Below the pieces are notes generated by a model. That model had not been told where the DNA came from. It did not search any database and was given only the letters and a program-made list of their open reading frames with translations. Shown here one piece after another: positions 1 through 64,000 of a DNA stretch of 64,000 nt. Source of the DNA: Burkholderiales bacterium RIFCSPHIGHO2_12_FULL_63_20 (GTDB lineage: Bacteria; Pseudomonadota; Gammaproteobacteria; Burkholderiales; Burkholderiaceae_C); contig MESA01000041.1 of NCBI GenBank assembly GCA_001770775.1, forward strand, positions 1 to 64,000. The letters run 5' to 3'. Both the position numbers and the translations under genes were made by a program. How positions within the stretch are numbered: the stretch's first letter is position 1; each line of letters starts with the position of its first letter.

Positions 1-54
1 AGTCTTGCGCTTGGCTGTCCAGCGCTTGATGTCGTCTTCCATCAGGGTGCTCAT
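1..54 (-). CDS. 5' end of a transposase OrfA-like protein, cut by window edge
   Basis: Only the first 18 codons are inside the window, reading MSTLMEDDIKRWTAKRKT. A good ribosome-binding site (AAGGA, 8 bases upstream) supports the ATG at 52-54. From memory, this N-terminus resembles the small helix-turn-helix first ORF of two-ORF insertion sequences common in Burkholderiales; the rest of the protein would be needed to confirm it. If correct, an insertion sequence ends just downstream of ssb. The alternative is an unrelated small HTH protein. Confidence is limited by the very short fragment. Confidence 0.4.
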   Translation of the reverse strand, partial: MSTLMEDDIKRWTAKRKT

Positions 55-90
55 CGTCGTTTCCTTCAACGTTAACACCTGAGCAGGAAT

Positions 91-106
91 TCACTGGGTC
101 AATACA
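91..106 (-). repeat. possible insertion-sequence terminal inverted repeat
   Basis: Read on the minus strand this is TGTATTGACCCAGTGA, which starts with TG and resembles IS3/IS150-type ends (TGTACTGACCCC-like). It lies 37 bases upstream of the start of the transposase fragment, a normal distance. The partner end and target duplication are outside the window or not visible. Bases 107-273 hold no gene or repeat that I recognise. Confidence 0.25.
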
Positions 107-273
107 GAAGCACCATGGCCAGAAGGTGTCGGTCGATCCTGGTAGGAATGTGACCTGTTGATCCAGCTTCACGGGTGCTTCCGTAATGCAGATCTGTTGG
201 AGTTGTTTACAAGTCTTGAAAAGTAGCTTGTAGCCTGCAGAACACTCCAAGCCCTAAGAACCTCGTCAACAAG

Positions 274-304
274 AAAAAAGCCCCAAGCGACAAGCACTTA
301 GGGC
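274..304 (-). terminator. intrinsic terminator of ssb
   Basis: On the minus strand GCCCTAAG and CTTGGGGC form an 8-bp stem (one T-G pair) around a 9-base loop, followed directly by six T. It sits about 30 bases after the ssb stop codon and faces the right way to end the ssb transcript. Confidence 0.85.
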
Positions 305-335
305 CTTTTGTTTACCATCTAGGCAAAGGTAAATC

Positions 336-869
336 CTAGAACGGGATGTCGTCATCCATGTCATCAAACCCGGTCGACGACTTGGGCGCCGGGGCCGGTG
401 CGGGCCGGGGAGCCGGAGCCGGGCGGGCTGCCGGACGGGCCGGGGGGGCTTGCTCGAAGTCGTCGCCGCCGCCCTGACCGCCGCCGTAGCCGCTGCCCTG
501 GGCGCCGCCGCCATAACCACCGCCGGTGCCGCCTTCACGGCCGCCCAGCAGTTGCATCTGCTCGGCCACGATTTCGGTGGTGTAGTTGTCCTTGCCGTCC
601 TTGTCCTGCCACTTGCGGGTCTTGAGGCGACCTTCCACGTACACAGGGCGGCCCTTCTTCAGGTACTCGCCGGCAATTTCGGCCAAACGGTCGTAAAACA
701 CGACACGGTGCCATTCGGTCTCCTCGACCTTGTCGCCGCTGCTCTTGTCTTTCCAGTTGCGGGTGGTCGCCACCGACACGTTGCACACGGCCGCGCCGCT
801 CGGGGTGTAACGCACTTCGGGGTCGCGGCCCAGGTTGCCGATGAGGATGACTTTGTTGATGGAGGCCAT
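336..869 (-). CDS. ssb: single-stranded DNA-binding protein
   Basis: SSB protects single-stranded DNA and recruits repair and replication proteins. The 177-residue product begins [20 protein letters not shown], the conserved start of the OB fold (residues 1 to about 110). A Gly-rich then Pro/Ala-rich flexible linker follows. It ends in the acidic tip DDMDDDIPF, the conserved docking peptide for RecQ, RecO, Topo III and others; recQ and topB are both in this window. The length matches bacterial SSBs. It is monocistronic, ending at the intrinsic terminator just downstream. I see no LexA box in the 160 bases before it, so SOS control is not supported here. Confidence 0.98.
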
Positions 870-1030
870 GGCCTGATTCCTGATGGGTGATGGTTGGTTA
901 AAAAGGGTGCCGTTAGTTAGCCCGGCGATTATGACCGTTGCCTCCCACCTGTCCAGTCCTCAGGAAGAGGGCCCACCTTCGGGTGGCCTTGGTATCCTTC
1001 GTCCGTTCCCCTTCTCTTCAGGATTTCCCC

Positions 1031-1783
1031 ATGTGTCAGCTGCTGGGCATGAACAGCAACACGCCCACCGACATTGTGTTCAGCTTCTCGGGCTTTGCCA
1101 CGCGCGCCACCGAGCACGCCGACGGCTTCGGCATCGCCTTTTTCGAGGGGCGCGGCGTGCGCCTGTTTGTCGATCACCAGGCGGCCGTGGCCTCGCCCGT
1201 GGCCGAGCTCGTCAAGCACTACCCGATCAAGAGCCTCAACACCATCGCCCACATCCGCAAGGCCACGCAGGGTCATGTGTCGCTCGAAAACTGCCACCCC
1301 TTCGTGCGCGAGCTGTGGGGGCGCTACTGGGTGTTCGCCCACAACGGCAACCTGATTGACTTCGAGCCCAAGCTGCACAGCACCTTCAAGCCGGTGGGTG
1401 ACACCGATAGCGAGCGTGCGTTCTGCTGGCTCATGCAGGAGCTGGCCAAAAGCCACGCTTCCATGCCCTCGGTGGCCGAGTTGAACCACACCCTGGGCGA
1501 GCTGGTGCCGCAGGTGGCACGCCACGGCACCTTCAACTTCATGCTCAGCCAGGGCGAAGCCCTGTGGGTGCATTGCTCCACCCACCTGCACTACCTGCTG
1601 CGCCAGCACCCCTTTGGCCACGCCCGCCTGCAAGACCAGGACGTGGAAGTGAACTTTGCCGAGCACACCCAGCCCGGTGATCGCGTGGCCCTCGTCGCCA
1701 CCGAGCCCCTGACCCTCAATGAGGCCTGGGTCCCGATGCGCAAGGGCCAGTTGCTCGCCTTTGTGGGCGGCCAGCCAGTCTGA
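1031..1783 (+). CDS. class II glutamine amidotransferase (YafJ-like)
   Basis: The protein has 250 residues. The ATG at 1031 is chosen because it places Cys2 right after the initiator Met (MCQLLGMN), as needed for an N-terminal-nucleophile glutaminase. In-frame upstream codons would bury that cysteine. Family features visible are the RKAT and HNG segments (AHIRKATQG, FAHNGNL) of the GATase type 2 fold. The family releases ammonia from glutamine, but the physiological acceptor for YafJ-like stand-alone members is unknown. It stops one base before the convergent acyl-CoA synthetase stop, so the two genes abut tail to tail. The partner and exact reaction are not deducible here. Confidence 0.85.
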   Translation: MCQLLGMNSNTPTDIVFSFSGFATRATEHADGFGIAFFEGRGVRLFVDHQAAVASPVAELVKHYPIKSLNTIAHIRKATQGHVSLENCHPFVRELWGRYWVFAHNGNLIDFEPKLHSTFKPVGDTDSERAFCWLMQELAKSHASMPSVAELNHTLGELVPQVARHGTFNFMLSQGEALWVHCSTHLHYLLRQHPFGHARLQDQDVEVNFAEHTQPGDRVALVATEPLTLNEAWVPMRKGQLLAFVGGQPV

Positions 1784-3496
1784 TCAGGCCGACCGGGCTT
1801 CCTGCAAGCCCAGCTCGTCCTTCATCGCCTCGCGGATCTTGAACTTCTGGATCTTGCCGGTCACGGTCATGGGGAATTCGCTGACCAGGCGGATGTAGCG
1901 GGGCACCTTGTAATGGGCGATCTGCCCCTGGCAGAAGGCACGCAACTCGTCTTCGCTCAGCGTCTGTCCGGCGCGGGGGATGACCCAGGCGCACAGCTCC
2001 TCGCCGTACTTGTGGTCGGGCACGCCCACGACCTGCACGTCCTGCACCTTGGGGTGGCGGTAGAAGAATTCCTCGATCTCGCGCGGGTAGACGTTCTCGC
2101 CGCCGCGGATCACCATGTCCTTGATGCGCCCGACGATGTTGACGTAACCTTCGGCGTCCATGGTGGCCACGTCGCCGGTGTGCATCCAGCCTTCGGTGTC
2201 GATGGCTTCGGCGGTCTTGGGCGCATCGTCCCAGTAGCCGTGCATCACCGAGTAGCCACGCGTACACAGCTCGCCGGGTGTGCCCACGGGCGTGACCTCG
2301 CCGCTTTCGGGGTTCACGATCTTCACTTCCAGGTGCGGCTGCACAGTGCCGACGGACGAGACGCGCCGATCCAGCGGGGTGTCGGTCGAGCTCTGGCAGC
2401 TGACCGGGCTGGTTTCGGTCATGCCGTAGGCGATGGTGACCTCGACCATGTGCATGTCGCGCACGACCCGTTTCATGACCTCGATGGGGCAGGGCGAGCC
2501 GGCCATGATGCCGGTGCGCAGCGTGGACAGGTCAAACTCGGCAAAGCGCGGGTGGTCCAGTTCGGCGATGAACATGGTGGGCACGCCATGCAGGGCGGTG
2601 CAGCGTTCGGCCTGCACCGTCTGCAGCACGCTCAAGGGGTCAAAGCCATCATTGGGGTAGACGATGGTGGCGCCGTGCGTGAGGCAGGCCAGGTTGCCCA
2701 GCACCATGCCGAAGCAGTGGTACAGCGGCACGGGGATGCACAGGCGATCGGCCGGCGTCAGCTTCATGCATTCGCCGATGAAAAAACCGTTGTTGAGGAT
2801 GTTGCGGTGCGTGAGCGTGGCCCCCTTGGGAAAGCCCGTGGTGCCGCTGGTGAACTGGATGTTGATGGGGTCTGAGGCGGACAACGAGGCCGCAACCTCG
2901 GCCACGTGCGTGTCGCCCACGTGACCACGCGCCAGCAACTCCGAGAAACGCAGTGTGCCCGCTTCATTGGCACCTTGCCCCGCCACGTCGATCCAGGCGA
3001 CGGTGCGCAGGTGCGGCAGGCGTGCCGACGCCAACTGGCCAGGGGCGCAGCGGGCCAGCTCGGGGGCCAGTTCGCGCAACATGCCCAGGTAGTTGCTGGT
3101 CTTGAACTGCGCCATGGTGACCAGCGCCTTGCAGTCCACCTTGTTGAGCGCGTACTCCAGCTCGGCCGTGCGGTAGGCCGGGTTGATGTTGACCAGCACC
3201 AGACCGACCTTGGCGGTCGCCAGCTGCATCAGCACCCACTCGACGTTGTTGTGCGACCAGATGCCCACCCGGTCACCACGCCCCAGACCCAGTTGCAGCA
3301 GGGCGCTGGACAGCTGCTCGACGCGCGCATGCAGTTGCGCATAGCTGTAGCGTTGTCCCTGGTGCACGCTCACCAGTGCTTCGTGATCGGGTTGCTGCTT
3401 GACCATGGCGTCAAACAGATCGCCGATGGTCTGTTCGATCAGCGGGACGCTGGTCGCGCCACGGTCCTGACTATGGGTCAAACGTCCAGTGCTCAT
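1784..3496 (-). CDS. acyl-CoA synthetase (AMP-binding, FadD-like)
   Basis: This 570-residue ANL-superfamily ligase activates a carboxylic acid, probably a medium or long fatty acid, via acyl-AMP to acyl-CoA. The P-loop motif [10 protein letters not shown], the YGMTETSP motif and the C-terminal hinge with catalytic Lys ([14 protein letters not shown]) are all visible. The start at 3496 ([10 protein letters not shown]) has a GGAGAG ribosome-binding site; an upstream in-frame Met would add 30 residues with no site. It lies downstream of the short-chain dehydrogenase on the same strand, separated by 284 bases containing a strong palindrome, so it probably has its own regulated promoter. The substrate cannot be fixed from sequence. 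Confidence 0.9.
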
Positions 3497-3621
3497 GAAG
3501 GACTCTCCTCGGTGTGGATCAGCAGCCCCACTGACAGGCGCGGCACGTGGACATCGAGTGGTACTCAACAATTCACGGGCAGCCATGGCTGATGGCCGCA
3601 GGGGTAAGCGGCATGCCAGCA

Positions 3622-3651
3622 GAGCGCGTCACCAATAATTGAGACGCGCTC
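3622..3651. promoter_or_regulatory. perfect 9-bp inverted repeat, candidate operator upstream of the acyl-CoA synthetase
   Basis: GAGCGCGTC and GACGCGCTC are perfect inverted repeats separated by 12 AT-rich bases. They sit about 125-155 bases upstream of the acyl-CoA synthetase start, in a non-coding gap. There is no T run on either side, so a terminator is unlikely. Geometry fits a dimeric repressor site such as a TetR-type fatty-acid regulator, but no regulator gene is adjacent. The rest of the 3497-3780 gap shows nothing else I can name. Confidence 0.45.
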
Positions 3652-3780
3652 AGAAACTGACTGCATGATGCACGCAAGGGCTTGACACCACACGGAGGGA
3701 CAACCCTTATGAGTCCATGGCGTTACAAGGTCGACATTTTGTGAGTGCGACTCAATTTTTTGCGGCGATGCCCGGTGGCC

Positions 3781-4569
3781 TCAACGAGGGGCCATGCGCA
3801 AGGCGCCATCCAGGCGGATCACCTCGCCGTTGAGGTAATCGTTTTCGACGATGTGGCGCACCAAGGCCGCGTACTCGTCCGGCTGGCCCAGGCGGGCAGG
3901 GTGGGGTACGGTGGCGGCCAGCGAGGCCTGCGCGGCTTCCGGTAAGGAGGCCATCATCGGCGTGTGGAACACCCCTGGTGCCACGGTCATCACCCGGATG
4001 CGATCACGCGCCAGATCGCGCGCGGCAGGCAGCGTCATCGCCACGACGCCACCCTTGGAGGCGGCATACGCCACCTGGCCCATCTGCCCATCGAAGGCCG
4101 CGATCGAAGCGGTGTTCACGATCACGCCGCGGGAGTCGACCTCGTTGGTGCCCGGCCGGGCGGGCGAGGCCAGCATGGCGGCCGCCGCCAGGCGCATCAT
4201 GTTGAAACTGCCCAGCAGGTTCACCTGGATCACCTTCTGGAACGAGGCCAGCTGATGCGGGCCGTCGCGCCCATGTACTTTCTCGACGGCGGCCACGCCC
4301 GCGGCGTTGACCAGCACGTCCAGGCGGCCAAAGCGCGTGAGCGCCTGGTTCACTGCGGCGTCGGCCTGGGCTTCATCGCTCACATCGGTGGCCTGCCACA
4401 GCCAGCGCTCCCCCTGCGGGTCGCGCAGGCGCAAGGGGTTGTCGTCCCGCGGGGCAGCCCGGTCGGCAATCAGCACCCGTGCACCGGCTTCCCAGGCCAT
4501 CAGGCTCACCGCTGCACCCAGGCCGGAACTGCCTCCGGTGACCAACACCACACAATCTGCCAGCTTCAT
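3781..4569 (-). CDS. short-chain dehydrogenase, 3-hydroxyacyl-CoA dehydrogenase type-2-like
   Basis: The 262-residue NAD(P)-dependent SDR has the TGGSSGLG cofactor loop near residues 10-17, the NAAG motif, and the catalytic Tyr and Lys in YAASK. The insert after strand beta-2 and the C-terminal ending (NGEVIRLDGALRMAPR) resemble the HSD10/3-hydroxyacyl-CoA dehydrogenase group, which oxidises 3-hydroxyacyl-CoA in beta-oxidation. The start at 4569 has an AAAGGAG site 5 bases upstream. The neighbours (acyl-CoA synthetase downstream, thioesterase divergent) support a fatty-acyl-CoA role. FabG-like activity on ACP substrates cannot be excluded. Confidence 0.85.
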   Translation of the reverse strand: MKLADCVVLVTGGSSGLGAAVSLMAWEAGARVLIADRAAPRDDNPLRLRDPQGERWLWQATDVSDEAQADAAVNQALTRFGRLDVLVNAAGVAAVEKVHGRDGPHQLASFQKVIQVNLLGSFNMMRLAAAAMLASPARPGTNEVDSRGVIVNTASIAAFDGQMGQVAYAASKGGVVAMTLPAARDLARDRIRVMTVAPGVFHTPMMASLPEAAQASLAATVPHPARLGQPDEYAALVRHIVENDYLNGEVIRLDGALRMAPR

Positions 4570-4684
4570 CCAGACTCCTTTGTCACCCACCTTTGGGCGT
4601 TCAACCGTTTTTAACACCACCCGTCCGGGCCGGCCAATGGCATCATCCCGGCCTGCATCACCGCCGCAGTTTGACCCTTCGCCC

Positions 4685-5140
4685 ATGAGCATCGAGAACC
4701 TGAACTGGGACCTCCCCCAGTTGCCCTACACCCTGAACGTCACCGTGCAGGCGCCCCACATCGACCTCATGCGCCACACCAACAACGTGGTGTACCTGCA
4801 GTGGCTCGAAGACATCGCCTGGGCGCACTCGGCTGCCTTGGGCCTGGGTCCTCAAGAATATGAAGCACTCGGGCACGGCATGGTCGTGCGCCAACACGAG
4901 CTCAACTACCTGGCTGCCACGCGCCTGGGCGAGCGCATCGTGCTGGGCACCTGGCTGACCCGGGCCGACAAGCTGACCCTGCAGCGTCACTATCAGTTCA
5001 TCCGCGAAGACGATGGGCTGACCGTGTTCCGGGGCCGCTCCGAGTTCGTCTGCGTGGACATCGCTGAAGGCAAGGTGCGGCGCATGCCCCCGGCTTTCGT
5101 GGCCGCTTACACCGGCGCCCTCGTGGAGCCCAAGCTGTGA
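4685..5140 (+). CDS. acyl-CoA thioesterase, 4HBT/YbgC-like hot-dog fold
   Basis: A 151-residue protein of the hot-dog thioesterase family, which hydrolyses acyl-CoA to free acid and CoA. The family signature is seen as [18 protein letters not shown] near residues 25-42, including the Asp and the NN-x3-Y pattern. I chose ATG 4685 because the domain starts soon after; a Met 16 codons upstream is possible, and neither has a clear ribosome-binding site. It is divergent from the dehydrogenase, 115 bases away. Its stop overlaps the recQ start in a GTGA, so recQ is translationally coupled to it. Chain-length preference is not predictable. Confidence 0.85.
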
Positions 5141-6978
5141 ACTCTCGCGAACCGCTGGCCATCCTGCAGGAAGTCTTTGGCTACACCGCCTTTCGAGGGC
5201 AGCAACAGGCCATCGTCGACCACGTCACAGCCGGGCACGACGCCTTGGTGCTGATGCCCACGGGTGGCGGCAAGAGCCTGTGTTACCAGGTGCCCGCCAT
5301 CGCGCGACACCGCGCGGGCATGGGTGTCACCGTGGTCGTGTCCCCCCTGATTGCGCTGATGCACGACCAGGTCGGTGCGCTCGAAGAAGTGGGTGTGCAT
5401 GCGGCGTTTCTGAACAGCACCCTCAGCCTGGAAGACACCCAGCGCATCGAGCGCGAGATGATGGCCGGCCGCATGGTGATGCTCTACGCCGCGCCCGAGC
5501 GCGTCACCAACCTGCGCTTTCAGGCGCAACTGGCCAGCCTGCACGAGCGCGGCTTGCTCAGCCTGTTCGCCATCGACGAGGCGCACTGCGTCAGCCAGTG
5601 GGGACATGACTTCCGTGAAGACTACTTGCAGCTCAGCATGCTGCACGAGCGCTTCCCCGACGTGCCCCGTCTGGCCCTGACTGCGACCGCCGACGACCAC
5701 ACCCGTGCCGACATGATCGAGCGCCTGCAACTGCAGGACGCCCGCGTCTTCATCAGCAGCTTCGACCGACCCAACATCCGCTACACCCTGGTCGAAAAGG
5801 ACAACCCGCGCCAGCAACTGCTGCGCTTCATCCGCGACGAGCACGACGGCGACGCCGGCATCGTCTATTGCCAGAGCCGCCGCAAGGTGGAAGAAACCGC
5901 CGACTGGCTGAACCAGCAAGGCATCACCGCCTTGCCGTATCACGCCGGCCTGGACGCCAAGGTACGCCAGCGTCACCAGGACCGTTTCTTGCGCGAAGAC
6001 GGCATCGTCATGGTCGCCACCGTGGCCTTCGGCATGGGCATCGACAAGCCCGATGTGCGCTTTGTGGCCCACCTGGACCTGCCCAAGAACATCGAAGGCT
6101 ACTACCAGGAGACTGGCCGGGCCGGGCGCGATGGCGGCGAGGCCGACGCCTGGCTCACCTACGGCCTGGCCGATGTGGTCAACCAGCGCCGCATGATCGA
6201 CGAAAGCCCGGCCACCGACGACTTCAAGCGCATCCAGCGCGGCAAGCTCGATGCCTTGCTGGCCCTGGCCGAAGCCCACGACTGCCGCCGCGTGCGCCTG
6301 CTGAGCTATTTTGGCGAAGACAGCCAGCCCTGCGGCAACTGCGACAACTGCCTGCGCCCGCCCGCCACCTGGGACGGCACCGACGCGGCCCGCAAGCTGC
6401 TCAGCTGCATCTACCGCTTTTGGCAGCATGGCCAGCAGCGCTTTGGCGCCGGCCACCTCATCGACGTGCTGCGCGGCAAAGAGACCGACAAGGTGCAGCA
6501 ATACGGCCATCAGAGCCTGAGCACCTTCGGCGTGGGCGCCGACCTGTCCGAAAACCAGTGGCGCGCCGTGCTGCGCCAACTCGTGGCCCTGGGCCATGTG
6601 GTGGCCGAGGGCGAGTACAACACCCTGGCCCTGACCGACAGCGCCCGCGCCGTGCTCAAGGGCGAGGTGCAACTGACCCTGCGGGAAGCCGCCGAGGCAC
6701 CGCGCCGCAGCAAGGTAGGCAAAGGGGCCAGCAAGTCCGCCGCGCCAGCCGACCTGACGGGCGACGCCTTGGCGCGCTTCGCCGATCTGCGGGCCTGGCG
6801 TGCCGAGGTCGCCCGGGAGCACAACCTGCCGGCCTACATCGTCTTCAACGACGCGACTTTGGCGGACATGGCCCGCATCGCGCCGCAGACCTTGGGTGAG
6901 CTGGGGCAGATCAGCGGAGTGGGGGTCAAAAAGTTACAGGCGTATGGCGAGCAGATCCTGCTTGTCCTGAAACCCTGA
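5137..6978 (+). CDS. recQ: ATP-dependent DNA helicase RecQ
   Basis: This 613-residue 3'-5' helicase acts in recombination and replication repair with SSB and topoisomerase III, both also encoded in the window. Walker A PTGGGKS is at 41-47 and the DEAH box at 147-150, followed by the RecQ aromatic-rich loop ([10 protein letters not shown]). Cys383, Cys399, Cys402 and Cys405 form the RQC zinc site. A winged helix follows, and the C-terminal HRDC domain spans about 530-613. It starts with GTG, and GTGA overlaps the thioesterase stop by 4 bases, a clear coupling signal. Length and domain order match E. coli RecQ. I see no terminator after it. Confidence 0.97.
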
Positions 6979-7188
6979 GCATTGCCCCGAATGTGTTGCG
7001 GTACGGCAACGGAATCGCACATCTTTTGGTCCTTCCCTAGGGGGAGGTGACTGTTTTGTCCGGTCTTCGCTTGGTCTGATGCGCGTTTACTGTGCAGAAT
7101 CAGTTCATCAGCTTCGGCTCATGCCCCAACATGGCGTGATAGCGCACCAAGCGCGTGCTGATGAACCCTGTATCAAAGGAGAACCTGA

Positions 7189-8244
7189 ATGTTCGCTAAG
7201 AAGAATCTGATTGCTGTTGCCGCTCTGGCTACCCTGGCTGTGTCGGCCCAAGCTCAATCGAGCGTGACTCTGTACGGTAACGTTGACGCTGGCTTGGCTT
7301 ACTCCAAGACCAAGCAAGGTGGCGTCAGCAACTCGACGACCTCTGTCGAATCCTCCGTCCTGACGGACAGCTTCTTCGGCCTGAAGGGCCAAGAAGACCT
7401 GGGTGGCGGCCTGAAGGCAGTCTTCAAGCTGGAAAGCTCCATCAATGTTGACACTGGTTCGCAAGCTACCGGCAACTTCTTCGGCAAGAACGCTTACGTC
7501 GGTCTGGCTGGTGACTTCGGTACCGTGAAGTTGGGTAACCAAGAAAGCCTGTTCAAGAACGAAGCCGCCGCTTTCGACGCCTTCGGTTCGTCGCGCGTTC
7601 TGTCTGTGTCCACTAACCTGTTCACTGGCATTTCCGGCCTGGGTGGCAGCTGGCAAAACACCATCGGCTACACCTCGCCGAGCTTCAGCGGCCTGACCCT
7701 GTCGGCTCAGCACAGCGCTCGTGAAGGTAACACCGGCGCGTCCGCTGTGACCGTCAACGGTGGTGCCACGGCTGTTGCCGCCAACTATACCGCTGGCGCC
7801 CTGGGCCTGTCGGCTGTGATCGGCGACGTGCGCAGCACCAATGCTACGGCCGCTGCCGAACAGCAAAAGGCATGGTTGCTGGGCGCTTCGTACGACTTCG
7901 GCGTTGCGAAGGCCTTTGCTCAATACGGCCAGAACAAGTTTGAAGATGCAGCCGGTGCTGACAACGGCAAGGCCAAGTTCTTCCAACTGGGCGCCGTGGT
8001 GCCTGTGACCCAAGCTGGTTCCGTGCATGCTTCTTACGGCCAAGTGAAGGTTGAAGACATCAAGGCCCGCCAGTTCTCGTTGGCTTACCACCACACCCTG
8101 TCCAAGCGTACCAGCGTCTACGCTGGCGTCACGTACATCAAGGATGACATCCTGGGTCGTGTGGTTGCTGAAGAGCTGGCGATCCCCTACGCTGGTGAAA
8201 CCAAGACCACTGCCGTGGCCGTTGGCCTGCGTCACGCCTTCTGA
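7189..8244 (+). CDS. Gram-negative outer-membrane porin (porin 1)
   Basis: The 351-residue protein has a signal peptide (MFAKKNLIAVAALATLAVSA, cleavage probably after AQA) followed by QSSVTLYG, the usual start of Burkholderiales general porins. It ends in VGLRHAF; the terminal Phe is the BAM insertion signal of trimeric 16-strand beta-barrels. AAAGGAG precedes the ATG. Codon use is unusually rich in T-ending codons such as GCT, GGT and GTT compared with flanking genes, as expected for very high expression. A dyad GTTGC-N6-GCAAC at 6995-7010 and a weak GG-N10-GC site at 7004-7019 lie upstream, but neither is convincing as a control site. It is the first of three paralogues. Confidence 0.95.
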   Translation: MFAKKNLIAVAALATLAVSAQAQSSVTLYGNVDAGLAYSKTKQGGVSNSTTSVESSVLTDSFFGLKGQEDLGGGLKAVFKLESSINVDTGSQATGNFFGKNAYVGLAGDFGTVKLGNQESLFKNEAAAFDAFGSSRVLSVSTNLFTGISGLGGSWQNTIGYTSPSFSGLTLSAQHSAREGNTGASAVTVNGGATAVAANYTAGALGLSAVIGDVRSTNATAAAEQQKAWLLGASYDFGVAKAFAQYGQNKFEDAAGADNGKAKFFQLGAVVPVTQAGSVHASYGQVKVEDIKARQFSLAYHHTLSKRTSVYAGVTYIKDDILGRVVAEELAIPYAGETKTTAVAVGLRHAF

Positions 8245-8282
8245 TCGGATTCAGGCTGTTAAAGCCTGAGCCTTTGATCACC

Positions 8283-8308
8283 AAAGCGCCCTTCGGGGCG
8301 CTTTTTTT
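8283..8308 (+). terminator. intrinsic terminator of porin 1
   Basis: GCGCCC-TTCG-GGGCGC forms a 6-bp GC stem on a stable tetraloop, followed by seven T, 42 bases after the porin 1 stop. It makes porin 1 a single-gene transcript. Confidence 0.92.
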
Positions 8309-8411
8309 CGTCTCAGAACGCACCAGATCGGTGATGTTTGACGGGTTTTCCGTGGCGGAATTGGTGCCTGTGGCGGGGGGGCGACACATTGTGCATCGCT
8401 GTGGTGCAGGT

Positions 8412-8427
8412 TGGCCCGGGTTTTGCT
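8412..8427 (+). promoter_or_regulatory. candidate sigma-54 promoter for porin 2
   Basis: TGGCCCGGGTTTTGCT matches the -24/-12 pattern TGGCACG-N4-TTGCW with one mismatch and has the required GG-N10-GC spacing. It would give a leader of about 100 bases before the ATG at 8537. This is pattern matching only, and no activator site was identified. Confidence 0.4.
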
Positions 8428-8536
8428 TTCTGCTTGGCTGTGAGGCGCTTCCCTCTCACAATCAGGCTCAAGGGCTGCGTGACAAACCTGTGACGCAATC
8501 CGGCTTCACTCCCCATTTCATTGCTAGGAGAACTTG

Positions 8537-9589
8537 ATGTTTGCAAAGAAGACCCTGGTGGCTGCGGCCGCCCTGCTGGCTGTCGCTGGCGCTGCTCAAG
8601 CCGAATCCAGCGTCAAGCTGTACGGCTATATCGAAGCGTCGGTGGGCTCGTTTGAAGATTTCAACTTTGTCGATGGCACCACTGATCGCGCCACCAAGGT
8701 GGAAAGCGGCAACATGATGACCAGCTTCTTCGGCCTGTCGGGTTCTGAAGATCTGGGCGGTGGTTTGAAGGCCGAGTTCGTGCTCGAGAGCTTCTTGGCG
8801 GGTGACACCGGCTCTGAAGTTCGCAACTTGGCTGGTGGTTTCTGGGGGCGCGGTTCCTGGGTCGGCGTGAGCGGTGATTTCGGTCGCGTGGCTCTGGGGC
8901 AGTATGACAACGCCTTCTTCACCATGGGGCTGGCTTACAACCCCTTCGGTTCGTCCATGACCTTCTCGCCCTCGATGGTGTCGTACTACAGCTTGGGCGG
9001 CTTCTTGGCTCCCAGCCTGGGATATGACACCGGTTGGGTGAACTCCATCACCTACGAAACGCCCACGCTCGGTGGATTCACGGCTGCGTTGCAGTATGCG
9101 CCCAAGGAAACATCTGCCGGTGGTGACGCCAAGAACAACTACGCTGTCTCTGCTGCGTACAACGCTGGCGCATTGAGCGTGATGGGTGTCTACACCTCAT
9201 CGGGCGCCATCAACTCGGCCTACTTCGACCGTCAGAAGAACTGGGGTCTGGGCGCCAGCTACGACTTTGGCGCAGCCAAGCTTTTTGCTCAGTATTCCGT
9301 CGTCAAGAGGGAAACTGGCGGTGCGGACGGCAAGTCCAAGTTCTTCCAGATCGGTGCCACAGTTCCTGTGACCGAGGCTGGCAAAGTCATGGTCTCCTAT
9401 GGTCAGACCAAGTATGACGATTTCTATGTGGCCGACGGCAAGCTCAAGCAGTTCTCGCTGGGCTATGACCACTCCTTGTCCAAGCGCTCGGGTGTGTACG
9501 CTGCTTTGACCAGCAAGAAATTGTCTGATTTCGGCTTCGAAGACGAAACCGCCAACACCTTCGCTGTGGGCCTGCGTCACGCTTTCTAA
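8537..9589 (+). CDS. Gram-negative outer-membrane porin (porin 2)
   Basis: A 350-residue paralogue of porin 1 with signal peptide MFAKKTLVAAAALLAVAGAA, mature start ESSVKLYGYIEAS and terminal VGLRHAF. AGGAG sits 6 bases before ATG 8537; a TTG three bases... codons earlier is not needed. Conserved porin segments include MTSFFGLSGSEDLGGGLKAE and the KFFQIGA strand near the C-terminus. It is flanked by its own terminator and a sigma-54-like site, so it appears independently regulated from porin 1. Substrate specificity (anions, small acids or general) cannot be read from sequence. Confidence 0.94.
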   Translation: MFAKKTLVAAAALLAVAGAAQAESSVKLYGYIEASVGSFEDFNFVDGTTDRATKVESGNMMTSFFGLSGSEDLGGGLKAEFVLESFLAGDTGSEVRNLAGGFWGRGSWVGVSGDFGRVALGQYDNAFFTMGLAYNPFGSSMTFSPSMVSYYSLGGFLAPSLGYDTGWVNSITYETPTLGGFTAALQYAPKETSAGGDAKNNYAVSAAYNAGALSVMGVYTSSGAINSAYFDRQKNWGLGASYDFGAAKLFAQYSVVKRETGGADGKSKFFQIGATVPVTEAGKVMVSYGQTKYDDFYVADGKLKQFSLGYDHSLSKRSGVYAALTSKKLSDFGFEDETANTFAVGLRHAF

Positions 9590-9611
9590 AGTCATCCTTC
9601 CTTGGATGTCA

Positions 9612-9633
9612 GGGCGCCTTCGGGCGCCTTTTT
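9612..9633 (+). terminator. intrinsic terminator of porin 2
   Basis: GGCGCC-TTCG-GGCGCC with a G upstream and five T downstream, 22 bases after the porin 2 stop. It uses the same TTCG-loop design as the porin 1 terminator. Confidence 0.88.
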
Positions 9634-9727
9634 CATTTTGGTGCGCTCAAATGTCTCTAAATTGGTGCCTCATGGTGCCAATTTCGCTTTGCTGGCGCGG
9701 TTTCTCTGATGTTGGGCACCGCCATCC

Positions 9728-9743
9728 TGGCATGCTTTCTGCA
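9728..9743 (+). promoter_or_regulatory. candidate sigma-54 promoter for porin 3
   Basis: TGGCATGCTTTCTGCA keeps the GG-N10-GC spacing and differs from TGGCACG-N4-TTGCA at two positions. It is closely similar to the pilA site in this window (TGGCACGACCCCTGCA). The expected transcription start near 9753 gives a leader of about 45 bases. Confidence 0.45.
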
Positions 9744-9761
9744 AATCTGTATACAGTTTGC
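9741..9761. promoter_or_regulatory. palindromic candidate operator at the porin 3 promoter
   Basis: The core CTGTATACAG (9747-9756) is a perfect 10-base palindrome, flanked by GCAAA and TTGC that extend the dyad imperfectly. TGTATACA-type cores are typical of GntR-family repressor sites. It sits on the start site predicted from the sigma-54-like element, a position expected for repression. It is 6 bases too short for a LexA box. Confidence 0.45.
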
Positions 9762-9799
9762 CGTGTTGGCAGACCTCATCCAGTGCATCAGGAGTTGTC

Positions 9800-10873
9800 A
9801 TGTCCCATTCGAAAGTCTTTGTCCCCCTCGCGTTTGCCACCATGGGGGCGTGTGCCTCTGTGCATGCGCAATCTTCCTTGCAGCTCTATGGCGTGGTGGA
9901 CATCGCCGCCGGATCGTTTCAGAGCAGTGGCACCGAGGGCAGCGCCGCCAATGCCCGTCTGACCAAGGTCGATGGCAATCAGATGGTCACCAGTTTCATC
10001 GGCTTCAAAGGTCTCGAGGATCTGGGCAGCGGTCTGAAAGCTGGCTTTGTCATCGAGTCCTTCCTCCGGCCGGACACCGGTGAATCGGGGCGTTTTGGCT
10101 CGGCAGACCCCTTTTGGTCACGCGCTGCCAACGTGTGGGTGCAGAGCAGCCTGGGCAAGATTACCGTGGGCCGCCAGGGCACCTTGTTGTTCGTGAACAC
10201 CCTGTCGTTCAATCCCTTGAGCTCGGCCTTCGGCTTATCGCCGGCCATTCGTCTGACCTTCGGCTCCCCTTGGGGCAACGACAAGTCAGACTCGGGCTGG
10301 AGCAATGCACTGACCTACCAGACGCCGAATCTGTCCGGGTTCAGCGGTGCCCTTCAGGTGCAGTTCGGGGAGGACGCGAGCAAAAACGAGCGCACCAGCT
10401 ATGCGGTGTCGGCGGGTTATGTGTCCGGTCCTTTTGCCATCGGTGGCGCGTGGCAAACCTTGCGTTCTGCCGAGGCGCCCAAGCCCAGCCTCACGGCAGG
10501 CCAGACGCAAAACTTTGGCATGTTGGGTGTGAGCTATGACGCCGGGTTTGCAAAGTTCTTTGGTCAGTACGGCGCGTTTGCCAACAAGGGGTTTGCGGGT
10601 GCTGCCAGCATCGACACCCGCCTGTATCAGGTCGGGGCAGCCGTGCCAGTGACGAAGAGCGGCAAGCTGTTGGCATCCTATGGGCAGAGCAAGGAAGAGT
10701 CGGCCACAGGCGGATCAACGCTGGATGCGAAGCACGCCATCTTCACGCTGGCCTATGACCACTGGCTGTCCAAGCGTACCGATGTGTATGCCGCCTACAT
10801 GCTCGACGACGAAAAGCGCAGCGGCTTCAAGAAGGGCCACACCTACACTGTGGGCGTGCGTCACGCTTTCTGA
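9800..10873 (+). CDS. Gram-negative outer-membrane porin (porin 3)
   Basis: A 357-residue divergent paralogue of porins 1 and 2. It has a signal peptide (MSHSKVFVPLAFATMGACAS, cleavage near VHA-QSSLQLYG), the FIGFKGLEDLGSGLKAGF strand and terminal VGVRHAF. ATG 9800 has ATCAGGAG upstream; an in-frame Met 14 codons earlier lacks a site and a signal-like start. Codon use is closer to the genome average than that of porin 1, suggesting lower or conditional expression, consistent with the sigma-54-like site and palindrome upstream. No T-run terminator is seen before the convergent metW stop 64 bases on. Confidence 0.93.
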   Translation: MSHSKVFVPLAFATMGACASVHAQSSLQLYGVVDIAAGSFQSSGTEGSAANARLTKVDGNQMVTSFIGFKGLEDLGSGLKAGFVIESFLRPDTGESGRFGSADPFWSRAANVWVQSSLGKITVGRQGTLLFVNTLSFNPLSSAFGLSPAIRLTFGSPWGNDKSDSGWSNALTYQTPNLSGFSGALQVQFGEDASKNERTSYAVSAGYVSGPFAIGGAWQTLRSAEAPKPSLTAGQTQNFGMLGVSYDAGFAKFFGQYGAFANKGFAGAASIDTRLYQVGAAVPVTKSGKLLASYGQSKEESATGGSTLDAKHAIFTLAYDHWLSKRTDVYAAYMLDDEKRSGFKKGHTYTVGVRHAF

Positions 10874-10937
10874 TGCACGGTGTGCGTGAGTGCAGCAGGG
10901 TGCGGCGCTCACACGCGCGGTTCAGTGGGCCGCTTGC

Positions 10938-11522
10938 TCAGCGGCGCTCGAACTTGAACACCGCCTTGCTGGCCATCAGGTTCGGCCAGCGGGTCACGAT
11001 CTCACCCTCGTGCACACCGAATGAGTCGAGGATGCGCAGGCCATTCTGCTCGGCCAGCACTTCGAAGTCGGCAAACGTCGCCACGCGGATGTTGGGCGTG
11101 TCGTACCACTGGTAGGGCAGGCTGCGCGTCACCGGCATGCGGCCGCGCAGCACACTCAGGCGGTGCGGCCAGTGCGCAAAATTTGGGAAGCTGACGATGC
11201 CCTGTTTGCCGACGCGGGCGGTCTCGCGCAGCATGTCCACCGTGTTGCGCAGGTGTTGCAGGGTGTCGAGTTGCAGCACCACGTCGAAGCTGTTGTCCTC
11301 GAACAGGCTCAGGCCTTCTTCCAGGTTGCGCTGGATGACGTTGACGCCGCGCTGCACGCATTGCATCACCTTGGCATCGTCCAGCTCGATCCCGTAGCCC
11401 GTGCATTGGCGGGCGTCGCGCAGGTGCGCCAGCAGGGCGCCATTGCCGCAGCCCAGGTCCAGCACGCGCGAGCCCGGTGGCACCAGTTGCGCGATCACGT
11501 CATGCACATCGTGTTGGCTCAT
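10938..11522 (-). CDS. metW: methionine biosynthesis protein MetW
   Basis: This 194-residue class I methyltransferase-fold protein has the SAM-binding loop VLDLGCGNGALL near residues 21-32. MetW is encoded with MetX in many proteobacteria and is needed for full homoserine acyltransferase activity in several of them; its own enzymatic activity is not settled. ATG 11522 is chosen because GAGGGAAGAG lies 4 bases before it; a GTG five codons earlier overlaps the metX stop and is an alternative. It begins 11 bases after the metX stop, so the two form an operon controlled by the SAM-II leader upstream of metX. Confidence 0.93.
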   Translation of the reverse strand: MSQHDVHDVIAQLVPPGSRVLDLGCGNGALLAHLRDARQCTGYGIELDDAKVMQCVQRGVNVIQRNLEEGLSLFEDNSFDVVLQLDTLQHLRNTVDMLRETARVGKQGIVSFPNFAHWPHRLSVLRGRMPVTRSLPYQWYDTPNIRVATFADFEVLAEQNGLRILDSFGVHEGEIVTRWPNLMASKAVFKFERR

Positions 11523-11533
11523 GGTCTCTTCCC

Positions 11534-12745
11534 TCACACCGAGACCCTCAGGGGCTGGCCCTGCGAGGTGGTCAATGGCGACTGTGCTGACTGCAGCTCC
11601 TGCGCAATCCGCTCGAAGTACGCGCGCACCACGCCGTGGTAACGCGGATCGTCCAGCAGGAAAGCGTCGTGCCCATGGGGGGCGTCGATCTCGGCGTAGC
11701 TCACGTCGTGGCGGTTGTCGACCAAGGCCTTGACGATCTCGCGTGAACGGGCGGGCGAGAAGCGCCAGTCGGTGGTGAAGCTGATGACCAGGAACTTGGC
11801 CAGGGCCTTGCCCATGGCAGCAGCCAAGTCGCCGCCGTGCAAGCGGGCCGGGTCGAAATAGTCGAGCGCGCGGGTGATCAGCAGGTAGGTGTTGGCGTCA
11901 AAGTAGTCGCTGAACTTGTCGCCCTGGTAGCGCAGGTAGCTCTCCACCTGGAACTCGATGTCCTGGGTGCTGTAGTTGGGCGCATCGCCCAGCGTGCGTC
12001 CCACGAGCTCGCGGCCGAACTTCTCTTCCATCACGTCGTCGGACAGGTAGGTGATGTGGCCGATCATGCGCGCCACGCGCAGGCCGCGCCGGGGCACCAC
12101 GCCGTGCGCGTAGAAGTGGCCCTGGTGGAAGTCGGGGTCGGTGACGATGGCCTGGCGGGCCACTTCATTGAAGGCGATGTTCTGTGCCGACAGGTTGGGG
12201 GCGGTGGCCACGGCCACGCAGTGGCGCACGCGCTGCGGGTGTTGCAGTGTCCAGCTCAGGGCCTGCATGCCCCCCAGGCTGCCGCCCAGCACGGCGGCCA
12301 GTTGACTGATGCCGAGTTGGTCGAGCAAGCGGGCCTGGGCATTGACCCAGTCTTCCACGGTCACGACTGGAAAGTCGGCGCCATAAGGCTGGCCGGTGTC
12401 CGGGTTGGTGTGCATCGGCCCGGTCGAGCCAAAGCACGATCCCGGGTTGTTGATGCCGATGACGAAAAACCGTTTGGTGTCCAGGGGCTTGCCCGGGCCA
12501 ATCAGGTTGTCCCACCAGCCTTCGCTCTTGGGCAGGGGGTGGCCCTGCGCGTCGGCGTGGACGCCGGCGACGTGGTGCGAGGCGTTGAGCGCGTGGCACA
12601 CCAGCACGGCGTTGCTGCGGTCGGCGTTGAGCTGCCCGTAGGTCTCGTAGACCAGAGTGTAGTCCTTGAGCACCGCGCCGCTTTGCAGGGGCAGCGGCGC
12701 CTCAAAGTGCATGGAAGCAGGGGTGACAACCCCGAGAGAAGACAT
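11534..12745 (-). CDS. metX: homoserine O-acyltransferase MetX
   Basis: The 403-residue alpha/beta-hydrolase acylates homoserine, the committed step of methionine synthesis. The nucleophile Ser156 is in GGSLGGMQ; the conserved [14 protein letters not shown] segment is at about 97-110, and the Asp and His of the triad lie in the C-terminal third ([10 protein letters not shown]). Whether the donor is acetyl- or succinyl-CoA cannot be decided by eye, as proteobacterial MetX enzymes include both. Start 12745 ([10 protein letters not shown]) is preferred over Met codons up to 15 residues upstream that read into the leader. The leader carries a SAM-II aptamer and a terminator, so excess SAM should reduce metX-metW transcription. 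Confidence 0.95.
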
Positions 12746-12769
12746 GACGCTACGATGTTCAGAACAAAG

Positions 12770-12803
12770 AAAAAACCGGCCTCGCATCAAAGCAGGGGCC
12801 GGT
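12770..12803 (-). terminator. intrinsic terminator in the metX leader (riboswitch expression platform)
   Basis: On the minus strand ACCGGCC and GGCCGGT pair perfectly around a 15-base loop and are followed by TTTTTC. It lies between the SAM-II aptamer (8 bases away) and the metX start codon (25 bases away), so it can only act as a conditional terminator inside the metX transcript. Confidence 0.8.
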
Positions 12804-12810
12804 GAGCAGC

Positions 12811-12863
12811 GCCCTCTTTAGCGGAATTTTTTGAGCGCCCGCAATCCGGACAAATCGGCGCTA
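12811..12863 (-). promoter_or_regulatory. SAM-II riboswitch aptamer upstream of metX
   Basis: On the minus strand, P1 arms AGCGCC and GGCGCT (12862-12857 and 12839-12834) pair perfectly. The loop GATTTGTCCGGATTGC matches the SAM-II loop seen in the solved metX aptamer (GATTTAACCGTATTGC) at 13 of 16 positions. After an A-rich linker comes GCTAAAGAGGG, matching the conserved 3' pseudoknot strand GCTAAAAAGGG. A TACACT box at 12877-12872 could serve as -10 and place the transcript start directly before P1, but no good -35 is visible. SAM binding should favour the downstream terminator and switch off metX-metW. Confidence 0.87.
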
Positions 12864-12901
12864 TGAACCCAAGTGTAGCGCCAAACCGGCGCGCTGGGGT
12901 A

Positions 12902-13522
12902 TCAGGCGGCAGGGGGCGCCGTGTCGGTGAAGCTGGGGCGCTGCATCAGTTTGGCGTAGAGCTTGTCGAGGTTGGGGTAGGTGGTGCGCCAGTCGATGTC
13001 TGCGAAGCGGAAATCCAGGTAACCCAAAGCGCAACCCACGGAGATGTCGGCCAGGCTGTGATGGGTGCCGGTGCACCAGGGCTTGTCGCCCAGGCCTTGG
13101 CTGAAGGCCTTCAGGCACTGGTGGATTTTGTCGCGCTGCCGCTCGATCCAGGCGGGGCTGCGTTGCGCATCGGTGCGGCCTGTCCAGGTTTGCTCCATGC
13201 GCGCCAGCACGGCAGCATCGAGCAGGCCGTCGGCGAGCGCTTCCCAGGTGCGCACTTCCACGCGCTCGCGCCCGCCCAGGGGGATGAGCTTGCCCACTGG
13301 CGACAGGGTGTCCACGTACTCGACGATCACGCGCGAGTCGAAAACGGCTTCGCCGCCGTCCATGACCAGACAGGGGACTTTGCCCAGCGGGTTGGCTTCG
13401 GCAATGCGGGTGTCGGTCGACCAGACGTCTTCCAGCTCGAACTTGTAGTCGAGCTTTTTTTCAGCCAGCACGATCCGGACCTTGCGGACGAAGGGGCTGG
13501 TCAGGGATCCGATCAGTTTCAT
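12902..13522 (-). CDS. glutathione S-transferase family protein
   Basis: A 206-residue GST with thioredoxin-like N-terminal domain (MKLIGSLTSPFVRKVRIVLAEK) and all-alpha C-terminal domain (about 85-206). The N-terminal SPFVRK segment supplies the likely catalytic Ser, and the NPLGKVPCL and DSRVIVEYVD motifs form the glutathione site. This pattern resembles the YibF-like group; the substrate is unknown. It lies upstream of metX on the same strand, 156 bases away, but the leader between them carries its own regulatory elements, so metX need not depend on it. Confidence 0.9.
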   Translation of the reverse strand: MKLIGSLTSPFVRKVRIVLAEKKLDYKFELEDVWSTDTRIAEANPLGKVPCLVMDGGEAVFDSRVIVEYVDTLSPVGKLIPLGGRERVEVRTWEALADGLLDAAVLARMEQTWTGRTDAQRSPAWIERQRDKIHQCLKAFSQGLGDKPWCTGTHHSLADISVGCALGYLDFRFADIDWRTTYPNLDKLYAKLMQRPSFTDTAPPAA

Positions 13523-13668
13523 GGGGTTGGATGAGGTGGCGTTGCGGACATTTTATCGGGCTGTCTCGAACCGGGAAGAGTGCAGGGACAGTATGCCGGG
13601 TCTGGCCCCCAACAGAGGGAGTGGTGCATCACAGCTTGCATCACCCGGGTCAGCGCTGGGGTGCTGGC

Positions 13669-13696
13669 TTGGCACGAGGGTTCGCCGCGGTAAAAT
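13669..13696 (+). promoter_or_regulatory. sigma-70 promoter of purB
   Basis: TTGGCA (13669-13674) and TAAAAT (13691-13696) are separated by 16 bases, 65 bases before the purB start. Both hexamers are close to consensus, unlike the GC-rich surroundings. Confidence 0.65.
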
Positions 13697-13698
13697 GA

Positions 13699-15135
<1,437 letters not shown>

Positions 15136-15150
15136 GGCAAGGGCGCAGCC

Positions 15151-15990
15151 ATGATCTTCACCGAGCAACTGCGCCACGCGCAGCAGCAAAACAACTCGCT
15201 GCTGTGCGTGGGCCTGGACCCCGAGCCGTCGAAGTTCCCTGGCGCCTGGAAGGGCCAGAGCGACCGCATCTATGACTTCTGCGCGGCCATCGTGGACGCC
15301 ACCAAGGATCTGGTCTGCGCCTTCAAACCGCAGATCGCCTACTTTGCGGCCCACCGTGCGGAGGACCAGCTGGAGCGCCTGATGGCGCACATGCGCCGGG
15401 TGGCCCCGCAGGTGCCGGTGATCCTGGATGCCAAGCGTGGCGACATCGGCTCGACGGCCGACCAGTACGCCCGTGAAGCCTTCGAGCGTTACCAGGCCGA
15501 TGCGGTGACCCTGTCGCCCTTCATGGGCTTCGACACGATGGAGCCTTTCCTGAAGTACCCCGGCAAGGGGGTGATTCTGCTGTGCCGCACGTCCAACCCG
15601 GGCGGCTCGGACCTGCAGAACCTACGCCTGGCCGATGTCGAAGGCCAGCCGCGCGTGTACGAGCACATCGCCAGGCAGGCGCAGGGCCCCTGGAACACCA
15701 ACGGCCAGATGGGCCTGGTGGTGGGCGCGACCTTCCCCGAAGAGATCGCTCGCGTGCGTGAGTTGGCGCCCACGCTGCCTTTGCTGATCCCCGGTGTGGG
15801 CGCGCAGGGCGGTGATGCGGTGGCCACGGTCAAGGCTGGGCTGACGACGGATGCCAGTGGCGCCATCACCGGCACCATCGTCGTCAACAGCTCGCGGGCG
15901 GTGCTCTACGCCAGCAGTGGCGATGATTTCGCCAGCGCGGCCCGTCGCGTGGCGCTGGAAACGCGCGAGGCACTCAACGCGGCGCGTTGA
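15151..15990 (+). CDS. pyrF: orotidine-5'-phosphate decarboxylase (type 2)
   Basis: PyrF decarboxylates OMP to UMP, the last step of de novo UMP synthesis. The 279-residue product has the longer type-2 form, with LCVGLDPEP at the start and the catalytic Asp-Lys-Asp cluster in [14 protein letters not shown] (near residue 94). The phosphate-site segments TSNPGG and [12 protein letters not shown] also fit. It follows purB by 15 bases. An AGGGCGCAGCC context precedes the ATG with only a weak ribosome-binding site. Confidence 0.96.
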
Positions 15991-16029
15991 CGTGTCGATG
16001 GCGGCGCGCCCTGGACAGCCGCGGGCCGC

Positions 16030-16695
16030 ATGACGCAGCATCGGCGCATGACACCGACTGCGTCCCGCCTGCCCTTGGCGTTCAAGCTGGCTTACACCGC
16101 CTTCGTGGCGGTGCTGGTGCCCACCTACTGGCATCACTACGGGCCCGGTAATTTCCTGTACTTCTGTGACCTGGCCTTGCTGATCACCGGCGTGGCCATC
16201 TGGCTGGAGTCGGCCGTGCTGGTGTCGGCCTGCGCGGTGGGCATCCTGGTGCCGCAGGTCCTGTGGATGCTGGAGTTCCTGCTCACCGGCCTGGGGTGGC
16301 CGATCACCGGGATGACGGCCTACATGTACGAGCCGAGCATTCCGTGGTTCACCCGGTTTCTGTCGTTCTTCCATTTCTGGCAGCCGCCGGTGTTGGTGTG
16401 GCTGCTGTGGCGACTCGGGTATGACCGACGCGGGTTGGCCGTCTGGTGGCCGATCGGCTGGGCGGCCATGACCGCGTCCTACCTGTGGCTGCCCCCGCCC
16501 CCGGCACCGCCCGATCAACCCGGCTTGCCGGTGAACGTCAATTTCGTGTTCGGTCTGGACGGGCAGGGGTCACAGACCTGGATGCCGCCTCACCTGTACT
16601 TTTGCCTGTTGCTGGTGGCGCTGCCGGCGCTGCTGTGGTGGCCCTCGCATTGGCTGCTGAGTCGGCTGCCGGCGTTGAAGCGGCCCCATCCTTGA
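16030..16695 (+). CDS. conserved integral membrane protein of unknown function
   Basis: The 221-residue protein has about six hydrophobic segments (near 17-35, 42-60, 66-90, 110-135, 140-160 and 190-212) and little soluble sequence. Aromatic residues (Trp, Tyr, His) are frequent near segment ends, and a Pro-rich loop (LPPPPAPPDQPG) comes before the last segment. I recognise no named family or catalytic motif. It lies 39 bases after pyrF and 108 bases before uvrA on the same strand. A Met at codon 7 is an alternative start. The function is not assigned. Confidence 0.75.
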   Translation: MTQHRRMTPTASRLPLAFKLAYTAFVAVLVPTYWHHYGPGNFLYFCDLALLITGVAIWLESAVLVSACAVGILVPQVLWMLEFLLTGLGWPITGMTAYMYEPSIPWFTRFLSFFHFWQPPVLVWLLWRLGYDRRGLAVWWPIGWAAMTASYLWLPPPPAPPDQPGLPVNVNFVFGLDGQGSQTWMPPHLYFCLLLVALPALLWWPSHWLLSRLPALKRPHP

Positions 16696-16803
16696 CGCTG
16701 GCGTCCAGGTGCCAAGCGGACGTATCATGTTCGGTTGCCTTTGCCGCTGGTTCGTCCGCCCCGGATGCCTGTGTGCGGGCTTTCTATTTGCACTGAGTTG
16801 CTC

Positions 16804-19743
16804 ATGTCTCGCCCTGATTTCCCTGTCGTGCCCGCCCCGTCCGGCGAGTCGGCCCCCTATCTCGCTCACGCCGTGCGGTCGGCGCCGCCGGCCGAGCGCA
16901 CGCAGATCCAGATTCGGGGTGCCCGCACCCACAATCTGAAGAACATCGACCTGGACCTGCCGCGCAACCAGTTGGTGGTGATCACGGGCTTGTCGGGCTC
17001 AGGCAAGTCGAGCTTGGCGTTTGACACGCTGTACGCCGAAGGCCAGCGCCGTTATGTGGAGAGCCTGAGCGCCTATGCGCGCCAGTTCCTGCAACTGATG
17101 GACAAGCCCGATGTCGATGTGATCGAGGGCCTGTCGCCGGCGATCAGCATCGAGCAGAAGGCCACCAGCCACAACCCGCGCTCGACCGTGGGCACGGTCA
17201 CCGAGATCCACGATTACCTGCGCCTGCTGTACGCCCGTGCGGGCACGCCGTTCTGCCCGGAGCATGGTGAGCCTCTGCAGGCTCAAAGTGTGAGTCAGAT
17301 GGTGGACGCCGTGCTGGCCTTGCCGGAAGACACCAAACTCATGATCCTGGCGCCCGTCGTGCGCGACCGCAAGGGTGAGCATGTCGACCTGTTTGCGCAG
17401 ATGCAGGCCCAGGGCTATGTGCGCTTTCGCATCAATGGTCAGATCGTCGAGGCGGCGGACCTGCAGCCGCTGGTGAAAAACGAGAAGCACGACATCGACG
17501 TGGTGGTGGACCGCTTGAAGGTGCGCGCCGACATGACGCAGCGCCTGGCCGAAAGCTTTGAGGCCGCCTTGCGCCTGGCCGAAGGCCGCGCGTTGGCGCT
17601 GGAGATGGACAGCGGCCTCACGCACCTGTTCTCGGCCAAGTTTGCCTGCCCCGTCTGCAGCTACTCGCTCTCGGAGTTGGAGCCGCGGCTGTTCTCGTTC
17701 AATTCGCCTCAGGGCGCGTGCCCCACCTGTGATGGCCTGGGCCATGTGATTGCCTTCGACCCGCAGCGCGTGGTGGCCTTCCCGTCTTTGAGCATCGGCA
17801 GCGGCGCCGTCAAGGGTTGGGACCGTCGCAACCCCTACACCTACAGCCTGATCGAATCCATCGGACGGCATTACGACGTGGACATCGAGCAGCCTTTCGA
17901 AGAGTTGCCCGCGCACGTGCAGCAGGTGCTGCTCTACGGCTCGGGCACCGAAGAGATCGAGTTCACCTACGAAGCCGATGGCACCGCCGGCAAGAAGCGC
18001 AAGGTCAAGCGTTCACATCCGTTCGAAGGCATCATCCCCAACTTCGAGCGACGCTTCAAGGAAACGGATTCGAGCGCGGTGCGTGAAGAGCTGGCCCGCT
18101 ACCAGCAGCCCAAGGCCTGTCCCGCCTGCCACGGCACGCGTCTGCGCACGGAGGCGCGGCACGTCAAATTGCAGGACGCGCGCACCGGCGACACCAAGCC
18201 CATTTACGAGATTGCGCATGCCACGCTGGCCGAGGCACAGCACTACTTTGACCAACTGCATTTGCAAGGCGCCAAGGCCGAGATCGCGGCCAAGGTCGTC
18301 AACGAAATCCGTTCGCGCTTGCGTTTCCTCAACGATGTCGGCTTGAACTACCTGAGCCTGGATCGCAGTGCCGACACGCTCTCGGGTGGGGAGGCGCAGC
18401 GCATCCGTCTGGCATCTCAGATCGGCTCGGGCCTGACGGGCGTGATGTATGTGCTCGATGAGCCCAGCATCGGCTTGCACCAGCGTGACAACGATCGGCT
18501 GATCGGCACCCTGCAGCACCTGCGCAACCTGGGCAACAGCGTGCTGGTGGTCGAGCACGACGAGGACATGATCCGCGCTGCCGACCATGTGATCGACATG
18601 GGCCCTGGTGCCGGCGTGCATGGCGGGCACGTCCTCGCCCAAGGTACGCCTGAGGAGGTCATGGCCAACCCGAACAGCATCACCGGGCGCTACCTGGCGC
18701 GCGTGCTGCGCATCGAATTGCCGAAAAAGCGGCATGCTTTCACCGACGAGACGCCGCGCCTGCGCGTGGTCAATGCCAGTGGGCACAATCTCAAAGGCGT
18801 CACAGCCGACTTCCCGGTGGGCCTGTTGACCTGCGTGACGGGCGTGTCGGGCTCGGGTAAGTCCACCCTGGTCAATGACACCTTGTATGCCGCCGTGGCC
18901 CGCAAGCTGTACCAGAGCCACACCGACCCCGAGCCGCATGACGAGATCGAAGGCCTGGAGTTGTTCGACAAGGTCATCAATGTCGACCAGTCACCGATTG
19001 GCCGTACGCCGCGCAGCAACCCGGCCACCTACACCGGCCTGTTCACGCCCATTCGCGAGCTGATGGCCGATGTGCCGGCGGCGCGCGAGCGTGGCTATGG
19101 CGCCGGCCGCTTCTCGTTCAACGTGGCCGGCGGTCGCTGCGAGGCTTGCCAGGGTGACGGCATGATCAAGGTCGAGATGCACTTTTTGCCGGACGTGTAT
19201 GTGCCGTGCGATGTGTGCCACGGCAAGCGCTACAACCGCGAGACGCTGGAAATTCAGTACAAGGGCCTCAACATCCACGAGATCCTGAACCTGACCGTGG
19301 AAGCGGCGCTGACCTTCTTCAGCGCCGTGCCCACGATCGCCCGCAAGCTGCAGACGCTGATGGACGTGGGCCTGGGCTACATCCGCCTGGGGCAGGCGGC
19401 GACCACGCTGTCGGGAGGTGAGGCGCAGCGCGTCAAGCTGGCGCTGGAGCTGTCCAAGCGCGACACGGGCCGCACGCTCTACATCCTCGACGAGCCGACC
19501 ACCGGGCTGCACTTCCACGACATCGCCTTGCTGCTCAAGGTGCTGCACCAGCTGCGCGACGCGGGCAACACCATCGTCATCATCGAGCACAACCTGGACG
19601 TCATCAAGACCGCCGACTGGCTGATCGACATGGGCCCGGAAGGCGGCTCGGGGGGCGGGCAGTTGCTGGTGGCGGGCACGCCCGAGCAGGTCGCCGCGTA
19701 CGAGGGCAGCCACACCGGGCGTTACCTGCGCCCGCTGTTGTGA
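16804..19743 (+). CDS. uvrA: excinuclease ABC subunit UvrA (canonical)
   Basis: UvrA dimers find bulky DNA lesions and load UvrB in nucleotide excision repair. The 979-residue protein has two ABC ATPase modules: Walker [10 protein letters not shown] at 62-70 and GVSGSGKST near 680, each with an LSGGEAQR signature. Zinc-module cysteines appear as CPVC and CPTC in the first half and CEACQGDG and CDVCHGKR in the second. ATG 16804 is used; an in-frame Met 23 codons earlier lies in poorly coding sequence. A 25-residue N-terminal extension precedes the usual start. No LexA box is visible just upstream. A second, fused UvrA lies at 52-58 kb. Confidence 0.97.
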
Positions 19744-19759
19744 GGCGTGCGTTGTGCGA

Positions 19760-21388
19760 TCAGGCTTTCATGAAGCCCAGATCGTGCACGCTGCTGTCGA
19801 ACTGACTCAGATGGGGCAGGATGCTGCCCAGGTCAGCCTGGCTCACCCCCATCCATTTGCCCAGCGTGTAAGCGTACTGGTCGACCGAGGTAGACGGAAT
19901 CAGTGAACCATTCTGGATTTGATCCGGACTGCTGAACACGCCGCTGCTGTTGGCCGTGCTGTACGCAGGGAACGTGCCGTACACCTCCGTGCCTTTGACG
20001 GCGCCGCCCATGATGAACTGGTGTCCGCCCCAGCCGTGATCACTGCCATCGCCGTTGCTGGTGAAAGTGCGCCCGAACTCGGAGATCGTGAAGGTGGTGA
20101 CCTGCGCGCGCAGGTCGCCTGCAGGCATGCTGCCCAGCACCACATCGAAGTAGGCCATGGCGTGGTTGAGTTGCGTCAGGCGTTCGCCATGGTTGCGAAT
20201 TTGATCGTCGTGGGTATCAAAGCCCCCCAGGTTCACCATGAAAAACTGCCGGGTGATGCCCAGGTTGGCTGCAGCATTGGTGGCGATGAGCCGGGCAACC
20301 ATCTGCAACTGCATCGCCAGGTGGTTCGTCTTGCGCGTCCCGTCGATGACGCTGGTGTACTTCAGCAAGTCGTCGTTGTAGGCGTTGTAGCTCGCGGCCC
20401 CTGCAGGTGTCGCCCAGGGCGCCGAGCCGCCAGCTGCCAAGTTGGCGCTCAGCAGGTCACTGGCCTGTAGGGCACGTTGAACAACCTTCTGGTGGTCACT
20501 GTGGAGCAGGTTGCGTGCTGGCACCCAGTGGCTGCCGTCAGATTGGAGCTTGCCCATGATGGCTGCCATCGAGCCGTGGAGGGCGCTGCTGCCGTAGACC
20601 TTGCCCGCACTTCCCAGGCCCAGGATGCCCGTGGTGCTGCTCTGATAGGGCAGCACCGTTTGTCCCGCCAGCCAGACCGATGCACTTCCCGGGCTCATGC
20701 AGGTGAAGGAGCGCTGAATGATGCCGGCTTCGCTGGCTGATCGTCCGGCCCCATTGCCGCCCATCAACTTGTCTCCCATCAGGCCGCCCCATCCCTTGTC
20801 GGCCCCTTCGGCGTTGAATGATTGCCAGGTGGACTGCTGATCGTTGTGTGAGAACAGCTTGGCGGGCTTGCTGACCGTGGCGTTGGCAAAGTCGGCTTTC
20901 GTGGTGGGCCGAGTCAAAGGGCCGACGTTGGCCAGTACCGCGATGCGACCGGCCTCATGCAGACTTTGCACGTTCGACAGGGCCGGGTGCAGCGCAAAGT
21001 TTCGTCCGGCATGCACGCTGCGTCCTTGATGGCTGATGGGCAGGACCCCCCCAAGTCTGGCTGGGTCACTGCGCGCTGCAGCGCCATTGGCAACGATGCC
21101 CGGTGCCGGGAGAGCGATGCCGGCGCTGCCATCCGCAGGTTTGCGATGGGTGTTGTAGTGATCCCAGGATGTGGCGTCCGTGGCCAGTACGGTGTTGAAG
21201 GCGTCGTTGCCGCCATTCAAGACAATGCACACCAGTGCACGGTAGCTGCCGCTGCCAGCGCTTTGGGCGGCTGCTTCGGTCAGTGCGCTGAGACTCAGAC
21301 CCAGCGGAGCAGCGGCGCCCATGCCTGACAAGGCAGCCATGTGTTGCAGAAACTGTCGACGGTTGCTCGGATTCACGATGGGCCTCAC
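19760..21388 (-). CDS. DUF1501 protein, Tat-exported
   Basis: The 542-residue protein starts with a twin-arginine signal (SNRRQFLQHMAAL, then a hydrophobic stretch to about residue 42), so it should be exported folded. The DUF1501 hallmarks are LVCIVLNGGNDAFNTVL near residues 50-65 and the GGFDTHDDQ and SEFGRTFTSNGDGSDHGWGGH segments, an arrangement resembling alkaline-phosphatase/sulfatase-like metal sites. No activity is established for the family. The start is GTG, overlapping the stop of the DUF1800 gene by 4 bases, so the two are translationally coupled. It converges on uvrA with 16 bases between stops. Confidence 0.88.
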   Translation of the reverse strand: MRPIVNPSNRRQFLQHMAALSGMGAAAPLGLSLSALTEAAAQSAGSGSYRALVCIVLNGGNDAFNTVLATDATSWDHYNTHRKPADGSAGIALPAPGIVANGAAARSDPARLGGVLPISHQGRSVHAGRNFALHPALSNVQSLHEAGRIAVLANVGPLTRPTTKADFANATVSKPAKLFSHNDQQSTWQSFNAEGADKGWGGLMGDKLMGGNGAGRSASEAGIIQRSFTCMSPGSASVWLAGQTVLPYQSSTTGILGLGSAGKVYGSSALHGSMAAIMGKLQSDGSHWVPARNLLHSDHQKVVQRALQASDLLSANLAAGGSAPWATPAGAASYNAYNDDLLKYTSVIDGTRKTNHLAMQLQMVARLIATNAAANLGITRQFFMVNLGGFDTHDDQIRNHGERLTQLNHAMAYFDVVLGSMPAGDLRAQVTTFTISEFGRTFTSNGDGSDHGWGGHQFIMGGAVKGTEVYGTFPAYSTANSSGVFSSPDQIQNGSLIPSTSVDQYAYTLGKWMGVSQADLGSILPHLSQFDSSVHDLGFMKA

Positions 21389-23160
21389 TGTTGAATCACG
21401 AACTCTGGCGAGACGGCCACCATGAGAATGGCGGCCTGAATGCGCTGGCGGCGTTGCTTGGCCAGCGTGGTCGTGTTGGTGGCGTTGATGGGCATGGCCG
21501 TGATGGCGGTCACAGCCTGACTGCGCTCGTCATCAGGCAGAGGGTTCCCGAGCAGGTGCTGCGCGATGGCGTCTACCAACGCTGTCGGGTCGTTGACCTT
21601 GCTGTCCCAGCCGCTGAGGTCGAACTGGATGTCCCAGTTGTTGCTCTCGCTGTTCCACTGTCCCCACCCCCGCTCCAGGATCGTGGCCACGAAGTTGGCG
21701 TAGCCCAGCACCGAAGTCTCGTTGGTGATCTGCATCTCAGGTGCCACCAGGCCCTGTGCCGCCATCGCACTTTGTGGGGCGGTGTAACCAGGGCGAAAGA
21801 AGTTGAAAACAGAGGAGGCTCGCAACGGGGTCTGGCCCAACTGGGTGCCGGGGTCGCTGGTGTCGTCCGCCAGATAGAACGGCACCGAGCCTCCTGACGT
21901 GAAGCGTGCGCTGGTGTGCGGCAGGGCGCGCAAGAGATGGCTCAGGCGCAGCACTGGTTCACGCAGCTTGCCGTAGGTGCTCAGGCTGGCAGTGGCCGGA
22001 TGACGCGCCTCCTCATGCAACAAGATGGCTTTGACGACGGCTCGCAGGTTGCCGCCTTGGGCGCGGAAAACCTGGCTGACATCGGATACATAGGCGTCGC
22101 TGGGGTTGCTGGTCACCAGTCGCTGAATCAGCTGCCGGCTGATGAATGGCGCCGTATTGGGATGGCTGGCCAAACGGTCCAGCGCTGCCTTCAAACTGGA
22201 CCTTGGGTCAGCGGTTTCCTGGGCGGTCACGGTGACGCCGAGGAACTGCTTGACACTGGTCGAGTGCTCCTGACTGTAGCCAGTCATGCTGCTCACGTCC
22301 TGGCCCGGATCCCTGCACTCCGCGGTGCGCCAGAAGCACTTCCACCAGTCCAGCGCCGACTTGGCCGAAGGCCAGTTCCAGCTGAATCCTGTGAACACGC
22401 GAGCCAGCCCCTTGATGTCGTTGGCGTTGTAGGTCTCGACCGCTTGGCCGTTGACCAGGCGGGGGCGTCCGTTATCGCCCAGCTCGTGCAGGCCGATGGA
22501 GAACAGCTGCATCACCTCGCGGGCAAAGTTCTCGTCGGGGACGCGACCGGTGCCATCTTCCTTGCGGTTGCCCAGGTGCGACAAATACTGCCCCATGGCC
22601 GGATGCAGTGCCACGGCCTCCAGTACATCTCGGTAGTTGGCATCGGCCTTGCTGGTCAGCATGTCGAGGTAGCTGGCCGCACGTCGGCCATCGTCGACCG
22701 TCATGGTGGAGATCACGAAGATCTCTGACAAAGCGAAGGCCACGCGATGCCGCAACTGGGCAGGGTCGCGCACGGCGTGGGTCCACCAGCTGTGGGTCAC
22801 GTTGTGGGCGTAGGCCTGGGGTTGACCTAGCGCAGCCGCTGAGGACTCGACCATGCGCACATGACTGCTCTGCGCCTGCAGCTTGAACTGTTCGTCGATC
22901 CAGTTGTCGTAGCCTACCTTCTTGATGCGAGCGATGTCTGCGGCGGCAGGCCCAAAGGTGGCTTGGGTCAGGAAGCGGTAGGTATCGGCATCGTTGCTTG
23001 GCAACATCGATGCCGATACCGTCAAACCGGTCTCGGCATCAATCGAAGTCTGGTTGCCGCCGCCACCGCCGCAAGCCGTCAACAGCACGACCAGTGTCAA
23101 CGCGCTCAACCGTCGAGCGTGCGGGTGACGGAAGGGGGAACGAGGTAAGGCAGGGGGCAT
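21385..23160 (-). CDS. DUF1800 lipoprotein
   Basis: The 591-residue protein has a lipoprotein signal: basic start, hydrophobic core and lipobox LTAC with Cys30, followed by a Gly run, so it should be lipid-anchored in the envelope. The DUF1800 domain covers most of the rest: the start RFLTQATFGP, the VPDENFAREVMQLFSIGLHELG block and the SVFNFFRPGY segment are characteristic. Its biochemical role is unknown. It is the first gene of a two-gene operon with the Tat-exported DUF1501 protein, a pairing found in many bacteria and suggestive of a joint cell-surface function. The 205-base gap to metH upstream carries no recognisable element. Confidence 0.88.
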   Translation of the reverse strand: MPPALPRSPFRHPHARRLSALTLVVLLTACGGGGGNQTSIDAETGLTVSASMLPSNDADTYRFLTQATFGPAAADIARIKKVGYDNWIDEQFKLQAQSSHVRMVESSAAALGQPQAYAHNVTHSWWTHAVRDPAQLRHRVAFALSEIFVISTMTVDDGRRAASYLDMLTSKADANYRDVLEAVALHPAMGQYLSHLGNRKEDGTGRVPDENFAREVMQLFSIGLHELGDNGRPRLVNGQAVETYNANDIKGLARVFTGFSWNWPSAKSALDWWKCFWRTAECRDPGQDVSSMTGYSQEHSTSVKQFLGVTVTAQETADPRSSLKAALDRLASHPNTAPFISRQLIQRLVTSNPSDAYVSDVSQVFRAQGGNLRAVVKAILLHEEARHPATASLSTYGKLREPVLRLSHLLRALPHTSARFTSGGSVPFYLADDTSDPGTQLGQTPLRASSVFNFFRPGYTAPQSAMAAQGLVAPEMQITNETSVLGYANFVATILERGWGQWNSESNNWDIQFDLSGWDSKVNDPTALVDAIAQHLLGNPLPDDERSQAVTAITAMPINATNTTTLAKQRRQRIQAAILMVAVSPEFVIQQ

Positions 23161-23365
23161 GGATGGCAGGCGCGCAAAGATGACTCAAGGAGGTCTTCGG
23201 TTGTCGCGCAGGCTCCACGGGCAGGAACACCAAGCGGGCCTGACCCGTGGCCGCAAGGGTGCCATGCCCACCTGCGGTGCAGTTGCTGCCAATCGTTTGC
23301 GTTGTAAGTGGATGCAAGCTTTTGCGCACGCAGTCGCCCAGGATGCGACTTTGTGCACAGGCGGC

Positions 23366-26188
<2,823 letters not shown>

Positions 26189-26247
26189 AACCCTCTATTT
26201 TAGAGGGCGTGCCCCGAGAATGTCGGGCCCCTGCCTGGCTGACCCAC

Positions 26248-26283
26248 AAAAGGAAAGGGCACCGCGCTTGTGACGCGATGCCC
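26248..26283 (-). terminator. intrinsic terminator between the DUF465 gene and metH
   Basis: On the minus strand GGGCATCGCG and CGCGGTGCCC form a 10-bp stem (one T-G pair) with a 7-base loop, followed by TTTCCTTTT. It lies 71 bases after the DUF465 stop and 60 bases before metH, separating their transcripts. A smaller CCCTCTA-TAGAGGG hairpin immediately precedes the metH start. Confidence 0.7.
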
Positions 26284-26353
26284 TCAGGCGCTGTCGAGGC
26301 GGCTTGATCAAGCCACCCGCAGCGATTGCCTTAACTTGTGTCGATGTGCCGGA

Positions 26354-26596
26354 TCAGGCCTTCAGCAGCGCGTACAGCTCGTCCTTGAGGACGACGCGCA
26401 GCTTCTTCTTGGTCTCCAGTTCGGCATCCGAGCCATGTTCCACGCCGGTTTCCAGGCGAATCACGGCCTTGTCCACCTCTTCATAGTCACGGTGCAGGCG
26501 CGCAAAGTGCGTGTTGCTCGCCTTCAGTTCGCGGATCTTGTCCTTGAACTCGGGGAAGTCATGTGCCAAAGGGTGGTTGTCCAGATCCTGTCCCAT
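26354..26596 (-). CDS. DUF465 (YdcH-like) small coiled-coil protein
   Basis: The 80-residue product is highly charged and predicted helical: HDFPEFKDKIRELKASNTHFARLHRDYEEVDKAV, ending KKKLRVVLKDELYALLKA. This is the YdcH/DUF465 family, short antiparallel coiled-coil proteins of unknown function common in proteobacteria. The start at 26596 has CAGGAGA 5 bases upstream; longer in-frame extension lacks coding character. It is followed by an intrinsic terminator, so it is probably its own small transcript. Confidence 0.88.
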   Translation of the reverse strand: MGQDLDNHPLAHDFPEFKDKIRELKASNTHFARLHRDYEEVDKAVIRLETGVEHGSDAELETKKKLRVVLKDELYALLKA

Positions 26597-26690
26597 GCGG
26601 TCTCCTGTGGTGCGGTGGCGAATGAAGCGGAGTCGATGACTCCTTCGTTTCCATATTGTGTCCGATCCACATGACCAATCTTGCGGTACA

Positions 26691-27881
26691 TCAAGAACGG
26701 CCGGATGTGGGGTCGACTTGGTGCAAAAAGGCCTCATGAATGTCGAACGAGCTGTCATGCCCGACTTGCTGGCGGTGCGCTTTCAGCCAGCCGTCGGCGG
26801 CCTGATGTCCGAGTCGGTGTAGCTCTTGCAGAAAGGCCCAGTCGGTGTTGAATTTGCTGGACGCGTTGAAGGCGCCCATGCCCACGTCATCGGCCACCAT
26901 GTGCATGTGCAGGGGTTTGTAGCGACCCCGGTCCAGCCTTTGTTCATCAATCAGGCGCTTGACGAAGGCGATGGCCCGCATCTCGCTGATCAGGCTGGCG
27001 TTGAACGTGATTTCACTGAGACGGTCGATGATGTCGATGCTGCGTGTCGGGTTGTCGGGGCGCAGCAAGGGCGTGAGGCGCACCAGCAGAATGTCGAGTC
27101 CAGTGGTTTGGTAGATCAAAGGGTAAAGAGCTGGGTTGCCGGTATAGCCGCCGTCCCAGTAGGGCTCGCCGTCGATCTCCACAGCCTGGAACAAAAAGGG
27201 CAAGCAGGCCGATGCCATCAGCGCCTGCAAAGAAAGGCCTTCGGCGGTGAACACCCGTGCCTGCCCGGTGTGCACCGAGGTGGCCGTCACAAACAGTGGG
27301 ATGCCGCACTGCGCGCAGCCATCATGCAGCGCGGCCGGATCCACGTGGCGCTTGAGCACATCTTCGAGCGGGTTCAGGTTGAGCGGGTTGAACTCATAAG
27401 GGCTGAACGAGCGCATGAACACGTTCAACCACTGGTAAGCCGGGAACTGGTCGAAATTGAACTCGGTCTTGAACAAGCCGTTGGCCTGGATGCTCAGGGG
27501 CGAAAACAGGGGCCCGTGGCGACTCACATCTCGCCAGAACTCGCGCAGCGCCTTTTGCGCCGCAGGTCGGGCGGCCGTTTCGCCACCGATCTGGTAGCCC
27601 TTCACATAGCCAGTCAGCAGCACAGCCCCATTGAGGGCGCCGGCGCTGGTGCCTGAGACGCCGCCGAAATCCAGGCCGTCGTCATCCAGAAGCCGATCGA
27701 GTACCCCCCAGGTGAAAGCACCATGCGAGCCACCACCTTGCAAGGCCAGGTTGACGCGGGGGCGCCCCTCAGGCGTTGTCGATTTGCCGACGCGGGCACG
27801 GCGAGGACGACGATGGGACTGCTGGTCCTCTTCCAGGCGCTGGGTGCTGGCCTGGTCCTTGGGCGTGCGTTTTGGGGTCAT
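26691..27881 (-). CDS. patatin-like phospholipase
   Basis: The 396-residue protein has a basic, probably unstructured N-terminus (1-40) and a patatin domain. The oxyanion-hole motif GGGSHGAF is at about 49-56, the nucleophile Ser79 in GTSAG, and the catalytic Asp243 in WDGG. This Ser-Asp dyad hydrolyses acyl esters of phospholipids. No signal peptide or membrane segment is evident, so it is probably cytoplasmic or peripherally bound. It is divergent from recA, and upstream of the DUF465 gene by 94 bases. Substrate and role are unknown. Confidence 0.9.
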   Translation of the reverse strand: MTPKRTPKDQASTQRLEEDQQSHRRPRRARVGKSTTPEGRPRVNLALQGGGSHGAFTWGVLDRLLDDDGLDFGGVSGTSAGALNGAVLLTGYVKGYQIGGETAARPAAQKALREFWRDVSRHGPLFSPLSIQANGLFKTEFNFDQFPAYQWLNVFMRSFSPYEFNPLNLNPLEDVLKRHVDPAALHDGCAQCGIPLFVTATSVHTGQARVFTAEGLSLQALMASACLPFLFQAVEIDGEPYWDGGYTGNPALYPLIYQTTGLDILLVRLTPLLRPDNPTRSIDIIDRLSEITFNASLISEMRAIAFVKRLIDEQRLDRGRYKPLHMHMVADDVGMGAFNASSKFNTDWAFLQELHRLGHQAADGWLKAHRQQVGHDSSFDIHEAFLHQVDPTSGRS

Positions 27882-27966
27882 GTACAGAGTCTAGCGGGAA
27901 ATGCTGCAATGCAGCATAAGAGCTTTACAACCCTCTTTGGAGGGGCGAAAATTATTTGCTCATGTA

Positions 27967-27982
27967 CTGTATAAACGTCCAG
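27967..27982. promoter_or_regulatory. LexA (SOS) box of recA
   Basis: CTGTATAAACGTCCAG fits the LexA consensus CTGT-N8-ACAG with one mismatch. It lies 66 bases before the recA start. A CATAAT box at 27990-27995 is a likely -10, so LexA would overlap the promoter. Confidence 0.8.
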
Positions 27983-28032
27983 CTTTTGCCATAATGGACG
28001 CCAGTCACTCATTGAACACCCGGAGACCTTGC

Positions 28033-29092
<1,060 letters not shown>

Positions 29093-29106
<14 letters not shown>

Positions 29107-29590
29107 CCCTCCGGACTCAGGCCCACCGGCCTCGCGCCGCCCGACCTTGTCACTCAAAGGTCGGGCGTTGAAATACCTGGCTGCGCGTGAGCACTCGCGC
29201 GTCGAGCTGACCCGCAAACTGGCGCCGCATGCCGAGTCGCCGGAGCAGGTGGCCCAGGTGCTCGACGAGCTGGAGCAAAAAGGCTGGCTTTCGGCCCAAC
29301 GCTTTGCCGAATCCATGCTTCACCGCAAGGCCGCGCGCTACGGCGTCGCCCGGCTGAAGGCCGAGCTGGCCCAACACCAATTGCCCGCCGAAGTGGCCAG
29401 CGAGGCCACCCAGTCCTTGCGCGACACTGAATTTGCCCGTGCCCACGCCCTGTGGGCGCGCCGCTTCGGTACCCCGCCAGAGACCCCCGAAGACAAAGCC
29501 CGCCAGATGCGTTTTTTGCTTGGCCGAGGCTTCGCCGGCGACGTGGTGCGTCGTGTGGTGCGGGGCGATGGTTTGGTGACAGACGAGTGA
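29093..29590 (+). CDS. recX: RecA regulatory protein RecX
   Basis: RecX limits RecA filament growth. The 165-residue, Arg-rich protein has the RecX three-helix repeats: [20 protein letters not shown] (first repeat), then [18 protein letters not shown], and the C-terminal [18 protein letters not shown]. The start at ATG 29093 lies inside the end of recA (14-base overlap), so the pair is translationally coupled and shares the LexA-controlled transcript. A Met eight codons earlier is an alternative. Confidence 0.93.
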
Positions 29591-29672
29591 AACCTCCTGC
29601 AAATCAGTAGAAACCCTGACGACGGCCCCCCTCTGTTTATGGGGGCGCCGATGTATGCTGAGCGTTGCACTG

Positions 29673-29729
29673 CGCGAGGCCTGACAAATGGCCGCGTGTA
29701 CCCGCCTCCGCCCGATCGGATGAGGCGGG
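29673..29729 (+). promoter_or_regulatory. two consecutive hairpins in the sucC leader
   Basis: The first hairpin (29673-29698) pairs CGCGAGGCC with GGCCGCGTG, 8 pairs with one A-G mismatch and loop TGACAAAT. The second (29701-29729) pairs CCCGCCTC with GAGGCGGG perfectly, 13-base loop, followed by only three T. They end 45 bases before the sucC start. They could be a leader RNA or a weak attenuator; I do not match them to a named motif. Confidence 0.4.
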
Positions 29730-29774
29730 TTTGCCATGTTCGACAAGAACGCAACACCTGACTGCGAGATCCCC

Positions 29775-30935
<1,161 letters not shown>

Positions 30936-30958
30936 GCCCAGAACCCAAGGACTTCGTC

Positions 30959-31852
30959 ATGAGCATTTACATCAATAAAGACACCAAGGTCATCACCCAA
31001 GGCATCACGGGCAAGACCGGTCAATTCCACACCCTGGGCTGCCAGGCTTACGCCAACGGCAAGAATGCCTTCGTGGCGGGCGTGAACCCCAAGAAGGCCG
31101 GCGAGAAGTTCTCCGACATTCCCATCTACGCCTCCGTCAAGGAAGCTGCCCAGCAAACCGGCGCCACCGTGTCGGTGATCTATGTGCCGCCCGCCGGCGC
31201 TGCTGACGCCATCTGGGAAGCCGTCGAGGCCGACCTGGACCTGGTCATCGCCATCACCGAAGGCATCCCTGTGCGCGACATGCTGATGGTGCGCAACAAG
31301 ATGAAGGCCAAGGAAGCCGCTGGCGGCAAGAAGACCCTGCTGCTGGGCCCGAACTGCCCCGGCCTGATCACGCCCGAAGAAATCAAGATCGGCATCATGC
31401 CCGGTCACATCCACCGCAAGGGCCGCATCGGCGTCGTGTCCCGCTCGGGCACGCTGACCTATGAAGCCGTGGCGCAGCTGACTGAACTGGGCCTGGGTCA
31501 ATCCAGCGCCGTTGGCATCGGTGGCGACCCCATCAACGGTCTGAAGCACATCGACGTGATGAAGGCGTTCAACGACGATCCCGACACCGACGCCGTCATC
31601 ATGATCGGTGAAATCGGTGGTCCGGACGAAGCCGAAGCTGCCTACTGGTGCAAAGACAACATGAAGAAGCCCATCGTCGGCTTCATCGCTGGTGTCACGG
31701 CCCCTCCGGGCAAGCGCATGGGCCACGCTGGCGCGCTGATCTCGGGCGGCGCCGACACGGCCGATGCCAAGCTCGCCATCATGGAAGAGTGCGGCTTCAC
31801 CATCACCCGCAACCCATCGGAAATGGGCAAGCTGCTCAAGGGCCTGCTCTGA
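30959..31852 (+). CDS. sucD: succinyl-CoA synthetase alpha subunit
   Basis: The 297-residue alpha subunit carries the CoA-binding Rossmann domain ([12 protein letters not shown] near residues 14-25; [10 protein letters not shown]) and the phosphohistidine, His256, in [10 protein letters not shown]. Its length matches E. coli SucD (289) closely. The sucC-sucD order and 23-base spacing match the usual operon. A strong intrinsic terminator follows 34 bases after the stop. Confidence 0.98.
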
Positions 31853-31886
31853 TCTGAGTCAGCTTTAATTGCCGACAGGCACCCAT

Positions 31887-31917
31887 CAGCCCCTACACTC
31901 AGGGGCTGATTTTTTTT
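31887..31917 (+). terminator. intrinsic terminator after sucD, ending at the TerC-family start
   Basis: CAGCCCCT and AGGGGCTG form a perfect 8-bp stem with a 6-base loop, followed by A and eight T. The T run ends four bases before the ATG of the next gene. Confidence 0.92.
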
Positions 31918-31921
31918 GAGC

Positions 31922-32626
31922 ATGATGGAATCCTTTCTGACACCCGAGTTCTGGCTGGCGGTTGGCCAGATCGTGATGATCGACGTCCTCCTCGGAGGAG
32001 ACAACGCCGTGGTGATCGCCCTGGCGTGCCGCAACCTGCCGCCCGAGCTGCGCACACGCGGCATTCTCTGGGGCACGGCTGGCGCCATCGTCTTGCGCGT
32101 GGTGCTGATCTTCTTCGCGATGTCCCTGCTGGCGCTGCCCTACCTGAAGCTGGTGGGCGCGGCCCTGTTGCTATGGATTGGCGTGAAGCTGCTGGTGCCC
32201 GAGGAAGAGGGGCATGGCAACCTGCAGGCCAGTGACAAACTGCTGGGCGCCATCAAGACCATCATCATGGCCGACTTCATCATGAGTGTGGACAACGTCA
32301 TCGGCATTGCCGGTGCCGCGCAGACCAGTGGTCACGCGGGTCACCACATGCCGCTGGTGATCTTTGGCTTGTTGGTCAGTATCCCCATCATTGTGTGGGG
32401 CAGCAGCGTTGTACTCAAGCTGATGGACCGCTTCCCCATCATCATCACGGCCGGTGGCATGCTGCTGGGCTGGATTGCTGGGACCCTCGCAGTGAGTGAT
32501 CCTGCCACGGTGCACCTGATCCCTCAGAGCCCTGCGATGCACTATGGCGCAGGCGCGGTGGGTGCCTTGTTGGTGCTGACCTTGGGAAGCCTGCTGGCGC
32601 GTCGTGCAGCGGCGGCTGAGACCTGA
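31922..32626 (+). CDS. TerC-family integral membrane protein
   Basis: The 234-residue protein has about seven membrane segments and the two family signatures, [16 protein letters not shown] near residues 25-40 and [14 protein letters not shown] near 113-126, whose acidic residues lie in the membrane. TerC-family members have been linked to metal (notably Mn2+) export and metalation of exported proteins; the specific ion here is unknown. ATG 31922 or 31925 are equivalent choices. No ribosome-binding site is seen because the preceding sequence is the T run of a terminator. A yybP-ykoY Mn riboswitch was looked for and not found. The kinase gene follows 16 bases later. Confidence 0.9.
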
Positions 32627-32642
32627 TCCACAAGGCTGCACG

Positions 32643-34175
32643 ATGTCGCTTCTGGACGGGCTGATTGTTTTCATTGCGCTGCTGCTCGGTGTCGGGCTGT
32701 GGCTGAGGTGGCAGTTGCGTGCGCGTGAGCGCCGCCCCATCCAACGCATGGCACGCCACAGCGCCCACGACTCCTCGGCATTTGTGGAGACCACGCCACT
32801 GGATGAGCCGCCCGCCTCGGCTGCCCGGACGCTCGACGAAGACCGGGACGACGGCCCGGCCACGGTCATGTCCTACATGGACGTGCCCACCAACACACGG
32901 CCTCAGTCCGAGTTCTCTGCATCCAACCTCTCCTCGCTGTTCCCGGAAGACATCGAGCCCGACACCGGGCCCTCGACCCTGCCGCCCACCCCCACGCAGG
33001 ATGGCAACGACCTCATCCGCATCCGCCAGGCTCTGCGCGATCTGGATGCCGGTGTGCTGGACCGCGCCTGGGACGCGCTGCGTGGATTTGTGCCCGAAGC
33101 GGCGCACCGCGACATCGCACTGGAGACCATGGACCGCGTGGCCCAGGCGTTCGAGCGGGCATCGCGCTACGAGCAGGCGCGTGACGTGTACGAACACATG
33201 GTGGACATTGAGCCCGAGCGCCACCACATCAAACCCCGCCTGATGCGCGCACGAGGCCTGGCCCAGGCGGCCACGGCGCAGCGTTGGGGCACCGTGCCCA
33301 GCCCCCTCTCGCCGCTGGCCCCGCAGGCCGAGCACAAGCAATTGGGCAAGTATGTCGTCGAGAAGGAAATTGGTCGAGGCGCGATGGGGGCGGTCTACCT
33401 GGGCTACGACCCTGTGACCGACCGCAAAGTGGCGCTCAAGACCATGTCACTGAGCCACGAGTTCAGTGGTGCCGACCTGGCCGACGCCCGTTCGCGTTTC
33501 CTGCGCGAGGCCGAAATGTCCGGCCGCCTGCAGCACCCCGACGTGGTCAGTATCATCGATGCAGGTGAAGCCGATGGGTTGGCCTACATCGCGATGGAAC
33601 TGGTTGAGGGCATCGACCTCAGTCAGTACACCTTGCCGGGGCGACTGCTGCCTGTACGCCAGGTGCTGCTGACCATCGCCCGCGTGGCCGAGGCCCTGGC
33701 CTACGCCCACGAGCGCGGCGTGACCCATCGCGACATCAAACCCGCCAACATCATGATCGACCCGGCGGCCGATCGCGTGAAGGTGATGGACTTTGGCGTG
33801 GCCCGCGTGGCCGATGCCGCGCGCACGCGCACGGGCGTGGTGCTGGGTACGCCCACCTTCATGTCACCTGAACAGTTGTCCGGCCAGGTCATCGATGGTC
33901 GCAGCGACCTGTATTCTCTGGGGGTGACCCTGTTTCAACTGCTCACCGGCCAGCTCCCCTACCGCAACGACTCGATGGCCACCTTGATGCGCGCCATCTC
34001 ACGCGAGAAAGTACCCAATGTGTGCGACCTGCGCCCCGACCTGCCGCCTGCACTGGGCGACATCGTGGCCTTGGCGCTCGAAAAGCACCCCAACACCCGC
34101 TACGCGAATGGCCGACAGATGGCCGACGACCTGCGGGCTGTGGCCGTTCGGCTCACCCCCCCAGTTCTCGCCTGA
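32643..34175 (+). CDS. membrane-anchored Ser/Thr protein kinase
   Basis: The 510-residue protein has one N-terminal membrane helix (about 4-21) and an acidic, Pro-rich linker (40-120). A helical TPR-like region (about 122-205) follows, then a complete Hanks-type kinase (about 235-495). Kinase motifs are intact: glycine loop GRGAMG 244-249, Lys266 in VALK, HRDIKPAN 362-369, DFG 383-385, and SPE 408-410 closing the activation loop, which has several Thr. The kinase should face the cytoplasm. It is unusual in having its anchor at the N-terminus rather than after the kinase. The PP2C and FHA genes follow, giving a writer, eraser and reader for phospho-Thr. Targets are unknown. Confidence 0.93.
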   Translation: MSLLDGLIVFIALLLGVGLWLRWQLRARERRPIQRMARHSAHDSSAFVETTPLDEPPASAARTLDEDRDDGPATVMSYMDVPTNTRPQSEFSASNLSSLFPEDIEPDTGPSTLPPTPTQDGNDLIRIRQALRDLDAGVLDRAWDALRGFVPEAAHRDIALETMDRVAQAFERASRYEQARDVYEHMVDIEPERHHIKPRLMRARGLAQAATAQRWGTVPSPLSPLAPQAEHKQLGKYVVEKEIGRGAMGAVYLGYDPVTDRKVALKTMSLSHEFSGADLADARSRFLREAEMSGRLQHPDVVSIIDAGEADGLAYIAMELVEGIDLSQYTLPGRLLPVRQVLLTIARVAEALAYAHERGVTHRDIKPANIMIDPAADRVKVMDFGVARVADAARTRTGVVLGTPTFMSPEQLSGQVIDGRSDLYSLGVTLFQLLTGQLPYRNDSMATLMRAISREKVPNVCDLRPDLPPALGDIVALALEKHPNTRYANGRQMADDLRAVAVRLTPPVLA

Positions 34176-34217
34176 GCGAGGTCTGCCCGATCACCAAAAC
34201 ACAGCGACAATCAGCGC

Positions 34218-35021
34218 ATGAACTTCGAGTTCTATAGTCAAACCGATACCGGGCGGGTGCGGACCAACAACGAGGATTCGGTCGCCTTGGATGAGAGCTG
34301 TGCTGTGGCCGTTCTGGCCGACGGCATGGGTGGCTACGCCGCCGGCGAGGTCGCCAGTGGCATGGCCTGCGATTTCATCAAGGCCGAGCTGGGCCGATGG
34401 CTGCACGAGGCCTCGGCCGCCGCCAGCGATGCCGACGTCAAGCGCGCCATGGACATCTGCGTCGACAACGCCAACCAGGCGATTTTCGGTGCCGCCAACT
34501 CCAACCCGACCTACGCCGGCATGGGCACAACCCTGGTGTTGGGCGTGTTCCGCCATGGCCGCCTGCTGATGGGTCACATTGGTGACTCGCGTGGCTACCG
34601 CTGGCGCAACGGTGTGTTGCAGCAGATCACGAAAGACCATTCGTTACTGCAGGAGCAGATCGACGCTGGCATGCTGACCCCTGAGCAGGCTCAGTTTGCC
34701 GCCAACAAAAACCTGGTCACCCGTGCCTTGGGCGTGGAGGACATGGTGCTACTGGAAACCCATCAGCACGACGTGGTGTCGGGCGATGTGTACCTGATGT
34801 GCTCAGACGGCCTGTCAGACATGTTGCGCGATGCCCAAATTGCCGAGATCATGGCCGCACACCCGAGTTTGTCCGACATGGGGGAAGCCCTTGTCGCGGC
34901 TGCGAATGAAGCGGGCGGGCGGGATAATATCGCGGTGGTGTTAGTCCGGGCTGTGGGCACAAACGAACCGTCGGCCACCAAGTCCTGGTGGCCGTTCAAG
35001 CGCCTGAGTGGGCATGCTTGA
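34218..35021 (+). CDS. PP2C-family Ser/Thr protein phosphatase
   Basis: The 267-residue soluble phosphatase has all PP2C metal ligands: Asp20 (NNED), Asp35-Gly36 (ADGMGG), Asp123 (GDSRGYR), Asp197 (SDGLSD) and Asp236 (GRDN). The start MNFEFYSQTDTGRVRTNNED is typical of bacterial Stp-like enzymes, which dephosphorylate targets of the neighbouring kinase. It begins 42 bases after the kinase stop and is followed by the FHA gene. There is no signal peptide, so it is cytoplasmic. Residues after about 250 form a short tail. Confidence 0.95.
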   Translation: MNFEFYSQTDTGRVRTNNEDSVALDESCAVAVLADGMGGYAAGEVASGMACDFIKAELGRWLHEASAAASDADVKRAMDICVDNANQAIFGAANSNPTYAGMGTTLVLGVFRHGRLLMGHIGDSRGYRWRNGVLQQITKDHSLLQEQIDAGMLTPEQAQFAANKNLVTRALGVEDMVLLETHQHDVVSGDVYLMCSDGLSDMLRDAQIAEIMAAHPSLSDMGEALVAAANEAGGRDNIAVVLVRAVGTNEPSATKSWWPFKRLSGHA

Positions 35022-35069
35022 TTGTCATTGACAGATTCAAACGATAGATCCAAACCCGAGGGGTTGCGC

Positions 35070-35828
35070 ATGGGAAAACTGGTTGTCTCGCTGGACGGCG
35101 TGGTCATCAAAGAGGTCCAACTCACCAAGGACAAGACCTCCTTGGGCCGCCGTCCCTATAACGACATCGTGATCGACAACCTGGCTGTCAGTGGTGAGCA
35201 TGCCGTGCTGCAAATGGTGGGCAGCGATGTGTTCATTGAAGACCTCAACAGCACCAACGGTACCTACATCAACGGCCGCGCGGTCAAGAAGCAACTGCTG
35301 CAGAACAACGACACGGTCGAGATCGGCAAGTACAAGATCAAGTTCATTGGTGAGGAGGGCAGCGAGTTCGAGAAGACCATGATCATGCGTCATGGCTCGC
35401 CCGCTCCCGCACCTTCGGCGTCGCCGCTGGCGGGTGGCTCACCCATGGCGGCGCCCCGTCCGGCACCTCCCTCTCCGGCCGCCACCTACACACCGCAATC
35501 CGCAGCGGGTTTTGGGCACTCGGCGCCCGGCGGTTTGGCCTCGGGCTTCGGCGGTCTCGCGCCCCAGGCACCTGCGTTCATCAAGGTGCTCAACGGCGCG
35601 GCATCGGGGCGTGAAGTGCCACTCACCAAGGTGGTGACCACGGTGGGCAAGCCCGGTGTACAGGTGGCTTCGCTCACCAAGCGCCCAGGGGGTTACGTGT
35701 TTGCACACGTGGAAGGCGCTGCCCGACCCTCGGTCAACGGCGCTCCCGTGGGGGCCGACCCCGTGCACCTCAAGAGCGGTGACGTGATCGAGTTGGCTGG
35801 CACGCAAATGCAGTTCATGCAGGGCTGA
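35070..35828 (+). CDS. FHA-domain protein
   Basis: The 252-residue protein has an N-terminal FHA fold that binds phosphothreonine. The conserved residues are Gly26-Arg27, Ser41-Gly42-x-His44 and Asn60/Asn63-Gly64 (LNSTNGTYING). A Pro/Ala/Gly-rich linker (about 95-170) joins it to a C-terminal region (about 172-252) that looks like a second, degenerate FHA fold lacking the GR/SxxH residues but keeping the final SVNGAPV...GDVIELAGTQMQF strands. ATG 35070 has GAGGGG upstream; a TTG start 48 bases earlier is possible. A Thr in FEKTMIM just after the FHA domain could be a kinase target (inference). It is the likely reader of the adjacent kinase. Confidence 0.9.
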   Translation: MGKLVVSLDGVVIKEVQLTKDKTSLGRRPYNDIVIDNLAVSGEHAVLQMVGSDVFIEDLNSTNGTYINGRAVKKQLLQNNDTVEIGKYKIKFIGEEGSEFEKTMIMRHGSPAPAPSASPLAGGSPMAAPRPAPPSPAATYTPQSAAGFGHSAPGGLASGFGGLAPQAPAFIKVLNGAASGREVPLTKVVTTVGKPGVQVASLTKRPGGYVFAHVEGAARPSVNGAPVGADPVHLKSGDVIELAGTQMQFMQG

Positions 35829-35858
35829 TGTGGCTGCCTGCGTATCAGGGAGCTTGAG

Positions 35859-36683
35859 ATGATCCGGGTATTGGGTTGTTCAGGCTCCATTGCCGCGCGG
35901 TGCCACACCACCTCGTTTCTGCTCGACGACGACATCTTGATCGATGCCGGCACTGGCGTGGGCGAGTTGCGCCTGGACGAGCTGGCCCGCATCAACCACA
36001 TCCTGATCAGCCACAGCCATCTGGATCACATTCTCAGTATTCCGTTGCTGGCTGACAGTGTGATCAAGCTGCGCATGGGCGGCGGCGGTCCGACGGCATT
36101 GCAGCCCGTGCACGTGCATGCCTTGCCGGAGACGCTGCAGTCCCTGCGCGATCACCTCTTCAATGGCGTGATCTGGCCCGATTTCACGCGTCTGCCCAGT
36201 GTGCAGCACCCCATTTTGGTGTTTCACGAGCTGGCGGTGGGCGATGTGCTGTCGTTTCCGGCACGCGGGGCGCTGCCTGAGCGGGTGGTGCATGTGCTGC
36301 CCGCTGCGCACACTGTGCCGGCTGTGGGCTTTGGCGTGGAAACTCCGCTGGGCTGGTGGGTGTTCACTGGCGACACAGGCCCGAACCCGGCGCTGTGGGA
36401 TGTGCTGGCCGGGCAGAAAATTGCGCAACTGGTGATTGAGACTGCGTTTGGTGATGAAGAGGCTTATCTGGCCGAGATCAGCGGGCACCTGTCGCCGCAG
36501 ACGCTGGCGCAAGAGCTGTTGATGTTGGATGGGGAGGTGAGTGTTTACATCACGCACCCCAAGCCGGGCGAAGTGCCGGCGGTGCTGTCACAGATTCGGG
36601 CGCTGGATACGCGGCATGTGATCGAGCCCTTGCGTGAAGGGCAGCGGTTTCATGCGCCCGTGGTGGACCGGCGGCAGATGTGA
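35859..36683 (+). CDS. metallo-beta-lactamase-fold phosphodiesterase (class II cyclic-nucleotide PDE-like)
   Basis: The 274-residue protein has the metal-binding SHSHLDH motif (His52, His54, Asp56, His57), a leading IDAGTG and a second-metal FTGDTG segment, with a late ITHPKP. The start IRVLGCSGSIAARCHTTSFLLDDD resembles class II 3',5'-cyclic-nucleotide phosphodiesterases, which hydrolyse cAMP or cGMP, so the gene may link second-messenger decay to the kinase module. Other MBL hydrolases share the fold, so the substrate is not certain. It starts 30 bases after the FHA gene and is the last gene before the pilA promoter. Confidence 0.82.
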   Translation: MIRVLGCSGSIAARCHTTSFLLDDDILIDAGTGVGELRLDELARINHILISHSHLDHILSIPLLADSVIKLRMGGGGPTALQPVHVHALPETLQSLRDHLFNGVIWPDFTRLPSVQHPILVFHELAVGDVLSFPARGALPERVVHVLPAAHTVPAVGFGVETPLGWWVFTGDTGPNPALWDVLAGQKIAQLVIETAFGDEEAYLAEISGHLSPQTLAQELLMLDGEVSVYITHPKPGEVPAVLSQIRALDTRHVIEPLREGQRFHAPVVDRRQM

Positions 36684-36820
36684 CGGAAATGGTCACTTGC
36701 GTGGGCGGGTGACATTTTGGGGAGCTGCGTTTCGAAACATTGCTGACAACTTGAGGTCGGTTTTGAGCCTCATCAAACCGTCTGCGTGGTGGAATTCACG
36801 ATTTTCGGGGTGCCGCGAGC

Positions 36821-36836
36821 TGGCACGACCCCTGCA
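36821..36836 (+). promoter_or_regulatory. sigma-54 promoter of pilA
   Basis: TGGCACGACCCCTGCA matches TGGCACG-N4-TTGCA with a single mismatch and exact GG-N10-GC spacing, 78 bases before the pilin start. pilA genes in Pseudomonas and relatives are sigma-54/PilR dependent, which supports the call. No pilS/pilR genes are in the window. Confidence 0.82.
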
Positions 36837-36913
36837 TTCAAGTGGTGTGCAACCCCAGGTCTGGGGTTTCAGACAACCGACTTTCATACGGGCCCAGTCC
36901 CAAGGAGTTGACC

Positions 36914-37462
36914 ATGCAAGTGATGAAGCAAGTTCAAAAGGGTTTCACCCTGATCGAACTGATGATCGTGGTCGCGATCATCGGTATTTTGGCTGCCGTG
37001 GCGCTGCCGGCGTATCAAGACTACACAACCCGTGCTCGTATCACGGAAGGTCTGGCTTTGGCCGGTGACGCGAAGGCCATGCTGAACACCAGCTCGGCGA
37101 CCCCCGCCGAGTTGGCGGCCACGGTCACCACGTGGAATGCCCAAGTGGGTGGTGCTGGCGCGGCTTCCAAGTACGTGAACAGCATCCAGATGGACGCAAA
37201 CGGGTCGCTGCTGGTGACTTTCAACCCAGCCAACATCGGTGGTCTCACTGCGGGCACCAACACGCTGCGCATGACGCCGTACGTGCGCTTTGGTCCCGCC
37301 GCTGGTAATGTGAACTTGCTCCCCGCTGCTCACACTGCAGGTCAGCAAGGTCCTCTGGACTGGGGCTGTGCTTCGGACACCAACACGGTGTCGACCGGTC
37401 GCAGCCTGCCTACTGCAGTCGGCACCCTGCCTGCGCGCTTCGCTCCCAGCGAATGCCGTTGA
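36914..37462 (+). CDS. pilA: type IV major pilin
   Basis: The 182-residue type IVa prepilin has a short leader ([10 protein letters not shown]) cleaved by prepilin peptidase before Phe11. The N-methylated helix start [20 protein letters not shown] carries Glu15 (mature Glu5), needed for assembly. A predicted C-terminal disulfide loop joins the Cys in DWGC and the final SECR. AAGGAG precedes ATG 36914. It follows a sigma-54-type promoter and ends at a TTCG-loop terminator. Allele-like pilins of this kind are often accompanied by TfpX/TfpZ-type accessory proteins, as here. Confidence 0.96.
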
Positions 37463-37492
37463 TCCAGGCATGAGCCTTCGGGCTTGATCAGC

Positions 37493-37516
37493 AAAAAGGG
37501 GCTTCGGCCCCTTTTT
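37493..37516. terminator. bidirectional intrinsic terminator after pilA
   Basis: AAAAAGGGGC-TTCG-GCCCCTTTTT is a perfect 10-bp stem on a TTCG loop with A and T runs, 30 bases after the pilA stop. It should reduce read-through from pilA into the pilin accessory gene. Confidence 0.92.
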
Positions 37517-37565
37517 GCATGGGGCATCCGGCAAGTTGAGAGCATGGCAAACAAGGGGTGGCACG

Positions 37566-38330
37566 GTGCTGTCAAAACAACGTTGGCGGGCTGCGAGCCT
37601 GCATGGACTGATCAGTGTGCTGGTGGCAGCGGGGGCCGCTGCGCTGGTGTTCGGGATGTGGTTTCCGGGCGCCTACCGGCACATGGCGGGTGGGGTGGGT
37701 TTGTTCACGCTCATCGTCGGTGTGGACGTGGTGCTGGGCCCTTTGCTCACCCTGGTGGCGTTCAATCCACGCAAGACACGTCGCCATCTGGCCATGGACC
37801 TGGCCGTGATCGCCCTGCTGCAACTGGCGGCGCTGGCCTATGGCCTGTTCACCGTAGCACAGGTTCGGCCGGTGGCGCTGGCGGCCGAGAACCGGCTGTT
37901 TCGTGTGGTGGCAGCACAGGACATCAAACCCGATGAGCGACATCTGGCCCCGGCTGGGCTGCAGGTGGGCTGGCGCGGGCCACGCCTGGTGGGCGTGCGG
38001 GCCGTCGCGGCGGGCGATGAGCGCCTGGACGCGATCACGTGGGCCTTGAAGGGCTATGACGTGGGCACGCGCCCCTCGTTCTGGCAAGACTATGCCCAAA
38101 CGCGTGCCCGCGTGCTGACACAGGCCCCCACGTTGACGCAAATGTTCACCGCCCAACTGGGGCACCACGCGGAGTTGGACGCGGCAGTTCGCGCCACCGG
38201 TCTGGCCCCAGACGCCTTGCGCGTGTTGCCAGTGCAGGCCAGGCAGCCCGATTGGTATGTGTTGCTGGATGCACGCGATGCCTCGGTGCGTGGCTTTGTG
38301 CGTGTGGAGGGGCTAGAGGCGCCGAAGTGA
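37566..38330 (+). CDS. TfpX/TfpZ-like type IV pilin accessory protein
   Basis: The 254-residue inner-membrane protein has three hydrophobic segments in its first half (about 12-32, 42-62 and 78-98) and a periplasmic-type C-terminal domain. The GVDVVLGPLLTLVAFNPRK segment is characteristic of TfpX/TfpZ proteins, which assist assembly of their cognate pilin. GTG 37566 is chosen because AAGGGG lies upstream; a TTG at 37515 would fall inside the pilA terminator. It probably depends on read-through or a weak promoter in the 49-base gap. Confidence 0.82.
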   Translation: MLSKQRWRAASLHGLISVLVAAGAAALVFGMWFPGAYRHMAGGVGLFTLIVGVDVVLGPLLTLVAFNPRKTRRHLAMDLAVIALLQLAALAYGLFTVAQVRPVALAAENRLFRVVAAQDIKPDERHLAPAGLQVGWRGPRLVGVRAVAAGDERLDAITWALKGYDVGTRPSFWQDYAQTRARVLTQAPTLTQMFTAQLGHHAELDAAVRATGLAPDALRVLPVQARQPDWYVLLDARDASVRGFVRVEGLEAPK

Positions 38331-38456
38331 GGTTCTTTCCTCTGACGCTGCCATGATGAACTTCGGTGGCAGTGACAGTTACCACAACTTCTGTGCTGGA
38401 GTGTGAAGGCGCCCCGGGCTAAAATGCCGGTTTTCCGTCTCTGCGCCCCTGCCACC

Positions 38457-40502
38457 ATGCCCAACTCCACCAAGAACATCACTGCCATGGCCAACGCCAT
38501 CCGTGCGCTGGCCATGGACGCCGTCCAGCAAGCCAACTCCGGTCACCCCGGTGCCCCGATGGGCATGGCCGACATGGCGGTGGCCTTGTGGGGGCGCCAT
38601 CTGCGCCACAACCCGGCGCAGCCGCAGTGGGCTGACCGCGACCGCTTTGTGCTGTCCAACGGTCATGCGTCGATGCTGATCTACTCTCTGCTGCATCTCA
38701 CCGGCTACGACCTGTCGATCGACGACCTCAAGGCCTTCCGCCAGATGCACAGCAAGACCCCCGGTCACCCCGAAGTGGGCATCACCCCGGGCGTGGAAAC
38801 GACCACGGGCCCGCTGGGGCAGGGCATCACCAATGCCGTGGGCATGGCCCTGGCCGAGAAGCTGCTGGCCACCGAGTTCAACCGCGAAGGCCACAGCATC
38901 GTCAACCACTACACCTACGCCTTCTTGGGCGATGGGTGCCTGATGGAAGGCATCAGCCACGAGGCTTGCGCGCTGGCGGGCGCCTGGAAGCTCAACAAGC
39001 TGATTGCCCTGTACGACGACAACGGCATTTCCATCGACGGTCAGGTCACACCCTGGTTCATCGACAACACGCCGCAGCGATTTGCGGCCTATGGCTGGAA
39101 CGTGATCGACGCGGTGGATGGCCATGACGTGGACGCCATCGACGGCGCCATCGAAAAGGCCAAGCTGAGCACCGACAAGCCCACGCTGATCGTCTGCAAG
39201 ACGTCCATTGGCCATGGTTCGCCCAACCGCGCCAACACCGCCAAGGCCCACGGCGAGCCTCTGGGCCCCGACGAAATCAAGCTGACCCGCGAGAACCTGG
39301 GCTGGACGCATGGCGCGTTCGAGATCCCGGCTGAGGTCTATGAAGACTGGAATGCCAAGGCCGATGGTGAGCTGCTGGTCAACGACTGGGACCAGCGCTT
39401 TGCCGCTTACGCCAAGGCTTTCCCTGAACAGGCTGCCGAGTTCACCCGGCGCATGGCTGGCGAGCTGCCGGAGAACTTCGCCGAGATCGCCGTGCAGGCC
39501 GTGGCCGCAGCGCACGACAAGGCCGAGACCGTGGCCAGCCGCAAGGCCAGCCAGATCGCGCTGGAGTTCTTCACCGCCGGTGTGCCGGAAATGCTGGGCG
39601 GCTCGGCTGACCTGACCGGCTCGAACCTGACCAACACCAAGAGTACCCCCGCCTTCCGCGTGGACGACGAAGGCAAGGTCGTGACCACCGATGGCAAGCC
39701 TGGCCGCCACATCAACTACGGTGTGCGCGAGTTCGGCATGGCCGCCATCATGAACGGCGTGGCCCTGCACGGTGGCTACATCCCCTACGCCGGCACCTTC
39801 CTGACCTTCTCGGACTACAGCCGCAACGCCATCCGCATGGCCGCGCTGATGAAGGCCCGCGTGGTGCACGTGTTCACCCACGACTCCATCGGTCTGGGCG
39901 AAGACGGCCCGACCCACCAGTCGGTCGAGCACGCCGCCAGCCTGCGTCTGATCCCGGGTCTGGACGTGTGGCGTCCGGCCGATACGACGGAAACCGCCGT
40001 GGCTTGGTCGATGGCCCTGGCCAACAAGCACCGCCCCAGCGCGCTGCTGTTGTCGCGCCAGAACCTGCCTTACGCCCCCAAGGCCGATGCCGACGTGATC
40101 ACCCAAGGTGCTTACGTGCTGGCCGAGCCGGCTGAAGTGGGCCTGAAGAAGAAGCCTGTGGCCGTGATCATTGCCACCGGTTCGGAAGTGCAGCTCGCCT
40201 TGCACGCACAGCAGCAACTGGCCGAGCTGAAGATTCCGGTGCGCGTGGTGTCGATGCCTTCGACCACGGTGTTCGACCGTCAGCCGATGGACTACAAGAA
40301 AGCTGTGCTGCCCAACAAGCTGCCGCGCATTGCCATTGAAGCCGGTGTGACCGACTTCTGGTGGAAGTATGGCTGTGACGCCGTGATCGGCATCGACAGC
40401 TACGGTGAGTCGGCTCCGGCTGGCGTGCTGTTCAAGCACTTTGGCTTCACCACCGAGAACGTGGTGGCGACGGTCCGTAAGGTGCTGTCCAAGAAGAAGT
40501 AA
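38457..40502 (+). CDS. tkt: transketolase
   Basis: Transketolase exchanges two-carbon units between sugar phosphates in the pentose phosphate pathway using thiamine diphosphate. The 681-residue protein has the TPP motif [20 protein letters not shown]...DDNG near residues 160-188. The transketolase signature GEDGPTHQ is near 480, with catalytic His residues in NSGHPG and GHGSPN. ATG 38457 is used; a TAAAAT box at 38420 is a possible -10. gap follows 39 bases later, so the two are probably cotranscribed. Confidence 0.97.
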
Positions 40503-41543
<1,041 letters not shown>

Positions 41544-41588
41544 TCTGACCGGTGTGGGTGGCTGAGGCCACCTGCTCGTTGATCGAAG

Positions 41589-41623
41589 AACCTCCCCGGT
41601 CTCAGGCCTGGGGAGGTTTTTTT
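41589..41623 (+). terminator. intrinsic terminator of tkt-gap
   Basis: AACCTCCCC pairs with GGGGAGGTT around a 12-base loop, and seven T follow. It lies 46 bases after the gap stop and 28 bases before the stop of the convergent SPOR gene. Confidence 0.92.
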
Positions 41624-41651
41624 GTGCCTGAGGCGGACAGCCGCTGGCGTG

Positions 41652-42464
41652 TCAAGGGCACGCCGCAAAGCGCTTGCCCTGAGGCAGTCGCACGCCGTTG
41701 AGGCTGGTCTGCATGCTGGCGGTGGCCTGCGGCACGATGACGTTCTGGGCCTGCATGCGCGGGCGGATGATGACCACGCGGGCCGAGCGCACGCCGCGTG
41801 CCTTGAGTTGGTTGAGCGCCGCTTGCGCGTCTTGCGCCTGCTCGTAGCGGCCCAGCACGAAGCCATTGGCCAAGCTGGTGGGGGTGCGCACTTCGCGGAA
41901 GGTGATGCCGCCCAAGGCCTTGAGCTCGGCCTGTTTGCGGTTGAAGAGTTCGCGGTCAGGGTAGGGGCCCATGTAGACGAACCAGAGGCCGTCGAGGGTG
42001 ACGTCTTCGGTGCGCCAGCTTTCGCGGGGCACGATGCCTTGCAGGTTCGAGGTCACGATGCCCATCTCGACCGAGCCGAAGGGGCCGGCAGCCAGGCAGG
42101 CGGTGGGGGCCGCGGCGGCGTTGGCCGGTGTGGCCGTGCTGGCTTGCGCCGCGTTGGTGTCCGATGCCGCTTCACCGGGTGTCTGGGGGAGTGCGGCAGG
42201 CAGCACGGCGCCGTCGTCGCCTTCGGAGGCTGCCGAGGCCGCTGAAGCAATGGCTTGCGCCAAGGCGGCCGACGCGGCGCTGGCCGAGGGCATGACCTCA
42301 GGGGGGATCACTTCCAGTTGGTCAGCATGGCGCTGCAGGGTCAGGCGCTGGGGTTCGTGCTGCTGAGAGGGGTGAACACCCACCACGGTGGTGAGCCAAC
42401 CCTGGGTCCAACTGAAAAAGGCCAGGTTGAGAAGCAGCAGGATCAGCACCAGGGAGCGCAGCAT
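41652..42464 (-). CDS. SPOR-domain membrane protein
   Basis: The 270-residue protein has one N-terminal membrane helix (MLRSLVLILLLLNLAFFSW), an Ala-rich low-complexity periplasmic linker (about 55-125) and a C-terminal SPOR-like domain (about 130-215: GPFGSVEMG, LDGLWFVYMGPYPDRE, GFVLGRYEQAQDAQAAL). SPOR domains bind denuded peptidoglycan at septa, so a cell-division or wall role is likely. Start 42464 places the helix at the N-terminus. It follows birA by 47 bases on the same strand. No catalytic motif is present. Confidence 0.8.
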   Translation of the reverse strand: MLRSLVLILLLLNLAFFSWTQGWLTTVVGVHPSQQHEPQRLTLQRHADQLEVIPPEVMPSASAASAALAQAIASAASAASEGDDGAVLPAALPQTPGEAASDTNAAQASTATPANAAAAPTACLAAGPFGSVEMGIVTSNLQGIVPRESWRTEDVTLDGLWFVYMGPYPDRELFNRKQAELKALGGITFREVRTPTSLANGFVLGRYEQAQDAQAALNQLKARGVRSARVVIIRPRMQAQNVIVPQATASMQTSLNGVRLPQGKRFAACP

Positions 42465-42511
42465 GGGCGAGGGGGCCGGGTCAGGTCGGGAGAGGTTGAA
42501 AGGGACGGGTG

Positions 42512-43423
42512 TCAGGCGGTATGAGGGCGCACGCTGACGTCGCCACTGTGCCATGCCTGCACACCCTGTTCAGTATGCACGAGCAAGGCGCCCTGGGCGT
42601 CTACGCCTTGCGCAACACCCGTCTGAGTAGGTGGGTGGCCGTCGGCCGGATACTGGCCCGGCGTGCTCCACAGGCCCACGCCTTGCCCCCGCAAGACGTC
42701 CCGCTGGGCATAGGCGGCTTGCAGGGGGGCAAAGCCCTGCTTGGCGAAGGCCTGTACGCCGCTGATCAGGGCGGGGGCCATCCAGGCCCACACGTCGCCG
42801 ATGCGGGGGGGCGTGGCGGGATCGACCTCGGCCAGACTGGCGGAACCTTCTGGGGCCGAGCCCGGGTGCACGTTGAGCCCCACGCCGATGACCACCCAGC
42901 GCTGCCCGTCCGGCAAGCCGGGGGCAGGGCTGGCTTCGATGAGGATGCCGCCGAGCTTGCGGCCCGCCAGCCACAGGTCGTTGGGCCATTTCAGGCCGAC
43001 GGGGCCCAGGGGCCAGGGCGCACCGAGGCCAGCATCAAGTGCCTCGGCCAGGGCGAGCCCCACAGCCAGCGACAAGGCGCTGGCACCACCGGGGATGTGG
43101 GCCAGGTCGAGGGGCAGGCCCAGGGAGAAGGTCAGGGTGTCGCCTGGCTCAGCCTGCCAGCTGCGGCCCAGGCGACCGCGTCCGGCGGTCTGGCGGGCAG
43201 CAGCGAGCAGGGTGGGCGCGGTCTCACCCCGGCGTCCGCGCGCCATCAGCTCGGTGTTGGTGGAGCCCAGCTCGGGCAGAACCTCGATGCTCAGGCCAGG
43301 GCAAGTGGCCGCACTGGCCAGCCAGATGCGCTCGGCCGCGCCGTTCAGCTCGGCCAGCACCGGCGCCAGCGCGCCGTGCGTGGGGTCGCTCTCGGGGTCG
43401 GGGCGGGCGTCTGGCAGCGTCAT
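42512..43423 (-). CDS. birA: biotin-[acetyl-CoA-carboxylase] ligase
   Basis: The 303-residue enzyme attaches biotin to the carboxyl carrier protein via biotinyl-AMP. Conserved motifs are STNTELM, the GRGRLGRSW biotinyl-AMP loop and KWPNDLW; a C-terminal SH3-like part ends the chain. There is no N-terminal winged helix, so it is a ligase without the repressor function of E. coli BirA. It lies 4 bases downstream of the SET-domain gene and upstream of the SPOR gene, in one probable operon. Confidence 0.94.
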   Translation of the reverse strand: MTLPDARPDPESDPTHGALAPVLAELNGAAERIWLASAATCPGLSIEVLPELGSTNTELMARGRRGETAPTLLAAARQTAGRGRLGRSWQAEPGDTLTFSLGLPLDLAHIPGGASALSLAVGLALAEALDAGLGAPWPLGPVGLKWPNDLWLAGRKLGGILIEASPAPGLPDGQRWVVIGVGLNVHPGSAPEGSASLAEVDPATPPRIGDVWAWMAPALISGVQAFAKQGFAPLQAAYAQRDVLRGQGVGLWSTPGQYPADGHPPTQTGVAQGVDAQGALLVHTEQGVQAWHSGDVSVRPHTA

Positions 43424-43427
43424 GGGC

Positions 43428-43949
43428 TCAACGGCGGCGTTTGGAGGCCAGCATGGTGCCGCGACAGGTGGGGGCGCCGCACCAGCAGGCGTATTCCTTC
43501 TTCAACTTGGGTGTCATGCGGGCGTCGATGACCAGGCCGTAGTCGAAGAAGAGCTCTTCACCGGGGGCGATGTCGCGCAAGGCGTCGAGGAAGACGCGGT
43601 TGCCGACCTGCTCGGCTTCGAGGTTGGGCTCACACGAGTGATTGATCCACTTGGCCGAGTTGCCTTCGTGCTTGCCGTCGATGACGTGGCCGTCGTCGAG
43701 GTGGAAGTAGAAGGTGTGGTTGGGCTGTTCGGGGTCGTGGGGGTGGCGGTCGAGCGCCTCTTCCCAGGTGATGATTTCGCCCTTGTACTCGAGCACGCGC
43801 TCGCCGGCCTGGATGGGGCGCACGGCATAGACGCCTTTACCGTGGATGCCTGAGTCACGCACCTGGGTGCGGCGGCCGTGGCCAGCGGCCTTGTCGCTGT
43901 GCGCGGCGGTGCGGGCGGCGGGCGTGGGTTTGTGCGCGGCTTGCGTCAT
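43428..43949 (-). CDS. SET-domain protein-lysine methyltransferase-like protein
   Basis: The 173-residue protein has a full SET core: GKGVYAVRPIQAGERVLEY near residues 37-55, the pseudoknot motif NHSCEPN at 103-109 and ELFFDYG at 132-138. A post-SET cysteine cluster follows (Cys155, Cys157, Cys162). The family transfers methyl from SAM to lysine; substrates of bacterial members are mostly unknown. The basic Ala-rich first 25 residues and KRRR end suggest affinity for nucleic acid or acidic partners (inference). It is divergent from topB and starts an operon with birA. Confidence 0.88.
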   Translation of the reverse strand: MTQAAHKPTPAARTAAHSDKAAGHGRRTQVRDSGIHGKGVYAVRPIQAGERVLEYKGEIITWEEALDRHPHDPEQPNHTFYFHLDDGHVIDGKHEGNSAKWINHSCEPNLEAEQVGNRVFLDALRDIAPGEELFFDYGLVIDARMTPKLKKEYACWCGAPTCRGTMLASKRRR

Positions 43950-43957
43950 CGACCAGT

Positions 43958-44039
43958 GTGTTTATATTGAAATGTGCGGGTGCGCGCGTGTGTGCGCGCG
44001 AGAAACCCGATTGTATGAACGGTTTGCATATATAAACAC
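43958..44039. promoter_or_regulatory. 10-bp inverted repeat spanning the SET/topB divergent promoter region
   Basis: GTGTTTATAT (43958-43967) and ATATAAACAC (44030-44039) are perfect inverted repeats at the two ends of a 94-base intergenic region, close to the start codons of SET and topB. A GC-rich alternating stretch (CGCGCG-TGTGTG-CGCGCG) lies between them. They could be paired operators for both genes or the AT-rich -10 regions of the two promoters. Confidence 0.4.
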
Positions 44040-44043
44040 GCCC

Positions 44044-46698
44044 ATGAGCAAAGCCCTGGTCATTGCAGAAAAACCTTCGGTTGCCCAAGACATCGTGCGC
44101 GCGTTGACGCCGGTGGATGGCAAGTTCGAGAAACACGATGAATACTTCGAGAGCGAGCACTATGTGGTCAGCTCCGCCGTCGGCCACCTGGTCGAGATCA
44201 AGGCGCCGGAGGAGTTCGACGTCAAACGCGGCAAGTGGAGTTTCGCGAACCTGCCGGTGATCCCCCCGCACTTCGATCTGAACCCGATCGACAAGAGCAA
44301 GGGGCGCCTCAATGCCCTGGTCAAGCTGATCAAGCGCAAGGATGTCACCACCTTGATCAACGCGTGTGACGCGGGGCGCGAAGGGGAGCTGATCTTCCGC
44401 CTGATTGCGCAGTACGCGCAAGACAGCACCGCCACGCTGCGGGCCAAGGGCCTGGGCAAGGACGTGCGCCGCCTGTGGCTGCAGAGCATGACGCCGCAGG
44501 CCATCCGCGATGGCTTTGATCAGCTGCGCTCCGATGAGCAGATGCTGCCGCTGGCCAGTGCCGCGCGTTGCCGCTCCGAGGCCGACTGGCTGGTGGGCAT
44601 CAATGGCACGCGGGCGATGACGGCGTTCAACTCGCGCGATGGGGGCTTTTTCCTGACCACCGTGGGCCGGGTGCAGACGCCCACGTTGTCCATCGTGGTG
44701 GAGCGCGAAGAAAAGATCCGCAAGCACGTGTTCCGCGATTACTGGGAAATCCGCGGCAGCTTCGAGGTGTCCGCTGGCAGTTACGACGGCAAGTGGTTCG
44801 ACCCGGAGTTCAAGCGGGTCAAGAACGCCGTGGAAGGCTCGCAGGACGCCGAGCTGAAGGCGGACCGTGTCTGGACGGCGGCCGAGGCGCAGGCGATTGC
44901 CGATGCGGTACGCGGCCAGACCGGTACCGTGACGGAAGAGGCCAAGCCCAGCTCGCAGGCCAGCGCGCTGTTGTATGACCTGACCACGCTGCAGCGCGAG
45001 GCGAACTCGCGTTTTGGCTTCAGCGCCAAGACCACGCTGTCGCTGGCGCAGGCGCTGTATGAAAAGCACAAGGCACTGACCTATCCGAGAACCGATTCGC
45101 GTGCGCTGCCGGAAGACTACCTGCCGGTGGTGAAGGACACGATGGCGATGATCGCCAGCTCCGAGCTGCCTGGCCCGCTGCGCGCACTGGCCACGCATGC
45201 CGGCAAGGCCGTGCGCGAGGGCTACATCAAGCCCAACAAGCGAATTTTCGACAACGCCAAGGTGTCGGACCACTTTGCCATCATCCCGACGATGCAGGCA
45301 CCCGGCAGTCTCACCGAGGCCGAGGCCAAGCTGTACGACATGGTGGTCAAGCGCTTCATCGCGGTGTTCTACCCCTCGGCCGAGTTCATGGTCACGACCC
45401 GCATCACCAAGGTGCCGGTGGCCGACCAGGTGCACCACTTTCAGACGAACGGCAAGGTGCTGGTCAAGCCGGGCTGGATGGCCGTGTACGGCAAGGAAGC
45501 GGCCGAAGAGGGCGACGACACCACGCTGGTGGCCGTGCAGCCGGACGAGGCGGTGCGCAACGAAGAGGTGCTGGTCAACGCGCTGAAGACCAAGCCGCCG
45601 GCCCGCTACACCGAAGCGACGCTGCTGAGTGCCATGGAAGGCGCAGGCAAGCTGATCGACGACGAGGAGCTGAAGGCGGCGATGACCGAGAAAGGGCTGG
45701 GCACGCCAGCCACCCGCGCGGCCATCATCGAAGGGTTGATCACCGAGAAGTACCTCTACCGTGAGGGGCGCGAGATGATCCCCACGGCCAAGGCCTTCCA
45801 GCTGATGACGCTGCTGCGCGGCCTGGGGGTGGAAGACCTGACCAAGCCCGAGCTGACCGGCAACTGGGAATTCAAGCTGTCGGAGATGGAAAAGGGCCGC
45901 CTGAGCCGCGAGGCCTTCATGGCCGAGATCGCCGCCATGACGCAGCGCGTGGTGCAAAAGGCCAAGGAATACGACCGCGACACAATCCCAGGCGACTACG
46001 CCACCTTGAACACGCCTTGCCCGAACTGTGGCGGCGTGGTCAAGGAGAATTACCGCCGCTTCACCTGCACGGGCAAGGGCGGTGGGGATGCCGAAGGCGC
46101 GACCGGTTGCGGCTTCAGCATGACCAAGATCCCGGCGGGCCGCAGCTTTGAGTTGCCCGAGGTGGAGCAGCTGCTGCGCGACCGCAAGATCGGGCCGCTG
46201 GAAGGCTTCCGCTCTAAGGCGGGCTGGCCCTTCACGGCCGAGTTGCGCATGGTGCGCGACGAGGAGCTGGCCAACTGGAAGATGGAGTTCGACTTCGGGG
46301 AAGACGCGAAGAAGGACGAGGGCTCGGGCGAGGCGGTGGACTTCAGCGCGCAGACCAGCCTGGGCAAGTGTCCCAAGTGCGGCGGTGAGGTGTACGAGCA
46401 CGGTGCCAACTATGTGTGCGAACACACGACGGGGCCAGCCACCTGCGACTTCAAGAGCGGCAAGATCATCCTGCAGCAGCCCGTGACGCCGGAGCAGGTG
46501 ACCAAGTTGCTGGAGACGGGCAAGACCGATCTGATGGAGAACTTCGTCTCGAACAAGACGCGGCGCAAGTTCAAGGCCTTCCTGAGCTGGGATGCCAAGG
46601 CCGGCAAGGTGGGCTTCGAGTTCGAGCCGCGTGCGGCCAAGGCGCCAGCGGCCAAGAAGACCGCTGCGAAGAAAGCTGCCGCCAAGAAAGCCGCTTGA
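44044..46698 (+). CDS. topB: DNA topoisomerase III
   Basis: This type IA topoisomerase relaxes and decatenates DNA, often with RecQ and SSB. The 884-residue protein has a TOPRIM domain (MSKALVIAEKPSVAQ; DAGREGE at 109-115) and active-site Tyr347 in TYPRTDS. The C-terminus carries zinc-type repeats (CPNCGG, CPKCGG with matching later Cys) and a Lys/Ala-rich tail (PAAKKTAAKKAAAKKAA) that probably binds DNA. It is longer than E. coli TopB (653) because of this C-terminal extension, a form common in Burkholderiales. ATG 44044 is used; upstream in-frame sequence lies in the divergent promoter. Confidence 0.95.
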   Translation: MSKALVIAEKPSVAQDIVRALTPVDGKFEKHDEYFESEHYVVSSAVGHLVEIKAPEEFDVKRGKWSFANLPVIPPHFDLNPIDKSKGRLNALVKLIKRKDVTTLINACDAGREGELIFRLIAQYAQDSTATLRAKGLGKDVRRLWLQSMTPQAIRDGFDQLRSDEQMLPLASAARCRSEADWLVGINGTRAMTAFNSRDGGFFLTTVGRVQTPTLSIVVEREEKIRKHVFRDYWEIRGSFEVSAGSYDGKWFDPEFKRVKNAVEGSQDAELKADRVWTAAEAQAIADAVRGQTGTVTEEAKPSSQASALLYDLTTLQREANSRFGFSAKTTLSLAQALYEKHKALTYPRTDSRALPEDYLPVVKDTMAMIASSELPGPLRALATHAGKAVREGYIKPNKRIFDNAKVSDHFAIIPTMQAPGSLTEAEAKLYDMVVKRFIAVFYPSAEFMVTTRITKVPVADQVHHFQTNGKVLVKPGWMAVYGKEAAEEGDDTTLVAVQPDEAVRNEEVLVNALKTKPPARYTEATLLSAMEGAGKLIDDEELKAAMTEKGLGTPATRAAIIEGLITEKYLYREGREMIPTAKAFQLMTLLRGLGVEDLTKPELTGNWEFKLSEMEKGRLSREAFMAEIAAMTQRVVQKAKEYDRDTIPGDYATLNTPCPNCGGVVKENYRRFTCTGKGGGDAEGATGCGFSMTKIPAGRSFELPEVEQLLRDRKIGPLEGFRSKAGWPFTAELRMVRDEELANWKMEFDFGEDAKKDEGSGEAVDFSAQTSLGKCPKCGGEVYEHGANYVCEHTTGPATCDFKSGKIILQQPVTPEQVTKLLETGKTDLMENFVSNKTRRKFKAFLSWDAKAGKVGFEFEPRAAKAPAAKKTAAKKAAAKKAA

Positions 46699-46712
46699 CG
46701 CAGTTTGAGGCG

Positions 46713-46730
46713 GTGTCACATGCCTGACGC
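46713..46730 (+). promoter_or_regulatory. weak candidate Pho box upstream of pstS-like gene
   Basis: GTGTCAC and CTGACGC, separated by 4 bases, partly match the two CTGTCAT/C repeats of a PhoB site (6/7 and 5/7). It is 28 bases before the PstS start. The match is marginal and given mainly because the gene product fits. Confidence 0.25.
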
Positions 46731-46758
46731 ACACTGTTTGTACATTTCGCGGGTTTGA

Positions 46759-47847
46759 ATGAACCTTGAGAAGTGGTTGGCAATGCAGTGGTGTCGGGTG
46801 TGGGGCAAGCAGGGGTGCGTGTGGGGTGTGTTGGCGGTGAGCGCCTGGCTGACGCCGGTGCATGCCGACGTGGCGATCCAGGGCGCGGGAGCGACCTTTC
46901 CGTCGCGGGTTTACGACCGCTGGACCGCGCGTTTCATGGAAGAGCGCAAAGCCCCATCGATCCAGTACAAGGGCACCGGTTCGGGTGATGGCATTCGCCA
47001 GGCCAAGGCCCGTACGGTGCATTTTGGTGGCACCGATAACCCGCTGAGTGCCGCGCAACTGGCCGAACACAAGCTGGTTCAGATCCCGCTGCTGGTGGGG
47101 GGCTTTGTGCCCGTGGTGAACCTGCCGGGCGTGCAGCCCAATGAGTTGGTGCTCAGTGGTGAGGTGCTCGCCGACATGGCCCGTGGGGCCATCACCGTCT
47201 GGAATGACCCGCGCATTGGTGCGCTGAATCCAGGTCTGAAGCTGCCTTCGCTGCCCGTGTCGCGGGTGGTGCGTGAAGACAAATCGGGGTCGACCGAGGT
47301 GTGGGTGCGTTATCTGGCCGACTCGTCGCCCGCTTTCGCCAAGGCCGTGCCCATCAGCCAGAAGCCGGCCTGGCCGGCTCAGACGCTGGAGGCCAAGGGC
47401 AACGATGGCGTCTCGGCACTGGTCAAGGCCACGCCGGGCGGCTTCACCTATGTGTCGTATGACCGGGTGGTCAAGGACAAACTGGTGGGGGTGCGCCTGC
47501 GCAACCGCACGGGGCAGGTGTTGAGCGCCTCGGAGGCGGGATTCCGCGCAGCCATCCTGGCCTCGGACGTGTACCGCAAGGGTGACGACTCGGCCAGCTT
47601 GTTGAACCGGCCGCGGCCCGATGCCTGGCCCATCACCTCGACCAGCTTTGTGCTGCTGGATGCCCGCCCGAAGGGCATGAGCGAGGCGGACTGGACGGCG
47701 CGTTTTGTCTACTGGTGCTTCATGCATGGTGACGAGCTGACCCGTGGCACGGGCTTTGCGCCTTTGCCCTCGACCGTGCAGGCGCGGCTGGCGGGGCGTT
47801 TGATGCAAATCCGAGGCCCTCAGGGCGAGTTGCCTAAATTTCAGTGA
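46759..47847 (+). CDS. PstS-like phosphate-binding periplasmic protein
   Basis: The 362-residue protein has a signal peptide ending near residue 36 (VHA-DVAIQGAGATFPS) and the PstS features: GAGATFPSRVYDRW at the N-terminus, YKGTGSGDGIRQ, FGGTDNPLS and the anion loop KSGSTEVW. It should bind phosphate for an ABC importer, but no pstCAB genes adjoin it, so it is an orphan in this region. PstS-like proteins also occur as surface or signalling proteins. A hairpin without T run (47856-47870) follows. Confidence 0.88.
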   Translation: MNLEKWLAMQWCRVWGKQGCVWGVLAVSAWLTPVHADVAIQGAGATFPSRVYDRWTARFMEERKAPSIQYKGTGSGDGIRQAKARTVHFGGTDNPLSAAQLAEHKLVQIPLLVGGFVPVVNLPGVQPNELVLSGEVLADMARGAITVWNDPRIGALNPGLKLPSLPVSRVVREDKSGSTEVWVRYLADSSPAFAKAVPISQKPAWPAQTLEAKGNDGVSALVKATPGGFTYVSYDRVVKDKLVGVRLRNRTGQVLSASEAGFRAAILASDVYRKGDDSASLLNRPRPDAWPITSTSFVLLDARPKGMSEADWTARFVYWCFMHGDELTRGTGFAPLPSTVQARLAGRLMQIRGPQGELPKFQ

Positions 47848-47908
47848 AGCGGCAGCCGGGCGCTGCCCGGTGTAAGGTGCGGCTCTGTCTTTTCGGTGGA
47901 GCCTGGCC

Positions 47909-48949
47909 ATGCCTTTCATCCTGACTTCTCGACACGCGGCGCATCCCGACAGTGGCAGGGTGCATGCCGTGCCCAGTGAGATCACGCCGCAGGCGGTGTA
48001 CACGAACCGTCGCCAGTGGTTGCGCGAGGCGGCGCTGCTCGGCGGTGGGGTGATGACGTCGGCGTTGCCTTGGGCGAGGGCGCAGGCGCAGAGTGCGCCT
48101 GCCACGTCGGCCACGGTGACGCGGCCCGGCAAGCGTGCGGCCTTGTCTGCGGTGCGCAGCGCGGTGCCAGGGGCCTTGGCCGTGGACAAGCTGACGTCGT
48201 ACGAGCACATCACCACGTACAACAATTTTTACGAGTTCGGCACGGACAAGTCCGACCCGGCCGAATACGCCCACACCCTGAAAACCCGTCCCTGGACGCT
48301 GAGCATCGAGGGCGAAGTGGGGCGGCCTTTGAAGCTGGGCCTGGACGATCTGCTCAAGCTGGGGGCGATGGAAGAGCGCATTTATCGCCTGCGCTGCGTC
48401 GAGGGCTGGTCCATGGTGATTCCGTGGGTGGGGTATTCGCTGTCGACGCTGTTGCAGCGAGCGCAGCCGACCAGCCGCGCCAAGTTCGTGGAGTTCATCA
48501 GCCTGGCTGATGCGCAGCAGATGCCCGGCGTGCGCAGCAGCGTGCTGGACTGGCCGTATGTGGAGGGTTTGCGCATCGACGAGGCCATGCACCCGCTGAC
48601 GCTGATGGCTTTCGGGTTGTACGGCGAGGTGCTGCCGCCGCAGAACGGCGCACCACTGCGTCTGGTCGTGCCTTGGAAGTACGGCTTCAAGAGTGCCAAG
48701 TCGATCGTCGCGATCCGTCTGACCGAAAAGCCGAGACCGTCGAGCTGGATGCAGGCCAATCCACGCGAGTACGGCTACTTCTCGAATGTGAACCCGACGG
48801 TGGACCACCCGCGCTGGAGTCAGGCAACTGAGCGCAGAATTGGCGAAGGGGGTCTGTTTGCGCCGCGCAAACCCACCCTGATGTTCAACGGCTATGCGGC
48901 CCAGGTGGGGTCGTTGTATGCGGGCATGGATTTGAGGAAGTATTACTGA
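47909..48949 (+). CDS. msrP: periplasmic methionine sulfoxide reductase catalytic subunit MsrP
   Basis: MsrP repairs oxidised methionine in periplasmic proteins using a molybdopterin cofactor. The 346-residue protein has a twin-arginine signal ([15 protein letters not shown], Arg34-Arg35), the molybdenum ligand Cys163 in RCVEGWSM, and characteristic [11 protein letters not shown] and [12 protein letters not shown] segments. GGAG lies 7 bases before ATG 47909. Its stop overlaps the msrQ start by one base, so the two subunits are coupled. Confidence 0.96.
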
Positions 48950-49581
48950 TGGCCTTGTCGATGGCGAACCAATGGTTGCTCAAGCCTTGGATGAAGCCCC
49001 TGCTGTGGGTGGTGTGTGCCGTGCCGGCTGTGGCCTTGCTGGTGGGCGCGCTGACCGATGGCCTGGGCGCGAACCCGGCGCAGACGCTGATTCAGGAAAC
49101 AGGACAATGGGCGTTGCGCTGGCTGTGGCTGACCCTGCTGGTGACGCCGCTGCGCGAGATGGCGGCGCTGCCGGCCCTGGTGCGCTACCGGCGCACGCTG
49201 GGGGTGACGGCCTTTGTGTACGCGGTGCTGCACCTGTTGTCGTACGCGTGGCTGGACAAGGGGTGGGTGATCGATGACATCGTGGCCGATGTGTTCAAGC
49301 GCAACTTCATTCTGGTCGGCATGCTCACTTTCCTGGTGATGTTGCCGCTGGCGCTGACGTCATTCAATGCCGCCATCCGCGCGCTGGGCGGGCGCAAGTG
49401 GCAGTTGCTGCACAAGCTGGTCTATGCGGTGTCGCTGCTGGGGTTGTTGCACTTCTACTTGAAGAAGGCGGCCAAGAACGATGTGAGCGAGGTCATGGTC
49501 TATGCCGTGATCCTGGCGCTGCTGCTGGGCTGGCGTGTCGTGCGCCGTGGTGGTGTGTTGGCGATGTTGCGCGTGCGCTGA
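48949..49581 (+). CDS. msrQ: heme-binding membrane subunit MsrQ
   Basis: The 210-residue inner-membrane protein delivers electrons from the quinone pool or cytoplasmic flavin reductase to MsrP. It has about six hydrophobic segments and conserved His residues in HLLSYAW, LLHKLVY and LLHFYL for heme b, with the family start of the second helix (GQWALRWLWLTLLVTPLRE). The TGATG overlap with msrP supports co-expression. Confidence 0.94.
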   Translation: MALSMANQWLLKPWMKPLLWVVCAVPAVALLVGALTDGLGANPAQTLIQETGQWALRWLWLTLLVTPLREMAALPALVRYRRTLGVTAFVYAVLHLLSYAWLDKGWVIDDIVADVFKRNFILVGMLTFLVMLPLALTSFNAAIRALGGRKWQLLHKLVYAVSLLGLLHFYLKKAAKNDVSEVMVYAVILALLLGWRVVRRGGVLAMLRVR

Positions 49582-49591
49582 AGGCAGTCCC

Positions 49592-51073
49592 TTGTTGTCC
49601 CAAGCTCCACGTCTGTCTCGCGCCATGCTGGTGGCGGTGTCACTGTTTTTGCTGTTCGATTTCGCCGCGCTGGGTTTGAATGTGTGGATGTCGGTGAAGA
49701 TCGAGCGCGAAGCCGTGGGCATCAATCTGGCAGGGCGCCAGCGGATGCTGTCGCAGCGCATGGCCAAGGTGTTACTGCAACTGGAGGACGCTCAGCGAGT
49801 GGGTGCACCCCTGGCATCCTCGCTACAAGAGCTGGCCCTGACCACCGAGTTGTTCGATCAGACCTTGCAGGGTTTCTGGGCGGGCCGTGAAACCGAAGGC
49901 GGCCAGGGTGAACGCGTGTTTCTGGCGCCAGTGACGCAGGCGCACACGCGGCAGTTGGTGGCGCAGGCCAGGGAGATCTGGGCACCTTACCGTGAGCTCA
50001 GCCACCATGTGCTGACCGCGGATGCGGCGCAGTTGCCCTTGCGCCTGCCGCCCGTGGTGGCCTATGCCAAAGCGCACAACCTGGAGTTGCTGTCGCTGAT
50101 GAATGCGCTCACCACCGAGCTGGAGACGCTGACGCGCCGTGAGGCCACCCGCATGCGCTGGTATCAGGGCCTCACCTTCCTGCTGGCCTTGTGTAATTTC
50201 GTGGGCGTGTTCGCACTGTCTCAGCGGCGCATCCGGCGTGCGAGCGAGCAGCAGGATCTGCTCGATGAGGTCATCCACAAGGTGGCCGCCTGTGTGATGG
50301 TGCTGGACGAGGATGGTGTCACGGTCATCAAGAACAACCACACAGCTGAGCGTCTGTTTGGACGGGACCCGGGCGAGCTGATCGGGGTGCGCTTTGATCA
50401 ACTGGTCGTGCAGCGAGAGGGAGATGTGGTGGGCGTGCGTCCGGATGGCAGCACGTTTCCGGTGTCTGCCGAGCGTCACCCGGCCTTTTTGCATGGCCGA
50501 CGCTTGTTCGTGGAGACAGTGCACGATGTGACCGAGCAGCGCCGTACCGAGGCGCATCTGACGGGCTTGGCCTACCACGATGCCTTGACGCAGTTGCCTA
50601 ATCGTATTTTGTTCGATGACCGTTTGCGCATGGAGATGGCGCGGGCACGCCGCCATGGGCAGCACCTCGCGGTATTGTTCATTGACCTGGACCGTTTCAA
50701 GTTCGTCAATGACCATCATGGTCACGAGATGGGGGATCTGCTGCTGCAGAGTGTCGCTGATCGCTTGCGTGCGTGTCTTCGAGAGAGCGACACCGTGTCG
50801 CGCCGGGGAGGCGATGAGTTCACCGTTATTCTGGGCGATGTGCATGGGCCGGACGATGCGGCGCATGTGGCGAAGGACATCGTGCAGCGGATGGACGAGC
50901 CCTTTCATATTCAAGGCGTGACCCTGCACATTGGGGCCAGTGTGGGCATCTGTTTGTTCCCTGGAGAGGCTCATGACATGAGCTCTTTGTTGGCAGGGGC
51001 TGATGAGGCCATGTACCGTGCCAAGATGTTAGGACGTGGCACGTATTGTTTTCACACGCAAGACACCGAATGA
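49592..51073 (+). CDS. diguanylate cyclase with PilJ-like periplasmic sensor and PAS domain
   Basis: The 493-residue protein has a membrane helix at about 11-33 and a periplasmic helical sensor (34-180) opening with NLAGRQRMLSQRMAK, the hallmark of the PilJ/type IV pili transducer domain. A second helix (about 180-200), a PAS domain (220-330) and a GGDEF domain (335-490) follow. GGDEF at 406-410 is intact and RESD five residues before it is an inhibitory I-site, so it should make c-di-GMP with product feedback. The TTG at 49592 has GAAGG upstream; ATG 49625 is the alternative. It is 10 bases after msrQ. The ligand is unknown. Confidence 0.9.
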   Translation: MLSQAPRLSRAMLVAVSLFLLFDFAALGLNVWMSVKIEREAVGINLAGRQRMLSQRMAKVLLQLEDAQRVGAPLASSLQELALTTELFDQTLQGFWAGRETEGGQGERVFLAPVTQAHTRQLVAQAREIWAPYRELSHHVLTADAAQLPLRLPPVVAYAKAHNLELLSLMNALTTELETLTRREATRMRWYQGLTFLLALCNFVGVFALSQRRIRRASEQQDLLDEVIHKVAACVMVLDEDGVTVIKNNHTAERLFGRDPGELIGVRFDQLVVQREGDVVGVRPDGSTFPVSAERHPAFLHGRRLFVETVHDVTEQRRTEAHLTGLAYHDALTQLPNRILFDDRLRMEMARARRHGQHLAVLFIDLDRFKFVNDHHGHEMGDLLLQSVADRLRACLRESDTVSRRGGDEFTVILGDVHGPDDAAHVAKDIVQRMDEPFHIQGVTLHIGASVGICLFPGEAHDMSSLLAGADEAMYRAKMLGRGTYCFHTQDTE

Positions 51074-51094
51074 GTCAGCCCGGGGAGGGGTGAC

Positions 51095-52177
51095 ATGGAT
51101 CCTTATGAAGAACTGGGCCTGAAGGCCGGTGCCACGCTGGCGCAGGCCAAGAAAGCCTATCGGCGTCTGGCCGCTCGTTGGCATCCCGATCGCAATGCCG
51201 ACCCGTTGGCGGTGCGGCGCATGCAGCGGATCAACGAGGCGTATCGGCAGGTCTGCGAGTGGGGCGAGGCGGCGGCGGACGAGGTGGAGGCGTCTGCCCC
51301 TGCTGAGACAGAGCCGCCTCAGCAGGACGATGCACCGCCACCTCATCCGAATGCCAAGCGCAAATGGTGGGAGCGAGACTGGGGCAAGCCGCGCTGGGAG
51401 CCCGATGGCGAGGCCGCGCCGCGCCCGCTGGCGCATGAGGCGGAGATCACGTTGGAGGCTGCTGCCATGGGCTGCATGCACCGGGTGCAGGGTCTGATCA
51501 CGGACCTGTGCCCCGACTGTGAGGGCGTGGGGCGCTGGGTGTCGCCGCGCACGGTCTGCCATGTTTGCGAAGGCGAAGGGCGGGTGCCGGGCAAGCGGTC
51601 AGGTTCGTGGATCACGTGTGCGCACTGCGGGGGCGATGGCCACGAGCGGCGGGCCTGTGAGTCGTGCGGCGGCTCTGGCGAGCTGACCGCGGCGCGCGAC
51701 TATCACTACGAGGTGCGCATCCCCGCGGGCGTGCGGGACGGCCAGACGGTGGTCTTGCGTGGGCAGGGGCAGCGCTGTGGGGCACGGCAGGCCGATCTGG
51801 TGCTGACGATTCGCCTGCGTGCCCACCCGCTGTTCACGTGGCGCGCCGACCAGACCTTGAGCTGCACCGTGCCGGTGGACCTGTTCACCGTGCTGGCGCA
51901 TGGCGTGGTGCAGGTGCCGACACTGGAGGGGCACCTGATCAAGCTGGCGCTGGCCGATGGGGCCGAGCAGGCCCTGCCAGGCATGGGTTTTCCGAACAAG
52001 GACGGCTCGCGTGGGCCTTTGCATGTGGTGCTGCAGACCTTGACTCCCACGACCTACAGCGCTGCGCAGCAGGCCTTGCTGGCGAAGCTGGCGGCCAGCA
52101 TCCAGGCCGACCCACTGCCCGCTTGCCCCGAGTTGGCGGCCTGGCAGGCCCAACTGCGCCAGCACGCCCGTCGCTGA
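51095..52177 (+). CDS. DnaJ-like co-chaperone with J domain and zinc fingers
   Basis: The 360-residue protein has an N-terminal J domain with HPD (His30-Pro31-Asp32), which stimulates DnaK ATPase. It lacks the Gly/Phe region and instead has an acidic Pro-rich linker (about 60-105). Four CxxCxGxG-type repeats (CPDCEGVG, CHVCEGEG, CAHCGGDG, CESCGGSG, about 145-200) and a DnaJ C-terminal substrate domain follow. It is thus a divergent DnaJ paralogue, probably not the main dnaJ, since no dnaK or grpE adjoins. It starts 21 bases after the diguanylate cyclase. Confidence 0.9.
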   Translation: MDPYEELGLKAGATLAQAKKAYRRLAARWHPDRNADPLAVRRMQRINEAYRQVCEWGEAAADEVEASAPAETEPPQQDDAPPPHPNAKRKWWERDWGKPRWEPDGEAAPRPLAHEAEITLEAAAMGCMHRVQGLITDLCPDCEGVGRWVSPRTVCHVCEGEGRVPGKRSGSWITCAHCGGDGHERRACESCGGSGELTAARDYHYEVRIPAGVRDGQTVVLRGQGQRCGARQADLVLTIRLRAHPLFTWRADQTLSCTVPVDLFTVLAHGVVQVPTLEGHLIKLALADGAEQALPGMGFPNKDGSRGPLHVVLQTLTPTTYSAAQQALLAKLAASIQADPLPACPELAAWQAQLRQHARR

Positions 52178-52225
52178 CGGACGCGACGGACGCGACGGAC
52201 CGGGGCTGTCCGTGTCCGTCCGTTT
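52177..52225 (+). terminator. tandem repeat folding into a hairpin after the DnaJ-like gene
   Basis: Three copies of ACGGAC spaced by GCG (52177-52200) face GTCCGT-GTCCGT (52208-52219), giving a 12-bp stem with a 3-base bulge and 7-base loop, then TTTCTCTC. It begins on the last base of the DnaJ-like stop codon and lies 9 bases before the convergent fused uvrA stop. It is a plausible, imperfect terminator. Confidence 0.45.
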
Positions 52226-52233
52226 CTCTCCGG

Positions 52234-58260
<6,027 letters not shown>

Positions 58261-58425
58261 GGATCACCTTGGGCGAAGGGTTTGCCACAGGAGGATGCCC
58301 GCAGCATGAGCGCGCAAACATTCTAGAGACGCCAGAAAGTCACGGCACACCGGGGGGCGATTATTCTGGCGTCAGCCTGGCTTCATGTTGCATGGACATA
58401 ATCAAACGCTGTTCAGGAGGGTGAT

Positions 58426-59520
58426 TTGCGATTCGTGTTGGATCTGCTGTTGGGGCGTGAAGCCCGGCAACGGGGTTATGTGCTGCGGACCTTGCTGGCG
58501 GCCTTCGGCTATCTGCTCGGTGTGCTCTTGGCCGAGGTCGCCCTGTCGATTGGCGTGGCCGAACTGGGGCCGGCACGGGTGTTCGAGGCGGCTGCGCTGA
58601 CCGCGGCCGTGATCAGCTACAGCCTGGTGCGTTGGGGCTGGACACGCCATTTCCATGATCCGGCCATGACGATGACGCAGATGCTGGTGGGTCAGACCAT
58701 GGCCATGGTGGCCTATGTGCTGCTCCACGAGTTTCGAGGGGGGCTGATTGGCCTGAGTGTGGCCGTGACGTCATTTGGTTCCTTCAGCCTCACGCGCAAT
58801 CGGCAATGGGCCGCCGGCATGTATGCCTTGCTCACCATGGGAAGTGGCATGCTCTGGATGAGTGTGCGGGACCCGGTGAACTTTCCCCCCGAAGTCGAGG
58901 CGGTGCATTTCCTGACTTTGGTGATCCTGCAGTTCATGTCTGCGTTTCTGGGGGCCCAGTTCGGCGAGATGCGCCGGCGCTTGCGCACCCGCAAGCGCGA
59001 ACTCGAGGCCGCGTTGGCGCGCATCCAGGAGTTGGCCAACCGCGATAGCCTGACCGACCTCTACAACCGCCGTTACGCGCTGGAATTGATTGAACACCAT
59101 GTGCATCTGAAGGACCGCAATGGACGGCCCTTGGCCATGGCCTTGATTGATCTCGACCATTTCAAGCTGGTCAACGATCAGCACGGGCACGCCCTGGGCG
59201 ATCGGGTGTTGCAGACCTTTGCGCAGCAGGCCCGTCAGGCCACGCGCGAAGGCGACATCGTGGCGCGCTGGGGAGGCGAGGAGTTCCTCATCGTCATGCC
59301 CGAAACCTCCGTCGACGGGGCGGCCATGCTGGTGGAGCGCTTGCGCGAAACCTTGTCGGCGCTGTGCGTGAGCGAAGAGGTTCCGGCGTTGCGCATCGCA
59401 TTTTCAGCGGGCGTCACCGCGCACCTCGCAGGGGAGAGCACCGATCAGACGGTGCAACGGGCCGATCTGGCCTTGTACGAGGCCAAGTCAGCCGGTCGCC
59501 ACCGCAGCGTGGTGGCCTGA
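58426..59520 (+). CDS. membrane diguanylate cyclase
   Basis: The 364-residue protein has five or six hydrophobic segments in residues 20-185, a coiled-coil linker (MRRRLRTRKRELEAALARIQELA) and a C-terminal GGDEF domain. The active-site loop is GGEEF (283-287) and REGD five residues before it is an I-site, so it should make c-di-GMP. It starts with TTG, supported by a perfect AGGAGG 5 bases upstream. The sensor region resembles MASE-like membrane sensors, but I cannot name the type. It is divergent from the fused uvrA. Confidence 0.9.
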   Translation: MRFVLDLLLGREARQRGYVLRTLLAAFGYLLGVLLAEVALSIGVAELGPARVFEAAALTAAVISYSLVRWGWTRHFHDPAMTMTQMLVGQTMAMVAYVLLHEFRGGLIGLSVAVTSFGSFSLTRNRQWAAGMYALLTMGSGMLWMSVRDPVNFPPEVEAVHFLTLVILQFMSAFLGAQFGEMRRRLRTRKRELEAALARIQELANRDSLTDLYNRRYALELIEHHVHLKDRNGRPLAMALIDLDHFKLVNDQHGHALGDRVLQTFAQQARQATREGDIVARWGGEEFLIVMPETSVDGAAMLVERLRETLSALCVSEEVPALRIAFSAGVTAHLAGESTDQTVQRADLALYEAKSAGRHRSVVA

Positions 59521-59542
59521 GCCACCGCAACTGGGCACGTGT

Positions 59543-59965
59543 TCAGCGCACCAGCAGCACCGGGGTCTTGCAGGCGGCCATGACCTTGGTCGCCACCGAG
59601 CCGGCCACCAGGTTCATGAAGTTGCTGTGGCCGTGCGAGCCCATGATGATCAGGTCGAACTTGCCCTTTTCGGCCAGCTTGGCGATGACGTCGGGCGCGT
59701 GACCGATCTTGCCCACATAGGCGGTGGCCAGGTCGTGTTTGGCTGTGAACTTGCGGATGGGCTTGAAGATGGCCTCGGCCGTGTCGTCGTAGTAGGACTT
59801 GAGCTGGTCGGCCGGGAACATCGCAGCCGCATGCGGCGGGATCTGCGGCACCACGGTCAGCACGGTGTACTCGTGCTGGCCCGTCAGCCATTCGTCGTGC
59901 GTGGCCAACCAGGCCAGCATGCGCTTGGTGAAGGGGCTGCCATCCACGGGGAGCAAGATCTTCAT
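59543..59965 (-). CDS. universal stress protein, UspA family
   Basis: The 140-residue protein has the Usp fold: MKILLPVDGSPFTKRML at the N-terminus and the ATP-binding pattern G-x2-G-x9-GS near the C-terminus (GSHGHSNFMNLVAGSVA). It is probably ATP-binding and stress-induced. ATG 59965 is used (MKILLP); an upstream extension of 14 codons has no support. It converges with the diguanylate cyclase, 22 bases between stops. Confidence 0.92.
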   Translation of the reverse strand: MKILLPVDGSPFTKRMLAWLATHDEWLTGQHEYTVLTVVPQIPPHAAAMFPADQLKSYYDDTAEAIFKPIRKFTAKHDLATAYVGKIGHAPDVIAKLAEKGKFDLIIMGSHGHSNFMNLVAGSVATKVMAACKTPVLLVR

Positions 59966-60021
59966 GGGTGTTCCTCGGTTGTGTCTACAAAAAAACTCGC
60001 AGGGCAAGCACAGCGATCAGT

Positions 60022-60819
60022 CTAGAGCCGAACGCAACACCTGCCATCGTAGCCGTCTGATTCCTGTTTGTGCCCGTGCCCGCGCGCATTGCTCACCACC
60101 CGGGTGACGCCGCGATCGTGGCGCACCAGGTAGTCGTGGCGGCAGTGCAGGTGGCCGTGAATCCACAGGTCCACGCCAGGCATCAGGTCGTCGTCGGCAT
60201 TGCAAAAGCTCGCCGTGCCCGGTTGACGGCCGTAGCGCGGGTCGGCGCTGAGCAGACTGGGGCCGAAGTGGGTGATGACCACGGTGGCGTCCCAGCGCTG
60301 CTCGGCGCTGGGGGCGGTGGCCAGGGCCTCGGCCAACCACTGGCGGCAACGCAGGGCTTCGGCGCGCACCGCCTCGGGGCCGAAGGGCTCGCCGCCCCGC
60401 GTCGCCCGCATCACCTTGACAAAGTAGCTCGCCGCCCGCATGGCCTTGGGCCGTTGGGCCTCGCCAAACAGGTCGAAGTCCGACCAGCGTGTGGTGCCGA
60501 GAAAGCGGATCACCCGGCCATCGGGGGCGGTGACGAAGGTGGTCTCGCGCTCGAGCAAGGTGAGGCTCAGCTCGCGGGCACGCTCGCGCAGGCCCACCAA
60601 CGCGTCGTCGATGTCGCGCCTGTCGAACTCGTGGTTACCGGGCACAAACAGCACCGGCACGGGCCAGTTCGCAAAGCGCGACAGCCCCTGCCAGCTGCTG
60701 TCCACATCGCCGCCCAGCACCAGCAAGTCGGCACCGGAGGCCGGGGTGGGCGTGAAGTCTTCGGTCTCCAGGTGCAGGTCAGACAGCACCTGGATCGTCA
60801 AACGACCATCCGCGTGCAA
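60022..60819 (-). CDS. metallophosphoesterase (calcineurin-like)
   Basis: The 265-residue protein has the calcineurin-like metal motifs in order: SDLHLE, GGDVD, PGNHE, THFGP and HGHLH, binding two metals for phosphoester cleavage. The substrate is unknown. The start is probably TTG at 60819, immediately after the UPF0149 stop; a TTG at 60801 with GGATGG upstream is an alternative. Both genes are read as one operon. Confidence 0.86.
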   Translation of the reverse strand: MHADGRLTIQVLSDLHLETEDFTPTPASGADLLVLGGDVDSSWQGLSRFANWPVPVLFVPGNHEFDRRDIDDALVGLRERARELSLTLLERETTFVTAPDGRVIRFLGTTRWSDFDLFGEAQRPKAMRAASYFVKVMRATRGGEPFGPEAVRAEALRCRQWLAEALATAPSAEQRWDATVVITHFGPSLLSADPRYGRQPGTASFCNADDDLMPGVDLWIHGHLHCRHDYLVRHDRGVTRVVSNARGHGHKQESDGYDGRCCVRL

Positions 60820-61539
60820 TCAGTTGGCCCCGTGGCAGTTCTTGTACTTCTTGCCGCTGCCGCAGTGGCAGGGGTCGTTGCGGCCGAGCTTGGGATGCTC
60901 GCGGATCACGGTTTCGACCTTGTGGCTTTCGGCCAGGCCGATCTGGGCCAGGTCCACCACGTCGAACACCAGGGCTTCGATGGCCTCGTCCAGGTTCTTG
61001 AGCGGATGCTCTTCGTCCAGGGCCTTGGTCATGGCCTGCTGGGTCTCGTCCTGATCGGGCAGGTGGCGCCAGATGGAGTCCAGCAGGTCGGGCACGCCCG
61101 ACAGCGCGGCTTCTTCCAGCTGCGGGAAGTTGGCCAGGGCCCATTCGAAGCCGGCAGCCCAGTAGCCGATGCCTTCGAGCGCATCCTTGCCTTCGGCGGG
61201 CTTGCCATCGTCGTCCTCGATCATCGGGACGATGGGGTCGAACCAGCCGTCTTCCAGGATGCCGCGCAGGATCTCGTCCTTGCGGCGGGTGATCAGGCTG
61301 ACCAGGCGGTCGTGCTGGGCTTCGCTCCAGCCTTCGATGCCGGCCTCGGGCATGCCTTCGGTGCCGAAAATCGGGGGCAGCCAGTCTTCCGGCTGCAGCA
61401 GCACCGGCTGCACCAGCACGCCAGCGAGGTAGCCGTCCAGGATCACGGCGTCGACGGTTTCAAAGGGTGCGGGCACAGCGGCCAGCAGCTCGTCGATTTC
61501 GTTGATCTCGGCGTCGGTGAGTGCAGGCGTCTTTTTCAT
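60820..61539 (-). CDS. UPF0149/YecA-family protein with SEC-C zinc motif
   Basis: The 239-residue protein has a UPF0149 (YecA/YgfB) helical domain (about 10-180, with [20 protein letters not shown] and [12 protein letters not shown]) and a C-terminal SEC-C zinc motif ([18 protein letters not shown]), the same zinc tail found on SecA. Its role is unknown. ATG 61539 (MKKTPALT) is chosen. It directly abuts the metallophosphoesterase gene. Confidence 0.88.
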
Positions 61540-61647
61540 GGTCGGGCAATTCAGGGCATCAAAACCCGCATTGTGCGACAAGGCACTGCGCTTGACCATC
61601 CCGAGGGCCGTGTTGTCAGCCCGCCAGCCCTCGGGACACGCTGGACT

Positions 61648-63543
61648 TCAGCGTTGCGCCGCTTCCTGCAACTGTTGCAGCGCGGTCGGGTCTTCGATGG
61701 TGCTCAGGTCGCCCGTGTCACGGCCTTCGCACACGGCCTGGATGGCCCGGCGCAGCAGCTTGCCCGAGCGGGTCTTGGGCAGCACGTTGACGAAATGCAC
61801 CCGTGCCGGGCGGGCCACCGCGCCCAGTTGCTGGTCCACCGTGTGCATGATCTCGGCTTCCAGGGCTTTGCGGCCCTCGTCGTCCACCACGCGGCTGGCG
61901 TCACGCGGCACCACGAAGGCCTTGGCCACCTGGCCCTTGAGCTGGTCGGCCACGCCCACCACGGCCACCTCGGCCACGCCGTTGTGGCTGCTGATGGCCT
62001 CTTCGATCTCTCGGGTGCCCAGGCGGTGGCCGGCCACGTTGATCACGTCGTCGGTGCGGCCCAGGATGAAGTAGTAGCCGTCCGCATCGCGGATGCCCCA
62101 GTCGAAGGTGTTGTAGACCTGTTTGCCCGGGAAGGTGGACCAGTAGGTCTGCACGAAACGCTGGTCATCACCCCAGATGGTCTGCAGACAACCTGGGGGC
62201 AGGGGGCCTTCGATGGTGAGCACGCCCTTCTGGTTGGCGCCGGTCAGCTCCTCGCCAGTCTGGTCGTCCAGCAGCTTGACCTGGTAGCCGGGCATCGGGA
62301 ACCCTGGCGAGCCCAGACGCGGGGTGAGCGTGGGGTCGACGCCGCGTGCCAGGCTGAGGATGGGCCAGCCGGTTTCGGTCTGCCAGTAGTTGTCGATGAT
62401 GGGTTTGCCGATCGCATCGCCGATCCACTTGGCGGTGGGCTCGTCCAGCGGCTCGCCGGCCAGGAACAGCTGCTTGAGGCTGGACAGGTCGTGGCGCTTG
62501 AGGCAGTCCGGGTCCTGCTTCTTGAGGACGCGGATGGCGGTGGGCGCCGAGAACATCACATTGACCTGGTACTTCTCGACCAGCGACCACCAGATGGCCG
62601 CATCGGGACGGATCGGCAGGCCTTCGTAGATGATCGTGGTCATGCCAGTGAGCAGCGGGCCGTAGACGATGTAGCTGTGGCCCACGACCCAGCCGATGTC
62701 GCTGGCGCAAAAGAAGGTCTCGCCCGGCTTGCCGCAGTACACTTGCTCCATCGAGGCGGCCAGGGCCACGGCGTAGCCACCGGTGTCGCGCTGCACGCCC
62801 TTGGGCTTGCCGGTGGTGCCGCTGGTGTAGAGCGTGTAGCTGGGGTGGGTGGCTTCGACCCACTCGCAGGGCACGATGGCGTCCATCACGCTGCTGCGGG
62901 CGTCCCAGTAGTCCACGTCACGCGGGGTGTCCATCTCGGCCGGGGCCAGCTTGCGGTCGACCAGCAGCACGTGGGGCACGGTGTGCGTGCTTTGGCGCAG
63001 GGCTTCGTCCAGCAGCGGCTTGTAGGGGATGACCTTGCCGCCGCGCGAGCCCGCATCGGCGGTGACGATGACCGACGGGGTGGCATCGTCGATGCGGCTG
63101 GCCAGCGCGTGGCTGGCGAAACCGCCGAACACCACCGAGTGGATGGCGCCCAGGCGCACCGTGGCCAGCATGGCGATCACGGCCTGCGGGATCATGGGCA
63201 TGTAAATCAGCACCCGGTCGCCCTTGCCGACGCCCAGGCCGTGCAGGATGGCGGCCATGCGTTCGACCTCGACCAGCAACTGGCCGTAGCTGATCGTCTC
63301 TTCGGTGTTGGTTTCGGTGGACACGAAGACCAGGGCGGCCTGGTCGGCCCGGTCGTGCACGTGGCGGTCGACCGCGTTGTGGCACAGATTGGTCAGCCCG
63401 CCGTCGAACCATTTCACAAACGGCGGGTTGCTGACATCGCAGACCGTGTCAAACGGGCGGTGCCAGTGGATGCGGGAGGCCTGTTCAGCCCAGTAAGTGT
63501 CGCGTTCGTGGATGGAACGCTCGTACAGCGCGCGGTAGCTCAT
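61648..63543 (-). CDS. prpE: propionyl-CoA synthetase
   Basis: The 631-residue AMP-forming ligase activates propionate to propionyl-CoA. ANL motifs include YTSGTTGKPKG, DIGWVVGHSYIVYGPLL and NYWQTETGWPI, plus the C-terminal catalytic Lys in PKTRSGKLLRR, a site often controlled by acetylation in this family. The start MSYRALYERSIHERDTYWAEQA is the typical PrpE N-terminus; acetyl-CoA synthetases differ there. GGAGC lies before ATG. No prpBCD genes adjoin it. Activity on acetate or butyrate is possible. Confidence 0.92.
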   Translation of the reverse strand: MSYRALYERSIHERDTYWAEQASRIHWHRPFDTVCDVSNPPFVKWFDGGLTNLCHNAVDRHVHDRADQAALVFVSTETNTEETISYGQLLVEVERMAAILHGLGVGKGDRVLIYMPMIPQAVIAMLATVRLGAIHSVVFGGFASHALASRIDDATPSVIVTADAGSRGGKVIPYKPLLDEALRQSTHTVPHVLLVDRKLAPAEMDTPRDVDYWDARSSVMDAIVPCEWVEATHPSYTLYTSGTTGKPKGVQRDTGGYAVALAASMEQVYCGKPGETFFCASDIGWVVGHSYIVYGPLLTGMTTIIYEGLPIRPDAAIWWSLVEKYQVNVMFSAPTAIRVLKKQDPDCLKRHDLSSLKQLFLAGEPLDEPTAKWIGDAIGKPIIDNYWQTETGWPILSLARGVDPTLTPRLGSPGFPMPGYQVKLLDDQTGEELTGANQKGVLTIEGPLPPGCLQTIWGDDQRFVQTYWSTFPGKQVYNTFDWGIRDADGYYFILGRTDDVINVAGHRLGTREIEEAISSHNGVAEVAVVGVADQLKGQVAKAFVVPRDASRVVDDEGRKALEAEIMHTVDQQLGAVARPARVHFVNVLPKTRSGKLLRRAIQAVCEGRDTGDLSTIEDPTALQQLQEAAQR

Positions 63544-63659
63544 GCTTGCTCCTGAGTGCTCCAGCGGGTAGCCGGAGCTTCAGGTCGCAGATGCTAGTTC
63601 GCCCCTCGAACGAGGGGGAGGGGAGTATCCCGCGGTGACCGGTGCGTTTTTGATGTGCG

Positions 63660-63845
63660 TCAGATGAAGACGGCGGCGCGGCGCAGCACGATCAGGCCGA
63701 CAAAACACAGGCCCAGCACCACGCCCCAGCGCAGCGAGAGCATGGCCCATTGCCGCCAGCGCGGCTGGCCTGTGACGGTGAAGACCGCCATGTTCAGCAG
63801 AAAGCCCAGGGCCAGGATGACGGCCAGCGCGCGAAACAGCACCAT
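63660..63845 (-). CDS. small membrane protein of unknown function
   Basis: The 61-residue protein is nearly all hydrophobic, with two predicted membrane helices (about 4-24 and 38-58) joined by a short basic loop (GQPRWRQW). It starts 18 bases after the lpxC stop on the same strand, so it is probably cotranscribed with lpxC. I recognise no family motif. A CCCCTCGAACGAGGGG palindrome at 63602-63617 follows it without a T run. Confidence 0.7.
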   Translation of the reverse strand: MVLFRALAVILALGFLLNMAVFTVTGQPRWRQWAMLSLRWGVVLGLCFVGLIVLRRAAVFI

Positions 63846-63863
63846 GGGGGTGTCCGCGCCGGC

Positions 63864-64000
63864 TTACCAGGCGGGGGCCAGCTCGGCCATGCCGCGCGGC
63901 GCCTTGGCCTCGTCTTCGAAGGTCACGATCTCCCAGGCATCTTTCTGCGCCATCAGGGCATGCAGCAGCTGGTTGTTCATGGCGTGACCCGACTTGTAGG
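63864..64000 (-). CDS. lpxC: 3' end of UDP-3-O-acyl-N-acetylglucosamine deacetylase, cut by window edge
   Basis: The last 45 codons are present, ending in [18 protein letters not shown]...[16 protein letters not shown]...LAPAW. This matches the LpxC C-terminus, where KSGHALNN contains the catalytic His and VTFEDD is conserved. LpxC catalyses the committed step of lipid A synthesis. The 5' part lies outside the window. Confidence 0.9.

Follow-up and report, generated by a model that had tools for sequence, protein, structure and literature searches.

A SAM-II riboswitch with a termination hairpin before metX-metW of a Burkholderiales bacterium, its predicted antiterminator, and a SAM-II-like RNA before metK

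The window analysed here, a stretch of 64,000 nucleotides from Burkholderiales bacterium RIFCSPHIGHO2_12_FULL_63_20 (contig MESA01000041.1), carries in front of metX-metW a leader that is, judged from its sequence, a genuine SAM-II riboswitch followed by a termination hairpin, and an ordinary member of that known class. It probably acts as a transcriptional OFF switch for metX-metW, a reading to which we give a probability of about three in four. Comparative tests support an antiterminator in which the 3' strand of the aptamer pseudoknot P2, UAAAGAGGGCGCUG (X), would pair with the 5' arm and loop of the terminator (Y). The leader and both genes lie on the minus strand, in the order end of a glutathione S-transferase-like gene, TACACT box, SAM-II aptamer, intrinsic terminator, metX and metW (Table 1).

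Table 1. Positions of the SAM-II leader, its proposed pairing strands and the neighbouring genes in the window.
Feature	Position	Strand	Basis or remark
Glutathione S-transferase-like gene	12902-13522	-	upstream of leader
TACACT, candidate -10 box	12872-12877	-	read from sequence; 9 bases 5' of P1
SAM-II match (RF00521, SAM_alpha)	12797-12871	-	42.4 bits, E 3.4e-6, model 1-79 of 79
P1 5' strand, AGCGCC	12857-12862	-	sequence; P1 covaries in 45 relatives
L1, GAUUUG	12851-12856	-	major-groove triplex bases G8, U11, U12 (2QWY numbering), mapped by alignment; triples in the available text of PMC3764141
CCGGAUUGC, 5' side of pseudoknot P2	12841-12849	-	sequence
P1 3' strand, GGCGCU	12834-12839	-	sequence; covariation
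Aptamer strand GCTAAAGAGGG (= GCUAAAGAGGG), 3' side of P2	12812-12822	-	also Shine-Dalgarno-like, -6.3 kcal/mol to anti-SD
Predicted antiterminator 5' strand X, UAAAGAGGG-C-GCUG	12807-12820	-	pairs with 12801-12788, -14.1 kcal/mol (fold of piece)
Predicted antiterminator 3' strand Y, CGGCCCCU-G-CUUUG	12788-12801	-	inside terminator 5' arm and loop
Terminator 5' arm, ACCGGCC	12797-12803	-	hairpin -15.9 kcal/mol; conserved
Terminator 3' arm, GGCCGGU	12775-12781	-	fold, sequence
U tract, UUUUUU	12770-12775	-	stem closed by first U of tract
Z, GUAGCGUC, adjoining start codon	12746-12753	-	can pair with GGCGCUGC at 12813-12806; tentative
metX, homoserine O-acyltransferase (NCBIfam model: O-succinyl type)	11534-12745	-	NF047916, 658 bits
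metW	10938-11537	-	4-base overlap with metX stop; TIGR02081, 249 bits

An earlier note on this DNA, drawn from the letters alone, had claimed a SAM-II aptamer and had named a search with RF00521 as the test on which the claim could fall; the model aligned over its whole length at 12871-12797, with 42.4 bits against a gathering score of 36 (E 3.4e-6). RF00521 was the sole Rfam family above its own cut-off in the 64 kb, and no second match to it occurred in the genome of 3.69 Mb. A model trained on 45 beta-proteobacterial family sequences, the window sequence included (R1), scored 71.3 bits at 12862-12813. The perfect 6-bp P1 claimed in the note was found as six pairs between AGCGCC (12862-12857) and GGCGCT (12839-12834), and in the 45 of 48 representatives that entered the family covariation set 97.8% of P1 cells were paired, with changes on both sides at three of the six pairs. 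The P2b strands were complementary and were invariant by selection, and P2a was paired in 65.6% of cells, with one pair changed on both sides. We take the aptamer loop to be identical at 13 of 16 positions to that of the crystallised metX aptamer. The bases of three pocket triples of the 2QWY structure, as listed in the available text of PMC3764141 (G8, U11, U12, U20, U21, C23, G42, A45, A46), were all present in the window by alignment; their invariance in the relatives proves nothing, because the search expression required them.

The downstream genes are of the kind expected of SAM-II (methionine or SAM genes). MetX was matched best by NF047916 (homoserine O-succinyltransferase; cut-off 560 bits), the older acetyl model remaining below its own cut-off, and the cut-off for the TIGR02081 match to MetW is 189.5 bits. 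The earlier note had described SAM-II as known best from alphaproteobacterial metA/metX leaders, and this needed amending as to the host, which is a beta-proteobacterium of the order Burkholderiales and not an alpha-proteobacterium.

The same element was found widely among relatives. At an E value of 0.001 RF00521 matched 33 of 42 genus genomes (28 above the cut-off), 169 of 299 family genomes (only 70 above) and 137 of 300 order genomes (52 above). R1 matched 134 of 150 family genomes and 125 of 133 good ones, counts that are partly circular and include some matches spanning only the P1 hairpin (positions 2-29). Among the exact matches listed for an aptamer-hairpin pattern were Variovorax, Ramlibacter, Limnohabitans, Rubrivivax, Herminiimonas, Nitrosospira, Novimethylophilus and others.

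We considered and rejected the idea that the nine genus genomes lacking an RF00521 match had lost the switch. In each of the eight that have metX, the element precedes it with an L1 37-47 nt longer, so that 42-52 nt lie between GATTTG and ATTGC compared with 5 in the window; in the ninth (G022, 75% complete) no metX was found. These leaders (L273-L280), together with L007, a genus genome found by RF00521 in which the distance is 39 nt, form a set of L1-extended metX SAM-II leaders mostly below the Rfam cut-off. Laxer Rfam filters gave 35.8 bits for L280, 24.8 for L276, 22.7 for L277 and no match for L273. When folded, the L1 inserts showed no gain in stability over shuffled sequences (z -1.65 to +0.37), and an 'extra hairpin' in L1 is therefore unsupported. 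A scan of 399 family genomes for the insert pattern gave 69 matching genomes; the 30 loci examined contained the element in only three genomes, all of the window's genus, and matches outside these 30 loci were judged from the matched letters alone.

SAM-II-like RNAs with a hairpin-like insert at another place, between P1 and the P2 3' strand, were seen in part of L403-L410, in L100 (Limnohabitans) and in L095 and L080 (Legionellaceae); the gene after the insert-bearing aptamer of L095 is metN-like (376.7 bits, below the cut-off of 499.7). Beyond the Proteobacteria the SAM-II hairpin pattern occurred in two Acidimicrobiia MAGs (L105, L124) and one Planctomycetota MAG (L117), where mis-binning of contigs is possible, and in L105 it precedes a betaine-homocysteine methyltransferase gene (378 bits, cut-off 338). 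At L435:1290-1425 the predicted Burkholderia sRNA family RF02424 (Bp2_287) gave a weak match of 33 bits, against a cut-off of 70, on the strand opposite to the SAM-II match; what RF02424 describes may be antisense to a SAM-II leader.

The terminator was also found where the earlier note had put it, between the aptamer strand and metX. A spacing of 8 bases separates the end of the aptamer strand (12812) from the start of the terminator stem (12803), the hairpin folded at -15.9 kcal/mol, and 24 bases separate the end of the T run (12770) from the metX ATG (12745-12743). With a criterion of a hairpin at or below -7 kcal/mol and a U tract, within 130 nt of the GCTAA strand, terminator-like hairpins were obtained in 206 of 274 leaders and in 143 of the 173 with metX, compared with 116 of 548 sequences made by dinucleotide shuffling of all 274 leaders. 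These 274 aptamers derive from 262 loci, some of them in tandem, after nine of 271 loci had been dropped for lack of a match to the aptamer expression. In a later leader set the count was 68 of 77, and 41 of 49 with metX (three of 80 held-out loci were left out), and in the window's genus it was 29 of 31. An alternative metX start at an in-frame ATG within the terminator loop (12787-12785, minus strand) was rejected, this codon being present in only five of 31 genus leaders and lacking an SD at the usual distance.

A chance or decayed look-alike without function would agree with an RF00521 score just 6 bits above the cut-off and with generic scans that show nothing unusual: a sigma-70 scan of 10800-13600 gave no promoter-like site, no recognisable -35 was found for the leader, and an uninformative consensus scan of the same region gave two terminator-like sites compared with 2.1 in shuffles. 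The presence of the element before metX in the 33 genus genomes matched by RF00521 and, in extended form, in eight of the other nine, together with the R1 score of the window, although that model had seen the window sequence, makes such a look-alike highly improbable.

The switch proposed here is a transcriptional one. The pattern TA.A.T is invariant at the place of the -10 box in an alignment of 17 leaders and lies 5' of P1 in most of 62 leaders inspected, and because of this conserved -10-like box the RNA would start a few bases 5' of P1. In the presence of SAM the P1 loop and the GCUAAAGAGG strand would form P2, which would occupy X, so that the terminator hairpin would form and a short leader RNA of ~95 nt would be released; we infer SAM binding and its effect on P2 from the family. 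In the absence of SAM, X would pair with Y, the terminator would close too late and metX-metW would be transcribed. Step-wise folding without SAM or pseudoknots gave the antiterminator in the MFE structure at 72-84 nt and the terminator at 88 nt. In the computation the antiterminator is already complete when ~8 nt remain to be transcribed before terminator closure becomes possible.

For the antiterminator the earlier note had offered a pairing of GGGC with GCCC. Its core, GGG with CCC, stands and is supported by the comparative tests, but the helix was drawn too small: the helix predicted for the window has 13 pairs and two single-base bulges, the CUAAAG bases of the SAM pocket would also be taken up, and a further, alternative pairing to the start-codon region is possible. 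The predicted hairpin has -14.1 kcal/mol, compared with -15.9 for the terminator. In the comparative test the fit of each leader's aptamer strand X to its own terminator 5' half Y was set against its fit to the Y of other leaders. For 44 representatives of 135 usable leaders the native mean was -10.25, compared with -8.49 (sd 0.35) for the permuted pairs (z -5.1, 0 of 20,000), and the duplex of the window (-15.7) was among the two strongest; the control, X with the terminator 3' arm in the same 44, gave z -0.1. Thinning on the whole leader gave z -4.2 (1 of 20,000) with 24 representatives and z -2.6 (143 of 20,000) with nine, the test being powerless at three independent leaders. Held-out leaders (25 representatives of 59) gave z -2.7 (107 of 20,000), with controls at -0.3 and +1.7.

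Three features of these tests bear on how the values are to be read. The strand 5' of GCTAA that served as a control showed a weak signal against Y in the first set (z -2.4, 165 of 20,000) and +1.7 in the held-out set, letter-shuffled Y strands gave a mean z of just -1.0 with nine of 44 below the 5th percentile, and the permutations ignore the remaining relatedness. Changed yet kept pairing was seen as GGACGCC/GGCGTCC (L229), GGATGCC/GGCGTCC (L039) and CAGGG/CCCUG (L029). With the control-strand and shuffled-Y results borne in mind, the co-evolution of X and Y argues for a conserved antiterminator that would be exclusive with the ligand-bound aptamer.

The heptamer GGGCGCU of P1 (12839-12833, minus strand) recurs just past the aptamer strand (12813-12807, minus strand) in most of the genus. 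Because it is contained in both P1 and X, the 5' strand of P1 can pair with X and free the terminator, and this is the arrangement in the pseudoknot-free MFE structure of the terminated RNA (-35.3), in which the terminator forms without SAM. At low SAM some leaky termination is thus possible, and we take the P1-X alternative as a leak, since P1 forms first and alone. The same alternative would also suit a terminator that is largely constitutive, with the leader serving mainly to yield a small RNA and SAM having little effect on read-through. Such a role has been discussed for the terminator of S. meliloti metA, which, in the available text of PMC9373788, keeps expression down in both media and for which an antiterminator could not be predicted. 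In the window's clade, however, an antiterminator can be predicted and shows co-evolution with the aptamer strand, and a constitutive terminator is unlikely there.

Translation might be controlled in addition to transcription, or instead of it, through pairing of X with Z just before the start codon of metX, which has no SD of its own in the window. Such a helix could lay the SD-like AAAGAG of the aptamer beside the AUG by looping out the terminator, or it could hide the start region. The window's own helix, GGCGCUGC-GUAGCGUC, directly adjoins the AUG and is contained in both the MFE and the centroid structure of the read-through RNA. When X was compared with the 16 nt before the metX start, 57 representatives (32 leaders being left out) gave z -5.3 (0 of 20,000), with four control strands at z -0.6 to +1.0, and the held-out set gave z -2.2. 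Under stricter thinning, however, z was -3.5 and then -1.5, the signal was not significant beyond the family, and a trade-off test between the two SDs came out against SD bridging. By these sequence comparisons the X-Z helix is less well backed than X-Y, and translational control of metX is a tentative and rather doubtful suggestion. For S. meliloti metA the available text of PMC9373788 describes an SD in the aptamer that serves a start codon at a distance of 74 nt, and a terminator-looping X-Z helix would be a possible basis for this reported 'translation at a distance'.

Transcriptional attenuation remains the preferred reading. Among the known systems, the leader shares with RF00521 SAM-II the aptamer sequence, P1, the P2 strands, the gene context, the single-copy leader and the downstream terminator; it differs in being beta-proteobacterial, in a loop shorter than the Rfam consensus and in the use of X in both P2 and the predicted antiterminator. 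In S. meliloti, the leaders of metZ and metA (Scheuer et al., 2022, PMC9373788, available text) likewise combine SAM-II with a terminator, and their aptamer strand contains an SD-like GAGG a long way upstream of the start codon in use, whereas they belong to an alpha-proteobacterium and to other genes, with no antiterminator predictable for metA. SAM-II long loops (RF01726; table in PMC2864571, as available) has enlarged loops like the L1-extended form of the window's relatives, but is listed for Bacteroidetes and marine sequences, had no match in the five L1-extended leaders scanned, and contrasts with the short loop of the window. SAM-V shares the pocket fold of SAM-II in crystal structures, according to the available text of PMC6061858 and PMC2704228, but is translational and found in other taxa, and its family RF01826 was unmatched here.

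A closer counterpart is the 'metXZ' RNA of Leyn et al. (2014, PMC4239095), described as new, located before metXW or metZ in beta-proteobacteria and given no ligand in the available text. That text reports it in 10 of 11 Comamonadaceae and describes a pseudoknot followed by a terminator, with a speculated antiterminator; it gives the element six conserved sequence regions, pairs them as 1-4 and 2-6, and reports SAM_alpha in Rhizobiales and Rhodobacterales only; in the literature searched, as far as available, the name metXZ was found in this paper alone. The leaders studied here have the same genes (metXW, and metZ in Methylophilales and Nitrosospira), taxa including Comamonadaceae, a pseudoknot and the same terminator layout. 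In Novimethylophilus (L066) and Nitrosospira (L078) an O-succinylhomoserine sulfhydrylase gene lies downstream of the element; RF00521 was above the cut-off for L066, and L078 was not listed. Because genes, taxa and layout agree, and because SAM-II and its terminator fill the leader of the window from promoter to metX, metXZ is very probably SAM-II, mostly below the Rfam cut-off, an identity of context and layout and not one established base by base. SAM-II in beta-proteobacteria was likely missed through that cut-off, which 70 of the 169 matching family genomes pass.

Outside the window, R1 gave a second set of matches at ~40-46 bits, several of them before metK (L396, L397, L400). In the window's own genome such a match (C1:151321-151375, L415:1501 onward; 30.6 bits, E 2.7e-5) precedes a gene that scores 590 bits with a metK model (cut-off 309). 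The consensus of this metK type is NNNGCC-GAGUUAA-n-GACAACUUGC-GG(G)GCNNN-AAAU-GCUAAAGCGUC, and its core pattern was found in 31 of 250 order genomes, compared with two matches of the reversed pattern. Covariation was examined in 47 distinct sequences, of which 25 are directly followed by metK (38 of the 47 entered one step of the analysis). The second outer P1 pair was formed in 47 of 47 with four pair types, and the paired cells numbered 121 of 141 in P1 and 130 of 141 in P2a, compared with 85.2 (sd 4.2) and 118.8 (sd 1.7) with shuffled 3' strands. The SAM-II pocket bases are kept, partly by selection of the sequences. Besides those named, loci of this RNA are L477-L505 and part of L419-L446. 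A sequence model of this type, R2, matched all 29 further metK leaders of the genus, one as a split match, and 14 of 30 order metK loci, that of the window's genome included and two as split matches; the 30 loci were the best MetK matches of 60 genomes and are biased to relatives. No Rfam family matched the metK-type RNA in the 20 loci tested (E 0.5 in seven, E 1 in 13).

All 62 metK leaders examined had an SD, and 15 had a terminator-like hairpin by a loose rule. The aptamer tail co-evolves with the SD region of metK (26 representatives, z -3.9, 1 of 20,000; controls +0.8 to +1.3), which suggests translational control by the metK-type RNA. Tandem aptamers ~110-170 nt apart, a classical SAM-II followed by the metK type, were observed in L137, L156, L171, L190, L211, L435-L437 and, in Halomonas, L089 and L135. 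Other metK-type aptamers (L394, L395, L398, L417, L418, L431, L432, L435-L437) lie before small reading frames whose proteins start MHGLA/MHELA or MYDC/MFDC, and the MYDC/MFDC frame of L431 and L432 is followed by what we take to be a MATE-like transporter. Control of metK in beta-proteobacteria was sought without success by Leyn et al., according to the available text (PMC4239095), and no RNA before metK in these bacteria was found in the literature searched, a body outside which the 2017 candidate-RNA survey and the SAM-V discovery paper fall.

The analysis supplies a likely ligand, SAM, for an RNA element of beta-proteobacteria whose published description names none. It also offers comparative support for an antiterminator made from the SAM-binding strand itself, a step which the available text of a 2007 survey gives as not yet established experimentally. 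The metK RNA, a testable candidate for a second SAM-type RNA, is a more novel lead than the metX switch. Together the two RNAs could form a circuit, a proposal for which we see the chances as even, in which metXZ is the SAM-II switch of metX and a second, undescribed RNA of the same fold governs metK. SAM, or a relative such as SAH, would then act through two variants of one pocket: transcription attenuation would shut down homoserine activation, and control of translation would shut down SAM synthesis.
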